Shown: positions 1 through 64,000 of the stretch, in pieces
How positions within the stretch are numbered: position 1 is the stretch's first letter
How the letters are laid out: every line of letters begins with the position of its first letter
DNA from: Candidatus Sulfotelmatobacter sp.
GTDB lineage: Bacteria > Acidobacteriota > Terriglobia > Terriglobales > Acidobacteriaceae
DNA length: 64,000 nt
Reading direction: 5' to 3'
Assembly (NCBI GenBank): GCA_036500765.1
Contig: DASYBM010000004.1
Span: 310,001-374,000 of the forward strand
Program-made: the position numbers and the translations under genes
Notes under the pieces: generated by a model
Seen by the model: only the letters and a program-made list of their open reading frames with translations
Databases searched by the model: none
What the model was told of the DNA's origin: nothing

Positions 1-165
1 TTCTCCACGCGCATCGCTGTCCTGAGCCTGTTCGGCATGATGAACTGGATTTATACCTGGCACAACTCCCGCGTGGACGGCGATGCCGCGTCGATTGCCG
101 GCGAAATGGGTGACGTCTTCCTGCGCGGAGTTATGACGAGCACAAAAGCCCGCAAAGAGCGATAA
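1..165 (+). CDS. TetR/AcrR-type transcriptional regulator, C-terminal fragment
   Basis: The window opens inside this gene; only the last 54 codons are present, read in frame 1 to the TAA at 163-165. The pattern FGMMNWIYTWHN followed by an acidic helix and a final FLRG resembles the C-terminal ligand-binding domain of TetR regulators of acyl-CoA degradation genes (KstR2/FadR-like), where a conserved NW-x-x-x-W motif precedes a closing amphipathic helix. The DNA-binding domain is outside the window. It sits 84 bp upstream of, and co-directional with, the acyl-CoA locus, so local control of that locus by a CoA thioester is plausible but inferred. Family assignment rests on one short motif. Confidence 0.55.
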   Translation, partial: FSTRIAVLSLFGMMNWIYTWHNSRVDGDAASIAGEMGDVFLRGVMTSTKARKER

Positions 166-249
166 CGGCGCGGCCTGAAGCTGTGCTTTAAGGGGTTCGG
201 AAGTCTAGATGTTTGAGATCAAAAGATTAAAGATTAAGGAGTCATTCCC

Positions 250-1071
250 ATGGCGACAACGGTACAACCAGCAGCGGGCGAATCCACCAAGCAACTTGTG
301 AACTACCGCACCGACGGCGGGGTGGCGCTGATCGAAATGTGCGATCCGCCCGCCAACACCTACACCTACGAGATGAACCGCCAACTGGACGAGGCGATTC
401 TGAAGGCTCGGATGGACAACGACGTTTATGTGATCGTGATGACTGGCGCGGGAGAGAAGTTCTTCTCCGCGGGCGCGAACATCAAGATGCTGACCAGCGT
501 CGATCCTACCTTCAAGTATTACTTCTGCCTGCACGCCAATGAAATGCTGCTTCGCCTAGAGCACACGCCGAAACTGGTGATCGCGGCTATTAACGGACAC
601 TGCGTGGGCGGAGGACTGGAGATCGCGATGGCAGCCGATCTGCGCATTGCGCGCAAAGAGGCGGGAAAAATTGGCCTGCCCGAAGTGAATCTGGGAGTGC
701 TGCCCGGAACCGGCGGCACGCAGCGGCTTTCGCGCATGGTAGGCAAGAGCAAGGCCATCGAACTGATGGTGACCGGTAACACGTTTTCATTCGAAGAGGC
801 GCAGGAGTTGGGCATCGTAAACGACATCTTCGAGCGCGAAGGTTTCATGGAAAACATCATGGAATATGCCAAGCAGTTCTGCCCGCCCAACAAGGCGTCG
901 AAGGCCGTGGGGCGCATCAAACGCGCAGTACAGACTGGCTGGGAGATTCCGATGGAGTCGGCGCTGGCGGTCGAGCGCGAGAACCAGCAGTTGCTCTTCC
1001 AAAGCGAAGATGCGAAAGAAGGCTTGGCCGCATACGTGGAAAAACGCCCTGCGACCTTCAAAGCGAAGTAA
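250..1071 (+). CDS. Enoyl-CoA hydratase/isomerase (crotonase family)
   Basis: A 273-residue crotonase-fold protein, normal length for the family. The CoA/oxyanion-hole segments GEKFFSAGANIKM (69-80) and GHCVGGGLEIA (116-126) are intact, and both catalytic glutamates of true hydratases are present (E124 and E145 in GLPEVNLG). It should add water to a 2,3-unsaturated acyl-CoA. The start is set by AAGGAG at 237-242, seven bases before the ATG. It is first in a co-directional run with an aldehyde dehydrogenase and a BoxB-like oxygenase, so its substrate may be a ring-derived enoyl-CoA rather than a plain fatty acyl-CoA; sequence alone cannot decide. It is half the length of BoxC (about 550 residues), so it is not that ring-cleaving enzyme. 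Confidence 0.85.
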   Translation: MATTVQPAAGESTKQLVNYRTDGGVALIEMCDPPANTYTYEMNRQLDEAILKARMDNDVYVIVMTGAGEKFFSAGANIKMLTSVDPTFKYYFCLHANEMLLRLEHTPKLVIAAINGHCVGGGLEIAMAADLRIARKEAGKIGLPEVNLGVLPGTGGTQRLSRMVGKSKAIELMVTGNTFSFEEAQELGIVNDIFEREGFMENIMEYAKQFCPPNKASKAVGRIKRAVQTGWEIPMESALAVERENQQLLFQSEDAKEGLAAYVEKRPATFKAK

Positions 1072-1137
1072 GAGTTGGAGTGGTAAATGATCGTGTGGGG
1101 ACGGGCGCCGCCCAGCGAGTGGACAAAAGGAATGTTG

Positions 1138-2601
1138 ATGATCGTACCGAAAGTGAACGTCAAACCCGGCCAATTGCTCATCGACGGGCAATGGATCGGC
1201 AGTTCAAAGAACTTCGACACCGTCAATCCCGCGACGGGTGAAGTATTGACGCAAATTGCGGAAGCATCACCCGCTGATGTCGATCGCGCGGTGGAAGCTG
1301 CGCGCCGAGCCTTCGAAGACCGCAGCGGCGCGTGGCGCAAACTCTCAGCCAGCGAACGCGGACGGCTGATCTGGAAACTCGCCGACTTGGTTGAGAAGAA
1401 TATCGACGAACTGGCCGAACTGGAAACGCTCGACAACGGCAAGCCGATTTTCGAGTCGCGCTACGTCGATATGCCGATGGTGGTCGACGTGTTGCGTTAC
1501 TACGCCGGCCTCGCAACCAAAATTCATGGTGAGACCGTCAACACATTCGACACCGCTTTTACCTATACATTGCGTGAACCCGTTGGCGTGGTCGGACTGA
1601 TCGTTCCCTGGAACTTTCCTCTATTGCTGGCCTCCTGGAAGGTGGGTCCAGCGCTGGCTTGCGGAAATACGATTGTGTTGAAGCCCGCGGAACAGACTCC
1701 GCTGACCACGTTGAAGTTGGGAGAACTCGTCATGGAGGCCGGCTTTCCTGCCGGTGTAGTGAATATTCTCACAGGCGGGCCTGAGACGGGCAAAGTAATC
1801 GTTGCGCATCCTGGCATCGACAAGATTGCGTTCACGGGCTCAACCGCGGTGGGGAAAGAAATTATGCGTGGGGCGGCCGACACGCTGAAGCGAGTGACGC
1901 TCGAGCTTGGGGGCAAGTCACCGAACATTGTTTTTGCCGACGCCGATGTCGACAGCGCAGTGAAAGGCGCGATCAACGGCATCTTTTACGGCAAGGGCGA
2001 AGTCTGCAACGCAGGCTCGCGGCTATTTCTCGAAAGCAAACTGAAAGACGAATTTACTGAGAAATTGGTGACGCGCGCTTTGAAGATGCGGCCGGGCGAT
2101 CCACTCGATCCGAAGACGAGGCTCGGGGCCATCGTCAGCCAGGAGCAGATGCAGTCGGTGCTCGGCTTTATCGAAGCGGGCAAAAAAGATGGCGCAAAGT
2201 TGGTTGCCGGCGGCAATCGCGTTGCCGTGGATGGAAACAAAGGATTTTTTCTCGAGCCCACCATCTTCGGCGACGTGAAGAATGACATGACGATTGCGCG
2301 AGAGGAAATCTTCGGTCCTGTGCTCTCAGTATTGACGTTTGACGATGTCGACGCGGTGATCGAACAGGCGAACAACAATCCGTATGGCCTCGCGGCCGCG
2401 GTTTGGACGCGCGACGTGAAGAAGGCGCACACCGTTTCGCGCAGCCTGAAGGCGGGAACCGTCTGGATCAACACCTACGGATTGATGGATGCGTCGCTGC
2501 CCTTCGGCGGGTACAAGAGTTCAGGCTTCGGCCGCGAACTGGGTGCGCACGCCGTGGAGCATTACACGGAACTGAAAACAGTTTGGCTGAATATTGCGTA
2601 A
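1138..2601 (+). CDS. NAD(P)-dependent aldehyde dehydrogenase
   Basis: A 487-residue ALDH-superfamily enzyme that oxidises an aldehyde to the acid. Visible: N159 in PWNF (oxyanion), the general base E256 in TLELGGK, the nucleophile C290 in GEVCNAGSR and the cofactor motif FTGST (232-236). The reading frame is open back to an ATG at 1087, but the extra 17 codons (VWGRAPPSEW...) look like non-coding, repeat-like sequence, whereas ATG 1138 is preceded by AAAGGA at 1125-1130 and gives the usual family N-terminus; 1132 is also possible. Overall it resembles betaine/retinal-type ALDHs, not BoxD or PaaZ, so it could detoxify or process a semialdehyde from the neighbouring aromatic pathway. The substrate is unknown. 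Confidence 0.88.
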   Translation: MIVPKVNVKPGQLLIDGQWIGSSKNFDTVNPATGEVLTQIAEASPADVDRAVEAARRAFEDRSGAWRKLSASERGRLIWKLADLVEKNIDELAELETLDNGKPIFESRYVDMPMVVDVLRYYAGLATKIHGETVNTFDTAFTYTLREPVGVVGLIVPWNFPLLLASWKVGPALACGNTIVLKPAEQTPLTTLKLGELVMEAGFPAGVVNILTGGPETGKVIVAHPGIDKIAFTGSTAVGKEIMRGAADTLKRVTLELGGKSPNIVFADADVDSAVKGAINGIFYGKGEVCNAGSRLFLESKLKDEFTEKLVTRALKMRPGDPLDPKTRLGAIVSQEQMQSVLGFIEAGKKDGAKLVAGGNRVAVDGNKGFFLEPTIFGDVKNDMTIAREEIFGPVLSVLTFDDVDAVIEQANNNPYGLAAAVWTRDVKKAHTVSRSLKAGTVWINTYGLMDASLPFGGYKSSGFGRELGAHAVEHYTELKTVWLNIA

Positions 2602-2609
2602 AGCAGCAA

Positions 2610-2655
2610 TTAGCAGTCAGCATTCAGGCCGTATTGGTGGAATGCTAAATGCTAA
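2610..2655. repeat. Intergenic inverted repeat (hairpin)
   Basis: Arms 2610-2625 and 2640-2655 pair at 14 of 16 positions around a 14-base loop and consist of the words ttagca/gaatgcta. It lies between the aldehyde dehydrogenase stop and the BoxB-like gene. No T-run follows, so it is more likely a repeat element or mRNA processing site than an intrinsic terminator. Two similar word-built hairpins occur at 5156-5211 and 49917-50023. Confidence 0.6.
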
Positions 2656-2705
2656 ATTTTGAGGCTAAAGCTCAGAAGAGTTGCTGCGATAGGGAGTCAT
2701 AGCTC

Positions 2706-3881
2706 ATGCCGGGAAAAGTTGCAAAAATCGGAACTTTTAGCGATTGGATCGGATTGTTCAACGACTGGCGCAAAGATATTGGCGTCAACTCCGAAGATAT
2801 CGACGCCTTTCATTTCGACACGCTCTATGGCGCCATCGATACTGAAGAGATTGAATTCGGCTCGTACCAAGGCCGCCGCAAGTGGGAGAACCTGCGCCAG
2901 ATTCCGACGCAGCAGATGCGCGACGCACTGATGAATATGATCGTGTATCAGGGCGATACGGAATTCGCGAGCGTCGAGCAGCAGCGCAATCTGCTCGAAA
3001 ACGCTCCTACCGAGTGGGACCGCCGCGCCATCACGCGGGTGATGATCGAGGAGATGCGGCACGGTTGGCAGATGTGTGCTCTCCTCGTCGATCATTTCGG
3101 CTACTCCGGCAAAGTCGAAGCGCAGAAGATGCTGGAGCGGCGCGCCTTTGAGAATAAGCGATTGTTGGGCGCCTTTAATGTCGACGTCGACAACTGGATG
3201 GACTTTTTCACCTACACCGACTTCGTTGACCGCGATGGAAAATTTCAGTTACAGATGCTCAAGTATTCCGCATTCGCTCCGCTGGGACGATCCATGTCGT
3301 ACATGCTGCGCGAAGAAGCGTTTCATATGGGCACGGGCAACGACGGCCTGCGGCGGATCGTGGAAGCGGGAGTAATTCCCGCGTGGCTGATTCAGAAATA
3401 TCTGAACAAGTGGATTTCCAGTTCGTATGATCTGTTCGGCACCGACCATTCTTCGTCGGCCCACTGGGCCTATGTGTGGGGCGTGAAGGGCCGCTATGAC
3501 GAACCGAAAAACGATAAAGCGCCGGACCTCGACGACCTGAACGATTACAACCGCAATCTTTATCGCGACGAAGTGGCAGGACTGATCGAACGTTTCAACA
3601 GCGCTCTGCGGGCGGGCGAGCCCAAATTGTATGCACCGGACATCAAATTCAACCGCGCTATCGGCAAATGGGCAGGACAGAAATTCCACGCGCAGACGGG
3701 CGAAGCTCTTGATGACCGTGCGAACGAAGAACACGTAAGAGAATACATGCCTTCCCCCGAAGACAAAAAGCTTCTGCTCGACATCATTAACAACGAAAAG
3801 AAATGGATCGCGGAGAAAACAGGCGCACGCGACCCGCTCTCGACCATTGGAGAAGTACGAAAGTCGGCGATCAACCTGTAG
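2706..3881 (+). CDS. BoxB-like di-iron acyl-CoA oxygenase (PaaA/BoxB superfamily)
   Basis: A 391-residue ferritin-like di-iron protein closest in pattern to the epoxidase subunit of benzoyl-CoA 2,3-epoxidase. The metal-ligand pattern is visible: E86 in QGDTEFASVEQQR, E116-x-x-H119 in EEMRHGWQM, D177 in DRDGKFQL and E204-x-x-H207 in EEAFHMG. BoxB enzymes turn an aromatic CoA thioester into a ring epoxide using O2 and electrons from a reductase (BoxA). No BoxA or PaaE-type reductase is present here. The protein is about 80 residues shorter than typical BoxB (about 475), mainly at the N-terminus. GGGAG at 2692-2695 supports the ATG at 2706. Neighbouring CoA hydratases support a role in aromatic CoA catabolism. 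The exact substrate is inference; a PF05138-type acyl-CoA oxygenase of another specificity is the alternative. Confidence 0.75.
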   Translation: MPGKVAKIGTFSDWIGLFNDWRKDIGVNSEDIDAFHFDTLYGAIDTEEIEFGSYQGRRKWENLRQIPTQQMRDALMNMIVYQGDTEFASVEQQRNLLENAPTEWDRRAITRVMIEEMRHGWQMCALLVDHFGYSGKVEAQKMLERRAFENKRLLGAFNVDVDNWMDFFTYTDFVDRDGKFQLQMLKYSAFAPLGRSMSYMLREEAFHMGTGNDGLRRIVEAGVIPAWLIQKYLNKWISSSYDLFGTDHSSSAHWAYVWGVKGRYDEPKNDKAPDLDDLNDYNRNLYRDEVAGLIERFNSALRAGEPKLYAPDIKFNRAIGKWAGQKFHAQTGEALDDRANEEHVREYMPSPEDKKLLLDIINNEKKWIAEKTGARDPLSTIGEVRKSAINL

Positions 3882-3925
3882 AAGGACGATTTTCAACGCA
3901 GATAACGCCGAATACGCCAAGCGAT

Positions 3926-4714
3926 ATGGGAACCACGTCGATACGTTCAGGATCCAGTCGGCTTCAGTCGGAGTTCAGCCCTCCTGTGGCGCGGATTGTG
4001 CTTCAGCATGCGCCGCTGAATGTGATCGACGTTGCGATGATGGAGGAATTGACGCAATCGCTGGCTGAGATCGAGGCGCGGCAGGATATCGCTGTGATCG
4101 TTTTCAGCGGCGCGGGGAAATGTTTTTCCGTAGGCGTGGATGTCGCCGCGCATACTCCTGATACGGTCGAAGAGATGCTGGCGAAGTTTCACACTGTGAT
4201 TCGTGCTTTGCTGACGACGAAGAAAGTTACGGTTGCGTCAGTGCACGGCTATTGTCTTGGCGGAGGCGCGGAGTTGGCCATGGTTTGCGATATGGCCTAC
4301 ACGGCCGAATCGGCGCAATGGGGATTTCCGGAGATCAAGCTGGGATGCTATCCGCCGGTGGCATGTACGGCGCTGGCTGCGCTGGTGGGGCAAAAGTACG
4401 CTGCAGAACTGATTCTGACCGGCCGCACGATCGACGGCAACGAGGCGAGCGCGATCGGTCTGGCGAATCGGGCAGTGAACGAGCAGGATTTGGACAGCAT
4501 GGTTGAGCGATCGATCGACTCATTGCGGAAAGTGAGTCCCGCAGCTCTGGCCTGTGCCAAAAAGGCTTCTTACGCCTGGGATTCAATGCACTTCGATAAG
4601 GGCCTCGCCCGCGCCGAGCGGATTTATTTCGATGAATTGATGAAGACCGAAGACGCGCAGGAAGGTATTGAGGCTTTCATGCAGAAGCGGCAGCCGCATT
4701 GGAAAGGGAAGTAG
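3926..4714 (+). CDS. Crotonase-family hydratase resembling cyclohexa-1,5-diene-1-carbonyl-CoA hydratase
   Basis: A 262-residue protein with the crotonase fold. The segments FSVGVDVAAHTPDTVEEML (67-85) and GFPEIKLGCYPPVA (133-146) follow the pattern I recall for dienoyl-CoA hydratases (Dch/BzdW/BamR), including the GV(D/E)V...H element after the oxyanion hole and PPVA after the second acidic residue. E116 and E136 are the expected catalytic positions. Dch hydrates the diene made when benzoyl-CoA is reduced. Here it follows an oxygenase, so it may act on a ring-reduced or epoxide-derived intermediate. The frame is open back to 3803 inside the preceding gene; ATG 3926 gives a family-length protein, though no clear ribosome site precedes it. 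Confidence 0.68.
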   Translation: MGTTSIRSGSSRLQSEFSPPVARIVLQHAPLNVIDVAMMEELTQSLAEIEARQDIAVIVFSGAGKCFSVGVDVAAHTPDTVEEMLAKFHTVIRALLTTKKVTVASVHGYCLGGGAELAMVCDMAYTAESAQWGFPEIKLGCYPPVACTALAALVGQKYAAELILTGRTIDGNEASAIGLANRAVNEQDLDSMVERSIDSLRKVSPAALACAKKASYAWDSMHFDKGLARAERIYFDELMKTEDAQEGIEAFMQKRQPHWKGK

Positions 4715-4749
4715 GTGGAGTTTGGCTCACGCTGAGGGCCGGTTAAGCG

Positions 4750-4793
4750 GAGATCTTTCGCTTCGACTGAAAGACGCCTCCGCTCAGGATGAC
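4750..4793. repeat. Short dispersed repeat fragment (GAGATCTTTCGCT type)
   Basis: The 13-mer gagatctttcgct at 4750-4762 recurs at 10380-10392. At this copy it continues into a ...ctccgctcaggatgac end, a word order I associate with dispersed intergenic repeats of acidobacterial genomes. It lies between the hydratase and the rhodanese gene. Only two copies are in the window, so repeat status is tentative. Confidence 0.4.
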
Positions 4794-4823
4794 CGCGTAG
4801 CCCCGCGGAGATTTTAGTAAAAG

Positions 4824-5147
4824 ATGGATTACGAGATCACGCCCGAAGACGTAAAAGGCAAAGTGGATGCCGCAGAACCGTTCACTTTGCTCGACGTGCG
4901 CGAATCGTGGGAGTTTGAGACCGCCAAGATAGACGGCGCCAAACTGATGCCGATGGGCGATGTGCCGTCGCGTGCGCATCAGGAGCTTGATCCCGATGAC
5001 CACATCGTGGTGGTGTGCCATCATGGCGTGCGCTCAATGAGTGTCACGGTATGGCTGAGGCAGCAAGGTTTCGACAAGGCGCAATCGATGCGTGGCGGCA
5101 TCGATGCCTGGTCGCGACGCGTGGATGGGAAAGTGCCGACGTACTGA
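4824..5147 (+). CDS. Single-domain rhodanese (sulfurtransferase)
   Basis: A 107-residue protein consisting of one rhodanese domain. The active-site loop VVCHHGVRS (63-71) has the catalytic C65 and the C-x-x-G-x-R pattern of GlpE-like rhodaneses; LLDVRESWEF (22-31) is the CH2A motif. Such proteins pass persulfide sulfur to an acceptor. It sits directly upstream of the molybdenum hydroxylase genes, whose cofactor needs a terminal sulfido ligand in this enzyme family; no XdhC-type insertion protein is visible, so a role in cofactor sulfuration is conceivable but is inference. No convincing ribosome site precedes the ATG. Confidence 0.85.
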   Translation: MDYEITPEDVKGKVDAAEPFTLLDVRESWEFETAKIDGAKLMPMGDVPSRAHQELDPDDHIVVVCHHGVRSMSVTVWLRQQGFDKAQSMRGGIDAWSRRVDGKVPTY

Positions 5148-5155
5148 AAGCGCTT

Positions 5156-5211
5156 TTGGCCTTTGGCTCTTAGCTTTTAGCCAAATCGGCAAGCTAAGAG
5201 CCAAGGGCCAA
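5156..5211. repeat. Near-perfect 21-bp inverted repeat upstream of hcrC
   Basis: Arms 5156-5176 and 5191-5211 pair at 20 of 21 positions with a 14-base loop. It ends 16 bases before the hcrC start, so it would fold just ahead of that gene's translation start and could limit or insulate it from the rhodanese transcript. There is no T-run, so it is not a classical terminator. The arms are made of aagctaagagcca-type words, like other spacer hairpins in this window. Confidence 0.75.
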
Positions 5212-5227
5212 TAGCCTAGAGCCATTC

Positions 5228-5761
5228 ATGAAAAAAGAACTCATAGAGCTCCGCATCAACGGCCGCAGGCACGAGGTTGCCATCGAGCCCAGCGCGCTGC
5301 TGCTCGACGTGTTGCGGCAGGAACTGCAACTCACGGGGTCCAAGCGCGGCTGCGATGATTCGTCGTGCGGCGCCTGTACTGTGCTGGTTGACGGTGTGGC
5401 CATGATGTCGTGCACGCTATTGGCAGCGAGTTGTGAAGGGCAGCAGATCACCACGGTCGAAGGAGTCAGCCAGCACGGCGCGCTGGCGGCGATCCAGAAA
5501 GCCTATGGCGACTGGGGCGGAGCGCAATGCGGCTACTGTACTCCGGGCTTCATGATGACGGTGAAGGCGCTGTTGGCGGAGAATCCTGATCCCTCCGAGG
5601 CCGACGTTCGCGCCGCGCTGAGCAGCAATCTTTGCCGGTGTACCGGCTACAGCCAGATGTACGCAGCGATCAGATCGGCAATTTTGGCAGAGCAACGAGA
5701 GATAGCGGCGCGCGACGTTGCAGCGCTGGCGACAGCGGATTCCTCGCTGCGCTCGGAATGA
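5228..5761 (+). CDS. hcrC: 4-Hydroxybenzoyl-CoA reductase-like, 2Fe-2S subunit
   Basis: A 177-residue ferredoxin-like subunit of the xanthine oxidase family. The plant-type [2Fe-2S] loop uses C42, C47, C50 and C62; the C-terminal four-helix domain carries the second cluster with C101, C104, C136 and C138 (QCGYCTPGF and CRCTGY). It relays electrons between the FAD/4Fe-4S subunit and the molybdenum site. Subunit identity as HcrC rather than a generic XdhC/CoxS-like protein comes from the downstream hcrB signature. The last residues (DSSLRSE) are encoded by a 27-bp dispersed repeat (5738-5764) that also supplies the stop codon, so the tail is probably not ancestral. Confidence 0.82.
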   Translation: MKKELIELRINGRRHEVAIEPSALLLDVLRQELQLTGSKRGCDDSSCGACTVLVDGVAMMSCTLLAASCEGQQITTVEGVSQHGALAAIQKAYGDWGGAQCGYCTPGFMMTVKALLAENPDPSEADVRAALSSNLCRCTGYSQMYAAIRSAILAEQREIAARDVAALATADSSLRSE

Positions 5762-5764
5762 CAA
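5738..5764 (-). repeat. Dispersed repeat R1, copy 1 (27 bp)
   Basis: This 27-base stretch is identical, in inverted orientation, to 51028-51054. It spans the end of hcrC and supplies its stop codon. The core, read on the - strand, is cattccgagcgcagcgagg. Two perfect 27-mers 45 kb apart and on opposite strands are not expected by chance and mark a dispersed element. Confidence 0.85.
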
Positions 5765-5793
5765 AGCTCGGGATGGACACGCAGGATCATGAA

Positions 5794-8487
5794 ATGAGTA
5801 ATGATTTTTCCATCATTGGCAAGCCCACCGCCATGGTCGATGCGGCCCAGAAAACGACTGGCGCCGGGAAATATACCGACGACCTCAGCGTGCCCGGCAT
5901 GCTGGTCGGGAAGATTCTGCATTCGCCATATCCCCATGCTCGCATCAAGCGGATCGACACCAGCCGTGCAGAGCAACTCGAAGGTGTGGTTGCGGTCGTC
6001 GTGGGGAAGGACGCTCCCAATCCTTACGGCATTCTTCCCGTCGGACACGACGAATATCCGTTAGCACTCGACAAAGTTCGTTATGTCGGCGACAACATCG
6101 CCTGCGTGGCGGCCATTACGGAATCGATCGCCGAAAGAGCCCTCGAGTTGATCGAGGTTGAGTACGAAGTTCTGCCGGCTTACTTCGATCCCGAAGAGTC
6201 GATGAGGGCCCAAACCGATCTCATCCACGATTCGAAGCCGGGCAATTTGGAGAAAGACTATCACCACGTATTTGGCGATCCCGATAAAGCTTTTGCCGAG
6301 GCCGATCATATAGCAGAGGCGCGGTTCATTGCCAATGAAGTCACGCATGCGGCGATGGAGCCGCATTCCACGCTGGCATCGTTCGAACTCGATCCGCATT
6401 CCGGCAAGCCTGGACGCCTGACCGTGTGGTCTTCGACTCAAGTGCCATACTACTTGCAGCACAAGTTGTCGCTGGTGCTGGAAATGCCGATGCAGCAGAT
6501 TCGCGTGATCAAGCCACTGGTGGGCGGAGGATTCGGCGGCAAGAGCGAAGTGATTCCGCTTGAGATTATTGCGGCCGTGGCTGCGCGCAAGGCTCAGGCT
6601 CCGGTGAAAATCACATACACACGCGAAGAAGTATTCTGGGCGCATCGCGGACGGCCCCGCACCATCATCGATCTCAAGACTGGCGTGAAGAAGGACGGCC
6701 GCATTACCGCTGTGAAGGCGCGCGTAGTGCAGGATGGCGGTGCTTACTGCTCTTACGGCGTGGTTACGATTCTGTATTCGGGCGCGCTGCTGGGCGCGCT
6801 CTACGACATCCCGAACATTCAGTATGACGGCTATCGCGTGCTCACGAATAAGCCCGCCTGCGGCGCCATGCGCGGCCACGGCACCGTGAATGTTCGCTTC
6901 GCCTTCGAATCGCAGTTGGACGAATTGGCGAATGCGATCGGAATGGATGCGGCGGAAATCCGGCAGCGAAATTTATTGCAGCCGCCATGCATCACGGTGA
7001 ACGGCTTGCGCGTGCGAAGTTACGGGCTGCCAGAATGCATTGAGAAGACGGTCGAGCGTTCCGGCTGGAAGGAGCGCAAGGGCAAACTGCCCAGGGGACG
7101 CGGGTTGGGCATCGCGTGCAGCCATTACGTGAGCGGTGCGGCGAATTCGATTATTCGTTCGGACATGCCGCATTCCACGGTCAACATCAAGATCGATCGC
7201 GATGGCGGCGTGGTGGTCTATACGGGCGCATCGGAAATTGGCCAGGGATCCGACACGATGACGGCGCAGATCGCCGCCGAAGTGCTGGGATGTTCGCTCT
7301 CGCGGGTGCGCGTGATTGCAGCGGACACCGATCTGACGCCGATTGATATTGGTTCTTATTCGAGTCGCGTGACCTTCATGGCGGGGAATGCTACTTTGCG
7401 GGCGGCGACGGAAGTGAAGAAACTGATTGCGGCTGCGGCGGGGAAGAAGATGGGATGCTCGGTGGAAGATTTGATTTTTCGGGATGATGTGGTGAGCAAG
7501 AAAGCTCATGGTTTCATCGGCGAAAGCGAGCCCGCGCCAACTCCGCGCGGGCCGGACCCTTCGGCTTCGCTCAGGGCAGGCTCGCGAGGGCGGCCGTCCC
7601 CACATGATTCTTCTTCGTCACATCCTTCTTCGTCACTACATGATTCGTTGACCGTCCACAATACAGAGCAAGCCTCCGTCAGCGGACGCGTCGAAGGACA
7701 GATTCTTCGCGGATCGTTGCAGCAGAAGCGCAAGGAGGAAGGGCCGAAAGATCGGATGACTTTCGAAGAGGCCGTCGTCGCCGCCATCGACTTTCATGGA
7801 GCACTCACCGGCACGGGATCTTATGCGCCTCCACAGGAAGCGCGCGGCGGTAAGCACAAAGGTGCCGGAGTGGGCCCATCGCCGGCATATTCATACTCGG
7901 CGCAAGTCGCAGAGGTCAGCGTTGACGAAGATACCGGTGAAGTCACCGTGCACAAAGTCTGGGCGGCGCACGACTGTGGGCGCGCGCTTAATCCGGTTTC
8001 CGTGGAAGGGCAGATCATCGGTTCGGTTTGGATGGGCATGGGGCAGGCTCTCACCGAAGAGATGATTTGGAAGGATGGCATGCTGATGAATCCCGGGCTG
8101 CTCGAGTATCGCAGTCCATCTTCAATCGAGTCGCCAGAGGTCGAGCCGATTATTGTGGAGAGCGTCGATCCGGAAGGGCCGTTCGGCGCGAAGGAGTGCA
8201 GCGAGGGATCTCTGGCCGCGACGATCCCGGCGATTGCGAATGCCATTTACGATGCGGCGGGCATACGCTTGCACGAGGCGCCGTTCACGCCGGAAAGAGT
8301 GCTGGCTGCGCTGCGCGCCAAGAAAAATGCCAAGGCGATAAACATGACTGAGGGCGTCGACTCGACTGCGCCAATGCATTTTCGCGAACATGGTGGCGCG
8401 CTCTGCTTCAACGGTAAGGGACCGGATCGGCACGCCGGCGATCCGTCGCGACGCGAGAATGCATCGTTGGCAGGGGGCGCGGATTGA
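5794..8487 (+). CDS. hcrA: 4-Hydroxybenzoyl-CoA reductase-like, molybdopterin subunit with repeat-derived insertion
   Basis: An 897-residue molybdenum-binding subunit. Motifs: GGGFGGK (about 246-252) and the GAMRGHG arginine loop, EIGQGSDTM, SYSSRVTFMAGNA, GAGVGPSPAYSYSA, and near the C-terminus GAKECSEG with the conserved catalytic glutamate. The SYSSRVTF and VGPSPAYSYSA segments match my recollection of HcrA, which reductively removes the phenolic hydroxyl from 4-hydroxybenzoyl-CoA. ATG 5794 begins the family N-terminus; the open frame further upstream is only overlap with hcrC. Residues of about 574-654 are an insertion rich in Ser, Pro, Arg and His, part of it encoded by dispersed repeat R2 and short ttcttcgtca repeats. 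The stop overlaps the TTG start of the next gene. A general aldehyde/xanthine dehydrogenase is the alternative. Confidence 0.8.
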   Translation: MSNDFSIIGKPTAMVDAAQKTTGAGKYTDDLSVPGMLVGKILHSPYPHARIKRIDTSRAEQLEGVVAVVVGKDAPNPYGILPVGHDEYPLALDKVRYVGDNIACVAAITESIAERALELIEVEYEVLPAYFDPEESMRAQTDLIHDSKPGNLEKDYHHVFGDPDKAFAEADHIAEARFIANEVTHAAMEPHSTLASFELDPHSGKPGRLTVWSSTQVPYYLQHKLSLVLEMPMQQIRVIKPLVGGGFGGKSEVIPLEIIAAVAARKAQAPVKITYTREEVFWAHRGRPRTIIDLKTGVKKDGRITAVKARVVQDGGAYCSYGVVTILYSGALLGALYDIPNIQYDGYRVLTNKPACGAMRGHGTVNVRFAFESQLDELANAIGMDAAEIRQRNLLQPPCITVNGLRVRSYGLPECIEKTVERSGWKERKGKLPRGRGLGIACSHYVSGAANSIIRSDMPHSTVNIKIDRDGGVVVYTGASEIGQGSDTMTAQIAAEVLGCSLSRVRVIAADTDLTPIDIGSYSSRVTFMAGNATLRAATEVKKLIAAAAGKKMGCSVEDLIFRDDVVSKKAHGFIGESEPAPTPRGPDPSASLRAGSRGRPSPHDSSSSHPSSSLHDSLTVHNTEQASVSGRVEGQILRGSLQQKRKEEGPKDRMTFEEAVVAAIDFHGALTGTGSYAPPQEARGGKHKGAGVGPSPAYSYSAQVAEVSVDEDTGEVTVHKVWAAHDCGRALNPVSVEGQIIGSVWMGMGQALTEEMIWKDGMLMNPGLLEYRSPSSIESPEVEPIIVESVDPEGPFGAKECSEGSLAATIPAIANAIYDAAGIRLHEAPFTPERVLAALRAKKNAKAINMTEGVDSTAPMHFREHGGALCFNGKGPDRHAGDPSRRENASLAGGAD
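7557..7604. repeat. Dispersed repeat R2, copy 1, inside hcrA
   Basis: The block cccttcggcttcgctcaggg and the bases after it, up to a ggccgtccccaca end, shares its core (cccttcggc, gctcagggcaggctc) with 50799-50850. Here it is read in frame and encodes PSASLRAGSRGRPSP. It is followed at about 7609-7640 by the word cttcttcgtca, repeated imperfectly. Confidence 0.75.
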
Positions 8488-9467
8488 GCCTTCCCGAATT
8501 CAGACTGCTCCGCCCAGATACCATTGAGGCCGCCGTCGGATGTTTGACCGAGCATGCGGGAAATATTCGGGTGCTGGCGGGTGGAACGGATCTGATTCCT
8601 TCCATGCGGCAAAAGCTTTTCGAGCCGCAGTTTGTTCTCGATCTGCGGCGCGTTGCCGCGATGCGCGGAATCAAGCCGCTTCCCGATGGCGGCATTGAAA
8701 TTGGAGCCCTGACTGCGCTGCGCGCCATTGAGCGCTCCAATTATCTGCGCCGGCATTTTCCCGTGCTGACTGAGGCGGCCGCAACCGTGGCATCGCCGGT
8801 GCTTCGCAATATGGGCACGATCGGCGGTAACATCTGCCTCGACACCCGCTGCCTGTGGTACAACCAGTCGCTGACCTGGCGAAAAGGCTGCGGCTTTTGC
8901 ATTAAGAAAGACGGCGATCTTTGCCACGTGGCGCCGGGCGGGAGCAAGTGCTGGGCGGTTTTCTCCGCAGATACTCCGCCCGCATTGTTGTGCCTGAACG
9001 CGGAAATTGAAATTGCCAGCGCCGCTGAGACGCGCCGCGTTTTATTGCGCGATTTCTACACCGGGTTGGGGGACAACTATCGCAAGCTGCAACCCAACGA
9101 ATTGGTCACGCGCGTTTTCCTGCCGGCATCGGCTGCGGACTATCGGGGCGTGTACCGCAAGCTGCGAGTTCGCGGATCGATCGATTATCCGCTGGCGGGA
9201 GTTGCCGTTGTGATCAAGCGATCGAACGGTCACATCGCAGATGCGCGCTTAGGCATCACCGCCGTGAATCCCGCGCCCTTGCTGGTGAAAGGCGCCAGCG
9301 AGTTACTCACAGGCCAAATGCTCGATGAAGCGCTGGCTGCGGCCGCCGGCGATTTGGCCGCCAAGACCGCGAAGCCGCTCACCACATCTGCACTGACACC
9401 CGAATATCGGCGCGAGATGATTCGCGTCTTCACCAAGCGCGCGGTGCTGGCGGCGGCAGGGAACTGA
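8484..9467 (+). CDS. hcrB: 4-Hydroxybenzoyl-CoA reductase-like, FAD and [4Fe-4S] subunit
   Basis: A 327-residue FAD subunit (LAGGTDLIP, 31-39; NMGTIGGN, 109-116). What sets it apart from ordinary xanthine dehydrogenase FAD subunits is the insert at about 117-160, which carries C123, C139, C147 and C156 (plus C118 and C136). In 4-hydroxybenzoyl-CoA reductase this loop binds an additional low-potential [4Fe-4S] cluster, and the 16-8-9 spacing here is the one I recall for the Thauera enzyme. That makes HCR the best assignment for the whole complex. Translation starts at TTG 8484, overlapping the hcrA stop codon, with GGGGG at 8473-8477 as ribosome site; the two are translationally coupled. Confidence 0.85.
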   Translation: MSLPEFRLLRPDTIEAAVGCLTEHAGNIRVLAGGTDLIPSMRQKLFEPQFVLDLRRVAAMRGIKPLPDGGIEIGALTALRAIERSNYLRRHFPVLTEAAATVASPVLRNMGTIGGNICLDTRCLWYNQSLTWRKGCGFCIKKDGDLCHVAPGGSKCWAVFSADTPPALLCLNAEIEIASAAETRRVLLRDFYTGLGDNYRKLQPNELVTRVFLPASAADYRGVYRKLRVRGSIDYPLAGVAVVIKRSNGHIADARLGITAVNPAPLLVKGASELLTGQMLDEALAAAAGDLAAKTAKPLTTSALTPEYRREMIRVFTKRAVLAAAGN

Positions 9468-9524
9468 GTCCTCTGTTATTCTTCTGGCGGCTGTAAGTCG
9501 AACCGAGCAACCGCAAGCCAAAGC

Positions 9525-10367
9525 ATGATCACCGACTGCCACATTCACATTCAGCCCATGGAAATGTTCAAGCCCCATGCGCTTGAGCTGATGAAGAAGA
9601 AACGCGCGAACTTCGACCAGATCGTCGAGTTCTGCCGTTCGCCCAAGGCATTTCTCAAGTTCATGGACGAAAGCGGCGTTGATCGCGCCATGCTTATCAA
9701 TTACGTGGCCCCCGAAGTGATCGGCTTCACCAGCGGAGTGAATCAGTTCGTCGCCGACTATGTGAAGGAGAATCCGAAGCGGTTGCTCTCCTGTGGCAGC
9801 CTGCATCCGCGCCACACCACGAATGTGCTCGCCGACGTGGAGCAGATTCTGCGACTGGGATTGCAGATGATCAAGATTCATCCGCCGCACCAGTTGCTTT
9901 TTCCCAATGATTATCTGAGCGGCGCAAAAGAGCTGGAGATCATTTACCGTGCTGCCGAAGCCAATGGTGTGCCCGTCATGTTCCACACAGGTACGTCAAT
10001 TTTTCCCGGCGCCCGCAACAAATACGGCGATCCGATTTACGTCGATGACGTGGCCGTCGATTTCCCCAAGTTGAAAATTCTGCTTGCCCACGGGGGTCGG
10101 CCGCTCTGGATGCAGACCGCATTCTTTCTGGTGCGCCGGCATCCGAACGTGTATCTGGACATCAGCGGCATTCCGCCGAAGACGCTATTGAAATATTTTC
10201 CGCGCCTCGAGGAAATCGCGCACAAGACTCTGTTTGGGACGGACTGGCCTGGGCCGGGCGTCCCCGATATCAAAAAGAATCTTGACGAATTCAGGGCGCT
10301 TCCGCTCAGTAAAGCCGTTCAGCAGCAGATTCTAACGAAGACCGCGCTGGCGATGTGGCCTGCCTGA
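9525..10367 (+). CDS. Amidohydrolase-2 family metal-dependent hydrolase/decarboxylase
   Basis: A 280-residue TIM-barrel protein of the amidohydrolase_2 (ACMSD-like) family: the N-terminal DCHIHI motif gives two metal-binding histidines, MIKIHPPHQLL and VMFHTGTS carry further active-site histidines, and FGTDWPGPG near the C-terminus has the metal-ligand aspartate. Family members decarboxylate or hydrolyse aromatic and ring-cleavage acids. It starts 57 bp after hcrB on the same strand, so it probably belongs to the aromatic locus. No strong ribosome site is visible, and the substrate cannot be told. Confidence 0.82.
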   Translation: MITDCHIHIQPMEMFKPHALELMKKKRANFDQIVEFCRSPKAFLKFMDESGVDRAMLINYVAPEVIGFTSGVNQFVADYVKENPKRLLSCGSLHPRHTTNVLADVEQILRLGLQMIKIHPPHQLLFPNDYLSGAKELEIIYRAAEANGVPVMFHTGTSIFPGARNKYGDPIYVDDVAVDFPKLKILLAHGGRPLWMQTAFFLVRRHPNVYLDISGIPPKTLLKYFPRLEEIAHKTLFGTDWPGPGVPDIKKNLDEFRALPLSKAVQQQILTKTALAMWPA

Positions 10368-10393
10368 TTTGCTGTATAAGAGATCTTTCGCTC

Positions 10394-10407
10394 AGCGGCC
10401 CGCCGCT
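10394..10407. terminator. Possible bidirectional terminator hairpin
   Basis: A 6-bp perfect stem (AGCGGC/GCCGCT) with a two-base loop sits between the convergent amidohydrolase and S46 peptidase genes. The following bases are ttaaac, so the U-tract is weak. The short repeat gagatctttcgct lies just before it at 10380-10392. Confidence 0.4.
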
Positions 10408-10426
10408 TAAACTACACTACCACCGT

Positions 10427-12523
10427 TTATTTTCCCGCCCTCGCCGCATCGGCCTTCGTTCCCATCAATTCATCCGCCAAGGCGGTCGCCCCGTAGATTT
10501 TTCGCAGGGCCTCCTGAATGCCGCGTGAGTCCACGGAAACGGCACGGCCCTGCCTGTCGTTGAAGGCGAAGTTCCAGGGCAGCGACTCGATGTTGCCATC
10601 GAATATGATTCCCACGACCTCGCCCGCTTTATTGACCGTGGGCGATCCTGAATTCCCTCCGATAATGTCGGGGGTTGAGACAAAGTTCAGCGGCGTCTTC
10701 AAATCCAGCTTCGCCTTCGACTGCATCCAGCTCTCAGGAAGGTTGTAAGGCGGTTGGCTGTTGTGCTCAGCCGCGTGTTGATACGCGCCACCGATGTTTG
10801 TCTCGAAGGGAATCGTCTTTCCGTTCTCCTGATATCCCTTTACCGCGCCATAACTCAGACGAAGTGTGAAAGTGGCGTCCGGCGGTTGGGCAAAGCCGCT
10901 CTGCGCGAATCGAGCCTTGGCGACGATGGTGCCATCGCGGCGGACTACCGATTCGACTTTATCTTCATATTGCTTGCGAGTGGCCCTAGCGTCGGCGTCG
11001 ATGGCGCGCATCGCAACGATCAGGGCATCGGTGCTGGCGTCAATCGCGGCTTGCCCGCCTTCATAGAGCTGTTTGCGCACCGCCACATCATCCAACTTCG
11101 TGCTGGCGATCATCTCTTTCGCGGCCTCTGCGGCGGTTTTTCCTTGCAGCACCTTCTGCACGTCTGGGTCGTCTTTGCCCAGAGTATCCTGCATGTCGCT
11201 GAGAGAGTCGGTCAGGAGAGCAGTCTCCAGGCTCTTATAAATCGGTTCCGTGGAAAAGAGCTGCTGCTCGAAGGAAGGCAAGTTGGAGTCGCGGAACTCG
11301 CGCATGCGTTCCGAATTCGGTTTCGGCTTTTCTGCGGCTACGCGAACCAGAGCACGAGCGGTCTGCGCGAGATGACCGGCGAAGCCGCGCATGCGCTCAA
11401 GATAAGTCAGGTCGGGATAAATGGACTGCTGCATCTTGATCGCCTGGGCTATTTCATCCCAGGGATCGGGCGCTCCCATGTTTTTCGGATCCGACTTGAA
11501 CGAGGCGCGTAGCTTAGCTTCGTCTGCGGCTTTCACGTCCATGATGCTTTTGTCGAGGAGCCCCGACTGGTAGCCGGTAATCGCCTTTTGCCCGTTCTGC
11601 ATTCCAAAAATGTCTTCTTTGGCGATTCGGGCGTTTTCCTCCGACTGCTTACTGAAATCCTGTAAAACGGCGATGCGCCGCTGCAAGAACTTCAGAGTTA
11701 GCGGATATTGCACATCGCGAAGGAACTCAAGCTGCGCCATTGTGAGCATGCGGCCCGTGTTTCCGGGATGTCCCGAGACAAAGATCAGATCGCCTTCTTT
11801 TACGCCGGTGCGCGACCATTGCAGATAATTGTCGAGATGTGCCGGCTTGTCGTTTTCGTACACGCGAAAGAACGTGATGTCGAGATCGTAGCGGGGATAA
11901 GTGAAATTATCGGGATCGCCTCCGAAGAAGGCGATATCGAATTCCGGCGCGAACACCAGCCGCACATCGGTGTACTTTTTATATTTGTACAGGTTGTAAA
12001 CCTGGCCAGAATAAAGTATGACCACATCGCAGCGCAGGCCGGTTGCGGTTGTGCAGTCCTTTTCGACCTGGGACATGGCAGCGCGCTGGGCCTGTCCGGC
12101 ATCGGCGGCCGACATTTCCGGCTTCACGCCTGCATTTACTTTGTCGGTCACATCCTCGATGCCCACGAGTTGGTTGAGTTCCAAGTTGGGGCACTTGGCC
12201 TCTTCCGCCTGAGTCTTGGCGTAGAACCCAGTCTTGATGTAGTCATGGCCCTCGGTCGAGAGTTGCTGTACGCAAGCGGCGCCTACGTGGTGGTTGGTGA
12301 AGGTCAGTCCATCTGGCGAAACAAAAGAGCCTGAGCCGCCGTTATTGAAGCGCACCGACGATAGTCGAACGTGGTCGAGCCACTGCTGGGTAAGTTGAAA
12401 GCCGTACTTTGCCTTGATTTTGTCCTTTGGAGGCGCATTATAGAGCCACATGCCCTCGTCGGCTGTGGCCAGAGTCGAACCCACAAAGGCAAATGTAAGC
12501 AGAACAGCGAAGAATCGTTTCAT
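10427..12523 (-). CDS. S46 family dipeptidyl-peptidase (DPP7/DPP11-like)
   Basis: A 698-residue exported peptidase. MKRFFAVLLTFAFVGSTLATA is a clear signal peptide. The chymotrypsin-like catalytic residues are visible as H78/H79 in FTNHHVG and the serine of GGNSGSP near the C-terminus; length matches the family. S46 enzymes remove dipeptides from the N-termini of oligopeptides in the periplasm. The segment after the serine reads FDGN, with glycine where, as I recall, DPP11 has the arginine that selects acidic P1 residues, so DPP7-like hydrophobic preference is more likely (inference). The frame is open upstream, but GGAGG at 12535-12539 and the signal peptide fix the start at 12523. Divergent from citrate synthase. 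Confidence 0.88.
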   Translation of the reverse strand: MKRFFAVLLTFAFVGSTLATADEGMWLYNAPPKDKIKAKYGFQLTQQWLDHVRLSSVRFNNGGSGSFVSPDGLTFTNHHVGAACVQQLSTEGHDYIKTGFYAKTQAEEAKCPNLELNQLVGIEDVTDKVNAGVKPEMSAADAGQAQRAAMSQVEKDCTTATGLRCDVVILYSGQVYNLYKYKKYTDVRLVFAPEFDIAFFGGDPDNFTYPRYDLDITFFRVYENDKPAHLDNYLQWSRTGVKEGDLIFVSGHPGNTGRMLTMAQLEFLRDVQYPLTLKFLQRRIAVLQDFSKQSEENARIAKEDIFGMQNGQKAITGYQSGLLDKSIMDVKAADEAKLRASFKSDPKNMGAPDPWDEIAQAIKMQQSIYPDLTYLERMRGFAGHLAQTARALVRVAAEKPKPNSERMREFRDSNLPSFEQQLFSTEPIYKSLETALLTDSLSDMQDTLGKDDPDVQKVLQGKTAAEAAKEMIASTKLDDVAVRKQLYEGGQAAIDASTDALIVAMRAIDADARATRKQYEDKVESVVRRDGTIVAKARFAQSGFAQPPDATFTLRLSYGAVKGYQENGKTIPFETNIGGAYQHAAEHNSQPPYNLPESWMQSKAKLDLKTPLNFVSTPDIIGGNSGSPTVNKAGEVVGIIFDGNIESLPWNFAFNDRQGRAVSVDSRGIQEALRKIYGATALADELMGTKADAARAGK

Positions 12524-12718
12524 TGCGGGCGGTTCCTCCCTACGGATTTTGACGAGCCAATCAGAGTCAGTAAAGAGCCGCGGAGATCTGCGACCGAACC
12601 CCCAACTATACGCCCCGGCGGAGTCGAGTGGCAAAATGCGGCCGCGACGACTGTTTCGATCGGCTACCGTTGAACGGGGCCTTGGCGTGGCGCTTTGAGC
12701 AGACTAGGGCTCGGGCGG

Positions 12719-12748
12719 TTGGTAAGTTCGATACGTTTCAGGTATAAA
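12719..12748 (+). promoter_or_regulatory. Predicted sigma-70-type promoter of citrate synthase
   Basis: TTGGTA at 12719-12724 and TATAAA at 12743-12748 are separated by 18 bp, followed by an A-rich stretch, about 75 bp upstream of the citrate synthase start. It lies in the 298-bp divergent region between the S46 peptidase and this gene; I see nothing else in that region beyond the peptidase ribosome site. Confidence 0.5.
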
Positions 12749-12821
12749 AAAAGGTTGGGCTCCCGTCGTGCTTTCCGCACGCGGTTCCGCAACGCAATCC
12801 GGCGATGGAAGCGAGAATCCA

Positions 12822-13964
12822 ATGTCCAGTGTGACTACGAACCGGGCTCCGAGAGGACTTGAAGGCGTCGTTGCCACCATTTCCAAGATCTGTTACATCG
12901 ACGGAGACGCCGGGGTTCTGGCCTATCGCGGCATTGACATCCACGAACTGGCCGAGAAATCGAACTTTGAGGAGACGTGCTACCTCCTGTGGTTCGGAAA
13001 ACTACCCTCGCGCCCCGAACTGCGCGAATTGAGCGAGCGCCTGGCCCGCGAACGCAAGCTCGATTCAGCCATCATCACTCTGCTGCGGAATGCGCCCGCT
13101 CACGCGTTGCCCATGGACGTGTTGCGGACCGCCGTCTCCGCTCTATCGTTCTACGATCCTCTGGAGAAGAGCAACGTCGGCCAGGCCAACGTCGACAAGG
13201 CGATTCGCATCACCTCGCAGATCGCCATGATCGTGGCCGCCTATGACCGCATCCGTAAGGGAAAAGCTGTGGTTGATCCTGACCCCAAGCTTTCGCACGC
13301 TGCAAATTTCCTGTTGATGTTGAACGGGACGGCTCCGTCGGCGACCGCCGAGCGTGCGCTTGACATCGCGCTGATCTTGCACGCGGACCACGAACTCAAC
13401 GCCTCCACTTTTGCGGCCCGGGTTACGGCGGCGACTTTGTCCGATATGCATTCGGCCATTACTTCGGCCATTGGCGCGCTGAAGGGTCCGCTGCACGGCG
13501 GCGCGAACGAGGCCGTATTTCAGATTTTGCAGGCGATCGACTCCTCCGGCTCCGATCCGGTGGACTACATCAAGGGTATCTTGGCGCAGAAGAAAAAGAT
13601 TCCGGGCTTTGGGCACCGCGTGTATCACACCGAAGATCCACGGGCCACGCACCTGCGCGCCATGTCGCGGGATCTCGGCAATTCCAGCGGACAGGGCAAG
13701 TGGTTTGAGATGTCGCACAAGATCGAGGAATTTGTGAAGGCCGAAAAAAAGTTGAACGCCAACGTGGATTTTTACTCGGCTTCCACCTATCACACGCTGG
13801 GCATTGATGTAGACCTGTTCACCCCCGTCTTCGCCGTCTCACGCGTAAGTGGCTGGGCTGCCCATGTGATGGAGCAACTCAATGACAATCGCCTGATCCG
13901 TCCGCGCGCCGACTATCTGGGCCCGGAATATCCCAGCCATTATGTGGAGATGGACCGCAGGTAG
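12822..13964 (+). CDS. gltA: Citrate synthase (short bacterial type I fold)
   Basis: A 380-residue citrate synthase condensing oxaloacetate and acetyl-CoA at the entry to the TCA cycle. The catalytic triad is present: H225 in GPLHGGANE, H265 in GFGHRVY and D316 in VDFYSA; H187/H190 in HADHELNAS also belong to the family pattern. Short citrate synthases and 2-methylcitrate synthases overlap in sequence, and no prp genes are nearby to favour the latter. The frame opens at 12768, but GGAAG about ten bases before ATG 12822 and the usual N-terminus support the shorter form. It stands alone as a transcription unit. Confidence 0.88.
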   Translation: MSSVTTNRAPRGLEGVVATISKICYIDGDAGVLAYRGIDIHELAEKSNFEETCYLLWFGKLPSRPELRELSERLARERKLDSAIITLLRNAPAHALPMDVLRTAVSALSFYDPLEKSNVGQANVDKAIRITSQIAMIVAAYDRIRKGKAVVDPDPKLSHAANFLLMLNGTAPSATAERALDIALILHADHELNASTFAARVTAATLSDMHSAITSAIGALKGPLHGGANEAVFQILQAIDSSGSDPVDYIKGILAQKKKIPGFGHRVYHTEDPRATHLRAMSRDLGNSSGQGKWFEMSHKIEEFVKAEKKLNANVDFYSASTYHTLGIDVDLFTPVFAVSRVSGWAAHVMEQLNDNRLIRPRADYLGPEYPSHYVEMDRR

Positions 13965-14080
13965 CCTCTCGTCGGACCGTTGCTTGCAATATCTCCCCTT
14001 CTCCATCATTCCGAATACTGTAGGTAAGACATAGCAAAGCGCTACGGCTCCACGACTTTGCAAGGTAGAATAGAAGCGGT

Positions 14081-15241
14081 ATGCACCGCGTCTATCTAGA
14101 CAATAACGCCACCACGCCGGTCCTGCCGGAAGTGTTCGAGGCCATGCGGCCGTATTTCGGCGAGCAGTTTGGTAACGCCTCGTCGATTCACCATCACGGG
14201 CAGCAGACCCGGGCGGCGGTCGAGGATGCACGCGAGTCGGTGGCCGCGTTGCTCGGCTGCCGTGCTTCGGAGTTGGTTTTTACCAGCGGCGGCACGGAGG
14301 CCGACAATCTCATCATCGCCGGGCTGGTTGGGCCGGGCGATCATGTGATTACGTCGAGCATTGAGCATTCTGCGGTGCTGCAAACTTGCAGGCACATGGA
14401 AGAGTTGGGTGTGGAGTTGACGGTTTTGCCTGTGGATGGGCGCAGCCTTGTCGATCCTGACGATGTGCGCCGTGCGCTGCGTCCCAATACGAAGCTGATC
14501 TCGATCATGATGGCCAACAACGAGACTGGCGTTTTGCAGCCGCTTGAGGAGATTGCGAAGATCGCCGCCGAGGCCGGCGTTTGTTTTCATACCGACGCGG
14601 TGCAGGCAGCGGGCAAGGTTGCGGTTGATGTTGGGCGAATCGGTTGCCATGCGCTCTCGATCTCCGGCCATAAGATTCATGGGCCGCAGGGCGTGGGTGC
14701 GTTGTTCGTAAAGAAGGGTACTCGACTGCGGCCGATTCTCTATGGTGGCAGGCACGAGCGGTCGCTGCGGGCCGGGACCGAAAATGTCCCCGGAATTGTG
14801 GGCTTAGGCAAGGCTGCGCAACTAGCAAGAGTCGCCTTCGACCGCGGCGACGACAAGAACATGGCTGCGATGCGCGATCATTTGCAGCAGGGAATTCTTG
14901 CGCAGGTCGAGGACGCGGGCGTGAACGGCCACGGCGCCCCGCGCGTGCCGAATACCGCCAATATTCACTTCGACTACATCGACGGTGAAGCGATGGTGAT
15001 TGCGCTGGACTTGAAGGGTGTTGCGGTATCGACCGGCGCAGCCTGTTCGTCGGGCGCGATTGAAGCATCGCATGTACTGCTGGCCATGGGCCTGCGTCCC
15101 GATCAGGCGCGAGCGAGTATTCGGTTCAGCCTGGGCAAGCAGACGGTCGAGGAAGATATTGATTACGCGCTGGCGTTGGTGCCGGAGGTTGTGGCGCGAT
15201 TGCGAGACTTGTCCCCTGCCTACCGGAGGGTGAATGCCTGA
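14081..15241 (+). CDS. Cysteine desulfurase (NifS/IscS type)
   Basis: A 386-residue class-V aminotransferase-fold PLP enzyme that takes sulfur from cysteine as a persulfide. H96 (SIEHSAV), the PLP lysine K198 in SGHKIHGP and the mobile-loop cysteine C322 in STGAACSSG are intact. There are no isc or suf scaffold genes next to it; instead mnmA follows 0.3 kb downstream, so a main role is probably supplying sulfur for tRNA 2-thiouridine, with cluster assembly a second possibility. The ATG at 14081 begins the family motif MHRVYLDNNATTP. Confidence 0.9.
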   Translation: MHRVYLDNNATTPVLPEVFEAMRPYFGEQFGNASSIHHHGQQTRAAVEDARESVAALLGCRASELVFTSGGTEADNLIIAGLVGPGDHVITSSIEHSAVLQTCRHMEELGVELTVLPVDGRSLVDPDDVRRALRPNTKLISIMMANNETGVLQPLEEIAKIAAEAGVCFHTDAVQAAGKVAVDVGRIGCHALSISGHKIHGPQGVGALFVKKGTRLRPILYGGRHERSLRAGTENVPGIVGLGKAAQLARVAFDRGDDKNMAAMRDHLQQGILAQVEDAGVNGHGAPRVPNTANIHFDYIDGEAMVIALDLKGVAVSTGAACSSGAIEASHVLLAMGLRPDQARASIRFSLGKQTVEEDIDYALALVPEVVARLRDLSPAYRRVNA

Positions 15242-15545
15242 TGATGCGCGGAGCCGGATCGAGGAAATCAAGAAGCGAGCGCGGAAGAGAGGGAAAATTC
15301 TTCTTCGGTGCCCTCATTGCAGGCATTATCTAGTAGGAATCATTTCGCCGCGAGGCGACTTCAAATGCCGTACTGGGAGCGCAGCAATCTTTTCTGTTCT
15401 TGGCCGCGCTGCTCGCGTAAGGACGAACGGGTGCGTTTGCGAGAAGCGGTTCGCGGGCGCGGTCCGCGGGACGGAAGCACATGCTGCAACAACGCTCGAC
15501 GTTTGCGGACCGGGAAACTGCCAAGCGCTAGAAGCTAGGAGCTAG
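15234..15545 (+). CDS. Possible small zinc-ribbon protein, 3' part doubtful
   Basis: An open frame of 103 codons starts with ATG overlapping the last eight bases of the desulfurase gene. Residues 1-45 look real: a basic helix (RIEEIKKRARKRGK) then RCPHC-x13-FKC, a half zinc-ribbon. After the third cysteine the protein loses the expected second C-x-x-C and becomes low in family character. Another frame (15308-15538) continues from the same spot as MPYWERSNLFCSWPRC, so a frameshift at about 15364-15372 is possible. I do not recognise the family. It may be a decayed gene between the desulfurase and mnmA. Confidence 0.35.
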   Translation: MPDDARSRIEEIKKRARKRGKILLRCPHCRHYLVGIISPRGDFKCRTGSAAIFSVLGRAARVRTNGCVCEKRFAGAVRGTEAHAATTLDVCGPGNCQALEARS

Positions 15546-15548
15546 AAG

Positions 15549-16658
15549 CTGACCACAGACACTATCGCCGTAGCCATGTCGGGCGGTGTGGATTCTTCCA
15601 CCGTCGCGGCTATGCTGCGTGCCGAGGGGCACAACGTTATCGGGTTGACGATGCAGTTGTGGAATCAGCGCCGACTTGCGGGCAGGGATGGCATGCCTGA
15701 GACGTCGCAGGGGCGCTGCTGTTCGCTCGACGATGTTTACGACGCGCGGCGCGTGGCCCAGCAGATCGGCATTCCGTATTACGTGGTGAATCACGAGGAG
15801 CGGTTTGAGCGCGACGTGATTCGTCCGTTTGTGGAAGAGTATGTTTCGGGGCGCACGCCCATTCCGTGCAGCCTTTGCAACAATCATTTGAAGTTTGATC
15901 AGTTGCTCGTTGTGGCCCAGCAGATCGGGGCCGAGCGTGTTGCGACGGGACACTATGCTCGCGTCGCTTTCGACGAGGGGCGGGGGCGCTGGCTGCTGAA
16001 GCGTCCCGCTGACGTGAGCAAGGACCAGACTTACTTTCTGTTCGGTCTGACGCAAGACCAGCTTAGCCGGACCATCTTCCCGCTCGGCGATATGACGAAG
16101 CCCGAGGTCCGCGTGCTCGCCCACAAGCACGGACTCGCGCTGGCCGAGAAAGCAGACTCGCAGGAAATCTGCTTCGTCCCCGGCGGCGACTATAAGCGGT
16201 TTATCGACGCCTATCTATCGGAGCAGGGCGAGGCCTTGCCCGATACCGCTGGCGACCTTGTTACCACGAACGGCGAGGTGATCGGCGAGCATTCCGGCAT
16301 TCACAACTTCACCGTCGGTCAGCGCAAGGGACTTGGCGTCGCCACGGGATCGCCGCTCTACGTCATCCAGATCAGCGGCGTGAACAAGCAAGTGATTGTG
16401 GGCGGGGAAGAGCATCTTTACTCGCGCACTTTGCGCGCCCGCCGCGTGAATCTGATCGCCGTCGACGATCTGCACGAGCCGATGCGCGTGACCGTAAAGA
16501 TTCGCCATCGCCACGAGCCCGCAACGGCCGCGATCGAGAGAACAAGCGCCGATGAAATTCTCGTCACCTTCGACGAGCCGCAGCGCGCCATAACTCCGGG
16601 ACAGGCCGCAGTTTTCTACCACGGCAACATCGTCGTTGGCGGCGGCTGGATCGGATAG
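15549..16658 (+). CDS. mnmA: tRNA-specific 2-thiouridylase MnmA, apparent CTG start
   Basis: A 369-residue enzyme that activates U34 of tRNA Lys/Glu/Gln with ATP and installs sulfur. The PP-loop AVAMSGGVDSS is at the N-terminus, the catalytic cysteines are in PIPCSLCNN and QEICFVPGG, and GHYARV and the FTVGQRKGLG segment are typical. The first ATG (15576) would remove the beta-strand TIAVA that forms the ATP-binding fold. The only in-frame codons between the upstream stop TAG (15543-15545) and that ATG include a CTG at 15549, preceded by AGGAG at 15537-15541 with seven bases between. I therefore start the gene at CTG. Downstream of a cysteine desulfurase, its sulfur donor. Confidence 0.85.
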   Translation: MTTDTIAVAMSGGVDSSTVAAMLRAEGHNVIGLTMQLWNQRRLAGRDGMPETSQGRCCSLDDVYDARRVAQQIGIPYYVVNHEERFERDVIRPFVEEYVSGRTPIPCSLCNNHLKFDQLLVVAQQIGAERVATGHYARVAFDEGRGRWLLKRPADVSKDQTYFLFGLTQDQLSRTIFPLGDMTKPEVRVLAHKHGLALAEKADSQEICFVPGGDYKRFIDAYLSEQGEALPDTAGDLVTTNGEVIGEHSGIHNFTVGQRKGLGVATGSPLYVIQISGVNKQVIVGGEEHLYSRTLRARRVNLIAVDDLHEPMRVTVKIRHRHEPATAAIERTSADEILVTFDEPQRAITPGQAAVFYHGNIVVGGGWIG

Positions 16659-16780
16659 CAGATCGCGAGGAATGGCAAGCCTTAGCCGATATAATCCCCC
16701 GAGAGGTGGCTTGCTACGTCTTCCCGTCGAGGGATCCTCGCGCTATCGCTGAGGCGATCCTCTGATACGAGTCTTGCTGG

Positions 16781-18115
16781 TTAGAGAATCGCGGGTGCGG
16801 GGCTGGCTGGAGGGGAGGTTGCCGCGAGCGCCTCGACCTGAAGCGTGAGGCCGTCGACTCGACGAACCAGCACGAGTTGACCGATCGGAAGGTGCGAGGA
16901 GGCGACCGCGTCCCAAAGTTCGCCGTGGACGAAGACTTTGCCTTGCGGCGAGAGCGAGGTTTGCGCGACTCCGGTTTCGCCGACCAGGCCCTGCGCGCCG
17001 GTCACTACTTTGTTGCGCCGGGCACGGACGGCGATGGTCATGAGGAAAGCGGTGATGAGGCCGAACGGAATGCTGACGGCCAACGCCGTCAGCAGATGCA
17101 CGCGCATTTCGGGAATGGGCGAATCCACCAGAAGCAAGCCTCCTATCGTCAGCAGAACGATTCCTCCGATGGTAAAGATGCCGTGACTGGCGAACTTGGC
17201 CTCCGCTCCGAAAAGAGCAAAAGCCCCGAGGATCAGCCCCAGTGCGGCGAAACGCGTAGGCAAGAAGTTAAGCGCGAAGGCCGCCAGCAGAATGAAGACC
17301 ACGCCGACGGTTCCCGGAATCACGGCGCCGGGATGATTGAATTCGACATACAAGGCGAGCGCGCCGATCGCGAGCAGCAGGAAGGCGACGTTCGGGTCCA
17401 TCAGGGTATCAAGAATGTGCTCCTTCAGCGTCATGCCAAAAGGAATGACCGACTGGTCCGCAAGGTTCAACGAACCGGAGGCTCCATTGAAATGTTTGAA
17501 GCTTTTCCCCTGCATCTGGCGGAAGAGATCTTCGGGCGACGAGGCGACGTAGTCGATGAGATGTTGCGCAAGCGCTTCCTGCTCGGTAAAAGACTTGGAC
17601 TCGCGCACCGCGCTTTCGGCGGCTTCGATGTTGCGTCCGCGCTTGCTGGCAACGGATCGAATCAGAGCGGCGGCATCGTTTTCGATTTTGCGGTTCATCT
17701 CCTCGTCGGGCTTGACTTGCACGGGGCCAATCAGCGTGACGGGATGGGCCGCGCCGGCGGCGGTTCCTGGAGCCATGGCCGCGACGTCAGCGGATTCGAG
17801 AATGAAAATTCCGGCAGAACCCGCATGACCACCGGTAGGCGTGACATAGACGATGACGGGTACCGGAGACGACGTGATCTTCTCGATGATGTCGCGCGTG
17901 GAACTAACGAGGCCGCCGGGAGTATTGAGCTCGATCAATACGGCTTCGGCGTTGCGACGATGCGCTTCGTCGATGGCGCGTTCGATGTACTCCGCGCTGA
18001 TGGGCTGGATGGTGTCGTCGACCACGACCTTGAGGACTTCGGCGGAGGCGGGCGTCAGGAAAGCAGCGACCGCCGCCAGCGAGAGAATGAAGCGCACCAT
18101 AATGAAGCGCACCAT
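16781..18115 (-). CDS. NfeD-type membrane serine protease (ClpP-class)
   Basis: A 444-residue membrane protein: signal peptide (to about residue 26), a ClpP-like protease domain (about 30-230) with ELNTPGGLVSS and the serine of GGHAGSAGIF, four to five membrane segments (about 250-375), and a C-terminal OB-fold NfeDC domain (GLVGETGVAQTSLSPQGKVFVHGELW). Long NfeD proteins usually partner a stomatin/SPFH protein; none is adjacent. The start region contains a 15-bp tandem duplication (two in-frame ATGs at 18115 and 18100, MVRFIMVRF), so either could be used; the frame is open to 18145. Convergent with mnmA. Confidence 0.85.
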   Translation of the reverse strand: MVRFIMVRFILSLAAVAAFLTPASAEVLKVVVDDTIQPISAEYIERAIDEAHRRNAEAVLIELNTPGGLVSSTRDIIEKITSSPVPVIVYVTPTGGHAGSAGIFILESADVAAMAPGTAAGAAHPVTLIGPVQVKPDEEMNRKIENDAAALIRSVASKRGRNIEAAESAVRESKSFTEQEALAQHLIDYVASSPEDLFRQMQGKSFKHFNGASGSLNLADQSVIPFGMTLKEHILDTLMDPNVAFLLLAIGALALYVEFNHPGAVIPGTVGVVFILLAAFALNFLPTRFAALGLILGAFALFGAEAKFASHGIFTIGGIVLLTIGGLLLVDSPIPEMRVHLLTALAVSIPFGLITAFLMTIAVRARRNKVVTGAQGLVGETGVAQTSLSPQGKVFVHGELWDAVASSHLPIGQLVLVRRVDGLTLQVEALAATSPPASPAPAIL

Positions 18116-18186
18116 AAAGTTCGTCTTTACTGCCGGCCAGTGCAAAACTCCTTATAACAATCCAAGGGCCTACCGCTATTGTCGCT

Positions 18187-19605
18187 CTATTCGAGAGACT
18201 TGGCGCGGATTTCTTGGGACGCGTTCGTCGGTGCGGCTGAAACTGCCGGAGTACGAGTTAATGGTTCGGCACTCCATCCCGGTAAGTATGTGCTGCCGGT
18301 AATCAGACGCGCTCCCCGTTCATACGTGACATACGACCACGCCCATTGAATGAAAACCAAGAGCCGATTGCGAAAGCCGATCAGGAAAAGAATGTGGATG
18401 AATAGCCAGGATAACCAGGCGATAAAGCCAGAGATGTGAATCTTACCGAACTCGGCGACAGCGGCTGCGCGTCCGATAGTGGCGAGGCTGCCCTTGTCCG
18501 AGTAATGGAAGAAAGGGCGGAGGGCAAAATCCCCGCCTTCTCGCACAGAACGCGAGAAGTACGGGGCACGCTGCTTCAATGTTTCCCGCATCAATTCTTC
18601 ACCGATCAATCTGGCGACGAAGTTACCTTGCTGCATCGCGACTGGAGCGACACCAGGCAACATCTTTCCGTGTTCGTCTTTCAGCGCGGCGAGATCGCCG
18701 ATGACAAATACTTCCCGATGGCCAGGAACGCTAAGGTCGGGTTGGACCAGCACGCGTCCGGCGCGATCGACCGGAGTTCCGATCTTTTTGCCGAGCGGGG
18801 AGGCGGCGACTCCGGCAGCCCACAGAATCACCGTCGCCGGCAGCCGGGTGTTTCCCGCAAAGACGACGCCGGGTTCAATCTGCGTCACGGTGGCCGAGGT
18901 CCGGACTTCCACTCCGAGATGATTGAGTTGTTCCTGTGCGCTGCGGGAAAGATCTTCCGAGTACGATGGCAGGACGCGCGGTCCGCCTTCGAGGAGCAGG
19001 ATATGTGTGCGCGCCGGATCGATGGAACGGAATTCATGAGTGAGCGCGTGCCGGGATATTTCGGCAAGCGTGCCGGCCAATTCGACGCCGGTGGGCCCGC
19101 CGCCGACTACCACGAAGTTGAGAGGAACGGCCGCTTCGCTCGTTGCAGCTTGCCGCTCCGCTAGTTCGAAGGCGAGCAGCACGCGACGCCTGATTTCGAG
19201 CGCGTCTTCGATGGTCTTGAGTCCGGGGGCGTAGGGTTCCCAATCATCATGGCCGAAGTAAGCGTGGCTCGCGCCCGCGGCAACGATCAGGTAGTCGTAC
19301 GGAATATTCGCATTGGGAGTTTCGACGATGCGCTGGTCAAGATCGAATCCAGTAACTTCCGCCATCAGCACTTCGATGTTCTTGTGCGAGCGCAGAATGG
19401 AGCGGATGGGGGCGGCGATCTCTCCCGGCGAGAGGCCCGCGGTAGCGACCTGGTAGAGCAACGGCTGGAAGGTGTGGTAATTCGTGCGGTCGATCACCGT
19501 AATGCTGACTGGCGCTCTCGCCAGGGCGCGCGCGGCATTCAAGCCGCCGAAGCCCGCGCCGACGATCGCGACGCGAGCCAATCCGTCACTCGGAGTCTTC
19601 GTCAT
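18187..19605 (-). CDS. ndh: Type II NADH:quinone oxidoreductase (NDH-2)
   Basis: A 472-residue flavoprotein that passes electrons from NADH to quinone without pumping protons. Visible: N-terminal FAD motif VAIVGAGFGG, NYHTFQPLLYQVATAGL, the NAD-binding VVVGGGPTGVELAGTL, and FVIGDLA...LPGVAPVAMQQG near the second FAD contact. The C-terminal part has hydrophobic stretches (FIAWLSWLFIHILFLIGF) that would anchor it to the membrane, as in NDH-2. A GTG at 19638 is an alternative start; ATG 19605 places the FAD motif at the usual distance. Divergent from the membrane protein at 19658. Confidence 0.88.
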   Translation of the reverse strand: MTKTPSDGLARVAIVGAGFGGLNAARALARAPVSITVIDRTNYHTFQPLLYQVATAGLSPGEIAAPIRSILRSHKNIEVLMAEVTGFDLDQRIVETPNANIPYDYLIVAAGASHAYFGHDDWEPYAPGLKTIEDALEIRRRVLLAFELAERQAATSEAAVPLNFVVVGGGPTGVELAGTLAEISRHALTHEFRSIDPARTHILLLEGGPRVLPSYSEDLSRSAQEQLNHLGVEVRTSATVTQIEPGVVFAGNTRLPATVILWAAGVAASPLGKKIGTPVDRAGRVLVQPDLSVPGHREVFVIGDLAALKDEHGKMLPGVAPVAMQQGNFVARLIGEELMRETLKQRAPYFSRSVREGGDFALRPFFHYSDKGSLATIGRAAAVAEFGKIHISGFIAWLSWLFIHILFLIGFRNRLLVFIQWAWSYVTYERGARLITGSTYLPGWSAEPLTRTPAVSAAPTNASQEIRAKSLE

Positions 19606-19657
19606 TTTGCCGTTCTTACCTTGCTGTTCCCGCTCCACCTCTATAAGATTCAGCGCG

Positions 19658-21244
19658 ATGGCTGAGGGTTACAGAAGTTCTTCGGCAGACCGATCGACTC
19701 CGGCATGGGTGCGCGTGGCAATGCCATCGGTGGCGGACCTGATTTTTGTCGCGCTGCTTGGCGTGCTTGTTTTCACGCCGCTGGCAGTGAAGCTGTTGGG
19801 CGATGCGGGGATCGGCTGGCATATCCGCGACGGACAGCAGATCCTGGCCGCGCACGCGATTCCGCGCGTGGATTCATTTTCTTCGACGATGGCGGGTGAA
19901 CCGTGGTTTGCCTGGGAGTGGTTATACGACGTGGTCGTCGGCAAGTTGGAAACTGCGGCCGGACTGAATGGCGTGGTGTGGTTCACTGCTGCGGCGATCG
20001 CTGCGGTATTTGCATCGTTGTTTCGGTTCGTTATAGTGCGCGGAGCGAATCTTTTTATCGCGCTGGCGCTAGTGCTGTTAGCGGTGTCAGCCTCGATGAT
20101 TCACTTTCTGGCGCGGCCGCATGTGATGAGCTGGCTGTTCACGCTGGCATGGTTCTGGATTCTCGATTCGGCGGAAAGGGAAGCGATCGATAGGCCGAGT
20201 GCGCCGCCCGGTTGGAGATTGCGGGCTCTTCCGCCGCTGATGCTGATATGGGCGAATGTGCACGGGGGATTTCTAGTCGGGCTTGTATTGCTGGGGATTT
20301 TTTGGCTGGCGGCTATCTGGAACTGGTTCACGGCGAAAGAGAACCGGGTCGAAGAATCGTTACGCAAAATCGCCGCCGGAAAGTGGTCATGGGGTTTGCT
20401 GTGGGTGGGTCTGCTTTCCCTCGCGGCCAGTTTGGTGAATCCCTACGGCTGGAATTTGTACTCACACGTTTATTCATATCTGACGAACCGTTTCCTGATG
20501 AATCACATTGACGAGTTCCAATCGCCGAACTTTCATGGCGTGGCGCAGAAATGTTTTCTGGCGCTGCTCCTCGTCGCGCTGGCGATTCTGTGGCAAAAGG
20601 GCGCGAAATTGCGCGCGAGCGAAGGGCTCACAGTTTTGTTCTCTGTGTATGCGGGGCTTTTTGCATCGCGGAATATTCCCGTTTCTTCCATTCTGTTGGT
20701 GATGGTGGTTGCGCCGTTGGTTCCAGCGACTCGCCTGATCGAGCGATTCTCGCAGCGAATGCAGGCTGTCGAACTCGGGCTGCGCGGGCACGTGTGGCCG
20801 ATAATTGCCGTTGTCGCCCCTCTGGCAATCGCGGCCAACGGCGGAAAAGCCGGATCCCGTGCGCTGATGGATGCGCATTTCGATCCCACGCGAATGCCGG
20901 TCGAGGCGGTGAATTATCTCGCGACGCATGACGCCAAGGGCCCGGCGCTGAGTCCGGATTATTGGGGCGGATATTTAATTTACCGGCTCTATCCGGCGAC
21001 GCGCGTGGTGGTCGATGACCGGCACGATTTGTATGGCGAGCGGTTCTTCAGGAGCTATCTAAAGATGGTGCATGTGCAAGACGGGTGGGAGGAATTCCTG
21101 CGGGAGAATCACCCTGGCTACTTGCTGCTGCCCAGGGACGCGGCGCTCACCAGCATCCTGTTCCGAGCGCCGCAGTGGAAGGACGTTTACAAGGACGACG
21201 TGGCGGTGATATTCATTCCCGCTGGCACGGGACCAAATCGGTGA
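19658..21244 (+). CDS. Polytopic membrane protein, acidobacterial type, function unknown
   Basis: A 528-residue protein with roughly ten hydrophobic segments, starting with VADLIFVALLGVLVFTPLAV, and a soluble C-terminal domain of about 120 residues (from SRALMDAHFDPTRMP). The early loop with DAGIGWHIRDGQQILAAHAIP and PWFAWEWLYD resembles the first periplasmic loop of PMT/GT-C-type glycosyltransferases, which places acidic residues after TM1, so a lipid-linked sugar transferase is a reasonable guess, not a conclusion. The frame is open further upstream (from 19484) only because it overlaps ndh on the opposite strand; ATG 19658 is chosen as the first after the divergent gene. No good ribosome site. 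Confidence 0.7.
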   Translation: MAEGYRSSSADRSTPAWVRVAMPSVADLIFVALLGVLVFTPLAVKLLGDAGIGWHIRDGQQILAAHAIPRVDSFSSTMAGEPWFAWEWLYDVVVGKLETAAGLNGVVWFTAAAIAAVFASLFRFVIVRGANLFIALALVLLAVSASMIHFLARPHVMSWLFTLAWFWILDSAEREAIDRPSAPPGWRLRALPPLMLIWANVHGGFLVGLVLLGIFWLAAIWNWFTAKENRVEESLRKIAAGKWSWGLLWVGLLSLAASLVNPYGWNLYSHVYSYLTNRFLMNHIDEFQSPNFHGVAQKCFLALLLVALAILWQKGAKLRASEGLTVLFSVYAGLFASRNIPVSSILLVMVVAPLVPATRLIERFSQRMQAVELGLRGHVWPIIAVVAPLAIAANGGKAGSRALMDAHFDPTRMPVEAVNYLATHDAKGPALSPDYWGGYLIYRLYPATRVVVDDRHDLYGERFFRSYLKMVHVQDGWEEFLRENHPGYLLLPRDAALTSILFRAPQWKDVYKDDVAVIFIPAGTGPNR

Positions 21245-21335
21245 TTGCAGGGTCTCGCCTGAAAATTCGGTTGCACTACCGCGGGATTCGACCGATGATG
21301 AGTTTCCAGTTCAGATCCTCGACTCATTCATCTGC

Positions 21336-22901
21336 ATGCTCAATCAACTTACGCAGCAATCCTGCCAGAGAGTAACCGGCGCCTTTTCAATCGCACTGCT
21401 CACGCTCGTGCTGGGGGCGTGCTCGGGGCGCACTACGCCATTGAATGCAGTCGTGACGCAGCCCGGGAATCCCGTGGGGGCGAATCTTACACAACTGAGT
21501 TCGGATCCCTACGCGGTTGGACCGGGGCAGCATGCCACTGAAGTCGAACCCCATATGCTGGCTAATGGCAACACACTGGTGGCCGCGTTCCAAACTGGCC
21601 GTATTATTGCTGGAGGCGCGACCGACATTGGTTGGGCGACTTCGACCGATGGAGGCACGACCTGGAGCCACGGATTCTTGCCGGAGCTCACGACGGGCGA
21701 AGGCTCGGGTCGTTATGACGCGGCCAGTGATCCCGCGGTGGGCTACGATACGAAGCACGCGGTCTGGATGATCGCTTCGCTGCCAATTTCGAGTACCTTG
21801 CAGACGCCAGCAGTCATGGTCAGCCGGTCGATGGATGGACTCACCTGGCAGGCTCCGGTCGGCGTCTTTCCAACGGCGGAGAGTTCCGACAAAAACTGGA
21901 TCGCCTGCGACGATTGGGCGGCGAGTCCGCATTACGGCAATTGCTATGTAGAGTGGGACGATAATCTGAATGGCGATCAGATCCTGATGAGCACATCTTC
22001 GGACGGTGGGGTGACATGGAGCGCGCCGGTGACCACCGCGAATCTGGCGCAAGGGCTGGGCGGGCAGCCGCTGGTGCAGCCCAGCGGGACGGTGGTCGTG
22101 CCGATTGAGACCTTCGCCGGGATCAATTCCGCATGTATCTCGGCGTTCAGTTCCAACGACGGCGGGGTGAGCTGGAGTTCGACTGTGACGATCGCAAGCA
22201 TCCAATACCACGCTGATGCGGCGGGAATTCGTAGTGGGCCTCTGCCGTCGGCGGCGATAGATGGAGCGGGAACTGTCTGGGTCGTCTGGGAAGACTGCCG
22301 TTTTCGCGCGAACTGCTCCACCAACGATCTGGTCTACAGCACTTCGACAGACGGCGTGAGGTGGAGCGCGGTTACTCGGGTTCCTATCGATGACACATCG
22401 AGTGCGGTCGATCATTTCATTCCGGGGATCGGAATTGATCCGGCGACGTCCGGCGCGACGGCGCATGTGGCCCTGCATTATTACTACTATCCGGTGAGCG
22501 CCTGCACGCTTGCGACCTGCAACCTGATCCTGGGTTATATTTCCTCGGCCAACGGCGGTTCCACATGGAATGCGCCAGTCGTACTCACCGGGCCGATGCT
22601 GCTGAGTTGGCTGCCGAACTCACAGAACGGGTTGATGGTGGGAGATTACATTGCAACCGCGTTTACCGATGGTGTTCCGCACGGAGTATTCGCGGTGGCG
22701 ACGATGAATTCCGGCGGTTCTTTCGCCGAGGCGATCTATACAGCGCAGGGATTGACCGTGACCGCGAGCGGACGGCAGTTGTCGTCGGCGGGCGACAGGC
22801 CGCTACACAAACTATCGGACAAGATCGAAAAGGAAGCGCCGGAGAAAGGCCTGAGACCGCCGCCAAGGCGCAGCCGATCTAGCCAGCGAAGCGCGAAGTA
22901 A
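21336..22901 (+). CDS. Exported lipoprotein with BNR/Asp-box beta-propeller
   Basis: A 521-residue protein with a lipobox LVLGAC (lipidated C29). It carries repeated Asp-box motifs: STDGGTTWS, SSDGGVTWSA, SNDGGVSWSS, STDGVRWS and SANGGSTWN, the hallmark of sialidase-like six-bladed propellers. The arginine triad of true sialidases is not evident, so it is more likely a binding or unrelated propeller than a sialidase. The C-terminal about 45 residues are highly basic and Pro/Ser-rich (PPPRRSRSSQRS), unusual for a propeller and possibly wall- or nucleic-acid-binding. It follows the membrane protein by 91 bp but has no obvious functional link with it. Confidence 0.75.
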   Translation: MLNQLTQQSCQRVTGAFSIALLTLVLGACSGRTTPLNAVVTQPGNPVGANLTQLSSDPYAVGPGQHATEVEPHMLANGNTLVAAFQTGRIIAGGATDIGWATSTDGGTTWSHGFLPELTTGEGSGRYDAASDPAVGYDTKHAVWMIASLPISSTLQTPAVMVSRSMDGLTWQAPVGVFPTAESSDKNWIACDDWAASPHYGNCYVEWDDNLNGDQILMSTSSDGGVTWSAPVTTANLAQGLGGQPLVQPSGTVVVPIETFAGINSACISAFSSNDGGVSWSSTVTIASIQYHADAAGIRSGPLPSAAIDGAGTVWVVWEDCRFRANCSTNDLVYSTSTDGVRWSAVTRVPIDDTSSAVDHFIPGIGIDPATSGATAHVALHYYYYPVSACTLATCNLILGYISSANGGSTWNAPVVLTGPMLLSWLPNSQNGLMVGDYIATAFTDGVPHGVFAVATMNSGGSFAEAIYTAQGLTVTASGRQLSSAGDRPLHKLSDKIEKEAPEKGLRPPPRRSRSSQRSAK

Positions 22902-22922
22902 TTTGCTTTTGGGGCCCGGCTG

Positions 22923-23276
22923 TTAACCCAACAAGCGTTTCTTGATGGCCATGATGGCCATAATCGTGCCGGCGGACGCATTGGAGAATTCACTGCTGGC
23001 ACACGGTTTCATTTCGTCTTGCACGGATTCTCCGGCGTTGGCCCGCATAACCAATTCAGCGGCTACTGCGTGGAAGCGGGCGTGTTCATATTTCAGACGC
23101 CGATACTCCGGGAGCGCGGAGTGAGCTGTACCCTCGCTATAGATCCATCGACCCATGACACACTTATGGTCGAGGCTCACCTCGGTGGAGCTCAGACTGT
23201 GATCGTGTTTAGCCAGAGTCTGGCGCAGTCTGCGCTTCCACTTGCTATGGAGGCTGATGGCTTCGTCGAAGTCCAT
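22923..23276 (-). CDS. CZB-domain zinc-binding protein, stand-alone
   Basis: A 117-residue helical protein made almost entirely of a chemoreceptor zinc-binding (CZB) domain: H10 in ISLHSKW, C39 in CVMGRWIYSEG, and H65 and H69 in YEHARFHAVA give the 3-His/1-Cys zinc site. In other bacteria CZB domains at the ends of chemoreceptors and diguanylate cyclases sense zinc or hypochlorite. Here it stands alone, so it must act by protein contact. GAGGGG about eight bases upstream supports ATG 23276 over the longer frame to 23336. No chemotaxis gene is in the window. Confidence 0.8.
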   Translation of the reverse strand: MDFDEAISLHSKWKRRLRQTLAKHDHSLSSTEVSLDHKCVMGRWIYSEGTAHSALPEYRRLKYEHARFHAVAAELVMRANAGESVQDEMKPCASSEFSNASAGTIMAIMAIKKRLLG

Positions 23277-23476
23277 TCCATTTCCCCTCACCCCGTTGGC
23301 CAGGCGGGCGTGGCGTGGCCCTGGTCGTCCTTGCATGGATATCGGCGACTCCGGGCCGGATGATGAGTGCCAGACGGAGAGCGGGACGTGACGAAGGTAA
23401 CGATGAAAAGAGGGGACCAGAACCGAGATCCCTCGTCAGGCGCAGTTCGCCCTCGTCGGCACAAGTTCCTTTCGAA

Positions 23477-26002
23477 CTAGAAGCGGTCGTTGGTGTCGAT
23501 ACCGAAACCGAGGATCGCGGTGACTTCCACGGGTTGGTCGCCGCGCATTGCGGGCTGGAACTTCCAACTGCGGAGCGCAGCCACGACTTTCGCGGTCATC
23601 TCGGCAGGGCCGGCTTCGAGGACGCGGACCCCCTTCAGATTGCCGGATGTGTCGAGGATGCAGGTCACCACCATACGGGCATGGGGCAGGCCTTCGGGAA
23701 GGCTGGTGCGAATGGATTGCGGAGGCGCAAAAGCTCCACGACCGGTGACAGACTCGGCATATTCCATGGCCGCCACTCCCAGCGAACTCGAAGTTTCGGG
23801 ATAGATCGTATGCTTCTCGCCGTGCAGAAGGTTTCTGTAGGGCGCGAAGGCGCCGCCGGAATTTGCCGTTGCCACGATATCGACGTCGAAGGTCTGCGCG
23901 CGCTTGATGGAGGTACGTCCGGGAGTTTGAGCATCACTTGCCGCATCGTTAGATCCAAAAGCGGGAAGGGTGACCTGGCTGCTTCCGCCGCTGATGTCGA
24001 CGCCGCGGACCGCTGGAGTGCCAGACGGGACGTTCCCCGCGCCGCCCGGGCCGGCGGCGGGAGAAATTCCGCCGTGAGCTGCGGCATCAGAACCATGTTC
24101 TGTGCCTGATTTCGCTGCGCCGGCGCCAGCGCCATTCATACCGCTGCCTGGGCCGTTTCCACGGCCAATGCCGGTACCGCCTTCAGCGCCGCCGATGCCG
24201 AGTTTATCTCCGCCGGCAGGAGCCATGGCGAGCGAACCGGTGCTGCTGTTGGGCAATGCAAGCTTCGGTCCGGGCTGGCTGGAGAGCACTGCGCCTGCAT
24301 TGGCGCCGCTGCCTCCGGTATTCGGCGGGGCGAGACCTGCGCCGGGATCCAGCGGCGCTCCAAGGCCGGCGCCCCTATGGCCAAGTCCAGAGCCGGATGG
24401 AGTTGTGCTTCCTCCGACCGATGGTGGCGGCGGAACGATAGCGTTTGCCAGCAATGTGCCGCCCGGCAAGCCGCCGCCCGCACCAGTCACGGAAGGCGGC
24501 GGAGCAACGACGTTAGGCGTCCCAACCGTCGAAGCAGAAGACGATGCCAGAGAGCGTCTGCCGATGGTGCTGGAAAGTCCGGCAGTGGGCGGCGGAGCCA
24601 CTACATTCGCCCCCAGCGATGTGCCATTGCCACCGCCGCGCTTATTGCCGCTCGCCATGCTGATCGCAGCCGTGGGCGGGGGTGGAACGACATTTGCCGA
24701 CAGTGAACTGGCTGCGCTGCTCGGGCGATCTGACTGCACCGATGGGGGCGGCGGCACGACTTCAGCCGCGCCAAAAATCTTGCCGATCAGGCCGCTCATG
24801 AACGACGCGGTGGCAGATTGCGTTGGCGGCGGAGGCACCACCGTTTTTGTGGCATCGGGAACGCTGCCGGCCGCAAGGCGATGTACATCTTGAGAAACCT
24901 GGGACGATGGCGGCGGCGCGATCACCGAAGGTGCGGGCAGGTTGAGTTTGGAATTCCGGGCGCTTGCGCGCTCCGGCGCCGAAACCGGTGGCGGTATGAC
25001 AGCGGCATTGGTCATCTGGACCGGAGAACTCGATATCTCCCGGCTGATTCCACTTGGTGCGGGAGGAATCACATTGTCGGCCAGCGCCGAAGCCGTACGC
25101 GCGTGGCCGGTGGTTGGGTTACTCACAAGGCTTGGCGCTGGCGCGATCACTGCCGGGTTGAACGATGGCGAGTGCGCGCGACCGCGGGCCACGTTCGGCG
25201 CGGGAGGAATCACGATTGGTGCGAGTGCGGGCGCAACCAGGGTGTGGTCGTTAGGAACCTGGGGCGCGGGCGGGACCAGGATCGCGCTCAGGTTGGGCAT
25301 GGTCAGCGTGCGATCTGCCGCCACGTTCGGAGCGGGTGCGATGACAGCGTCGAACTGTACGCCGTTACGAGTGTAGTCGCGGATCGCATTCGGTGCCGGC
25401 GCGACAACATTGGCCGCAAGATTTGGTGCAGCCCGATTCGAGCGCAAACCCTCCGAAGGCGGAGGTCCGGGATTCGGCTTCACGGCCAGCAGGTTCGCCA
25501 CTGCATCCTGCGAGGACGGAAGCTTGAGGTTAGGCGCATCAACCACCTTCGGAACCAGAGACCCGCCGCGGGCGATCTTGATAGTCTGCGTACGGTGGTG
25601 CGCTTCGTCACCGCCTGCGCGGCCGCTATTTCCAGCTTCAGTCCCGCCCAGATCCTGAGTCCGCGGAAGCTCTTCGCCGCTGTAATAAATCACGTCGTGG
25701 CTGGCAATTCGGGGCGCGACATAGGGCCGCAGTTCCGCAATTTTGACCTGTACAAAAAGCAGCGCGGCGATGGCAAACGCTTCCAAAACATAGGAAGGGA
25801 TCATGATGCGCAGGGGGACTAATCCGAACGGAGCTTCCCCGGCCAATCGACGTTCCGAGCGGGCCAGCGCCGGCCCGATGGAGGCGACAAATTCCTTCCA
25901 ACGCGGTGTCCACTCCACCAGCAGCTTGGGCGCGTCGGGAACCTCGACGATTTTCGTCGGTGTTTGCGTCGGCATCTCTTCGAGTTGGAGCGTTTGGGTC
26001 AC
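23477..26002 (-). CDS. TonB-like protein with a long repetitive proline-rich stalk
   Basis: An 841-residue protein: cytoplasmic N-terminus, one membrane segment (IMIPSYVLEAFAIAALLFV, about 67-85), a very long periplasmic stalk and a C-terminal TonB fold (about 745-841; ARMVVTCILDTSGNLKGVRVLEAGP ends in the usual WKFQPA). The stalk (about 190-560) contains some 14 copies of a V-(V/I)-x-P-x-P unit (VVAPAPN, VIPPAPN, VVPPPPS, VVAPPPT and so on), followed by a Gly/Ala/Asn-rich region. TonB proteins transmit proton-motive energy to outer-membrane transporters, but no ExbB/ExbD or receptor is adjacent. Its ATG overlaps the DUF192 stop (ATGA), so it is the last gene of the Tad operon, suggesting a pilus-related envelope-spanning role (inference). 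Confidence 0.8.
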   Translation of the reverse strand: MTQTLQLEEMPTQTPTKIVEVPDAPKLLVEWTPRWKEFVASIGPALARSERRLAGEAPFGLVPLRIMIPSYVLEAFAIAALLFVQVKIAELRPYVAPRIASHDVIYYSGEELPRTQDLGGTEAGNSGRAGGDEAHHRTQTIKIARGGSLVPKVVDAPNLKLPSSQDAVANLLAVKPNPGPPPSEGLRSNRAAPNLAANVVAPAPNAIRDYTRNGVQFDAVIAPAPNVAADRTLTMPNLSAILVPPAPQVPNDHTLVAPALAPIVIPPAPNVARGRAHSPSFNPAVIAPAPSLVSNPTTGHARTASALADNVIPPAPSGISREISSSPVQMTNAAVIPPPVSAPERASARNSKLNLPAPSVIAPPPSSQVSQDVHRLAAGSVPDATKTVVPPPPTQSATASFMSGLIGKIFGAAEVVPPPPSVQSDRPSSAASSLSANVVPPPPTAAISMASGNKRGGGNGTSLGANVVAPPPTAGLSSTIGRRSLASSSASTVGTPNVVAPPPSVTGAGGGLPGGTLLANAIVPPPPSVGGSTTPSGSGLGHRGAGLGAPLDPGAGLAPPNTGGSGANAGAVLSSQPGPKLALPNSSTGSLAMAPAGGDKLGIGGAEGGTGIGRGNGPGSGMNGAGAGAAKSGTEHGSDAAAHGGISPAAGPGGAGNVPSGTPAVRGVDISGGSSQVTLPAFGSNDAASDAQTPGRTSIKRAQTFDVDIVATANSGGAFAPYRNLLHGEKHTIYPETSSSLGVAAMEYAESVTGRGAFAPPQSIRTSLPEGLPHARMVVTCILDTSGNLKGVRVLEAGPAEMTAKVVAALRSWKFQPAMRGDQPVEVTAILGFGIDTNDRF

Positions 26003-26397
26003 GAGGGCGGTACTCTACCATCCGTTTGCATCGTAATTTCGATTTTATCGCCCACTGCGGTCCTGGTTTCGGCGGCGATTCGACTCGGTAGTTCCAGAAC
26101 CGACGCGGCTTGCGATCGCACCGGGGCGAAGCGCCACGGTTGCAGGTCGTTTTGGATATGGATCACTGTCATGCCGCGATCGAGATACACCACGTCGATG
26201 GGGAATCCCATTCCGAAAGTATGAACGCCGTGGCAGGGAACGATCCAGAGGCCGGAGCCGTTACGAAAGTCACTCTGTTGAAGTCCAAGCAAGCCGCGGA
26301 GTCGCGTCCAATGGGTGTCGGCCACGGCCATGGCGGTGGCGAGGTACGCCTGGCGGGTTTGGTTGAAAGCTTGTCCCTGCCCTGAAAAAAATGCCAT
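25999..26397 (-). CDS. DUF192 domain protein
   Basis: A 132-residue protein with the DUF192 core: TRLRGLLGLQ, GLWIVPCHGVHTFGMGFPID (53-72) and VYLD...VIHIQNDLQPWRFAP. The family is a small beta-barrel of unknown function often found near secretion and cell-envelope genes. There is no signal peptide. A GGGGAG ribosome site lies just upstream of the ATG. It is 40 bp downstream of tadC and overlaps the TonB-like gene by four bases, so it is expressed with the Tad operon. DUF192 genes are recurrent neighbours of tad loci in my recollection. Confidence 0.85.
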   Translation of the reverse strand: MAFFSGQGQAFNQTRQAYLATAMAVADTHWTRLRGLLGLQQSDFRNGSGLWIVPCHGVHTFGMGFPIDVVYLDRGMTVIHIQNDLQPWRFAPVRSQAASVLELPSRIAAETRTAVGDKIEITMQTDGRVPPS

Positions 26398-26437
26398 GAC
26401 TGCGGATGCTCCCCTGTTCCGACCGGTGTCGCTTTTC

Positions 26438-27349
26438 TTACTTGCCGCCCGCGACCGGACCCAGTTGCCGGATCAACTCGATAATCGCCGGGCCGATCGT
26501 GACGAAAATGATCGAAGGCAGAACAAAGATCACCAGTGGGGGAACCATCTTGATGGTGGTTTTTGCAGCTTGTTCTTCGGCCCGTTGCCGGCGTTCCGTG
26601 CGGAGGGAGTCGGAATGCACCCGGAGGGCTTGGGCGACGCTGGTACCGAAGCGATCAGTTTGAATTAGTGTACCAACAAGCGAACGGATGTCGTCAACTC
26701 CGGTGCGGTCCACCAGGTTACGGAGGGCTTCAACACGCGGCTTGCCGGCGCGCATTTCCAGGTTTACGAGATGGAACTCATCGCTCAGGTCGGGGTGGGC
26801 ATGATGGAGATCCTGGCCCACGCGGGTGAGAGCCTGGTCGAGCGCGAGGCCGGCTTCTACGCAAATCACGGTGAGATCGAGGGCGTCGGGCAGGCCAAGT
26901 CGAATGCGGTTCTGCCGGTCTTTGATCATGCGCTTCAGGATGAAACGCGGCAGGAAAAAGCCGAGCCCAGGAATGCCGACGATCAGAAAAAGGTTATCGA
27001 AGCCGGCAAACAACGCGACTGCGGCAAAGCCCGCGGCGGCCGCCAGCAGACGGGCTCCAAAATAGTAGTTGACGTGAATGGGGTCGCGGAAACCGGCCTG
27101 AATCAGCCAGGCCCGGGTACGGGACACATCGGCGGGAGAAAGCGGAAGGGCCTTGCTGATGGGATCCAGAGCCTGCTCGATCCGTTCCCGAATCGCGGGT
27201 TTATTTTCCGCCTGCTGCTGTTGCTGTCCGCCCAGCGCTCGCAGACGAGCGCCAAGAATAGAACTTGGGGCCACCACCGCGGCTCCAAAGGCGAATACCG
27301 CCATCACCACCGTGACGAATACGACCACGACTAATAGCAAAGGCAACAT
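26438..27349 (-). CDS. tadC: Tad pilus inner-membrane platform protein TadC
   Basis: A 303-residue T2SF-domain membrane protein. N-terminal membrane segment (LLLVVVVFVTVVMAVFAFGAAV), a cytoplasmic T2SF domain containing LGLPDALDLTVICVEAGLALDQAL, and two C-terminal membrane helices. With TadB it forms the inner-membrane platform that couples the CpaF ATPase to Flp pilin assembly. It follows tadB with eight bases between, in the canonical order. Confidence 0.92.
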   Translation of the reverse strand: MLPLLLVVVVFVTVVMAVFAFGAAVVAPSSILGARLRALGGQQQQQAENKPAIRERIEQALDPISKALPLSPADVSRTRAWLIQAGFRDPIHVNYYFGARLLAAAAGFAAVALFAGFDNLFLIVGIPGLGFFLPRFILKRMIKDRQNRIRLGLPDALDLTVICVEAGLALDQALTRVGQDLHHAHPDLSDEFHLVNLEMRAGKPRVEALRNLVDRTGVDDIRSLVGTLIQTDRFGTSVAQALRVHSDSLRTERRQRAEEQAAKTTIKMVPPLVIFVLPSIIFVTIGPAIIELIRQLGPVAGGK

Positions 27350-27357
27350 GGCTTTGT

Positions 27358-28329
27358 TTAAACCTGAATCCGGATAATTTTCCGGATTACGAAATATCCC
27401 ACCGTTTGCAAAGTGATGCCGGCGACCAGCAGAGTGTGTCCGATCGGATCGGAAAATAACGGACGAATAAACCCGGGATTCAGCACCAGCATGACCGCCA
27501 CGATGATGGGGGGCATCCCCATCAGCAGCGCCATAGTAAGCCGGCCCTGCGCAGTATAGACGCGCACCTGGCGTTGAATTTTAAAGCGCTCGCGGATGAC
27601 GTACGAGAGGTTATCGAGAATCTCCGCCAGATTGCCTCCGGTCTCGCGCTGCAACATGACTGCGGTGACGAAGAACTTTACGTCGACCAATGGCATGCGC
27701 TCGGTCAGATTCATGAGCGCGTCGCGGACGGGCATGCCGAATTTCTGCTCTTCAAAGAGTTGGCGAAATTCGCTGGAGACCGGCTCCGCAACCTCATCGG
27801 TAATCATTTCGAGCGCGGTGGTGAAGGCGTGTCCGGCGCGAACCGCGCGCGCCAGAGTGTCGATGGCCTCGGGAAAGAGTTCCTCGAATTTTTCAAAGCG
27901 CTTGTTGCGGCGATAGGACGCGTAGGAGTAGGGGAGCAGGAAGCCGACCAGCATGGCGATCCACGCGATTTCGACGCGCTTGCTCAGGACATACACCACG
28001 AACGTGGCCACGATTCCGGCCAGAGCCGAAAGCGCCAGAAAGTTGCCGGCTCGCAGCGACATCCCGGCTTGCGCCAGCATTTTTTGGATGTCGGTTACCC
28101 GCGCGGATTTCCGCAGCAGGGTGTCGAGCGCCGGGATCTGGCTGAGTTGCTCGTCGCGCAGGAGCGCGAGCTCTTCTTCCGCGGCCAACTCGGGCGCTTT
28201 ACGCTCGTTGGCCAGTCGCTCTTTGATGAGGCGCGCCTGAGCGTTACGCTGGTCGAAAATCGACGCCAGCATAAAAGTCGCGAGCGCGACCACGACGAAT
28301 ACGACGAAAGCAATCAGCGCTGTGGACAT
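27358..28329 (-). CDS. tadB: Tad pilus inner-membrane platform protein TadB
   Basis: A 323-residue T2SF-domain membrane protein, paralogous to TadC. Visible: N-terminal membrane helix, FPEAIDTLARAVRAGHAFTTALEM (the T2SF core), MLQRETGGNLAEILDNL and two hydrophobic C-terminal segments. It lies between cpaF (45 bp upstream) and tadC (8 bp downstream). Confidence 0.92.
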   Translation of the reverse strand: MSTALIAFVVFVVVALATFMLASIFDQRNAQARLIKERLANERKAPELAAEEELALLRDEQLSQIPALDTLLRKSARVTDIQKMLAQAGMSLRAGNFLALSALAGIVATFVVYVLSKRVEIAWIAMLVGFLLPYSYASYRRNKRFEKFEELFPEAIDTLARAVRAGHAFTTALEMITDEVAEPVSSEFRQLFEEQKFGMPVRDALMNLTERMPLVDVKFFVTAVMLQRETGGNLAEILDNLSYVIRERFKIQRQVRVYTAQGRLTMALLMGMPPIIVAVMLVLNPGFIRPLFSDPIGHTLLVAGITLQTVGYFVIRKIIRIQV

Positions 28330-28374
28330 AGCGTTATGTATTCCTTAGTCGAAGCCTTCATGTTGGCGCCAATC

Positions 28375-29679
28375 CTAAACTTCAGTCTTCGATTCAAACA
28401 GCGCCGGCCGCAACCGCGCGCCCGATGTGGCCAGGCGGTCCGCGAACTGCGGACGAACACCAGTGGCGCGAAACGTGCCGCGAACTTTTCCGTTCTCATT
28501 GATGCCGGTTCGGTCGAAGCTGAAAATATCCTGCATGCCGATGCGATCGTTATCCATGCCGGTGATCTCCGAAATGGTTATGACTTTTCGCGTTCCGTCG
28601 GAGAGGCGCGCAATCTGCACCACGGCATGCACCGCGGACGAGATTTGGTGGCGCACGGCGCGCTCGGGAATGTTGAGGTTCGCCATCGAGACCATGTTTT
28701 CAACGCGGGCCATGGCATCGCGCGGGGAGTTGGCGTGGACGGTAGTCAGCGAGCCCTCGTGGCCCGTGTTCATGGCCTGCAACATGTCGAAGGCCTCCTC
28801 GCCGCGCACCTCGCCGACTACGATGCGGTCGGGACGCATACGCAAGCTGTTGATCACGAGTTGCCGCTGGCGGATCGCACCTTTGCCTTCGATGTTGGGC
28901 GGGCGCGTTTCCAGTCGGACCACATGCTCCTGTTTGAGTTGCAGTTCGGCGGCATCTTCGATCGTGACGATGCGGTCGGAGTTGGGAATGTAACCGGAAA
29001 GAACGTTCAGTAACGTGGTCTTGCCCGCGCCCGTTCCACCGGAGACCAAAATGTTGAGCCGCCCTTTGACCATGGTCGAAAGCAATTCCAACATCGATTC
29101 CGTCAGCGTGAGATTCTCGATCATCTGGCGTGCGGTGACGGGTTCGCGTCCAAAGCGGCGGATCGAAAGACAAGGACCATCGATGGCGAGCGGCGGAATG
29201 ATGGCATTGACGCGCGAACCATCGGCCAGACGCGCGTCGACCATGGGCGACGATTCGTCGACGCGGCGGCCGATGCGCGAGACGATGCGCTCGATGATCT
29301 GCATGAGATGCGTATCGTCTTTGAAGGACAATCCGGTGCGTTCCAGTTTGCCGGCGCGTTCGACGTAAACGCGGTCGAAACGGTTGACCAGAATGTCGGA
29401 GACCGTCGGATCTTTGAGCAGCGGCTCGAGCGGGCCGAGGCCGAAAATTTCGTCGAGAATCTCGCGCGACAGGCGTTCGCGTTCGGCAAAGCTGAGCGGC
29501 ACAACTTCGGTGTTGACCGCATTGCGGATCACCACCAGCACTTCATCGCGCGCCGAATCGCCCGACGACTTGCCCAGTTTTTCGAGGTCGAGGCGGTCGA
29601 GAATTTTGCGATGCAGGTCGGCCTTCACCTGCTGGAACAGGTTTTGCTCGGTGCGCTCGAAGGATTGAAGATTTGCCAT
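28375..29679 (-). CDS. cpaF: Tad pilus assembly ATPase CpaF/TadA
   Basis: A 434-residue secretion ATPase of the TadA/VirB11 group that powers Flp pilus extension. N-terminal helical domain, then the Walker A loop [13 protein letters not shown] (about 215-227), acidic and His boxes ([31 protein letters not shown]) and the [11 protein letters not shown] motif. Length is normal. It follows cpaE by 28 bp and no Shine-Dalgarno is evident, so it may rely on coupled translation. Confidence 0.94.
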
Positions 29680-29707
29680 TGGGTTCTAAATTTGTACGCT
29701 TTGAATC

Positions 29708-30880
29708 TTATACTGATTTGAACAACGACCACGCCGCCCGCTTCACATCGACGTCATTCCGCGTCAACTCCTGCGCCAGTCCGGCGAAGCACCGTGCAAT
29801 TTCTGAATTTCGCTGATCCATCACCGGCGTGCCGCGATCGATGGCCCCCGACACGGCGAAATATTGGTTCGGGATACGCCACAGCAATTTCGCCCCGACC
29901 GCCGTCTCGGCGTCGGCCTCACTGAAGCCCGCCACTTTGCGAAATCGATTCAAGACGAGGCGCACGCGCTCGCGGCTGCCGGTCTCCCCCAGATATTGCT
30001 GCACGCGCGCCGCACTCCACAGAGAAGCCACATCGCTGCAAGCCACAAGCAGAACGGTCTCCGAAAGACTGGCGATCAGCCGGCTGGCGGCATCGAAGCG
30101 CGACGAGTTGTCGACTACCACATATCGAAAATGCGTGACCAGCATGTCGAACAGCTTCACAAATTCCGCAGTCGAGGGATCGACCGCAGCGGGCACGTTG
30201 GCTCCGGCCAGCAATTGCAATCCACCGCTGTGCCGCGTCATGAAGCTTTCGAGCAGGGAAGAGTCCATGCGGTGCAGGTTGCGGGTGGCGTCGGCCACGT
30301 TGAAGATTGGTTTCAGATTCATGTGCAGCGCGGCATGCCCCAGCGGCGCGAGGTCGACCAGCGCAGTTTGCCCGTAAGAGGAATGCAACGCGAGTGCAAG
30401 ATTGACCGCCACTGTGGTCGCACCGTTGCCGCCCTTCGCATTGATGACCGAGAACACCTTGCCGCGAATACCTTCCTGCCGGCCACGGCGTTGTGCGGTG
30501 GTAAGGCGTACGAAGGCCTCGAGAAGATCGGTGGTGTTGGTGGGGCGCTCAATGAACTCACGGGCCCCCGCCCGCATGGCGTTGACGATGACCTGAGGCT
30601 GGTTGAGATTGCCGATCGCGAAAATCGCCGCTTCAGGCATTTCCTGGTGAAGCAGTTCAATGGCGCGCAAAGCTAGCGGAGGATTTTCGGCGGGAATGTC
30701 GACCAGAGTCACATCCGGATTGGCGGAGCGCACGCGCCGGGTGACAGGATCGGACGCCGCCACCGGGAAACTGGCGCAACTCTGCACCGTCCGTGCCACG
30801 CTGGTGCCATCGACCAGCACCTGTAGCACGGCGCGCTGCTCATTGTCTGTGGCGACGATGACGACTGACACTTCCGGCAT
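29708..30880 (-). CDS. cpaE: Tad pilus localisation ATPase CpaE/TadZ
   Basis: A 390-residue protein with an N-terminal receiver-like domain that lacks a clear phospho-acceptor, then a ParA/MinD ATPase with the deviant Walker A NAKGGNGATTVAVNLA. TadZ proteins mark the pole or focus where the Tad machine assembles. The ATPase lysine pair is preserved. It sits between the secretin (six bases upstream) and cpaF. Confidence 0.9.
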   Translation of the reverse strand: MPEVSVVIVATDNEQRAVLQVLVDGTSVARTVQSCASFPVAASDPVTRRVRSANPDVTLVDIPAENPPLALRAIELLHQEMPEAAIFAIGNLNQPQVIVNAMRAGAREFIERPTNTTDLLEAFVRLTTAQRRGRQEGIRGKVFSVINAKGGNGATTVAVNLALALHSSYGQTALVDLAPLGHAALHMNLKPIFNVADATRNLHRMDSSLLESFMTRHSGGLQLLAGANVPAAVDPSTAEFVKLFDMLVTHFRYVVVDNSSRFDAASRLIASLSETVLLVACSDVASLWSAARVQQYLGETGSRERVRLVLNRFRKVAGFSEADAETAVGAKLLWRIPNQYFAVSGAIDRGTPVMDQRNSEIARCFAGLAQELTRNDVDVKRAAWSLFKSV

Positions 30881-30886
30881 AACGGC

Positions 30887-32281
30887 CTACTTGCCCTTGT
30901 CGAAATTGCTGTTATCGATGAAGGGCCGGGGATTCTTGGGCAATGCAGGAGGCTCCGTACTGGGGGAAATGCGGCGCACCGTGCACAAAACCATGAGTTC
31001 GGAATTCGTCTTCTGCAAGCTCTTGCTGCGGAAAAAATTTCCCAGGATCGGAATGTCCCCGAGGCCCGGAATTTTGTTCCAGATGTCGGTGACCCGGTTG
31101 TCGATGAGACCGGCAATCACAAAGCTTTGTCCGTCCTGCAACTCAAACTCCGTTTCCGCTTTGCGCGTGCTCAGCGCCGGCACCGTAAATCCCGAGATGG
31201 TGAGCGCATTGGAGAAATCCAGCGTGCTCACCTCCGGAGCGACTTTCAAATGGATGTTCCCATTAGGCATGATCACCGGAGTGAACTGCAGGCGCACGCC
31301 AAACTCTTTGAACGAGATGGTCACTGCCGTAAATCCATTGCCCGGTTGCACGATGGGAAAAGGGAACTGGCCGCCAGCCAGGAAACTGGATTCTTTGCCG
31401 TTCACCGCAATCAAATTGGGTTCGGCGAGTATTTGCAGCAGGCTCTTATTTTCGAGGGCTTCGATTACAGCGCCGAAATTAATGTCAGGGCGAAAAAGAA
31501 AAAGATTCAGGACGTTGTTGATAGTCGTCGTACTCGTAGCGCCGGTCGTGCCCGTGGCTGCCTGGCTACCCCCCGGGGTCAGAGTTTGCGGGCCGAAGCT
31601 GCCGTATTGTCCTGTAGTGACGGTGCCGATCGTATTCCCGCCGCCCGTGGAAATGAAGTTGATTCCCATCTGCGTCAGTGCGGTGCGGTCGACTTCGGCA
31701 AATTTTACTTGCAGCAAAACTTCCTGGGCTCCAACCGGCCCAAAGGTGAGCACGTTGACGACTTTCGGAGAATACGCGCTGGCCAATTCTCCGGCGCGCT
31801 TAGCGACATCTTCCGTGGATACGTGGCCGGAGAGCACAATGGCGGCGCGGGAAGGGGTAACGGCAATTTGCTCGTCGGGAAACACTCGCCGCTCTTCGTC
31901 GGCGCAGGCGCTCACGTCCACATCCACGCGAAGATCGAAACTGCGCGAGCGCTCCAGTTCATCCCAGATCAACAGCGAAACTTCTCCTGGAGATTTGCCG
32001 TGGACCAGAATCTGTGTTGGCGTAATGGGCTGCGCGTAGGCGATAGCGGGGTCGCTAATCGAAATGCGGCGCAACTTTTCGGTCGTATTGATGAGCAACG
32101 ACTTGCCCACCATGACGCGCAAGGGAGCCGATCCCTGAGACTGCGCCGGAAGGTTCGTGGTCTGCGTGGTGTTCGGGGCAGTCTGGCTCGCGGTGTCCGG
32201 CTGTTGCATGATCTCTGAGAATGCGGGGAATGCGACGGCGGCGAACAGTACCGGGCCGAGCAGAGACGTGCGAACTTTCAT
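30887..32281 (-). CDS. cpaC: Tad outer-membrane secretin CpaC/RcpA
   Basis: A 464-residue secretin forming the outer-membrane pore for the Flp pilus. Signal peptide at the N-terminus (MKVRTSLLGPVLFAAVAFPAFS), a BON-like/N0 region (about 50-170) and a C-terminal secretin domain with VPALSTRKAETEFELQDGQS and IPGLGDIPILGNFF. An alternative upstream frame to 32395 would overlap cpaB; the signal peptide and GGGAGAG about ten bases before ATG 32281 support the shorter form. A Gly/Thr-rich loop (about 220-245) lies in the secretin domain. Confidence 0.92.
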   Translation of the reverse strand: MKVRTSLLGPVLFAAVAFPAFSEIMQQPDTASQTAPNTTQTTNLPAQSQGSAPLRVMVGKSLLINTTEKLRRISISDPAIAYAQPITPTQILVHGKSPGEVSLLIWDELERSRSFDLRVDVDVSACADEERRVFPDEQIAVTPSRAAIVLSGHVSTEDVAKRAGELASAYSPKVVNVLTFGPVGAQEVLLQVKFAEVDRTALTQMGINFISTGGGNTIGTVTTGQYGSFGPQTLTPGGSQAATGTTGATSTTTINNVLNLFLFRPDINFGAVIEALENKSLLQILAEPNLIAVNGKESSFLAGGQFPFPIVQPGNGFTAVTISFKEFGVRLQFTPVIMPNGNIHLKVAPEVSTLDFSNALTISGFTVPALSTRKAETEFELQDGQSFVIAGLIDNRVTDIWNKIPGLGDIPILGNFFRSKSLQKTNSELMVLCTVRRISPSTEPPALPKNPRPFIDNSNFDKGK

Positions 32282-32364
32282 TTTCAGATTTCTCTCCCTG
32301 CGAGGAAACGGGTCGAGCCTGGTTTGGCTTGGAAGATCAACACCACCGTAGCCAAATTCGCACC

Positions 32365-33228
32365 CTAGTTTGTGCCGCAATTCTCCTCCGAGCACTTCAC
32401 GGTTTCTGGTTTCTTGTCGCCTTGGTAAACCTCAACGCTGATGCCGGTGGGTGGGGGTGGAGGAGCCGGCTGGACTGCCTTGGTCACGGCATGGCGAACC
32501 GCCACTTGCGTCGGCGCGGGCGGGGCCGCTCCCCGGTAAAGACCGCGCGAACTGGAGGGGAGCACTTCGTCCTGCTTGGTATCGAGGGGGTTGCGCATCG
32601 CCAATTGAATGTGCCCTTCCGAACTGGCCAGGGTAAGTTTCTGAGCATCGTCGGGCGAAACCAGCAGCGTAATGACGGTTGTAGTCTGGGCCTCGCCAGT
32701 GGAAGTTCGCTCGAGGGTGTGGCCGGATGCGAGGACGGCAACGTTCTGTAGCACCGTCGTGGTTTCCTGTTCGCCCCCCGAGCCTGGGGCACCCGTCAGC
32801 AGCACATCGACGCGGGTTCCGGGAGTGACGAATCCCGCCACGGATACAACTTCATTCACCCGCACCGATACAGCGCGCATGCCGGGAGGAATCAGCGAAG
32901 GCAGACCCGAGCCGGCATTTTCGCCGGCGAGCCGGTTGGGCAGGATGAACTCGCCCTTCGAAATAGGAACGATGACGCCATGGCCCAATACGTCGGCGCG
33001 GCGGCGGGGCGCGCCCGGCGGTAAATCGGAAGCGGGAATCCTGATGATTTTGATGTCCCGCTCATCTACTTTCGCGCCGACTTGCAGATCGTTGGCCGCC
33101 ACGATCACGTCCACTCCGGCTTCGACGTTACCCGTCTTCGATTGCAAGTTCTTGTAGACATAGACGCTTGCAAAGAAGCCAATGGCTACCGCCAGAACCC
33201 CGATCATCAACAAACGTGTGCGGTTCAT
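32365..33228 (-). CDS. cpaB: Tad pilus periplasmic protein CpaB/RcpC
   Basis: A 287-residue protein with an N-terminal membrane anchor (LLMIGVLAVAIGFFASVYVY) and a SAF/RcpC domain (VIVAANDLQVGAKVDERDI, then VSVRVNEVVSVAGFVTPGTRVDV). CpaB helps link the secretin to the inner machinery and may bind peptidoglycan. The C-terminus is proline-rich and carries two cysteines (KCSEENCG). AGGGGAG upstream of ATG 33228 is a good ribosome site. It is 69 bp downstream of flp. Confidence 0.9.
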   Translation of the reverse strand: MNRTRLLMIGVLAVAIGFFASVYVYKNLQSKTGNVEAGVDVIVAANDLQVGAKVDERDIKIIRIPASDLPPGAPRRRADVLGHGVIVPISKGEFILPNRLAGENAGSGLPSLIPPGMRAVSVRVNEVVSVAGFVTPGTRVDVLLTGAPGSGGEQETTTVLQNVAVLASGHTLERTSTGEAQTTTVITLLVSPDDAQKLTLASSEGHIQLAMRNPLDTKQDEVLPSSSRGLYRGAAPPAPTQVAVRHAVTKAVQPAPPPPPTGISVEVYQGDKKPETVKCSEENCGTN

Positions 33229-33297
33229 ACTGCTCCCCTAGAAGCCGAAATCCTTGTCGAGCCCCCTGCTCTTGGCAATATTGGTCGGGCCGTTCGC

Positions 33298-33459
33298 TTA
33301 TTGCATCGAACTGGCGACGTTGGAGAACACGTTATTAGCGTTGGATCCGATCAACCGGACCGTGCCAACAACGATCACCAGAATCACAGCCAGCATAACG
33401 GCGTACTCCGCAATGTCTTGCCCTTCCTGTTCGCACCAAAGCCTGCGTACAAGCTCCAT
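33298..33459 (-). CDS. flp: Flp-type pilin (small prepilin)
   Basis: A 53-residue gene found by translating the gap upstream of cpaB. It starts at ATG 33459 with a strong GAGGAGG ribosome site four to five bases upstream and ends with TAA at 33298. The product has a short basic leader, then G13 followed by QDIAEY, which is exactly the Flp processing motif (Gly at -1, Glu at +5, Tyr at +6), and a hydrophobic helix (AVMLAVILVIVVG). The mature subunit would be 40 residues and would polymerise into the Tad pilus. No prepilin peptidase (CpaA/TadV) is in the window, so it must be elsewhere. Confidence 0.93.
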   Translation of the reverse strand: MELVRRLWCEQEGQDIAEYAVMLAVILVIVVGTVRLIGSNANNVFSNVASSMQ

Positions 33460-33705
33460 AGGACCTCCTCAAAAAAGTTTTTCTTTCCTCGTTTCGCGGG
33501 AGTAGAGATGGTTTTACCAGCAGCACGCGTGGCACGTCCCCGCGACTCGTCCCACCACTCGACTAAGGGTAATCATACCTTTCAACGCGTCCAATAGTGA
33601 TAATTTTTTGCATGAACCGTATATCCAATGGTAATTAGTCAGGCCGGGAATGGAAAAAGCCGCCGGAAATCGGCGACCTTTTCCGGGGCGATTTCGAATT
33701 GGACT

Positions 33706-35037
33706 ATGGCTCCGGACGTGACAATAGTCTGCCGTGATCTCCGCACGATACAATCGCGTGGACCCACCCCGAGAACTTCCAGGACCACAGAAATTCTATC
33801 CCGACCCTATCGCGCTATTGTCCTGCTCTTCCTGGCCTGCATGGTCTGTGTCCACGCGTTCTTTATATGGAACGTGCGGGACCGCATGGCCAAGGCCGAC
33901 CCGGATTTTACGGCCTTTTACACCGCCGGCTGGTTGCTGCGCGAGGGCCGCGGCGACCAGCTCTATGACGCTCGCGCGCAACTCGAAGTGCAGCAGCGGT
34001 TCGCCGGAGACTCAGACATTCGGCGTGGCCCGTTGCCTTACATCCATCCCCCGTATGAAGCCGCCCTTTTCCTGCCGCTGACGTTTCTCACCTACCGCGA
34101 GGCGCTCGCAGTATGGGAGATGTCAAAGATCGGGATGCTGCTGGCGGTCGCGCTCTTGCTGCGAGGCGCTTTAAGTTCCTTGCGAGCTATGCCACTCTGG
34201 GAATGGATGTTAGCTTTTCTGGCATTCTTTCCAGTCTTCGCCGATTTTCTTCAGGGGCAAGATGCGATTTTTCTTCTTCTTCTATTCGTCCTTTCTTTTC
34301 GCGCTTTCGCGTTCAATTCCGAATTTGCCGCAGGCTGCTGGTTAGGCCTCGGAGTTTTCCGGTTTCATCTGGTCATTCCGCTGGTTCTGATATTGGCGCT
34401 GTGGAACTATCGGAAACTAGTGGCTGGTTTTGCCGTGGCCGGGTCTGCCGCGCTGCTGCTTTCACTGGCGTTGGTAGGTTGGCGCGGGGCTCTGCAATAT
34501 CCGTTTTATCTATGGCACTGGGCTTCATCTACCGGAATTGGAAACATGCCGCCTAGGCTGATGCCGAATTTGGTCGGCCTGCTGACTGGTTGGCCGCTTC
34601 CGCAAGCGGCGAAATGGACCTTGCAGGTGGCGGCGCTGGCGGCATCGGTCGCGGTGCTGGCGGAAGCGGTCCATCTGCGGACTCTGACCGGCCTTCAAAA
34701 TCTGGAAAACGATCGTAGCCTGTTGAACCTGCGGCTTGCCTATGCCGTGATTGCGGCAGTTCTTGTCGGTTACAACGCAGGCTCCTACGATCTGTGTCTT
34801 TTGATTCTACCGTTGGCGTGGGTCGCGGACTATTGTTTTGCCCTCTTGCCGGAACTGCCTGCCATCGGAAGGCGGCTTCTCTTGCCCTGCCTGGCGCTGC
34901 TCATTAGTCCGCTCTGGTTTCTTCTTTGGCGGCGATGGGAGAGAATCAACTTGATGGCGATTTTTCTGCTGTGGTGGATCTACGCCCTTCGCCGCGAGAC
35001 ACTGCGAAGGGCGGGAACTGCGGCAGCCGGTACGTGA
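33706..35037 (+). CDS. GT87/DUF2029-like polytopic membrane glycosyltransferase
   Basis: A 443-residue protein (from ATG 33706; the frame is open to 33628) with about ten membrane segments. The first loop has DPDFTAFYTAGWLLREGRGDQLYD and YIHPPYEAALFLP, the pattern I associate with GT87 polyprenyl-phosphate mannosyl/arabinosyl transferases (DUF2029): D-x-x-x-(F/Y) after TM1, then HPP-(Y/F). Such enzymes use lipid-linked sugars to modify envelope glycans. The start is uncertain, without a clear ribosome site. Its frame overlaps the following paralogue's open frame, and the two probably form one unit. Confidence 0.68.
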   Translation: MAPDVTIVCRDLRTIQSRGPTPRTSRTTEILSRPYRAIVLLFLACMVCVHAFFIWNVRDRMAKADPDFTAFYTAGWLLREGRGDQLYDARAQLEVQQRFAGDSDIRRGPLPYIHPPYEAALFLPLTFLTYREALAVWEMSKIGMLLAVALLLRGALSSLRAMPLWEWMLAFLAFFPVFADFLQGQDAIFLLLLFVLSFRAFAFNSEFAAGCWLGLGVFRFHLVIPLVLILALWNYRKLVAGFAVAGSAALLLSLALVGWRGALQYPFYLWHWASSTGIGNMPPRLMPNLVGLLTGWPLPQAAKWTLQVAALAASVAVLAEAVHLRTLTGLQNLENDRSLLNLRLAYAVIAAVLVGYNAGSYDLCLLILPLAWVADYCFALLPELPAIGRRLLLPCLALLISPLWFLLWRRWERINLMAIFLLWWIYALRRETLRRAGTAAAGT

Positions 35038-35072
35038 CACATTCACCGGGCCTATTCACCATTTACCCTAAC

Positions 35073-36386
35073 ATGCCACGAAAATCCTACGCGGTTCTCG
35101 GAGCCGTGCTGCTGGCGGCAGCGATGTGGACTTGGGTTCAACGCATCGCTATTCCGCATCAGCAGACTGAATCGGCAGCGCGGAATGTACCGCGCGGCAA
35201 TTTGTCGGACCTTTATCCCCGTTGGCTAGGCGCGCGGGAATTGCTGCTGCATGGGCGCGATCCCTACTCTGCCGACATCACTCGTGAAATTCAGACTGGA
35301 TACTACGGCCGACCGCTCCACCCCAACCGTCCCAACGATCCCAAGGATCAGCAGGGTTTCGCCTATCCCGTGTACGTCGTGTTCGTGCTCGCTCCGACAA
35401 TCGGGCTACCGTTTCCCATGGTCCAGCGAGCGTTCCTATGGCTGCTCCTCCTCATCACCGCTGCTTCCGTTCCCTTGTGGCGGCGCGCGCTCGGACTGCG
35501 CGCCTCATTCTCGACTGAACTGTTGTGGATCGTTCTCACGCTGGGCTGTTTTCCCGCCATCCAGGGCTTCAAATTGCAGCAGTTAACGCTATTGGTCGCG
35601 GCGCTCATCGCGGCCGCGATGTTCGCGCTGGCTACAGAACATTTTACGGCAACGGGTATTCTCCTCGCGTTCGCGAGCATCAAGCCGCATCTGGTCGCGA
35701 TCCCGATGGCGTGGGTGTGCTTATGGGCGCTCGGCAACTGGCGGGAAAGGCAGCGTCTGCTTTGGAGTATGGGCCTCACGATGGTGGCACTAATCGGTGG
35801 CGGCGAGTTCCTGCTTCCAGGCTGGATTCACAAATTCCGCGTCGCCGCCGCCGAATACTGGCAATATACCGGCGGCGGCAAGTCGATCCTCGACGTCGAA
35901 CTTACGCCGTTCTGGGGACGCCTCGCATCGGCGGCGCTGGTAGGGGTGATGCTCTATTTCATGTGGAAGCTCCGGATGGCCCCGCCCGGCAGCGGCGATT
36001 TCTGTTGGATGATGGTGCTCGTCATGGCGACCACGCTGGCCGTTATCCCGATGTTCGCGCCCTACAATCAATTGATCCTGCTGCCCGCCCTGATGCTGAT
36101 TGTCCATGCGATTCGCCCGCTGTGGCGGGCTGGACCGCTGTCTTATTTCCTGGTGATCCTGACAGTGCTGGCTGTGTTCTGGCCCTGGCTCGCCGCCGCG
36201 GGGTTAGTCGCCTGCTTGTCGTTCTTGCCGGGGGCCGTGGTGCAGCGAGCCTGGGCGCTGCCGCTCTATACAAATTTTGCGATTCCGATACTAGTATTGG
36301 CGCTCCTGCTGTTCAGCGGAAACGTTATCCGGACCGCGCGGGGAAGTCTGCCATCTACCTTGCAGGACAACGCGCCCGCAGAGTAG
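35073..36386 (+). CDS. GT87/DUF2029-like polytopic membrane glycosyltransferase, second copy
   Basis: A 437-residue membrane protein starting 35 bp after the previous gene. The N-terminal helix, then DLYPRWLGARELLLHGRDPYSA and FAYPVYVVFVLAPT match the pattern of the first loop in GT87-like proteins, with about ten helices overall. Open frame exists to 34926, overlapping the previous gene, but ATG 35073 (MPRKSYAVLG) gives a normal N-terminus. Tandem GT87-like genes suggest a shared role in one envelope glycan. Confidence 0.68.
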   Translation: MPRKSYAVLGAVLLAAAMWTWVQRIAIPHQQTESAARNVPRGNLSDLYPRWLGARELLLHGRDPYSADITREIQTGYYGRPLHPNRPNDPKDQQGFAYPVYVVFVLAPTIGLPFPMVQRAFLWLLLLITAASVPLWRRALGLRASFSTELLWIVLTLGCFPAIQGFKLQQLTLLVAALIAAAMFALATEHFTATGILLAFASIKPHLVAIPMAWVCLWALGNWRERQRLLWSMGLTMVALIGGGEFLLPGWIHKFRVAAAEYWQYTGGGKSILDVELTPFWGRLASAALVGVMLYFMWKLRMAPPGSGDFCWMMVLVMATTLAVIPMFAPYNQLILLPALMLIVHAIRPLWRAGPLSYFLVILTVLAVFWPWLAAAGLVACLSFLPGAVVQRAWALPLYTNFAIPILVLALLLFSGNVIRTARGSLPSTLQDNAPAE

Positions 36387-36389
36387 TCT

Positions 36390-36418
36390 GTTGCAGCAGC
36401 ACTAAACTGCTGCTACGG
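36390..36418 (+). terminator. Hairpin after GT87 pair
   Basis: GCAGCAG and CTGCTGC form a 7-bp stem around a seven-base loop immediately after the second GT87-like gene. The 3' side has no T-run, so it is a weak terminator or a repeat element (the same word order occurs as a dispersed motif in related genomes, from memory). Confidence 0.35.
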
Positions 36419-36444
36419 CGCTTCCCGTCGCTGAAAGGCGAACG

Positions 36445-38151
36445 GTGCGCCGATCGAGCGTTTCTTCATCCTCCATGTCCCTCGGCGCAATCAGTCATCA
36501 CAGTTCCGGCTCCGGCGTGTTTCCCGCCCTGGTGTATGTGCAGGGCAGTGAGCAGAAGAACATCGTTCTCAATCGCACTCCATTCACCGTCGGCCGGAAA
36601 GTGGATAAAGATCTGGTGATCGCCGACCCGCGGGTCTCCCGCGATCATGCTCAGATCACGCAGGAGGGCCAGGAATTTTTCCTGGTCGATCTGGGCAGCA
36701 AGCACGGCACGTTCGTGAATGGAGAGCGCGTCCAACGCCAGAAACTGGAGCGCGGCGACCGCCTGGAATTTGGCGCCCGAGATTCCGCGTACATTCTGTT
36801 CAACCCGGCCCATGCCACCTCGAATACGGCGCGCGAATTTCTCAGCCAGATCTCCGGCATCCAGATCAAACAGGAAGCCACCGACCTCGAAAAACTCACG
36901 CTATTCCTGGAAGCGGCGCGCAAGCTGAACACGGCTGGGGTGCTCGACGAAATTCTGATGACCATGCTCGACGTCACACTGCAACTGACGCGAGCCGAGC
37001 GCGCGTACGTGTTTCTGAAAGACGAAGAAGGGAAGCTTCGCCTGGCGGCAGGCCGCAATTCGAAGAAAGAGCCGTTGCTCGACGATAAAACGATTTCGCA
37101 CTCGATTCTGGAAGAATCGATGCGCTCAAACTCCGAGTTTCTGCTGACCGATACCAGCCAGTCGCTCGATCTCGCGGGGCGGCAGAGCATCGTCGCTTAC
37201 GATCTGCGCACCGTGGTTTGCATCCCGCTGCGCAAGTTGATCGTGCAAGCCACCCGCGACGCGCAAACGCCGGTGCATGCCGCCAACGCGCCAGACGCGA
37301 TGGGAGTTCTCTACGTCGATTCGCGTTTCGCCTCACGCGACATCAGCGGAGTCGGCCAGGAGATTCTGCACGTGATCGCGACCGAAGCCGCGTCGCTTAT
37401 CGAAAATGCCCGCCTGGTACAGGCCGAAGAAGAAGCCCGCCGCTACCAGCAGGAGTTGAGCATCGCCGCCAGCATTCAGCAGCGGCTGATGCAGGTGAAG
37501 ATTCCTGAAGTCCCCTTCGCCAGGCTGCGCGGAAAAAACCTCTCTTGTAAAGAAATCGGCGGCGATTTTTTTGACGCTGTCAATACCAAGGAAGGCCTGG
37601 CCGTGGTGCTGGCCGACGTGAGCGGCAAGGGAGTCTCAGCTGCGCTTCTGGCCTCCACCTTGCAGGGGATGATTTACTCGCATCTCAGCGCGGGCGTTCC
37701 TCTGCTCGATGTGGTGACTGCCGTCAACCGCTTCTTCACCGAGAAACTGGTAGGCGAAAAATATGCCACGGTGCTCCTGGTGCGTTTGCGGCGCGATGGC
37801 GACCTCGAGTATGTGAATTGCGGCCACGTGCCGCCGCTGCTGATTTGTGCCGGAGAAGTCATGCGTCCGCCGCATGGGAATGTTCCGGTGGGACTGCTGC
37901 CCGATGCGACTTTCGAAAGCGCCCGCTGCCAGATGAAGTCCGGAGACCGCTTTATCCTGGTGACCGACGGCGTCACCGAAGCGGAAAACGCGATGGGCGA
38001 CTTTTATGAAGACTTCCGCCTGGAAGCGGCCGCCGCGAAGTCTCCCACGCTCGAAGGAATTTTCAATTCGGTGACGGAATTCTGCGCTGGCAATCCCCTA
38101 AGTGACGATTGTACGGTGGTTGAGCTCTGCTACAACAGCGTGGAAGGCTGA
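36445..38151 (+). CDS. FHA-GAF-PP2C (SpoIIE/RsbU-type) protein phosphatase
   Basis: A 568-residue cytoplasmic signalling protein. FHA domain (about 25-120; VGRKVDKDLVIADPRVSRDH and DLGSKHGTFVNG), GAF domain (about 155-330) and a C-terminal PP2C/SpoIIE phosphatase (about 345-565; KEIGGDFFDAV, LADVSGKGVSAALLAS, VTDGVTEAEN, SDDCTVV). It probably dephosphorylates a Ser/Thr-phosphorylated partner such as an anti-sigma antagonist, with the FHA domain binding a phosphothreonine partner. GTG 36445 has AAAGG eight bases before it; ATG 36475 is an alternative. No cognate kinase or anti-sigma gene is adjacent. Confidence 0.85.
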   Translation: MRRSSVSSSSMSLGAISHHSSGSGVFPALVYVQGSEQKNIVLNRTPFTVGRKVDKDLVIADPRVSRDHAQITQEGQEFFLVDLGSKHGTFVNGERVQRQKLERGDRLEFGARDSAYILFNPAHATSNTAREFLSQISGIQIKQEATDLEKLTLFLEAARKLNTAGVLDEILMTMLDVTLQLTRAERAYVFLKDEEGKLRLAAGRNSKKEPLLDDKTISHSILEESMRSNSEFLLTDTSQSLDLAGRQSIVAYDLRTVVCIPLRKLIVQATRDAQTPVHAANAPDAMGVLYVDSRFASRDISGVGQEILHVIATEAASLIENARLVQAEEEARRYQQELSIAASIQQRLMQVKIPEVPFARLRGKNLSCKEIGGDFFDAVNTKEGLAVVLADVSGKGVSAALLASTLQGMIYSHLSAGVPLLDVVTAVNRFFTEKLVGEKYATVLLVRLRRDGDLEYVNCGHVPPLLICAGEVMRPPHGNVPVGLLPDATFESARCQMKSGDRFILVTDGVTEAENAMGDFYEDFRLEAAAAKSPTLEGIFNSVTEFCAGNPLSDDCTVVELCYNSVEG

Positions 38152-38338
38152 GCTTCGGTAGTAAAAGCCGGGGCGCCCCATTTCTCGCGCATTCTGTGCG
38201 CGGGGAAAAACTCGCATGAAAATTCTCCTCCAGAGGTGTGGTCGATGAGAGACGTTCCAACGCTCAACGGGGGATCACGGAAGATGGCCGTTCTTACCTG
38301 GGGAGCTGGGGGAATGCTGATCCAGCCGCTCGTGACCG

Positions 38339-40807
38339 TCAAGGTCTACTCAGGTCGGTGTCTGGGCCAGGGCCGCCTTTGAGGGCCCACGCTACCGTGA
38401 CCGTATAGTCCACTCCTTCCCAACGATTCTCCAGTGGCCAGAAAAAAGTGAAGGTCACCTGCCCTCCCACCGGCAACGAAGCAGTCGGCAGGTCGAGAGT
38501 ATAGATTCCGAGTCCGGTATCGCGTGTATTGGTATCGTGCGCGGTGGTCCAGCCGTCGATGCTCCAATGCACAGCCCCAGGGTTGAGCAGTACGAGGCGG
38601 AGAGTTTTGTTGCGCGGGACGGTGCGTGTCTTGTTATTAAACCTCCAGCCGAAGTGTTGCCGCCCATGCTTATCAATTAAATACCGTTTAACGGTTTGGG
38701 GCGGTTGATCGAAAATTTTGCCCTCATGAATCGAGCGCCGCAGCTTTATGTACTCCGAGTGAGCCCAGACCAGAGGGCAGGCTGAGCCGGTTGGTTTACC
38801 GCGGAAAAGCTCGAGCGCGGGAATATCCGCGGCGTCCCAGACTTGCTCGGGAAGCAGGCGGCTTTGACCTACCGTTGAGTTTTCAATGACGGATAGCAAA
38901 GCCTCGGCTTCGTCGCGATGCCCGCCAGCCAGGGCGTAATGGGCGCGCTCTCCCGCGAGCAAGGGCCACGGGCGGCCAATGCCGGTTCCGTCGAAGGCCG
39001 AACCGTCCTTATGTTCGCCATAGCCGTCGCCGTTGTAGCGATACCAGCACGGACCCTGTGGCAATTCGACCGCGAGCAGGGCGTCGATGGCAGTCAGCGT
39101 ATTTAGAATGCGCGGATCGTCGGGGGCGCGCAGGCCAAAACGAACCAGCGCCAGCGCATCCGGGCTGATTATGTGATACGCGCGGTCTCCGTCCTGTCCC
39201 CCATCCTGACCCGGCGGACGGTTTTTAATCGGGACGAAACCCTGGGTCGGTGAAGCGGCGCCGTCGGTCGTGTCGGGCGGGGCGATACGAACGTAATAGC
39301 CGTCAATGCCAAGCTGTTGGGCCAGATCGCCACCCGTGGCGTAGACCCAGCGCTCGATGTTGTCGTTCCAGGCATCGGCATGGTCGCGCATCGTCTGGGC
39401 CTCTTGTGAATGTCCCGTAAGATCGGCTATGTCGGCCCCGGCCAGCAGTGCAGAAATCTCAGCCGCGAGAGTGAACGGCGAATAGCCCGCGTCTTCTTCC
39501 CAGCGGTCTTGCTGCGTCACCGGACCATTGCGCAAAATAAAACTGGCGGCCTTGCGTACCATCGGCCACCAGCGTTCCAGTTTTCCAAGTGCTGCTGGCG
39601 CTTCGCGGCGCAAAAGGTCGAGCAGCAGGATGGGGAAGGCGGTTTCGTCCATCTGAACCCCGCCCCAGTAGGGCCGCCCGTCGAGCCACAAATTTTGCGC
39701 CCAATTGCCGGCGGCCTCCTGCGTGGCTTCGAGATAACGCAGCACGCGCACGGCGTCGCTGACGGCGCCCGCAGCCAGCAGCGCCCCAGCGGTTTCTACC
39801 AGGTCCCGCGGCCAGACCAGGTGATAACCCCCGAGATCTTCGTCGCCTTTGTTGAACCCCCAGGGAATGGAAAGGCTGGCGATAATCCCGCCCAGAAAAT
39901 CCTTCGACTCGTGGGTCCGCAGCACAGCCGTCGAGGAACGATACAGATCGTACTGGCGTTTCGGTTCGTCCAGCGGAAGCAACGTGGTTTGCCAGTTTTT
40001 CCACTGGGAAACATAGTGCCGGCGAATCTCGGCGTAGTCTTCAGAGAGTGTGGATCGCGCTTGTTGTCCGGCCTCGGTCCAAATCGTGCCAAAGCCAAGC
40101 GCCAGCACGAACTCGCCGCCGCAGGCCGCGAGGTCGATTTCTCCCGTGAAAGCGATGTTGCCGTTCTCTGCGCGCGTATACTCCCACTCCAACTGGAAAT
40201 GCTGCGAGAGGTCCTGCCAACCATCGGAAGCGCCCACGAATCCCACAGAAGTCTTCAACCAAGGCGCCGACGAAGCCAGCGACAAGTTCATGCCGTCATT
40301 TTCGGCAAAAAACATGGGAAACCCCTTGTAGTCGCCAATCCAGCCGGTATTGCCGTTCCCGCAATTGGCCAGGTGCGGCGAGAGAAGGGCGTAGAGTCGG
40401 TAATCCGCGAGTTCTCCTAATAGCGGTTCGAATCGAACCTTCTGTAGAACCACGTTGCGGTAGGGATCCGTCAACACTTCCTTGACAATGCGGTAACGTC
40501 CGTTGATCTCGGTGTTGATCAATTCGAAGGCAGGGATGCCGGGCTCAAAAGGGCGGTTTTCAAAAGTGCAGTGGCGCTTCTCCTCGGAGAAAAAATCGCG
40601 GCCGTTAGTGACAATAAATCCCAGGTCGCGCGTGCACGCCTGGTCGACGCGAGGAAAATAAACTTCGTTCAGAATGCCATGACTGAGCGTGAACCATACT
40701 CTGCTGTGCTGATTAAGGGCTGTGCCGACGCCCGTCTTCGCGCTGGAAGTCCATCGGGGTGGAATACCGGGCCAGCCCGGGGCGTAACGTGGGGCGAAAT
40801 CTGCCAT
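38339..40807 (-). CDS. GH15 glucoamylase/glucodextranase-like hydrolase
   Basis: An 822-residue enzyme. N-terminal beta-sandwich domain (about 1-270), then the (alpha/alpha)6 GH15 domain with GGYHLVWPRDL, GRPWPLLAGERAHYAL (containing the general acid glutamate) and PLVWAHSEYIKL (containing the general base glutamate), and a C-terminal beta domain. It releases glucose from the non-reducing end of alpha-glucans. There is no signal peptide, so it acts in the cytoplasm, perhaps on stored glycogen-like glucan. AAGGAAG about eight bases upstream supports ATG 40807. Divergent from the following exported protein. Confidence 0.9.
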   Translation of the reverse strand: MADFAPRYAPGWPGIPPRWTSSAKTGVGTALNQHSRVWFTLSHGILNEVYFPRVDQACTRDLGFIVTNGRDFFSEEKRHCTFENRPFEPGIPAFELINTEINGRYRIVKEVLTDPYRNVVLQKVRFEPLLGELADYRLYALLSPHLANCGNGNTGWIGDYKGFPMFFAENDGMNLSLASSAPWLKTSVGFVGASDGWQDLSQHFQLEWEYTRAENGNIAFTGEIDLAACGGEFVLALGFGTIWTEAGQQARSTLSEDYAEIRRHYVSQWKNWQTTLLPLDEPKRQYDLYRSSTAVLRTHESKDFLGGIIASLSIPWGFNKGDEDLGGYHLVWPRDLVETAGALLAAGAVSDAVRVLRYLEATQEAAGNWAQNLWLDGRPYWGGVQMDETAFPILLLDLLRREAPAALGKLERWWPMVRKAASFILRNGPVTQQDRWEEDAGYSPFTLAAEISALLAGADIADLTGHSQEAQTMRDHADAWNDNIERWVYATGGDLAQQLGIDGYYVRIAPPDTTDGAASPTQGFVPIKNRPPGQDGGQDGDRAYHIISPDALALVRFGLRAPDDPRILNTLTAIDALLAVELPQGPCWYRYNGDGYGEHKDGSAFDGTGIGRPWPLLAGERAHYALAGGHRDEAEALLSVIENSTVGQSRLLPEQVWDAADIPALELFRGKPTGSACPLVWAHSEYIKLRRSIHEGKIFDQPPQTVKRYLIDKHGRQHFGWRFNNKTRTVPRNKTLRLVLLNPGAVHWSIDGWTTAHDTNTRDTGLGIYTLDLPTASLPVGGQVTFTFFWPLENRWEGVDYTVTVAWALKGGPGPDTDLSRP

Positions 40808-40989
40808 TCGAGAATTCTTCCTTGGGCCGAGGCTATTTCCCCGGTGAAATGACAAACGATTTACAAGCTGGAGTTCACGATTCCGCCGCTGGCGTCATCA
40901 AACCATTCAGCAGGCTCCTGATGATGAACGGTACCCAAGTAACGATGGACGATCTGCCAATCGAAGATAATAGATCACGCGGCAAAATC

Positions 40990-41886
40990 ATGACCAGAAT
41001 CTTAGATGCACGAGCGTGGAGCATAGTAACAGTATTGGGGATCGCCTGCTCCCTTTGCATGATGCTCCTGGCCGAAGCGGCCCCGGCGGAGGAGGTACGG
41101 GCTGGAGATGGTGTCGGAAAAACCGGCGTCACTGCACTGGATCGCGGATTCTCCGGACTCTACAACCTGGACTTCGCTGGGGCACAGAAAGATTTTGAAG
41201 CATGGCAGGCGCAGCATCCCGACGACCCTGTCGGGCCGGTCAGCGAAGCGGCGGGCGTCTTATTTTCCGAGTTCAGCCGTCTGGGCGTGCTGGAGGCGCA
41301 GTTCTATGAAAACGACAGCGCATTCACCGATCGCCCTAAGCTCAGCGCCGATCCTGCCCGCAGGCAACATTTTGTGAATGCGATCGGTCGGGCCGAGACT
41401 CTTTCCCACGCTCGCCTGGTCAAAGATTCCAGGGATCGCGACGCGCTGTTCGCGCTGACTCTGTCTTCGGGATTGCAAGCCGACTACGCGGCGCTGATCG
41501 AAAAACGCAATCTGGCCTCCCTTCACTTCACCAAGCAGGCGTCGGCGTCGGCACAGGAGTTGTTGGCGGTCTGTCACGATTGTTATGACGCGTTGCTCGC
41601 CACCGGCTTCAGCAAATACATCATCGGGAGCATGGCCGCCCCGGTGCGCTGGCTCCTCCGCATGGGAGGTTTGCCCGCGGACAAACAGGGCGGAATCGAG
41701 GACCTGCAAACCACCGCAGCACATGGACACTATCTGGCGCCCTTCGCCCGCATTCTACTTGCAATCGCGTATGTGCGTGAGAAGGACAAGCCCCGGGCGG
41801 TGCAATTGCTTACCAGCCTCCAGAAAGAATTTCCAGCGAACACACTCTTCACGCGTCAGATCACGCGTCTTCAGGCGGTGCGGTAG
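40990..41886 (+). CDS. Exported alpha-helical protein, TPR-like, function unknown
   Basis: A 298-residue protein with a hydrophobic leader (WSIVTVLGIACSLCMMLLAEA) ending at AAPAEE. The rest is helical: an N-terminal TPR-like motif (GLYNLDFAGAQKDFEAWQAQHPDDP) and a C-terminal repeat (FARILLAIAYVREKDKPRAVQLLTSLQKEFP). It contains a C-x-x-C pair (VCHDC). I do not recognise the family. ATG 40990 is chosen because it gives a plausible signal peptide; the frame is open to 40759, overlapping the divergent GH15 gene. Confidence 0.65.
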   Translation: MTRILDARAWSIVTVLGIACSLCMMLLAEAAPAEEVRAGDGVGKTGVTALDRGFSGLYNLDFAGAQKDFEAWQAQHPDDPVGPVSEAAGVLFSEFSRLGVLEAQFYENDSAFTDRPKLSADPARRQHFVNAIGRAETLSHARLVKDSRDRDALFALTLSSGLQADYAALIEKRNLASLHFTKQASASAQELLAVCHDCYDALLATGFSKYIIGSMAAPVRWLLRMGGLPADKQGGIEDLQTTAAHGHYLAPFARILLAIAYVREKDKPRAVQLLTSLQKEFPANTLFTRQITRLQAVR

Positions 41887-41989
41887 CGTACGCTGAAATT
41901 CGTCCAGAAATTTTCCCGCCTGTACATACATCCAATTCCTGAATTCTTCGCACCTCCGGCTGCCGGCCATTCATGAGAAATTCACTGGT

Positions 41990-42011
41990 TTGTAACCATC
42001 CTGTAACAATG
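41990..42011 (+). promoter_or_regulatory. Pho-box-like direct repeat upstream of the pstS remnant
   Basis: Two 7-bp units TTGTAAC and CTGTAAC are separated by four bases (41990-41996 and 42001-42007), giving the 11-bp period of PhoB/PhoP boxes; the E. coli unit is CTGTCAT. It lies about 50 bp before the ATG of the pstS-like remnant. A sister site occurs at 48759-48776. PhoB binding is inferred from spacing and context. Confidence 0.6.
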
Positions 42012-42056
42012 CCCCGATAGAAGGGGACTATTCGACCAAGGAGGAAATCTCTCGCA

Positions 42057-42329
42057 ATGCGCAAAATCATGCTGCTGGTGTGTGTCCTTATCACCTTGCC
42101 GGTACTCGGCCAGGCCAAGTTGAGCGACACTGGCGCAGATGTCCCTGCTTACAACTTCCCGGGGGGCAGCGGCGAATTGAAGCTTACTTCGGATATGACC
42201 GGAATCTTCCTCGGCAAGATCACGAACTGGAATAATCCGGCCATCGGCAAGATCAATCCTGAAGTAAGGTTTCCCGATCAGGAAATTATTGTTGTGCATC
42301 GCTCCGATGGCAGTAGACAACTCAAATAA
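42057..42329 (+). pseudogene. pstS: Truncated phosphate-binding protein remnant (pstS-like)
   Basis: A 90-codon open frame with a strong AAGGAGG ribosome site and an intact signal peptide (MRKIMLLVCVLITLPVLGQA). Residues 35-87 match the middle of PstS: FPGGSGELKLTSDMTGIFLGKITNWNNP followed by PDQEIIVVHRSDGS, the segment that precedes the phosphate-contacting SGTTF motif. PstS is normally about 320-350 residues, so the first domain is mostly missing and everything after HRSDGS is gone. The product cannot bind phosphate like PstS. It keeps its regulatory site and translation signals, suggesting recent decay. Porin gene follows. Confidence 0.75.
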
Positions 42330-42414
42330 GCAAGTTCAAATATGCAAGTCAAATAAGGCTCCGCTTTCACAGAATATTTTCGAGCCGTCCGTAGGAACCA
42401 AAAGGAGAGACAAA

Positions 42415-44298
42415 ATGAAGTCAGCGAAAGTGTGTGCAATTTTATTTCTGGCGACAGGTCTGGTCGCGCAAACCAGCACCCCGCCTAAACCGAGAAAAGC
42501 GAAGCCGGCGGCCGTTACCGCGGCTGATGTGCAGGCTTTACGCGATGCGATCGAGGCCCAAAAGGCGGCGCTCGCCCTCCAGCAACAACAGTTGCAGGAA
42601 TTACGCGAGGAACTTCATCATAAGGACCAGGCGGTGCAACAGGCGCAGTCCAACGCCGCCGATGCCGCGAGCAAGGCCGACGCCGCCCAGGCGGCAACCG
42701 CTCAGCAGGAGCAGTCGGTGGTTGCTCTGAAGAGCGACGTAACCGACCTGAAGGGTAGCGTGGCCAGCTCGATCGTCAGCGTGCAGGAGGCCCAGAAGAC
42801 TCTTAGCGGATTTGAATCTCCGCTCGCGCTGCATTACAAAGGCGTGACGATTACGCCCGGGGGCTTTCTGGCGGCCGAATTTGTGCGCCGTTCCCGCGCT
42901 CTCGGCGCGGACATCAATACACCCTTCAATTCGCTGACCATGCCTGGCGCGTCGCAAAGCAGCATCTCGGAATTCTTCGGTTCCGGGCGCCAGTCCCGCG
43001 TGTCGATGCTGGTGGAGGGAAAAACCGGCGCTTTGAAGATGACCGGCTACGTGGAGGCCGACTTTCTCTCAGCCGGCATAACCTCTAACAACAACGAGAG
43101 CAATAGCTACACCCTGAGGCAACGGCAGGCATGGGGCCAAGCCATGCTTGATAGCGGCTTTAGCATTACTGGGGGCCAGATGTGGAGCCTGGTGACCGAA
43201 ACCAAGCACGGCGTGGACAACCGCACGGAAGCGACGCCACTGACCATCGATCCGCAATATACCATCGGCTTCAGTTGGGCGCGCCAGTATGGATTGCGCG
43301 TAGCCCAGAATTTCGGCAATAAAGTCTGGTTCGCAGTTTCCATGGAAAACGCCCAGGCCACAGTTACCAGCCACGGTAATGCTTCCAATTTCCTCATCGG
43401 ATCTGCCGGGTCGGGTGGTGGACTCTACAACTCAGGAATCACCAACTGCTCCACCAACTCAACCACATTTCTCACCACCTGTTCGCCGGCTGCGAGCTAT
43501 GCCTTCAATCCCTCGCCTGACGTGGTTGCCAAACTGGTCTTCGAGCCCGGATTTGGACACTACGAACTCTTCGGCGTGTATGCTCGCTTTCGCGATCGCG
43601 TCTTTCCTTGCGAAGACATCTCTTCCACCACCCTCTGCGGCACCAGCACCACGCCGGGACTGGTCAGCGCCTTCGGAGCCTATAACGCCTCGAAGAATGG
43701 CGGCGGCATGGGAGCCAACGCCCGCTGGTCCTTCGCCAATAAGCACCTCGACTTCGGCCTGCATGGTTTCGGTGGCAGCGGTGTGGGCCGCTACGGAACC
43801 GGCGGACTGGCGGACACTTCCATCCGCGCCGACGGCACCCTCGACCTGATCCGAAGTTTGCAAGGTTTGACTACCCTCGAGTGGCATGGGCCCAAGGTTG
43901 ATATTTACCTGAATGCCGGTGCGGAATACGCTGCCCGCGCCGCCAGCTTCGACCCCGTGATCAACAAGAACGTTGGCTACGGAGCGCCCAGCTTCAACAA
44001 TTCGGGCTGCTATTCCGAGACCGGACCGGTCATCGGCGGCGGCGGATTCATCCCAGGCGGTCTTTCCAATTGCACGGCCGATACCCGCGTGCTGATCGAA
44101 GGCACCGGCGGCTTCTGGTGGAAGCTGTACGACGGCTCCGTGAAGACCGCAGAAAACAAGCCAAATCGCGGCAAACTGCAGTGGGGAGCGCAGTACTCCT
44201 ACGTGACGCGGAATGCCTGGTCGGGCTCCGGCTTTCCCAACGAGCCGCATGGCATCGACGCCATGGTCTTTACGTCGTTCCGTTATTACCTGCCGTAG
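42415..44298 (+). CDS. Outer-membrane porin with N-terminal coiled coil
   Basis: A 627-residue protein: signal peptide to about residue 20, a coiled coil (about 35-125; ALALQQQQLQELREELHHKD), then a beta-barrel beginning near TPGGFLAAEFVRRSR with many aromatic/acidic alternations. This is the DcaP/OprO-type trimeric porin layout. Its position between a pstS remnant and ppk and its own strong AAAGGAG ribosome site suggest phosphate-linked regulation (inference), though a general solute porin is as likely. It ends just before an intrinsic terminator at 44329-44370. Confidence 0.72.
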   Translation: MKSAKVCAILFLATGLVAQTSTPPKPRKAKPAAVTAADVQALRDAIEAQKAALALQQQQLQELREELHHKDQAVQQAQSNAADAASKADAAQAATAQQEQSVVALKSDVTDLKGSVASSIVSVQEAQKTLSGFESPLALHYKGVTITPGGFLAAEFVRRSRALGADINTPFNSLTMPGASQSSISEFFGSGRQSRVSMLVEGKTGALKMTGYVEADFLSAGITSNNNESNSYTLRQRQAWGQAMLDSGFSITGGQMWSLVTETKHGVDNRTEATPLTIDPQYTIGFSWARQYGLRVAQNFGNKVWFAVSMENAQATVTSHGNASNFLIGSAGSGGGLYNSGITNCSTNSTTFLTTCSPAASYAFNPSPDVVAKLVFEPGFGHYELFGVYARFRDRVFPCEDISSTTLCGTSTTPGLVSAFGAYNASKNGGGMGANARWSFANKHLDFGLHGFGGSGVGRYGTGGLADTSIRADGTLDLIRSLQGLTTLEWHGPKVDIYLNAGAEYAARAASFDPVINKNVGYGAPSFNNSGCYSETGPVIGGGGFIPGGLSNCTADTRVLIEGTGGFWWKLYDGSVKTAENKPNRGKLQWGAQYSYVTRNAWSGSGFPNEPHGIDAMVFTSFRYYLP

Positions 44299-44328
44299 GA
44301 AGAGTACGACAGGTCAAGAACTCAGGCC

Positions 44329-44370
44329 GGCACCCGGCAGCGAACACTGTCCGGGTGCCTTTTTGTTTTT
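44329..44370 (+). terminator. Intrinsic terminator of the porin gene
   Basis: GGCACCCGG (44329-44337) pairs perfectly with CCGGGTGCC (44351-44359), followed by TTTTTGTTTTT at 44360-44370. This is a textbook rho-independent terminator 30 bp after the porin stop codon. It insulates the porin from ppk. Confidence 0.93.
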
Positions 44371-44461
44371 GCAGGATGTGAAACCCAAAGGCTCTGAATC
44401 GCTTATCACCGGCGGCCTCTGGAATGTTTTATACTGATGCCCTGCGGTATCTGCGTCTATC

Positions 44462-46627
44462 ATGGCTCGCATCTCGCTTGACGACCCTCAGTATTTCCTG
44501 AATCGCGATACTTCCTGGATCGCCTTCAACCGACGCGTCCTCGAAGAGGCGGAGGACGAAGGGAACCCCCTGCTCGAGCGCTTGAAATTTCTGGCCATCT
44601 CCGCCAGCAATCTGGACGAGTTTTTCGAAGTGCGCGTCGCCGCCATGATGCAGCAGATCGAAGACGGCTACAACGAAGCCGGTCCCGACGGGCTCACGCT
44701 TACCGAGAAACGGGATGTGCTCAACAAGCTGACCCACGAATTCGTGCATGACCAGTATGATTGTTGGAGTGCCCGGCTTCGTCCGGCGCTTTCCGAAAAC
44801 GGAATTCGCGTGCTGGGCCTGCATGAACTCGATTCCGAAGCCCTGCGTTTTGTCGAAGAGTATTGCGAGAGAGAACTCGACCCGCTGTTGACGCCGGTCA
44901 CGGTGGATCCCGCGCACCCTTTTCCGCGAGTCATCAACAAGGCGCTATGCCTGGGTTTCCTGTTGCGCCGGCGCCGGCGCTCGGCGCTGACCTATACTGG
45001 CGTAGTATCGGTACCGCGGGCTCTGCCGCGTCTGGTGCGGCTGCCTTCGAAGCATACCGCCGATTTCATTTTCCTCGCCGACCTCGTCGCCCATCATGCG
45101 GTTCATATGTATCACGGCTACGACATTGTTTCGTCGGCTCCTTTTCGCGTGACCCGCAACAGCAATTTGTATTTAGCCGAAGAAGAAGCGCGCAGCCTGC
45201 TCGAGTCGGTGCGCGCCGAATTGCACAACCGCCGCAAGGGCGATGCCGTGCGCATGGAGATTGAGGCCGACGCCGATCCCGAGATCATCGACCGCCTGCG
45301 CACTGTCTTCGAACTCGATCCCTGGCAGGTGTTTCCCGTGAACGGCCCCGTGAATCTTTCGCGCTTGTTCAACGTGTACGAGCAGGTGAATCGCCCGGAG
45401 CTGAAATACCGTCCCTTCTCGCCCCGCGAGTTGCGCCTGACTTCGAAATCCAAGGATTTGTTCGAGGAGTTGCGCGGCCACGACATTTTGTTGCATCACC
45501 CCTATGATTCTTACGATGCGGTAGTTTCGTTCATTGAGTCCGCGGCCAAGGACGACAATGTTCTTTCCATTAAGCAGACGCTCTACCGCACCAGCGAACA
45601 TTCCGCCATTGTTCCTTCGCTGATAGAAGCCGCGTCGCGCACCGAAGTGACGGCGGTGGTCGAGTTGAAGGCGCGCTTCGATGAATCCACGAACATTCGC
45701 TGGGCACGCGATATGGAAGATGCCGGTGTGCAGGTCTTCCATGGCCTGGTGGGGTTGAAAACGCATTGCAAGCTTTCGCTGCTGGTGCGGCGCGACCCCG
45801 ACGGAGTGACGCGCAGCTACGCTCATATCGGAACTGGAAATTACAACGCCACGACGGCACGGCTCTATACCGATCTGAGCCTGTTTACCGCGAATCCCCA
45901 GATTACTCGCGCGGTACACGATGTGTTCAGTTTCCTGACCGCCTACGCCGAGAATCCCAGCTACGATCCGCTCCTGGTGGCGCCGCTCGATCTGGCTGAA
46001 AAATCCATTGCTCTAATCGACCGCGAGGCCGAACATGCTGGCCGCGGCAAACCGGCTCAGATCGTCGCTAAGATGAACGCTCTGCTCGACAAGGGCGTGG
46101 TGCAGGCGCTGTACCGTGCGTCACAAGCCGGCGTGCAAATCGATCTGGTAGTGCGCGGGATCTGTGCGCTCCGGCCTGGGGTGCGCGGCGTCAGCGACAA
46201 CATCCGCGTGCGCAGCATAGTGGGCAGATTTCTCGAGCACAGCCGCATTTTCTATTTCGCCAACGGCGGCGAAGAGGAAATCTACATCGGCAGTGCCGAC
46301 TGGATGCCGCGCAATCTTTACGAACGCGTCGAAGTGCTGGTCCCGGTCCGCGATGTCATGTTGCGGCAGCGGATCCGTCATGAAATCCTGGAAGCCTACC
46401 TCGCCGACAACCGCAAAGCTCGGCTGTTATTGAAAGATGCCACCTACATCCGGGCATGGCAAACCTTGCAGGGTACGCGGAACCGCCGCCCCCCCACAGG
46501 CGCCGCGGCTTTTTCCGCCCAGGATTTTTTGATCGGAATTGCGGAAGGAAAGTCGCCGATTATACCTGCCGTGCCCAATTCCCCAAGAAGGCGTAAAGTA
46601 GTAGCGGCAAGAGCAAGAGAACGATAA
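44462..46627 (+). CDS. ppk: Polyphosphate kinase Ppk1
   Basis: A 721-residue enzyme that reversibly makes polyphosphate from ATP. Phospholipase-D-like motifs: HHPYDSYDAVVSFIESAA, SIKQTLYRTSEHSAIV, LKTHCKLSLLVRRD (with the histidine that is phosphorylated in the cycle) and AHIGTGNYNATTARLYTD. Length is typical. It heads the + strand unit ppk-sixA and is convergent with ppx, the polyphosphatase. No obvious ribosome site upstream of the ATG. Confidence 0.94.
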   Translation: MARISLDDPQYFLNRDTSWIAFNRRVLEEAEDEGNPLLERLKFLAISASNLDEFFEVRVAAMMQQIEDGYNEAGPDGLTLTEKRDVLNKLTHEFVHDQYDCWSARLRPALSENGIRVLGLHELDSEALRFVEEYCERELDPLLTPVTVDPAHPFPRVINKALCLGFLLRRRRRSALTYTGVVSVPRALPRLVRLPSKHTADFIFLADLVAHHAVHMYHGYDIVSSAPFRVTRNSNLYLAEEEARSLLESVRAELHNRRKGDAVRMEIEADADPEIIDRLRTVFELDPWQVFPVNGPVNLSRLFNVYEQVNRPELKYRPFSPRELRLTSKSKDLFEELRGHDILLHHPYDSYDAVVSFIESAAKDDNVLSIKQTLYRTSEHSAIVPSLIEAASRTEVTAVVELKARFDESTNIRWARDMEDAGVQVFHGLVGLKTHCKLSLLVRRDPDGVTRSYAHIGTGNYNATTARLYTDLSLFTANPQITRAVHDVFSFLTAYAENPSYDPLLVAPLDLAEKSIALIDREAEHAGRGKPAQIVAKMNALLDKGVVQALYRASQAGVQIDLVVRGICALRPGVRGVSDNIRVRSIVGRFLEHSRIFYFANGGEEEIYIGSADWMPRNLYERVEVLVPVRDVMLRQRIRHEILEAYLADNRKARLLLKDATYIRAWQTLQGTRNRRPPTGAAAFSAQDFLIGIAEGKSPIIPAVPNSPRRRKVVAARARER

Positions 46628-46670
46628 GCCAAGTCGATAATCAAATCCGATCACCAGAACGATAACGACG

Positions 46671-47201
46671 ATGATTCTATATTTTCTACGCCACGCCAGC
46701 GCGGGCGAGCACTTTGCCGATCCGAAGAAGGACGAGAAGCGCGCCCTCGACAAAGAGGGTATTGAGCAGTGCGGCTACATCGGCCGCGCCCTGGCCGCTC
46801 TGGATGTGCAAGTGGACGCGATCGTCTCCAGTCCGCTGAAACGTTGCACCCAGACCGCTTCGCTGGTGGGCAATGAGTTGGGCTATGAGGGCAAACTGCA
46901 ACTCGACGCCGGGCTGCGGCCCGAAGCCGGACTCGCCGAATTCCGCAAATTGCTTACCAAGTATTCCGGCCAGGAAGCCATCATGGTGGTCGGCCATAAT
47001 CCCAACCTGAGCCATTTCCTCGGATCGATCATCAGTGATTCCGGCTGTGAAGCTTCGCTCGAACTGAAGAAGGGCGCGATAGCCAAAGTAGAAACCCGCC
47101 GCACTTCTGGGACTTTACAGTGGTGCGTTACTCCGAAAGTCTTGCGGACCCTCTATGAGACGGCGGTGGTAAGCTCGCGGCCGAACACTTCCCGGAAATA
47201 A
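46671..47201 (+). CDS. sixA: SixA-type phosphohistidine phosphatase
   Basis: A 176-residue histidine phosphatase. The catalytic LRHASAG motif is at residues 6-12, SSPLKRCTQTA supplies the phosphate-pocket arginine and VVGHNPNLS the second histidine. SixA removes phosphate from phosphohistidine proteins (HPt domains, PTS proteins); genes of this type often follow ppk or ppx. Its last 49 bases overlap the 3' end of ppx on the opposite strand. Confidence 0.85.
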   Translation: MILYFLRHASAGEHFADPKKDEKRALDKEGIEQCGYIGRALAALDVQVDAIVSSPLKRCTQTASLVGNELGYEGKLQLDAGLRPEAGLAEFRKLLTKYSGQEAIMVVGHNPNLSHFLGSIISDSGCEASLELKKGAIAKVETRRTSGTLQWCVTPKVLRTLYETAVVSSRPNTSRK

Positions 47202-48682
47202 TCCCGTTCTTTCTCGATGGCCCACAGTTCCAGGTCCACGCCCATGCGCCGCCTCGGCACCAGGGTCAGTCGGACTTCCGCCGAGCGCAAGCTGATACGT
47301 ACTCTTTCTACCGCGCGGCTGCGCCCCAGGTTCAGGGCGCGGGCCAACCGCAGCAATAAAATCGCCTTCTGCGCGTCGTCGCGGTCGGCGGGATCGACCA
47401 CCTTCATAGGACCGTCTTCCATCGTGGGCCGCGATTTTCCGAGATAGCGTGCAACCGCCGCGATCAGCCGTCTCTGCTGCGGCGTGTAACCCAGAATTTC
47501 TGAGTTCGAAATAATGTAATGAGTATGGCGATGGCGCCCGTTACGGTTCACATAGTCGCCTACTTCATACAGCATCGCCGCCGCCGACAGCCATTCGAGA
47601 TATTCCGGCGGCAGCCGGTGCAGCGTGCGCAGCCCAGCGAACAATGTAACGGCAGCGTCCCGCACATCGAACGCGTGCTTGCGGTCCACGTGGTAATGGT
47701 CGACCGCTTTCATAATCGATTCCCAACGCTCGGATTCGATCTGCCGGCCGGAGCGCGTGCTGCGATCATAGTCCGCCGCCATCTGGGCGAGAATTCCGTC
47801 GCGCAGGCCGAGCGGCGAGTAGCGAAAACCTTTGAGGTGAAGCCGGTCGAGCAGTTCGTGATATACCGCGGCTCCAGCCACAATAATCTCCGCCCGCCGC
47901 GGGCCGATGCCCTCAATTTTGCGGCGCTCCGCCACCGGCAGTCGCGCCAGCCGCTTCGCGATCCGGCTCATTTCGGCCCGCGATACCATGTGCCGCTGCC
48001 GGCCCGCGCCCTGGCGCATATGATCGGCAACCTCCGCGAGGGCGGCCGCGGTTCCGGACGTCGCGATCACATTCCGCACCTTGGCGCTCGCAATGCGGTC
48101 GGTGATGCGATTGACTTCGCGCGTCACAAAGCCGCGCAGACGTTTCAGTTCGCCTTTGCGGGGAGGATCATGACTTAGAAATTCGTTCGTCAGCCGCACC
48201 GCGCCCAGCGGCAGGCTCACCGCGTCGCGAATGTGGCCGCCCTGCGTGACCGTCAGTTCGCAACTGCCTCCTCCAAGATCCATCATGAGAGTCGGACTGC
48301 GGTCCACCCGTGGACTCGAGATGAGTCCCAGATGAATCAGGCGCGCTTCTTCCACGCCAGAGATGATCTCGACTCGCCAACCCGTCGCCGAGCCTACCCA
48401 CTCGATGAACGCCTGTGAATTACGGGCGTCGCGCAACGCGCTCGTCGCCACTACCCTCACGCTGTCGGTGACGATCTGTTGCGTGGCCCGATGGAATCGA
48501 CGCAGAACTTTTACCGTCTCTGCCATCGAGTCCGGCGTCAGGAATCCAGAACTGAACACTCCTTCGCCCAGTCGCGTCACTTCGCGGTCCTCGTGCAGAG
48601 GATGGAGCCGGCCCGCTTGCAGACGCGCAATTTTTAGCCGGACAGAGTTCGAACCGATATCGACGGCGGCAAACGTGGGCAT
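47153..48682 (-). CDS. ppx: Exopolyphosphatase/guanosine pentaphosphate phosphohydrolase (Ppx/GppA)
   Basis: A 509-residue ASKHA-fold phosphatase: AAVDIGSNSVRLKI at the N-terminus, DLGGGSCELTV (phosphate loop) around residue 133, then a C-terminal HD-like helical domain (DVRDAAVTLFAGLRTL, YILSN region). It hydrolyses polyphosphate or pppGpp. The start is at 48682, opposite the pstA remnant. A Pho-box-like repeat at 48759-48776 lies in the divergent space and could act on both sides. It overlaps sixA by 49 bases at its 3' end. Confidence 0.9.
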   Translation of the reverse strand: MPTFAAVDIGSNSVRLKIARLQAGRLHPLHEDREVTRLGEGVFSSGFLTPDSMAETVKVLRRFHRATQQIVTDSVRVVATSALRDARNSQAFIEWVGSATGWRVEIISGVEEARLIHLGLISSPRVDRSPTLMMDLGGGSCELTVTQGGHIRDAVSLPLGAVRLTNEFLSHDPPRKGELKRLRGFVTREVNRITDRIASAKVRNVIATSGTAAALAEVADHMRQGAGRQRHMVSRAEMSRIAKRLARLPVAERRKIEGIGPRRAEIIVAGAAVYHELLDRLHLKGFRYSPLGLRDGILAQMAADYDRSTRSGRQIESERWESIMKAVDHYHVDRKHAFDVRDAAVTLFAGLRTLHRLPPEYLEWLSAAAMLYEVGDYVNRNGRHRHTHYIISNSEILGYTPQQRRLIAAVARYLGKSRPTMEDGPMKVVDPADRDDAQKAILLLRLARALNLGRSRAVERVRISLRSAEVRLTLVPRRRMGVDLELWAIEKERDYFREVFGRELTTAVS

Positions 48683-48758
48683 GGAGAAGCCTCACAGTGT
48701 ACATGGACGGCCGGAACTTCCTCAGCTTTTTACGATTCGAATCGACGCACTGGCTAAG

Positions 48759-48776
48759 TTTTAACATTTTTGTAAC
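48759..48776 (+). promoter_or_regulatory. Second Pho-box-like direct repeat
   Basis: TTTTAAC (48759-48765) and TTGTAAC (48770-48776) with four bases between repeat the 11-bp period and 7-bp unit of the site at 41990-42007. It sits between ppx (divergent) and the pstA-remnant/pstB/phoU unit. Two independent copies of the same pattern, both next to phosphate genes, raise confidence that this is the PhoP/PhoB-type operator. Confidence 0.6.
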
Positions 48777-48800
48777 AAGTCTCTGCTACGGTTAAATTGC

Positions 48801-49130
48801 ATGGCCAACGCTGGCTTTCCTCGGCCTGAAACACTTGGACCGCAACCCGTTGAAGGAACGAAAGTTACATCCACATCAGCACCGCGGACGGCGGCCTTGT
48901 TGTCTTCCTCTGCCGGCGACTTTCCGGATTGGATTTTAAAATCCGCCATGCCGCCATGCGGCCTCGCGCTGCTCGGTGTGCCGCTCCAGATTTATCGGTA
49001 CGCCAATTCTCCTAATAACGATTGGCATCGGCAGGCATGGGCGGGCTCGCTAGTGCTTATGGTTCTCATCGTTTCCTCTGTGACGGCGGTACGCTTCGCC
49101 GTGCATCGCGGTACCTTTGGAGCGGCATAG
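48801..49130 (+). pseudogene. pstA: C-terminal remnant of phosphate permease PstA
   Basis: A 109-codon frame. Residues 60-105 (VPLQIYRYANSPNND, then HRQAWAGSLVLMVLIVSSVTAV) match the last periplasmic loop and final membrane helix of PstA, which normally has about 290 residues and six helices; the first 50 residues have no family match. The EAA-loop region and five helices are missing. It lies 23 bp before pstB, exactly where pstA should be, so this looks like a deletion of pstC and most of pstA with the tail left behind. A novel small membrane protein is the alternative. Confidence 0.68.
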
Positions 49131-49153
49131 ATTTTTAGCGGCATCAGTCGGTT

Positions 49154-49912
49154 ATGGGAGTTGGAATCCAAGTCGACAAACTGAACGCCTGGTACGGCAA
49201 AGGCCAGGCGTTATATGAGATCAATCTCAACGTGACGGCGAACCGCGCCACCGCTCTGATTGGTCCGTCAGGATGCGGCAAGTCTACGTTCATCCGCTGC
49301 CTCAATCGCATGCATGAGACCATTCCTGAGGCGCGCATCGAAGGCAGTGTGCGCATCGGCGAAATCGACGCCTACAACGGCACCTCGGCTACGCAACTTC
49401 GCCGCCGCGTGGGCATGGTGTTCCAGAAGGCTAATCCCTTTCCCACCATGTCAATTTATGACAACGTGGCCTCTGGTTTAAAGCTCAACGGATTCCGCGA
49501 CCGCCGCAAACTCGACGACGTCGTCCAGCATTCGCTCGAAGTTTCGGCACTCTGGGACGAGGTGAAGGACACGGTTCACAAAAAGTCCGGCGCCAGCCTC
49601 TCCGGCGGCCAGCAGCAGCGCCTGTGCATCGCGCGCGCCCTCGCGGTCGAGCCCGAGGTCCTGCTGATGGATGAACCCTGTTCCGCCTTGGACCCGATTT
49701 CTACAGGAAAAATCGAAGAATTGATCTTCCAGCTCAAGGAACGGTATACCATCGTAATTGTGACTCACAACATGCAGCAGGCGGCGCGCGTCGCCGAATT
49801 CACGGGATTCTTCCTGCTCGGCAAGTTGATTGAGTTCGACAAGACGGAAAAGATTTTTACCAAGCCATCCGACAAGAAGACGGAAGACTACATTACGGGA
49901 AGGTTTGGATAA
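49154..49912 (+). CDS. pstB: Phosphate ABC transporter ATPase PstB
   Basis: A 252-residue ABC ATPase, full length. Walker [10 protein letters not shown] (37-45), Q-loop FQKANPFP, signature LSGGQQQR, Walker [14 protein letters not shown] and the switch histidine in VTHNMQQ are all intact, and CLNRMHE and [12 protein letters not shown] are PstB features. It should energise phosphate uptake, but its partner permeases are not intact in this window. It may serve another PstCA pair or only signal with PhoU. The ATG is preceded by no strong ribosome site. Confidence 0.93.
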
Positions 49913-49916
49913 GAGC

Positions 49917-50023
49917 AGTCGTCGGTCGTTAGTCGTCGGTCATCGGCCCTTTAGTCGGCAGCCTGTGGCAAACGATGCTGCGAAAAGATTTGGCCGACGA
50001 CCAAAAGCCGACGACCGACGACT
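49917..50023. repeat. Intergenic inverted repeat between pstB and phoU
   Basis: The 13-bp arms AGTCGTCGGTCGT (49917-49929) and its exact complement (50011-50023) enclose further partial words (ttagtcgtcggt, gccgacgacc). It fills the 133-bp spacer between pstB and phoU. It belongs to the same word-built spacer hairpins as 2610-2655 and 5156-5211. It is not an array of spaced repeats. Confidence 0.7.
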
Positions 50024-50045
50024 GACTTAGGGAAGGGTTCGGACA

Positions 50046-50759
50046 ATGCGCACGCGCTTTCAGCAAGGGCTTGACGATCTGCGGCAACGGTTGCTTCGCA
50101 TGGGAGGGCTGGCCGAGCAGGCAGTCGATCGCGCCCGCCAGGCCTATGTGGACCGCGACCTCACCCGCTGCCAGATGGTGCTGGAAGGCGAGAGCATGAT
50201 CAACATGGCGGAGCGCGAAATCGACGAAGCCGCTTTCGATCTGCTCGCGATGCAGCAGCCCATGGCCGTCGACCTGCGCTTTATCCTCGCGGTCACCAAG
50301 ATTAATTCCGACCTCGAACGCGTGGGCGATCAGGCGGTCAACATCGCCGAGCGTGTTATGGACATGGTCGAACTTCCCGCCGCCGATTTGCCGGTCGATA
50401 TCGCCCGCATGGGTTCGGCGGTCAGCGCCATGGTGCGCCGCGCCCTGGAATCGTTCATCGAAGGCAAAGCCGAACTGGCGCAGGCCGTGCTCGAAATGGA
50501 CAGCGTCATCGACCGCATGCGCGACGACGCCTTCATTCAGTTGGTCAAAACCATGAACGACCGCCCCGAAGTCGTGCGGCAGGCCCTCGACGCGCTACTC
50601 GTTGCCCGCAATCTGGAGCGAGTCGCCGACCACGCCACCAACATCGCCGAAGATGTCATCTTCTGGGTGCAGGGCGCTGATGTTCGCCACAACGTGCATC
50701 CCGAAGATTCCGAGAGCCCCGAGCCGCAGCGCCCAACCCAGCGGGCCTCGGGCCTATAG
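50046..50759 (+). CDS. phoU: Phosphate transport regulator PhoU
   Basis: A 237-residue PhoU protein with two repeated three-helix-bundle domains: metal-binding E/D-x-x-x-D motifs in DLERVGDQAVNIAERV (first) and NLERVADHATNIAEDVIF (second). PhoU links the Pst transporter to the PhoR kinase and represses Pho signalling when phosphate is ample. The C-terminal tail (about 215-237) is Pro/Ser-rich. With the permease genes damaged, PhoU and PstB surviving together is notable. Confidence 0.93.
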   Translation: MRTRFQQGLDDLRQRLLRMGGLAEQAVDRARQAYVDRDLTRCQMVLEGESMINMAEREIDEAAFDLLAMQQPMAVDLRFILAVTKINSDLERVGDQAVNIAERVMDMVELPAADLPVDIARMGSAVSAMVRRALESFIEGKAELAQAVLEMDSVIDRMRDDAFIQLVKTMNDRPEVVRQALDALLVARNLERVADHATNIAEDVIFWVQGADVRHNVHPEDSESPEPQRPTQRASGL

Positions 50760-50798
50760 TCTATGGATCGAATAAATTTGTGGGCACACGGATAAACT

Positions 50799-50850
50799 TG
50801 TGGGGACAGCCGCCCCTTCGGCAAGCTCAGGGCAGGCTCCCGGCTGTCCG
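50799..50850. repeat. Dispersed repeat R2, copy 2
   Basis: The stretch tgtggggacagccgcccctt and the following bases shares with 7557-7604 the core cccttcggc...gctcagggcaggctc. Here it is framed by perfect 9-bp arms GGACAGCCG (50804-50812) and CGGCTGTCC (50841-50849), so it can fold into a hairpin with the core as loop. Confidence 0.75.
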
Positions 50851-50952
50851 CTCGAGCGAGGCTCGACAGGCTTCTTGTTCGGAGCTCAACCGACATTTTG
50901 TTTGAGGCTTTTGACCCTACACGCCAGTTGAATTACGCTCATCATCTCTTTC

Positions 50953-53850
50953 TTGTTGACTCCACCGACTGCCGGAGGCGCTGTGACTCCTTCATCCGTG
51001 ACTCGTTCATCCCTACATCCCCGTTCCTTGTCATTCCGAGCGCAGCGAGGAATCTGCTTTTTCTTGCTGGCTGCGACAACCTTCGTCGCCGCGCAGTCGC
51101 CTTCCGCATCCCCCGCCGATCGCCCTCCCATCATGCTCCCTACCAGCAAAATGCTGACCGTCCCCTCCCCTGGCCGCATCGGGAGCACTAACAGCTTTCC
51201 CGTGACGATGGTCGTGAGTCCCGACGGCCATTACGCGGCGTTGCTGAATGACGGCTACGGCACGCAGGAAACTCTGGCGCACCAGTCGATCGCGGTGCTC
51301 GATCTGAAAACAAATCAAATCGCCGACTATCCCGACGCGCGCCTGAGCGACCAAGCCCATCAAAGCTACTTCATCGGTCTAGCTTTCAGTTCGGACGGCA
51401 AGCACCTCTACGCCTCGATGGGTTCGCTCAGCGATCCCACGGGAGCGAAAGCGGGCAACACCGGAAATGGCATCGCGGTCTATAGCTTTTCCCGAGGCAA
51501 GGTTGCGCCTGAGCGCTTCATTCCCATTCCGTTGCAGCCACTCTCGACCGGAAAAAAACTCGCCGTCGGTCTAACCGCTCCTCCGAATATGGCGATTCCA
51601 TACCCCGCAGGGATGGCCGTAATCACCGAGAAGGGCCACGATAAGCTTCTCATTGCGAATAATCTTTCCGACAACGTCGTGCTGCTCGATCCAGCTACAG
51701 GAAAAGTACTCCAGACTTTTGACCTGAGCACGAATGATCTGGTGCCATCGTCGTTCCCCTATACGTGCGTCGCAACTAAAGACGGCCGCCGCGCCTGGTG
51801 CAGCCTGTGGAATGCATCGCAGATTGCGGAACTCGATCTCACCGGCGGCAAGGTCGTCCGCTGGATCAAACTAAAACAACCGGATGATCCTTTAGCAGCA
51901 GGCTCGCATCCCACAGCGATGCTGCTGAGCCGCAACGAGACCGTATTGTATGTGGCTCTATCGAACGTCGATTTGATCGCCGCTGTATCCGCGGCGTCCG
52001 GCACTGTCCCTAGCTACTTCGCGACTGGCACATCCACTCAGAGATCCGCCGGGACGTATCCCACAGCCTTAGCGCAATCGGCCGATGCGAAACATTTGTT
52101 TGCTGCTGATTCCTCGCTAGACGCCGTCGCCGTCTTCGACACAACTCGACCGCACGCCTCTGACTCTGATATGCCCGAGCTGCCGCTGGGTTTTATCCCC
52201 ACCGACTGGTATCCCAGCGCCCTCGCCGTCCTCGGCAACGATCTCCTCATTGCCACCGCCAAAGGCGAAGGTTCCCGCGCCAACAAAGAAATGGGCAAGA
52301 CTTCCTACGAGATGAAACACCGCGACCATCCATACATTCCCACGCTGCTCCGAGGATCGATCGCCCGTCTCAATGTTCCATCTACAATCGAAAAACTTCC
52401 TCAACTCACCGCCGCCGTCGCGAAAGATAATCTCTTCCACAGCGATCCCGGTACGATCACCTTCGCCAGCGGACAGAATCCCATCAAGCACGTCATCTAT
52501 GTGATGAAGGAAAACCGCACCTTCGACCAGATCCTCGGCGACTTGAAAGTCGGCGACGGCGATCCTTCGCTGACCATGTACGGCGCCAACATCACGCCGA
52601 ACGAGCATAAGCTCGCCCTGCAATTCGGCGTGCTCGACAACTTCTATGACAGCGGAGAAGTCTCCGGCGACGGCCACGTCTGGTCAACCGCCGCTATCAC
52701 CTCCGACTACAACGAGAAGACCTGGCAGATCGCCTACCGCGGCAAGGAACGAACCTATGATTTTCAGGGTCAAGTCGCTGAGGAATTCCCGCTGGAGCTC
52801 AATGAGTCCGACGTCGACGATCCCGGCACCGGATTTTTATGGGACAATCTCGCGCGCAATCACGTGAGCTATCGTATTTACGGAGAGTTCGTGAACGCAC
52901 TGTGGTGTACCGGGTACCACGCAGACTCCGCGAAGCCGGGCACCACGCCACCGGAGCAGCAGGCTCGCTGCCCGCGCAAAGAAGTAAAGCCGGGCGACGC
53001 GCTTGCGCCCAACGTCGGAGACCCGCACGCTGGGCCGAGTCCGTGGCCGTGGTCGGTTCCACTCTTCAGCGGAGTCAAGCCAACCAAGGCCGTCCTGCGC
53101 GACCACTTCGATCCACTCTATCCGGATTTCAACACCGACTATCCCGATCAGCTCCGGGTTGACGAGTTTATGAACGAGTTCGGCGCCTACGTTCGCGCCC
53201 GCGACGCGCACGAGGGCGCGCAATTTGAACTGCCGTCGTTCGTCTTACTGTATCTGCCCGACGACCACACCGGGGGCACGCGTCCAAATCACGCGCGCCC
53301 AGCAGCCAATGTGGCAGATAACGACCTGGCGCTCGGCCGCGTGGTCGATGCCGTCTCGCACAGTTCCTACTGGGACGACACCGCAATCTTTGTTCTCGAA
53401 GACGACGCCCAGGACGGCGCCGATCACGTCGACGCGCACCGCTCCATCGCCTTCGTCATCAGCAAATATTCGCCGGGATCGGCCGCGCAGCCCAATGTCG
53501 AGCACCGCTTCTACACCACCGTGAACATGATCCACACGATCGAGACATTGCTCGGCCTTCCACCCATGAATCAGAACGATGCGTATGCCCCGGTGATGAG
53601 CCAAATGTTTTCGGGAGCAGGCAATCAGGAGCCTTACAAAGCGGACAATAGCAACCTGAAGAATGGATTGATCTACGAAATCAATAGGCGCGAAGCCCCG
53701 GGGGCAAGGATTTCGTCGACGATGAACTTCTCCCGTCCCGACGCCGCAGACGCGGCGACTCTGAATCGCGTGCTATGGCGAGACCAAAAAGGCGCAGCGC
53801 CAATGCCCGCGCCGAAGCATACGGTATTCCCCGCAGGAGGAGACGACTAG
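50953..53850 (+). CDS. Exported beta-propeller/phosphoesterase (YncE-like plus alkaline-phosphatase-superfamily domain)
   Basis: A 965-residue two-domain protein. The N-terminal half (about 60-460) is a YVTN-type seven-bladed propeller; the C-terminal half (about 510-930) is a PF04185-like phosphoesterase with VMKENRTFDQILGD, SGEVSGDGHVWSTAA, YLPDDHTGGTR and VLEDDAQDGADHVDAHRS, which hold the metal ligands. It probably hydrolyses phosphate esters outside the cytoplasm, fitting its place after phoU. The start is unusual: TTG 50953 reads through dispersed repeat R1 (SFRAQRGI) directly into the signal-peptide core CFFLLAATTFVAAQ. No strong ribosome site is visible at TTG; a start inside the repeat region is possible. 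Confidence 0.78.
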   Translation: MLTPPTAGGAVTPSSVTRSSLHPRSLSFRAQRGICFFLLAATTFVAAQSPSASPADRPPIMLPTSKMLTVPSPGRIGSTNSFPVTMVVSPDGHYAALLNDGYGTQETLAHQSIAVLDLKTNQIADYPDARLSDQAHQSYFIGLAFSSDGKHLYASMGSLSDPTGAKAGNTGNGIAVYSFSRGKVAPERFIPIPLQPLSTGKKLAVGLTAPPNMAIPYPAGMAVITEKGHDKLLIANNLSDNVVLLDPATGKVLQTFDLSTNDLVPSSFPYTCVATKDGRRAWCSLWNASQIAELDLTGGKVVRWIKLKQPDDPLAAGSHPTAMLLSRNETVLYVALSNVDLIAAVSAASGTVPSYFATGTSTQRSAGTYPTALAQSADAKHLFAADSSLDAVAVFDTTRPHASDSDMPELPLGFIPTDWYPSALAVLGNDLLIATAKGEGSRANKEMGKTSYEMKHRDHPYIPTLLRGSIARLNVPSTIEKLPQLTAAVAKDNLFHSDPGTITFASGQNPIKHVIYVMKENRTFDQILGDLKVGDGDPSLTMYGANITPNEHKLALQFGVLDNFYDSGEVSGDGHVWSTAAITSDYNEKTWQIAYRGKERTYDFQGQVAEEFPLELNESDVDDPGTGFLWDNLARNHVSYRIYGEFVNALWCTGYHADSAKPGTTPPEQQARCPRKEVKPGDALAPNVGDPHAGPSPWPWSVPLFSGVKPTKAVLRDHFDPLYPDFNTDYPDQLRVDEFMNEFGAYVRARDAHEGAQFELPSFVLLYLPDDHTGGTRPNHARPAANVADNDLALGRVVDAVSHSSYWDDTAIFVLEDDAQDGADHVDAHRSIAFVISKYSPGSAAQPNVEHRFYTTVNMIHTIETLLGLPPMNQNDAYAPVMSQMFSGAGNQEPYKADNSNLKNGLIYEINRREAPGARISSTMNFSRPDAADAATLNRVLWRDQKGAAPMPAPKHTVFPAGGDD
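51028..51054 (+). repeat. Dispersed repeat R1, copy 2 (27 bp)
   Basis: Identical to the reverse complement of 5738-5764. It encodes the basic n-region (SFRAQRG) of the phosphoesterase signal peptide; the hydrophobic core starts right at its end. Confidence 0.85.
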
Positions 53851-53856
53851 CTTTGC

Positions 53857-54004
53857 GTAGCGCCGCCGTCCCGGCGGCAGTCGGGCGGGCGTCCGCGCCC
53901 GCCGCGCAGGAAGCGCAATAACTCTCGAAAGGTTTACGTCGACCCTCGCTGCCATCTCCGAGAGCGAGACGCTCTCGGGACAGCCGGCGGGACGCCGGCG
54001 CTAC
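53857..54004. repeat. GC-rich inverted repeats in a convergent spacer
   Basis: Arms 53857-53878 and 53983-54004 (gtagcgccgccgtcccggcg against its partner) pair at 20 of 22 positions. Between them is a perfect 9-bp hairpin (53958-53966 with 53970-53978, loop AGA). The unit lies between the phosphoesterase and the convergent GH3 gene and could end transcription from both sides. The arms are a dispersed word in related genomes, from memory. Confidence 0.75.
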
Positions 54005-54032
54005 AAGATGAAGAGCGTCGTCGCGATTCGTT

Positions 54033-56261
54033 TTATTTAAGAACCGCAGACGCCTTCAGCGGCAGACTCTGCGACGACCCGCCCACCATGAAGCCATACT
54101 CTCCCGGAAGCAACTGCCAACCATTCTGCTCCACGTTAAAGATGGAAAGATATTTTGGATCCACTTCGACCGTAACGTCTTTGCTCTCTCCGCCGTTCAG
54201 CTTGATCTTGCTCCATCCCACCAGTCGCTTCGGTGGCTCTGCCGCCGCCGCGGGCAGGGAAGCATAAACCTCGGCAATCTCCGCCCCCGCACGATTGCCG
54301 GTATTTGTGACGGTGAAACTCACCCGCGGATTCCTTCCCGGCGTCACCTTCAGATTCGAATAAGAGTAAGTCGTGTAGGAAAGTCCGTAGCCGAACGGGA
54401 ACAGCGGCGCTTTATTCTCCGCGTCGTACCACTTGTATCCTACTTTCACGCCTTCGTCGTACGTGACTTGAAATACAGGCAGCCCTGCGGCGATCCTCTT
54501 CCAGCCTTGGCGATCTGCATCAATCGTCGCTTGCGGCGGTTTTACGACCGTGGGATGCGGCAGATCCGCTTCGCTCTTCGGGAATGTAATCGGCAGCTTC
54601 CCGCTGGGATTCACGTCGCCAAAAAGGATATTCGCGACCGCATCCGCCCCGCGACTGCCCGCAAACCACGCTTCGAGAATGCCGTTCACCTGACCGGCCC
54701 ACGGCATCGTGACCGGCCCGCCGCTCTCGATCACAACCACAGTGCGCGGATTCGCCGCCGCCACCTTCGCGATCAACTCATCCTGGTGGTCGGGAAGCGA
54801 CAGGCTGTCCAGATCCATTCCTTCGCTCTCCCATTGATGAACGAAGACGATCGCCACTTCGGAGTTCTTGGCCAAAGCCGCAGCCGCGGCCGCGTCGTCG
54901 CCAGAGTTGAACTGCACGTTCGCCGCCGGAGTCTTGGCTCGAATCGTCTTCAGCGGCGAAGTCGGAAACCAGACGTGCTCTTGCCAGTAAGTGTTGCCTT
55001 TGCCCGGAGGCATGATCGCATTTCCACCCGGGGGATCGACCTGCGCCGAACCGCCGCCGGAAATCATTCCCACATCCGCATGAGCGCCGATTACCGCGAT
55101 GCTGCGAACTTTCGCCGCGTCCAGCGGCAACAGCCCGTTCTCGTTCTTCAGAAGCACGGTGCCCTGTTCCGCAATTCTCTGCGCCACTTCAAACCCACCG
55201 ATCACATCCACGACACTCTTCTGCGCGGGATTATCAACCACTCCTGTCGCGAACATTGAGCGCAGGATGCGGCGCACATGGTCGTCTAGCTCTGTCGCTG
55301 GAATCTTGCCCGACTCGACTGCCGCCTTGAAAGTATCGCCATAAAAAATCTCGCCCGGTTGCTCATGATCCAGGCCGGCAGCCGAAGCCTTCTCCGTGCT
55401 ATGCGTGCCGCCCCAATCCGAGACGACGAAGCCCTTGAAGTTCCAGTCTTTTTTCAGAAGATCGGTAAGCAGATATTTGTTTTCGCAGGCGTACTCACCC
55501 CAAACGCGGTTATAGGAACACATCACGGCCGCTATATCTGTCTCCTGCAATCCAATCTCAAACGCCAGCAGATCGCTCTCTCTCGCCGCGCGCTTGTCAA
55601 TAGTGACGTTGACCGCATTGCGCCCGCTCTCCTGATCGTTGAGCGCGTAGTGCTTGATGTCGCCAAGCACATGCTGCGCCTGCATGCCTTTCATCACCGC
55701 TCCCACCATCTTGCCGGCCAGAACCGGATCTTCGCCCAGATATTCGAACGTCCGTCCGTCGCGCGGTTCGCGGGTGAGATTAATGCCCCCGCCCAGCGTC
55801 ATGTTGTAGCCCTGGGCGCGCAGTTCGCGTCCAATCAACGCTCCATACTCGTAGCCCGCTTCCAGATCCCAACTCGCCGCTCCGGCCACATCCGCGGGCA
55901 GCGCCGTCGAGTAGCGGCCATTCTCGCCGCTACCCCGAACCCCGTAAGCCGCGTCCGACATATTGATCGCGGGAATGCCCAGCCGCGGAATCCCCGGAAC
56001 ATATCCCGCACCCCCGTTGGAGTGCACCGCCAGCGGGCTCATAGGACTTAGACCCTGCATACCCGTGCCGTGAAGCAAAGTGATCTTCTCATCAAGCGTC
56101 ATCTCCTTCACCACCATGGCTGCGCGCTCGTCGGGAGACAGGCTGGAATTCGACCAGGGATGATTACCGCCCGATTGTGCCCAGGTTGAAAGATTGAGGC
56201 TTGCGATCAATAGCGTGAGGGTAAAAAAACGATTTCGCAGGGGACGAACGCGCAGGGGCAT
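54033..56261 (-). CDS. GH3 beta-glucosidase, exported
   Basis: A 742-residue glycoside hydrolase family 3 enzyme. Signal peptide (RFFTLTLLIASLNLSTWAQS), the (alpha/beta)8 domain with GFVVSDWGGTHS holding the nucleophile aspartate and KHYALNDQESGR, the sandwich domain with AVIGAHADVGMISGGGSA, and a C-terminal fibronectin III-like domain (PGRNPRVSFTVTNTGNRAGAEI). It releases glucose or xylose from beta-linked oligosaccharides in the periplasm. GAGGAG six bases upstream of ATG 56261 supports this start. Confidence 0.92.
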   Translation of the reverse strand: MPLRVRPLRNRFFTLTLLIASLNLSTWAQSGGNHPWSNSSLSPDERAAMVVKEMTLDEKITLLHGTGMQGLSPMSPLAVHSNGGAGYVPGIPRLGIPAINMSDAAYGVRGSGENGRYSTALPADVAGAASWDLEAGYEYGALIGRELRAQGYNMTLGGGINLTREPRDGRTFEYLGEDPVLAGKMVGAVMKGMQAQHVLGDIKHYALNDQESGRNAVNVTIDKRAARESDLLAFEIGLQETDIAAVMCSYNRVWGEYACENKYLLTDLLKKDWNFKGFVVSDWGGTHSTEKASAAGLDHEQPGEIFYGDTFKAAVESGKIPATELDDHVRRILRSMFATGVVDNPAQKSVVDVIGGFEVAQRIAEQGTVLLKNENGLLPLDAAKVRSIAVIGAHADVGMISGGGSAQVDPPGGNAIMPPGKGNTYWQEHVWFPTSPLKTIRAKTPAANVQFNSGDDAAAAAALAKNSEVAIVFVHQWESEGMDLDSLSLPDHQDELIAKVAAANPRTVVVIESGGPVTMPWAGQVNGILEAWFAGSRGADAVANILFGDVNPSGKLPITFPKSEADLPHPTVVKPPQATIDADRQGWKRIAAGLPVFQVTYDEGVKVGYKWYDAENKAPLFPFGYGLSYTTYSYSNLKVTPGRNPRVSFTVTNTGNRAGAEIAEVYASLPAAAAEPPKRLVGWSKIKLNGGESKDVTVEVDPKYLSIFNVEQNGWQLLPGEYGFMVGGSSQSLPLKASAVLK

Positions 56262-56370
56262 CGCGGCTCCTCGTGGGAATGTGGCTGCCAAATCGTTAAT
56301 GTTACGCCCTTTTGCAAAATTCTTGGGGGATAATTTAGCCGAGGATTCGGTGCTAACGGTTGCGTCGAAT

Positions 56371-56952
56371 CTAGATTGGCCGCGATCCGGTGATGAGGAT
56401 ATCCACCAGTCTCTTCGCGCTTTGCTGCCAGTCAGGGCTGGACGGCACGTGGGAGACGCCGATGAGCGCCCGAAGTAAATCGAAGGGTTCGATGTCCTTG
56501 CGGATGTCGCGACTCTTGATTGCGCGCTTCACCAGCGCGTCAATCGCTCCATTAATTTGAGCGCGGGAGCCTTCGTACAGCTTCGAGGGACCTCCGATAA
56601 ACGTATTCAGCGCCGGGGCAATGATCTGCTTCGTCGCGATGTAATCCACGAACAATAACATCCAGGCGCGCAAGGCCTCAATTGGGGGCATGGCCTCGGC
56701 AAACTTGCGTTCCGCCGCAGCTAACTTTTCTACCTCGATGCGATAGACCGCCTCGATCAGCGCATCGCGAGTCGGGAAATGACGATACAGAGTACCCGCT
56801 CCAACCCCGGCATCTTTAGCGATTTCGTCCAGGCTCGCGTTTGCGCCTGCCCGGGTGAACGCCTGCTTGGCGACTTCCAGAATGCGTTCGCGGTTTCGCT
56901 GGGCATCGGTGCGCGGCTTCCGCGGGCTGGATTGGGATCGTTTCTTTGTCAT
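56371..56952 (-). CDS. TetR-family repressor
   Basis: A 193-residue TetR regulator. The helix-turn-helix ASLDEIAKDAGVGAGTLYRHFPTRDALIEAVY (about 39-70) is standard; the C-terminal domain binds an unknown ligand. It is divergent from an oxidoreductase operon, and two palindromic sites lie in the space between, so it is the likely repressor of both itself and that operon. Confidence 0.9.
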   Translation of the reverse strand: MTKKRSQSSPRKPRTDAQRNRERILEVAKQAFTRAGANASLDEIAKDAGVGAGTLYRHFPTRDALIEAVYRIEVEKLAAAERKFAEAMPPIEALRAWMLLFVDYIATKQIIAPALNTFIGGPSKLYEGSRAQINGAIDALVKRAIKSRDIRKDIEPFDLLRALIGVSHVPSSPDWQQSAKRLVDILITGSRPI

Positions 56953-56985
56953 TCAATCGGCTATCGAATCGAACCGTTAAAAATA

Positions 56986-57041
56986 TTGCAACCGGAGACA
57001 GTCTCCGATTATCCTATCTACTGATTCGGAGACACTCTCCG
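56986..57041 (+). promoter_or_regulatory. TetR operators and promoter of the oxidoreductase operon
   Basis: Two palindromes with half-site CGGAGAC are spaced 34 bp centre to centre: CGGAGACAGTCTCCG at 56993-57007 (perfect, A centre) and CGGAGACACTCTCCG at 57027-57041 (one mismatch). The first lies between a -35-like TTGCAA (56986-56991) and a -10-like TATCCT (57010-57015), 18 bp apart. A repressor bound there would block the rightward promoter. Confidence 0.82.
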
Positions 57042-57113
57042 TTTTAGTTGAAGGGACGGCAAGTCGTCAAGATCGAGGTCCTGGACAAACCGACGATTCA
57101 GGAGGAAAAAGAA

Positions 57114-58106
57114 ATGGCATCTACACAGGAAATGATAAATACGTTTGGAGCGACATCCACCACGGAAGATGTTTTGGCCGGGATCAATCTGACCGGGAAG
57201 CGGATTCTAATAACCGGCGTTTCAGCCGGGCTCGGAGTTGAAACCGCGCGCTCCCTTGCGGCGCATGGCGCGCAGGTCGCAGGCGCTGCGCGAGATTTGG
57301 ATAAGGCCAAAGCCGCCACAGCGCAGGTGCGAAAGGATGCTGCGGCTAATGGCGGGAGTTTCGACTTAATCGAGCTCGATCTTGCAAGCCTTAAGAGCGT
57401 GCGTGCCTGCGCTGACGAACTGATAGCAAAGGGCGAACCAATTGATGTGGTCATCGCAAATGCAGGCGTGATGGCGACACCTTTTGGCCACACGGCCGAT
57501 GGCTTTGAGACGCAGTTCGGAACCAATCACCTTGGCCACTTTGTCCTGGTCAATCGGATTGCGCAGCTCATCCGGGCGGGAGGACGCCTGATCAACGTGT
57601 CTTCCGCGGGCCACCGCTACTCAAATATCGACCTTGAGGATCCGAACTTCGAACGCACTCCCTACGACCCGTACGTTGCGTATGGCAGATCCAAAACTGC
57701 AAATATTCTTTTTACCGTTGCCTTCGATGCGCGCCACCGGGACCGCAGTGTACGTTCCGCCGCTGTGCATCCCGGAGGTATTCGAACCGAGCTGGCTCGT
57801 TACCAGGATCCCGGCCGCATAGAAAAGACGATCGAGCTGATAAATCAGCAGCGCGCAGTTAAGGGGGAAGGTCCTTACCAGTGGAAGACCATCCCTCAGG
57901 GAGCCGCGACTTCGGTATGGGCTGCCGTGGTCGCTTCCGCTGACGAGATCGGCGGCCACTACTGTGAAGACTGCCACGTTGGCAGGGTTGTGCCCGATAA
58001 CCTGCCTGTCGGCATAAACGAAGGCGTACGTCGATACGCGCTCGATCCAAAAAATGCCGCGGCACTCTGGAAGAAAAGCGAAGAACTCGTCGGCGAGTCT
58101 TTCTAA
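57114..58106 (+). CDS. Short-chain dehydrogenase/reductase
   Basis: A 330-residue classical SDR. TGVSAGLG (34-41) binds NAD(P), NAG occurs at 116-118, and S163/S164, Y190 and K194 form the catalytic set (YGRSK). The protein resembles the retinol dehydrogenase/WWOX-like group. AGGAGG nine bases upstream selects ATG 57114 rather than 57048. First gene of the TetR-controlled unit, followed by three genes with good ribosome sites. Confidence 0.88.
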   Translation: MASTQEMINTFGATSTTEDVLAGINLTGKRILITGVSAGLGVETARSLAAHGAQVAGAARDLDKAKAATAQVRKDAAANGGSFDLIELDLASLKSVRACADELIAKGEPIDVVIANAGVMATPFGHTADGFETQFGTNHLGHFVLVNRIAQLIRAGGRLINVSSAGHRYSNIDLEDPNFERTPYDPYVAYGRSKTANILFTVAFDARHRDRSVRSAAVHPGGIRTELARYQDPGRIEKTIELINQQRAVKGEGPYQWKTIPQGAATSVWAAVVASADEIGGHYCEDCHVGRVVPDNLPVGINEGVRRYALDPKNAAALWKKSEELVGESF

Positions 58107-58170
58107 CAAGCCTACGAGGAAACCAAATGGTCGGAGAGTTTCATCTGGAAAAATGCGAAGGAGCAAACAT

Positions 58171-59070
58171 ATGAAAGTTTTTGTTACGGGAGCAACAGGA
58201 TTCATCGGTTCTGCCATCGTGCAGGAACTCATCGGCGCAGGCCATCAGGTGCTGGGTCTCGCTCGCTCGGATGCGGGCGCTAAATCGCTTGCCGCCGCCG
58301 GCGCCGAGGTGCATCGAGGTGATCTTAAAGATATCGAGAGTCTGCGCAGCGGCGCGGCCGCAGCCGACGGAGTGATCCACGCGGCTTTCATCCACGACTG
58401 GGCAAATTATGCGGCTGCCGCGGAGACCGATAGCCGCGCTATTGAGACGCTCGGAACCGCGCTCGCCGGCTCCGACCGCCCCTTGATCGTCACTTCCGGG
58501 ACCTTGCTCGCTCAACGCCAGGGCCCCCTCGCAACGGAAGAGGATGCGAACGATCCCAATTTTCCACGCAAATCCGAAGACGCGGCATTGGCCGCGGCGT
58601 CGCGTGGGGTAAAGGCATCGATCCTGCGCTTGCCGCCCTCGGTACATGGCGAGGGCGATCATGGCTTCGTTCCTGCTCTCATCGGTATCGCGCGCGAAAA
58701 AGGCGCTTCGGCATATGTAGGCGACGGCCTTAACCGCTGGCCCGCGGTGCACCGCCTCGATGCGGCACGTCTCTACAGACTCATACTTGAGAAGGGCTCT
58801 GCCGGCGCCAGCTATCACGCAGTCGCCGAGGAGGGTGTTCCGACTCGAGACATCGCTGAGGTAATCGGCCGGCGCCTGAATGTGCCAGTCATTGCCAAGT
58901 CTTCGGAGGCGGCCGCCGATCATTTTGGTTGGATCGCTCGCTTCTTCAGCATCGACGGCCCAGCTTCCGGCGCGCAAACTCAGAAACAAATGGGATGGCG
59001 TCCCAACCAGCCCGCGCTCATTCCCGATCTGAATGCGGAACATTATTTCGCGATCAAACAGGCAGCCTAG
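58171..59070 (+). CDS. NAD-dependent epimerase/dehydratase-like SDR
   Basis: A 299-residue extended-type SDR: TGATGFIG at 6-13 binds NAD(P). The usual catalytic Y-x-x-x-K is not seen where expected (the region reads NFPRKSEDAAL), so it may be an atypical SDR. LRLPPSVHGEGDHGFVP and AVHRLDAARLY match this subfamily. AAGGAG seven bases upstream supports ATG 58171. It follows the SDR by 64 bp. Confidence 0.85.
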   Translation: MKVFVTGATGFIGSAIVQELIGAGHQVLGLARSDAGAKSLAAAGAEVHRGDLKDIESLRSGAAAADGVIHAAFIHDWANYAAAAETDSRAIETLGTALAGSDRPLIVTSGTLLAQRQGPLATEEDANDPNFPRKSEDAALAAASRGVKASILRLPPSVHGEGDHGFVPALIGIAREKGASAYVGDGLNRWPAVHRLDAARLYRLILEKGSAGASYHAVAEEGVPTRDIAEVIGRRLNVPVIAKSSEAAADHFGWIARFFSIDGPASGAQTQKQMGWRPNQPALIPDLNAEHYFAIKQAA

Positions 59071-59091
59071 ACTTTAGGAGGTTTGGAATCT

Positions 59092-59391
59092 ATGAATCAA
59101 TTCGCCTTTAAAAAACCGCCGAAGAGTCATGACCCTGCTTGCGGCGACTTCATCACGATGGCCGAGCGAGAGTTGGCAGCATTCTTCACCGCAGTAACCG
59201 AATTGTTCGGGTTAGAACAGGCGGAGATCTCGACCGAAGACTGGCTGCATGAGTTGATGTCAATTGATAACCTGCCCGATTCAACTCGTCAGTGGCAACT
59301 ACTCACTATCCGGGCTTCGGCACGGCTTGCAAGCCGAGTGAACGCATCATCCGTTTCAAGTCCGGCGCGGACACTTGCATATTCTGACTAA
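59092..59391 (+). CDS. Small protein of unknown family in the oxidoreductase operon
   Basis: A 99-residue helical protein (GDFITMAERELAAFFTAVTE, then WLHELMSIDNLPDSTRQWQL). TAGGAGG ten bases upstream and 21-bp spacing after the previous gene argue that it is translated. It has no signal peptide, no cysteine pair and no motif I recognise. The Ser/Ala-rich C-terminus is probably disordered. Its place between two oxidoreductases suggests an accessory role. Confidence 0.7.
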   Translation: MNQFAFKKPPKSHDPACGDFITMAERELAAFFTAVTELFGLEQAEISTEDWLHELMSIDNLPDSTRQWQLLTIRASARLASRVNASSVSSPARTLAYSD

Positions 59392-59417
59392 AAGGGCATT
59401 ATTACGGAGACACAGAA

Positions 59418-60314
59418 ATGACTACACAGACAATGCTGGGCGGCAGCTTCACTTTTCTACATACATCAATCACTTTGAACCGCATGGGCTATGGCGCGAT
59501 GCAACTCGCCGGGCGAGATGGAAACAAGTTGGTATGGGGGCCTCCCCAGGATGTCGAGGGAGCGATGGCGATTCTGCGGGAAGTTGTCGCAAACGGCGTC
59601 AACCACATCGATACGTCCGATTATTATGGTCCTCATGTCACGAACCAGATCATACGAAAGGCGTTGTCCCCTTATCCAGACGATCTGGTAATCGTGACCA
59701 AAGTCGGCGCCCGGCGCGGTGAGGATGGATCGTGGATTCCGGCTTTCTCATCCCAAGACCTCACTGCGGCGGTTCACGACAATCTCCGCAACCTGGGTCT
59801 GGATGTGCTCACCGTGGTCAACCTGCGCGGTATGTTCAGCGCTCTTGGCCCCGCCGAGGGATCGATCGAAGCGCCGCTTACGGCGCTGGCCGAGCTCCAG
59901 CAAAAAGGTCTGATCCGCCATATCGGGCTGAGCAACGTCACGCCTGCGCAGATCGCGGAAGGCCGCAGGATTGCACCGATCGTCTGCGTGCAGAACCACT
60001 ACAACCTTGCACAACGAGCCGACGATGCGCTTATCGCCGCTCTTGCCCGTGATGGCATTGCCTATGTGCCGTTCTTTCCTCTCGGCGGTTTCACGCCACT
60101 GCAATCGGGCACACTATCCGACGTGGCCGTACGCCTCGGCGCCGCTCCCATGCAGGTTGCGCTTGCCTGGCTTCTTCACAGGTCGCCCAATATTCTGGTG
60201 ATCCCCGGAACCTCCTCGATGCTGCATCTTCGCGAGAATCTAAGCGCTGCAAAGCTAAAGCTTCCTCCGGAAGTGATTGCCGACCTCGACTCAATAAGCG
60301 CAGAGCCATCGTAG
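59418..60314 (+). CDS. Aldo/keto reductase, YdbC-like
   Basis: A 298-residue AKR barrel. D65, Y70 and K95 of the catalytic tetrad are present (IDTSDYYG, TKVG), but the fourth residue, normally His, is N135 in VVNLRGM, as in E. coli YdbC (a pyridoxal reductase), from memory. RHIGLSNVTPAQI and VIPGTSSMLHLRENL bind the NADPH phosphate. Last gene of the TetR-controlled operon. A reactive carbonyl or pyridoxal substrate is likely. Confidence 0.85.
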   Translation: MTTQTMLGGSFTFLHTSITLNRMGYGAMQLAGRDGNKLVWGPPQDVEGAMAILREVVANGVNHIDTSDYYGPHVTNQIIRKALSPYPDDLVIVTKVGARRGEDGSWIPAFSSQDLTAAVHDNLRNLGLDVLTVVNLRGMFSALGPAEGSIEAPLTALAELQQKGLIRHIGLSNVTPAQIAEGRRIAPIVCVQNHYNLAQRADDALIAALARDGIAYVPFFPLGGFTPLQSGTLSDVAVRLGAAPMQVALAWLLHRSPNILVIPGTSSMLHLRENLSAAKLKLPPEVIADLDSISAEPS

Positions 60315-60708
60315 CGATATGTTCACGATAAGGTTGAGTATTTGGGAAGTTTCAGGCCCGGGTTAATCCACGCCGGCAAGGCGGCCAAGATCATCGATTT
60401 TTCGCGCGGCCCAAAGTTAAGGCCCGAAGAAATGAGATTCAGGCGCAAATCACCCAGGTTCCCCAAACCGGGTTCCCCCGATCTTTCTCGCCACTATCTG
60501 TATTCGGTTTAGTCACTTGCCGGCATTTCTTAAGATTCAACATCGGCACGACTGTTCTGAATCCGTAACAAATGCACTTGTGGATATTTTCCTGCTTACT
60601 CCGGGAATAAGATCGCCCCAACGCCACCATTCGGGACGTTGAGGTTTCCGCAAATCTCGGACGTTCCACCACCAATTCCTAACCCAGCTAAGATCAGGAG
60701 ACTCACCC
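60315..60708. other. Intergenic region without a visible gene
   Basis: About 390 bases between the aldo/keto reductase and the secreted protein. I found no convincing coding frame (a 78-codon - strand frame has no family character and no ribosome site). It holds AGGAG at 60694-60698 for the following gene. I see no clear promoter or terminator. Confidence 0.5.
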
Positions 60709-62490
60709 ATGAAACGCGTTTTGGTTGCGTTGATCGTCCTTTACTGTGCCCTTGGGATGTATGCACAGTCGCCTCAACTGGAAATATTGAATCCGCCCAC
60801 CAGCGGCCAATCCGGATACAACGACATTTTCAATACCCTGCTTAAGGAAACGCGCACCGGCGGCGGCAACGCCGTTGCCGGCATAACGGTATTCCTGACA
60901 TGGGGCGCCGTCGATAACGGATGCGAAGTTACCGCCTGCGCCGGCGAAACTCCTGCCGTAGTGCTGGCGGCCGGCCAACAGATCGGCACTTGCCTTGAGC
61001 CGGATTGCTACTGGTCCGCAATCGACACCGAGTTGTTGAATTACATCAACGGCCCCAGCAGCAACGGCCTGGCGAGTCACGGTCAAAAGATTAACTTGAT
61101 CATCGTGATTATTCCAGAAGGTCAGACGACCAACAACGATGTGCCAAACTATGTCTTCCAGCCGGCCAACTACACCCACAGCTGGTGCACGGGTTGCTCG
61201 ACTGCGCAACCGCAAGATCTCGTGACTTGCCCCGCATGGCCGGGCGATTCGAATGTTCCGACCGGAGGCAGCGACGGCGTGTGGAATGTAAACCAATGCC
61301 GCCTGACTGGAGGTGGCTCTTGTTCGGGCACGGATCTCGCTGACGTCAGCGGCGGCTATCCCGTACTTTATGAAGCGCCCTTTATGAGCGCGTATCGAAT
61401 CTTCGTGCAACGCGTGCTGAAACACTACTCGTCGGCGGGATCGGGCAGTGGTCCTACCATCGGGCAGTATCTTGGCTACATTCGCCCAGGACTCGCCGAA
61501 GGCGGCGAAAATCAGCCGCTCTGCACCACCGGAACCGTAGGCGGGACGAACTATGGGATATGGCCTAACGCAAAGGGGCTTTCCTACGATCTGTCGAACA
61601 GCATCGACCCTGACTGGTTCCAAACCACCAGTGCCTATACATATCCTTCTCCGTGCGACACCTATACTTCCTGTCAGGGTAAGGACGCCTATCTGGAAGG
61701 CGTTAACAATCCGCCGGGTTATGTAAGCACACTGTTTTCCGAAATGCAGACCGATCTAAATATGTGGAACGCAGATTACACGACCCCAATCAATATCGTG
61801 GCCAATACGCACACAGGTCCTCCGGGAAATACGGACCTGAGTTACGCCAACGTTGAGGCGTCAATTTTTGCTTCCTACGGTCCAGTCTCAGGGCACGGCG
61901 TCTCGGGCTTTGGCATGGAGTCGCTGAGTGAGTGGGACGTCGCCAATGCACCCAGCAACTGCACACAGAACTGGTGTGCCAACTTCACGACCTACAGCGA
62001 CAGCGGAAGCAATCCGTATATGCTGAACCTGTATCTGCAGACCACGACTCCAAACTCCGAGCCGGTATTTTCCATTTCGTCGATCACTCACACTACAGGC
62101 GCCAGCACCGCGACCGTGAACTGCACCTCGACCTGCGCTACCACCGGCGCCAGTGGCGGCCTGCTCAAGCAGACCCAGTGGGTGAAGGTCGCGGGCAATA
62201 GCGGCACATCGGGCACATTCACCATCAGTTCGGTGAATAGCTCAACTCAATTCGTGATCGGAACCTGTGGTGTGGGAGGAAATACTTGCGGAGCCGGAAG
62301 CTCGGGCACTCTGTATACGGGCGATTATCTCCCGGACACAATTCCATTCGCCAAAAGCTACTATGCTGACACGATCGAGGTGTACTTTTGCGATTGGGAG
62401 TTCGCGTTTGCATCTCCTCCAGCCAGCCAGTGCCCCGCGACATTATCTCCTTATTCGGGAGACTACGCGTCGGTCTTAAGCAACCCGTAA
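60709..62490 (+). CDS. Large secreted cysteine-rich protein, possible glycoside-hydrolase-like fold
   Basis: A 593-residue protein with a signal peptide (MKRVLVALIVLYCALGMYAQ). Residues 25-430 contain patterns reminiscent of TIM-barrel glycosidases: GITVFLTWGAVDNG, a mid-domain GYIRPGLAEGGEN and a later GFGMESLSEWD, with acidic residues at the places where acid and nucleophile usually sit. A small Ser/Thr/Gly-rich domain (about 450-540; ATVNCTSTCATTGASGG ... FTISSVNSSTQF) sits before the end. It has many cysteines (about 25), suggesting disulfides and an extracellular life. I cannot assign a known family. Confidence 0.6.
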   Translation: MKRVLVALIVLYCALGMYAQSPQLEILNPPTSGQSGYNDIFNTLLKETRTGGGNAVAGITVFLTWGAVDNGCEVTACAGETPAVVLAAGQQIGTCLEPDCYWSAIDTELLNYINGPSSNGLASHGQKINLIIVIIPEGQTTNNDVPNYVFQPANYTHSWCTGCSTAQPQDLVTCPAWPGDSNVPTGGSDGVWNVNQCRLTGGGSCSGTDLADVSGGYPVLYEAPFMSAYRIFVQRVLKHYSSAGSGSGPTIGQYLGYIRPGLAEGGENQPLCTTGTVGGTNYGIWPNAKGLSYDLSNSIDPDWFQTTSAYTYPSPCDTYTSCQGKDAYLEGVNNPPGYVSTLFSEMQTDLNMWNADYTTPINIVANTHTGPPGNTDLSYANVEASIFASYGPVSGHGVSGFGMESLSEWDVANAPSNCTQNWCANFTTYSDSGSNPYMLNLYLQTTTPNSEPVFSISSITHTTGASTATVNCTSTCATTGASGGLLKQTQWVKVAGNSGTSGTFTISSVNSSTQFVIGTCGVGGNTCGAGSSGTLYTGDYLPDTIPFAKSYYADTIEVYFCDWEFAFASPPASQCPATLSPYSGDYASVLSNP

Positions 62491-62545
62491 ACCACGAATG
62501 CACGCGGCGCGACGTGGCCGCCGCCCGCGCCGCCACATCGAACTG

Positions 62546-62590
62546 ATGGGACCTCCCGGTCGTGTCTCACGCCGGTAGGTCCCATTTCAG
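62546..62590 (+). terminator. Hairpin terminator after the secreted protein
   Basis: ATGGGACCT (62546-62554) and AGGTCCCAT (62577-62585) pair perfectly, extended by CCCGG/CCGG-type bases, followed by TTTC. A plausible terminator before nadE. Confidence 0.65.
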
Positions 62591-62670
62591 AGAGCTCGAG
62601 ATCACTTTTTGCAAAGAGCGCAAGAATTCGCTCCCTTGGCCTTCAGTGCCAGCGCCTTTACACTAGAAGC

Positions 62671-64000
62671 GTGAAGATTGCGCTCGGCCAAATCAATCCC
62701 ACGGTCGGAGACTTCTCCGGCAACGCTGCGAAGATCGTTGATTTCTCTCGCCGCGCCCAAGCCGCGGGAGCCGGCCTGATTTTATTTCCCGAGTTGTCGG
62801 TGTGCGGTTATCCTCCGCGTGACCTGGTTGAACGGTCTTCTTTCGTCGCGAAGAATCGCGAGACCGTCGAGCGTATCGCCTCCGAGACCCAGGGCATCGC
62901 CGTGATCTGCGGCCTGGTTACGCCCGCGCAATCCCACACCGGCAAAGCCGCCATGAATTCCGCCGCCCTGCTCATGGACGGCAAGGTCGCTTTCCTCCAG
63001 TCGAAAATGCTCCTCCCCACTTACGACGTCTTCGACGAGATGCGCAACTTCGCTCCTGCGCAGAGTCAGGAGTTGTTTCCGTTCTGCGGCAATCGGATGG
63101 CTCTCACCATCTGCGAAGATGCCTGGAATGACAAGCGTTTCTGGCCCAGGCAGATGTACATGGTCGATCCTGTGGAGTCGCTGATTCAGGCCGGCGGAAA
63201 TTTCGTTTTGAATATTTCCGCCTCGCCCTTCTGGATCGGCAAGCGTGAACTCCGCCGCGACATGCTGGCCAGCATCGCCCGCCAGCACAAGGTTCCGGTC
63301 GTGCTGGTCAACCAGGTCGGCGGCAACGATAGTCTCGTCTTCGATGGCTCCAGTATCGTGCTCGATCGTCAGGGAGAAGTCATCGCGCAGGGCCGATCGT
63401 TCGAAGAAGATCTGATTTATTTCGACTCGCAAACTTTGACTGGCGAAATGCACCAGCAAATTGCCGGGGACCAAGCCAGCGTATATTCCGCGCTGGTGCT
63501 GGGCACGCGCGACTACATGCGGAAATGCGGCTTCCGCCAGGCGATCATCGGCCTCAGCGGTGGCATCGATTCCGCTCTTACCGCGGTCGTCGCGGCCGAC
63601 GCCGTCGGGCCGGAAAACGTGATCGGTGTCGGCATGCCCGGACCGTATTCTTCGCAGGGCTCTATCGATGACGCCCGCTCACTCGCAAAGAACCTAGGAA
63701 TCCGCTTCGAATTGCTTTCCATCAATGCCGCCTACGAAGCCTATCGCAATACGCTGCGCGATGTGTTTGCCGGATGCAAAGAAGATGTGACCGAAGAAAA
63801 CATCCAGTCGCGCGCCCGCGGCACGTTGCTCATGGCGCTGTCCAACAAATTCGGCGCCATCGTGCTCTCCACCGGCAACAAGAGCGAGTTGGGTGTCGGC
63901 TACTGCACGCTCTACGGCGACATGGTCGGAGGGCTGGCGGTCATCTCCGATGTGCCCAAAACGCTGGTGTATCGCCTCAGCCAATATGTGAATTCGCAGC
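62671..64000 (+). CDS. nadE: Glutamine-dependent NAD+ synthetase, 3' end beyond the window
   Basis: An open frame from GTG 62671 runs off the end (443 codons seen). The N-terminal nitrilase-type glutaminase has the triad E41 (FPELSVCG), K112 (QSKMLLP) and C148 (TICEDAW); the synthetase domain starts near 280 with the PP-loop GLSGGIDS (294-301) and continues to STGNKSELGVGY. It amidates deamido-NAD using ammonia channelled from glutamine. GTG starts the family motif KIALGQINPTVGD. Confidence 0.93.
   Translation, partial: MKIALGQINPTVGDFSGNAAKIVDFSRRAQAAGAGLILFPELSVCGYPPRDLVERSSFVAKNRETVERIASETQGIAVICGLVTPAQSHTGKAAMNSAALLMDGKVAFLQSKMLLPTYDVFDEMRNFAPAQSQELFPFCGNRMALTICEDAWNDKRFWPRQMYMVDPVESLIQAGGNFVLNISASPFWIGKRELRRDMLASIARQHKVPVVLVNQVGGNDSLVFDGSSIVLDRQGEVIAQGRSFEEDLIYFDSQTLTGEMHQQIAGDQASVYSALVLGTRDYMRKCGFRQAIIGLSGGIDSALTAVVAADAVGPENVIGVGMPGPYSSQGSIDDARSLAKNLGIRFELLSINAAYEAYRNTLRDVFAGCKEDVTEENIQSRARGTLLMALSNKFGAIVLSTGNKSELGVGYCTLYGDMVGGLAVISDVPKTLVYRLSQYVNSQ

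Follow-up and report, generated by a model that had tools for sequence, protein, structure and literature searches.

A BoxC-less acidobacterial operon encoding a short BoxB-type epoxidase and a 4-hydroxybenzoyl-CoA reductase: a putative variant of aerobic benzoyl-CoA epoxidation

Background

The closest described counterparts of the locus analyzed here are the Box pathway (BoxA, BoxB, BoxC and BoxD) of Azoarcus evansii and its relatives, the 4-hydroxybenzoyl-CoA reductase (HCR) of Thauera aromatica, the phenylacetate (Paa) pathway and the class I benzoyl-CoA reductase (BCR) route (Bcr, Dch, Had and Oah). The locus is an acidobacterial operon that occupies positions 250-10367 of the window, that is, of the whole 64,000-nucleotide stretch of DNA that was analyzed; the genome to which it belongs (hereafter the window genome, G000) is 99.3% complete.

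The epoxidase of the operon matches that of the Box pathway in its iron ligands and in most residues of the benzoyl pocket, and the aldehyde dehydrogenase and lower-pathway crotonase have close homologs in acidobacterial box operons. Unlike the Box pathway, the window genome encodes no BoxC, BoxA or benzoate-CoA ligase that scores over the respective cut-off, the epoxidase is shorter and about 37% identical to canonical BoxB, and HCR is encoded in the same operon. The HCR of T. aromatica (structure 1RM6) resembles that of the window in consisting of three subunits, namely, a molybdenum-type alpha, an FAD-containing beta with four loop cysteines and a 2Fe-2S gamma. The window HCR differs in being partnered by an epoxidase of an O2-dependent type, in the longer, variable linker of alpha, and in beta and gamma subunits that fall under the NCBIfam name cut-offs.

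In the Paa pathway, as in the scheme proposed below, a single-domain crotonase handles a CoA-ester ring epoxide, and a PaaG-like crotonase is encoded in four distant loci with the short epoxidase; the window epoxidase, however, is BoxB-type, and the window genome contains no second, PaaA-type match. The class I BCR route is related to the operon through Dch, a relative of one of the window crotonases, and some relatives possess both routes, whereas the window genome has no match to BCR subunit B at E<=1e-60. SAR324 genome bins are reported to encode BoxB together with 4-hydroxybenzoyl-CoA reductase, as in the window, but the BoxB cluster there includes BoxC and a ligase, with HCR presented as a side route (available parts of PMC4782131). 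A BOX operon without BoxC was not found described in the open-licence papers searched, including the available parts of PMC5489048, PMC4782131, PMC4498308 and PMC6018796, with subscription papers mostly outside the scope of this search.

Gene content of the operon

All genes listed in the initial annotation were confirmed on the + strand, and the BoxB-like oxygenase, the Dch-like hydratase and the HCR genes lie in a single run, as had been claimed. Ahead of the operon, positions 1-165 (+) hold the 3' end of a gene, read from its sequence as a TetR-type regulator, that extends across the window edge and starts upstream of the window (L002:19449). The operon begins with ECH1 (250-1071), a crotonase that is probably an enoyl-CoA hydratase of the lower Box pathway and retains both hydratase glutamates, E124 and E145, followed by an aldehyde dehydrogenase (ALDH; 1132-2601; PF00171), for which a BoxD-like role is proposed and which probably starts at 1132, within a reading frame open from 1087. 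Next come the short BoxB-type di-iron epoxidase, denoted BOX (2706-3881), and ECH2 (3926-4714), a Dch-like crotonase and candidate functional stand-in for BoxC. A rhodanese domain protein (4824-5147), the top NCBIfam match of which is the C-terminal part of MoeZ, is a possible sulfur donor for the molybdenum cofactor. The HCR genes follow, encoding an HcrC-type gamma subunit (HcrC; 5228-5761; 2Fe-2S; TIGR03193, PF01799), an HcrA-type alpha subunit (HcrA; 5794-8487; molybdenum cofactor; TIGR03194) and an HcrB-type beta subunit (HcrB; 8484-9467; FAD; TIGR03195). The last gene, also on the + strand, encodes a PF04909 amidohydrolase (9525-10367), proposed to hydrolyze or decarboxylate an intermediate derived from the ring.

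The BoxB-type epoxidase

BOX matches the BoxB model TIGR03225 with 221.7 bits (E 1.7e-65) and is named BoxB-type rather than BoxB because this score is under the name cut-off of 499.1. Its sole other NCBIfam match is PaaA, at 40 bits, so that assignment to PaaA is ruled out; identity with canonical BoxB is ruled out by the score, the length and the missing BoxC. The nearest solved structure is that of BoxB (3PER, 3PM5; 1.7e-48). The mean identity between canonical BoxB and short BOX is about 37%, BOX being about 80-110 residues shorter. The iron ligands of BoxB, E120, E150, H153, D211, E240 and H243, correspond to E86, E116, H119, D175, E204 and H207 of BOX, and all six are identical in 19 of the 19 aligned short BOX, an alignment built from 19 of the 23 sites with >=48% identity that omits G279:C57, G192, G234 and G376:C198 (G192 and G376:C198 run off contigs).

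The benzoyl pocket of BoxB is lined by Q116, T119, S123, F193, F203, F206 and T210, according to the available parts of PMC5489048. Five of these seven residues (Q116, T119, S123, F193 and F203) are identical in all 19 aligned short BOX; position 206 is Tyr in 17 and Phe in 2, and all 19 carry Val or Ile at position 210, whereas Phe206 and Thr210 are retained in 8/8 usable canonical BoxB rows. These changes suggest that a substituted benzoyl-CoA is a possible substrate. The third group of BoxB-like proteins has Asn at position 203 (10/10).

In the tree, the oxygenase groups with BoxB, in agreement with the initial annotation: short BOX and canonical BoxB rows come together at 100/100, and the third BoxB-like clade is separate. 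The canonical rows are those that remained of 12 extracted (nine phylum loci, L160, L161 and Mycetohabitans) after L031 (a fragment) and L024, L026 and L029 (mis-framed) were dropped; PaaA was dropped for the tree as well. Short BOX does not constitute one clade separate from canonical BoxB. With midpoint rooting, its rows are arranged as a grade, and a long branch next to L050 and L052 (92/99) leads to canonical BoxB, so that 'short lineage' is a descriptive term. The AlphaFold model of BOX has a mean pLDDT of 50.7 and a pTM of 0.46.

The crotonases

ECH1 forms a clade (100/100) with the crotonase that adjoins canonical boxB in L160 and L161. It also yields the best match to the BoxC model in the window genome (TIGR03222; 83.8 bits against a cut-off of 712.3), but is not BoxC: the match covers the generic crotonase part only, and the canonical operons examined carry both genes.

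The hydratase that had initially been described as Dch-like is indeed the top match to the Dch model TIGR03189 in the window genome; identification as Dch proper, however, is not supported by its score (146.8 bits against a cut-off of 292.5), and six generic enoyl-CoA hydratase models outscore TIGR03189 on it. The BCR-linked Dch of G309 (283 bits) and G285 (270 bits) are under this cut-off, too. In the tree, ECH2 makes up its own subclade (100/100) within a clade that includes three BCR-linked Dch (96/95), a grouping that is partly due to selection because the Dch model had served to choose six other rows of this clade; the identity of ECH2 to these three Dch is 35-36%. ECH2 has LGCYPPVA instead of LGxxPGxGGTQRL, with both hydratase Glu retained.

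In L045, L047, L050 and L052, a PaaG-like crotonase, ECH3 (98/92 with PaaG), and a pair of ferredoxin-like and NuoF-like genes are located near BOX. Neither the Mesorhizobium PaaG nor any of the four ECH3 has Glu at the two hydratase-Glu columns, at odds with the single catalytic Glu assigned to PaaG in the available parts of PMC4498308.

4-hydroxybenzoyl-CoA reductase

The initial identification of HCR, made from the extra 4Fe-4S loop, is borne out by the comparisons. HcrA scores over the TIGR03194 cut-off (1037 against 994.6 bits; E 4.8e-249 with 1RM6 chain A), and cysteines of HcrB align to the four 4Fe-4S loop cysteines of 1RM6 chain B. HcrB itself scores 302 bits against the TIGR03195 cut-off of 404.6, which is passed by 1 of the 396 phylum genomes, and HcrC 177 bits against the TIGR03193 cut-off of 257.8, this model coming second to an aldehyde-dehydrogenase gamma model (180 bits). 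The loop pattern is present in 12/12 loci tested (12 of the 73 genomes with HCR beta). HcrA retains the GPFGAKE motif and, compared with its relatives, has a variable linker after residue ~575; its start is probably at 5794, and the HcrA of a relative begins with MSDFSIIG. A repeat search of the HCR region detected a single weak inverted pair.

Absence of BoxC and distribution in the phylum

Among the 396 phylum genomes, 122 have an epoxidase match, of which 106 were binned by identity and length into 66 canonical, 20 short and 20 of the third group; the other 16, with weak, mostly PaaA-like matches only, were left unbinned. BoxC is found over the cut-off in 61/66 canonical-BoxB genomes, with fragments in 3 of the remaining 5, and in 0/20 short-BOX genomes; conversely, 61/62 genomes with BoxC have canonical BoxB. 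The BoxA model has no match in the window genome and none over the cut-off in the 14 genomes searched, which include the canonical BoxB/BoxC genomes G151, G348 and G309. In the window genome, the benzoate-CoA ligase family, the one ligase family covered, reaches at best 233 bits against a cut-off of 375; the CoA-transferase of the relatives is missing, a single other CoA-transferase pair being found, and the models used detected neither a reductase for BOX nor a CoA-activating enzyme. The absence of BCR, BoxA, BoxC and the CoA ligase, initially noted for the locus, thus extends, for these models, to the whole genome.

HCR beta, at our own threshold of >=225 bits, is encoded in 15/20 short-BOX genomes vs 58/376 others, and 60 of the 73 HCR-beta genomes, which are not independent of one another, also have some BoxB-type epoxidase. 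The combination of HCR with such an epoxidase, singled out as unusual in the initial annotation, is accordingly not unusual in this phylum; the unusual point of the locus is the missing BoxC. Fisher values for the phylum and locus counts ignore the relatedness of the genomes and are therefore overly optimistic.

Conservation of the locus

The operon arrangement recurs in relatives, and is therefore not a chance association; the joint occurrence of its genes in related genomes, proposed at the outset as a check, is observed. Among the 46 complete loci (from the best 80 of 551 confirmed, which are uninformative on other phyla), selected on flank length or on the presence of outer marker genes, ECH1 is the sole crotonase that is always present (46/46), followed by the TetR-type gene (44/46) and ECH2 (43/46; missing in L076, L108 and L112, of which L076, the MAG SbA1, retains HCR). 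In the same 46 of the best 80 of 551 loci, the amidohydrolase is found in 34, the rhodanese gene in 33, HCR-less loci included, HcrA in 30 and ALDH in 22; all three HCR genes are missing in 16/46 and ALDH in 24/46, so that HCR and ALDH are both dispensable at the locus. Genes were called with a simple composition-based finder, which missed HcrC in the first test and bcrA in L225.

It is through ECH1 and ALDH, which the initial annotation did not name, that the locus is connected with the Box pathway: in the two canonical box operons examined (L160 and L161), their homologs, with 58-62% identity (58-61% for ALDH), lie downstream of boxC-boxB. In the relative G131, bcrC-B-A-D are followed in a single run, all on the same strand, by a GNAT-like gene, a small gene and BOX, an arrangement that connects BOX with benzoyl-CoA. 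The CoA-transferase genes CTA and CTB are located near BOX in L035-L038 and in 13/46 complete loci (best 80 of 551); in G257, the two are separated, CTB lying with BOX and CTA ~100 kb away next to HCR, which links the BOX and HCR modules. CTA/CTB is not a required part, given that the window genome holds only one other CoA-transferase pair.

A BoxC-independent pathway and its alternatives

We favor, with a probability of roughly 0.55, the reading that the operon encodes a variant of aerobic benzoyl-CoA epoxidation with a dehydroxylation front end and without BoxC. We infer the reactions and their order from gene families, residues and positions. HCR, with ferredoxin, would convert 4-hydroxybenzoyl-CoA to benzoyl-CoA, as its family and cofactor loop suggest, and BOX, judging by the iron ligands and the pocket, would use O2 and two electrons to produce the 2,3-epoxide. 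A single-domain crotonase would then open the ring instead of BoxC; the slot and the residues point to ECH2 here and to ECH3 in some distant relatives, although ECH1 rather than ECH2 may be the ring opener. By analogy with the homologs in canonical box operons, ALDH would oxidize the resulting semialdehyde, and ECH1 would hydrate an enoyl-CoA en route to beta-ketoadipyl-CoA in beta-oxidation. Counting against a pathway without BoxC, this protein is described as required for releasing BoxB from product inhibition (available parts of PMC4498308); the operon, if read correctly, makes such relief without BoxC a testable matter.

A broader proposal, which we make tentatively and hold at somewhat less than even odds, is that Acidobacteria carry a BoxC-independent Box pathway in which the short BoxB makes 2,3-epoxybenzoyl-CoA, a single-domain crotonase (ECH2 in Terriglobales, ECH3 elsewhere) opens the ring, and O2-sensitive, ferredoxin-driven dehydroxylation by HCR from the same operon feeds O2-dependent epoxidation at low oxygen. 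If so, aerobic degradation of benzoyl-CoA would open the ring in more than one non-orthologous way, BoxC would be an incomplete marker of the pathway, and a group of peat and soil acidobacteria, most of them uncultured, would acquire a means of using lignin-derived 4-hydroxybenzoyl units under fluctuating oxygen.

The altered pocket, with Tyr at 206 in 17/19 and Val or Ile at 210 in 19/19 short BOX as against Phe and Thr in 8/8 canonical rows, would also fit a different, in our view unlikely, scenario, in which BOX acts on another aromatic CoA ester, for example, hydroxybenzoyl-CoA held by Tyr 206, HCR acts on what BOX produces or on something else, and the operon serves the conversion of a substituted aromatic acid. 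The 16/46 complete loci (best 80 of 551) without HCR and the lack of a benzoate-CoA ligase over the cut-off in the window genome are in line with this scenario; the unchanged remainder of the pocket, the close homologs that canonical boxCB operons contain for ECH1 and ALDH and the position of BOX beside bcrCBAD in G131 argue for benzoyl-CoA. Slightly less likely still, ECH2 could be a true dienoyl-CoA hydratase and the operon a shared hub, with HCR and ECH2 serving anaerobic benzoyl-CoA reduction and BOX forming an aerobic branch. Such a hub is consistent with the grouping of ECH2 with BCR-linked Dch (96/95) and with BCR-B over the cut-off in G073 and G121; in the latter, none of the three Dch-model matches (E<=1e-25) is on the BCR contig C14, which carries oah (TIGR03200 over the cut-off), and the best of them is ECH2. 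However, the window genome, G084 and G210 have ECH2 and no BCR-B match at E<=1e-60, G257 has, besides ECH2, another Dch-like gene that lies in a BCR-like operon, and ECH2 is 35-36% identical to the three BCR-linked Dch.

It is quite improbable that the genes are clustered for regulation only, with a non-aromatic cyclic or an acyclic enoyl-CoA as the BOX substrate: F193 and F203 are retained in 19/19 short BOX, the third clade differing at F203, and Box-type neighbors are present in the window family. Nevertheless, several distant short BOX genes have no Box-type neighbors, and in 6/10 third-clade loci, proline dehydrogenase-type and GNAT-type genes (families checked in L155) adjoin the BoxB-like gene, so that some BoxB-like enzymes may have roles other than in benzoate metabolism.

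Neighborhoods in other loci

Near BOX, genes like ECH1 or ECH2 are missing in 9 of 20 loci, some of them truncated at contig ends. In G377, a genome of the third clade, the surroundings of the BoxB-like gene include genes similar to ECH1, CTA and CTB, so that such neighbors are not private to short BOX.

The operon and its conservation in relatives

The 5.04 Mb acidobacterial genome (17 contigs, 99.3% complete) carries an operon-like series at 250-10367 on the + strand that encodes, in this order, a crotonase (ECH1), an aldehyde dehydrogenase (ALDH), a short BoxB-type di-iron epoxidase (BOX), a Dch-like crotonase (ECH2), a rhodanese, HcrC, HcrA and HcrB of 4-hydroxybenzoyl-CoA reductase (HCR), and an amidohydrolase. 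A TetR-type gene ends at 165, 5' of the series, and a DHDPS-family gene lies farther upstream. Gene calls and family searches agree with the initial annotation, which had described HCR, a BoxB-like oxygenase and a Dch-like hydratase in this run.

The titles among the best 80 of at least 551 confirmed related loci include Ca. Sulfotelmatobacter, Acidobacteriaceae, Terriglobia, Ca. Korobacter and Ca. Angelobacter, and many of these 80 come from palsa, bog, fen, soil or groundwater. The operon genes do co-occur in relatives: the 46 loci out of these 80 that are complete by our rule, with BOX as the bait, contain ECH1 (46), BOX (46), TetR (44), ECH2 (43), DHDPS (37), amidohydrolase (34), rhodanese (33), HcrC/A/B (30/30/29), ALDH (22) and two CoA-transferase subunits, CTB (14) and CTA (13). 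ALDH tends to accompany HCR, being present in 20 of the 30 loci with HCR vs 2 of the 16 without it. In some relatives, ECH2 is flanked by CTA and CTB, which resemble glutaconate CoA-transferase (nearest solved structure, 1POI). In genome G257 the two are split, CTB being part of the BOX locus and CTA sitting beside HCR at a distance of about 100 kb; neither subunit was found in the window genome. All 5 CTB rows contain an ENG motif, presumably the catalytic Glu motif.

A BoxB-type epoxidase without BoxC

In profile searches, the nearest match of BOX is BoxB, with a score far below the BoxB cut-off. When the matches in 396 Acidobacteriota genomes were binned, 66 genomes fell to canonical BoxB, 20 to short BOX and 20 to a third clade, with 16 weak-match genomes left unbinned; no binned genome belongs to two bins. 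Mean identity is 37% between short and canonical, 29% between short and third, and 24% between canonical and third sequences. The tree separates the short and canonical rows from the third clade at 100/100, which places the oxygenase with BoxB as initially proposed; the short rows form a grade and canonical BoxB has a long branch. When the residue list in PMC5489048 is mapped onto the alignment, the iron ligands and Q116, T119, S123, F193 and F203 are identical in all 19 short rows. The F206 position is Tyr in 17 of these and Phe in 2, and the T210 position is Val or Ile in all 19, whereas Phe and Thr are retained at these positions in all 8 canonical rows that were usable. F203 is replaced by Asn in 10/10 third-clade rows, and this clade probably has another function. 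GNAT-type and proline dehydrogenase-type genes adjoin the third-clade gene in 6 of 10 loci (L151, L152, L155-L158). The clade may not be uniform, because its member in G377 (L150, 427-12298) has thiolase and 3-hydroxyacyl-CoA dehydrogenase genes in its vicinity, together with genes resembling ECH1, CTA and CTB.

BoxC exceeds its cut-off in 62 of the 396 genomes, 61 of which have canonical BoxB, and in none of the 20 short-BOX or 20 third-clade genomes. BoxA was searched for in 14 genomes, 3 of which have both BoxC and canonical BoxB, and none has it over the cut-off; the phylum may thus normally lack it. What is new here is a BoxB-type locus without BoxC. Both canonical loci examined, L160 (where BoxB and BoxC exceed their cut-offs) and L161, have the order boxC, boxB, ECH1-like crotonase, ALDH. 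These crotonases are 60-62% identical to ECH1 and form one clade with it (100/100), which also includes the G377 crotonase; the ALDHs are 58-61% identical to that of the window.

ECH2 retains both hydratase Glu residues and has a PPVA-type loop, as in several Dch-like proteins (Dch, cyclohexa-1,5-dienecarbonyl-CoA hydratase). It forms its own clade (100/100) nested within a larger one (96/95) with Dch linked to benzoyl-CoA reductase (BCR). Four loci of distant relatives (L045, L047, L050, L052) have, in place of ECH2, another crotonase, ECH3, which groups with PaaG (98/92) and lacks Glu at both hydratase positions, as does the PaaG row used. According to PMC4498308, the active domain of BoxC shares a pair of Glu residues with PaaF, and BoxC relieves the product inhibition of BoxB. 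We infer that ECH2 or ECH3 occupies the BoxC slot; against such a replacement, ECH2 is absent from L076, L108 and L112 among the 46 complete loci, and in 9 of another set of 20 loci, some of them cut by contig ends, neither an ECH1-like nor an ECH2-like gene lies close to BOX.

Associated reductases

HcrA exceeds its cut-off and HcrB contains the 4Fe-4S loop. HCR-beta of at least 225 bits is present in 73/396 genomes: 15/20 short, 33/66 canonical, 12/20 third-clade and 13 with none of the three. HCR with a BoxB-type epoxidase is thus a phylum-level pattern, and the window family has both in one operon. The sole beta subunit over the name cut-off is that of G308, one of the 13. The HcrA linker (about 7500-7690), hypervariable and of low complexity, lies between two conserved parts and differs in the five relatives compared. 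A short dispersed repeat occurs at 5734-5772 and, on the opposite strand, at 51020-51058 (about 90% identity over 39 bases); the former copy lies just 5' of the HcrA start and supplies the last HcrC codons. Similar copies occur in relatives (L034:6155-6181, L034:11613-11652, L037:8816-8846).

BCR-B exceeds its cut-off in 33/396 genomes, including 7 with short BOX, and has no match at E<=1e-60 in the window genome. In six of the seven, BCR-B and BOX are on separate contigs. In the seventh, G131 (a draft, 90% complete), short BOX closes a one-strand run of genes (L049, 8826-15845) that brings ring reductase and ring epoxidase together: before it come bcrC-B-A-D, then one GNAT-like gene, then a small one weakly similar to a di-iron repair family. 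In this run bcrC, B, A and D score 503.6, 704.8, 562.2 and 339.2 bits vs cut-offs of 421.2, 486.6, 578 and 312.9, so that bcrA is narrowly under. In G121, the BCR contig (L225) has oah and no match to the Dch model at E<=1e-25; the best Dch match of that genome is ECH2 of the BOX operon.

A possible pathway

The idea of HCR-fed epoxidation, advanced in the initial annotation, is a reasonable reading of the gene content. The computed results are the genes, their lineages and conservation, and the absences; each reaction of the route is proposed. HCR would convert 4-hydroxybenzoyl-CoA to benzoyl-CoA, and BOX would use O2 to form the 2,3-epoxide, which for BoxB is described in PMC5489048 as in rapid exchange with the oxepin. 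ECH2 would then open the ring, with ALDH, ECH1 and beta-oxidation to follow. No benzoate-CoA ligase over the cut-off was found in the window genome by profile search; as a guess, the CoA ester might come from side-chain oxidation of p-coumaroyl-CoA. Peat acidobacterial MAGs, SbA1 included, are described in PMC6018796 as facultative anaerobes with oxygen respiration, a physiology that fits a low-oxygen route; SbA1 (L076) carries BOX and HCR. Near BOX, clustering finds a thioredoxin-like 2Fe-2S ferredoxin and a NuoF-like protein in L045, L047 (on the opposite strand), L050 and L052, with the families checked on L045, L046 and L052; this pair is a plausible electron supply, possibly an NADH-driven reductase for the di-iron epoxidase.
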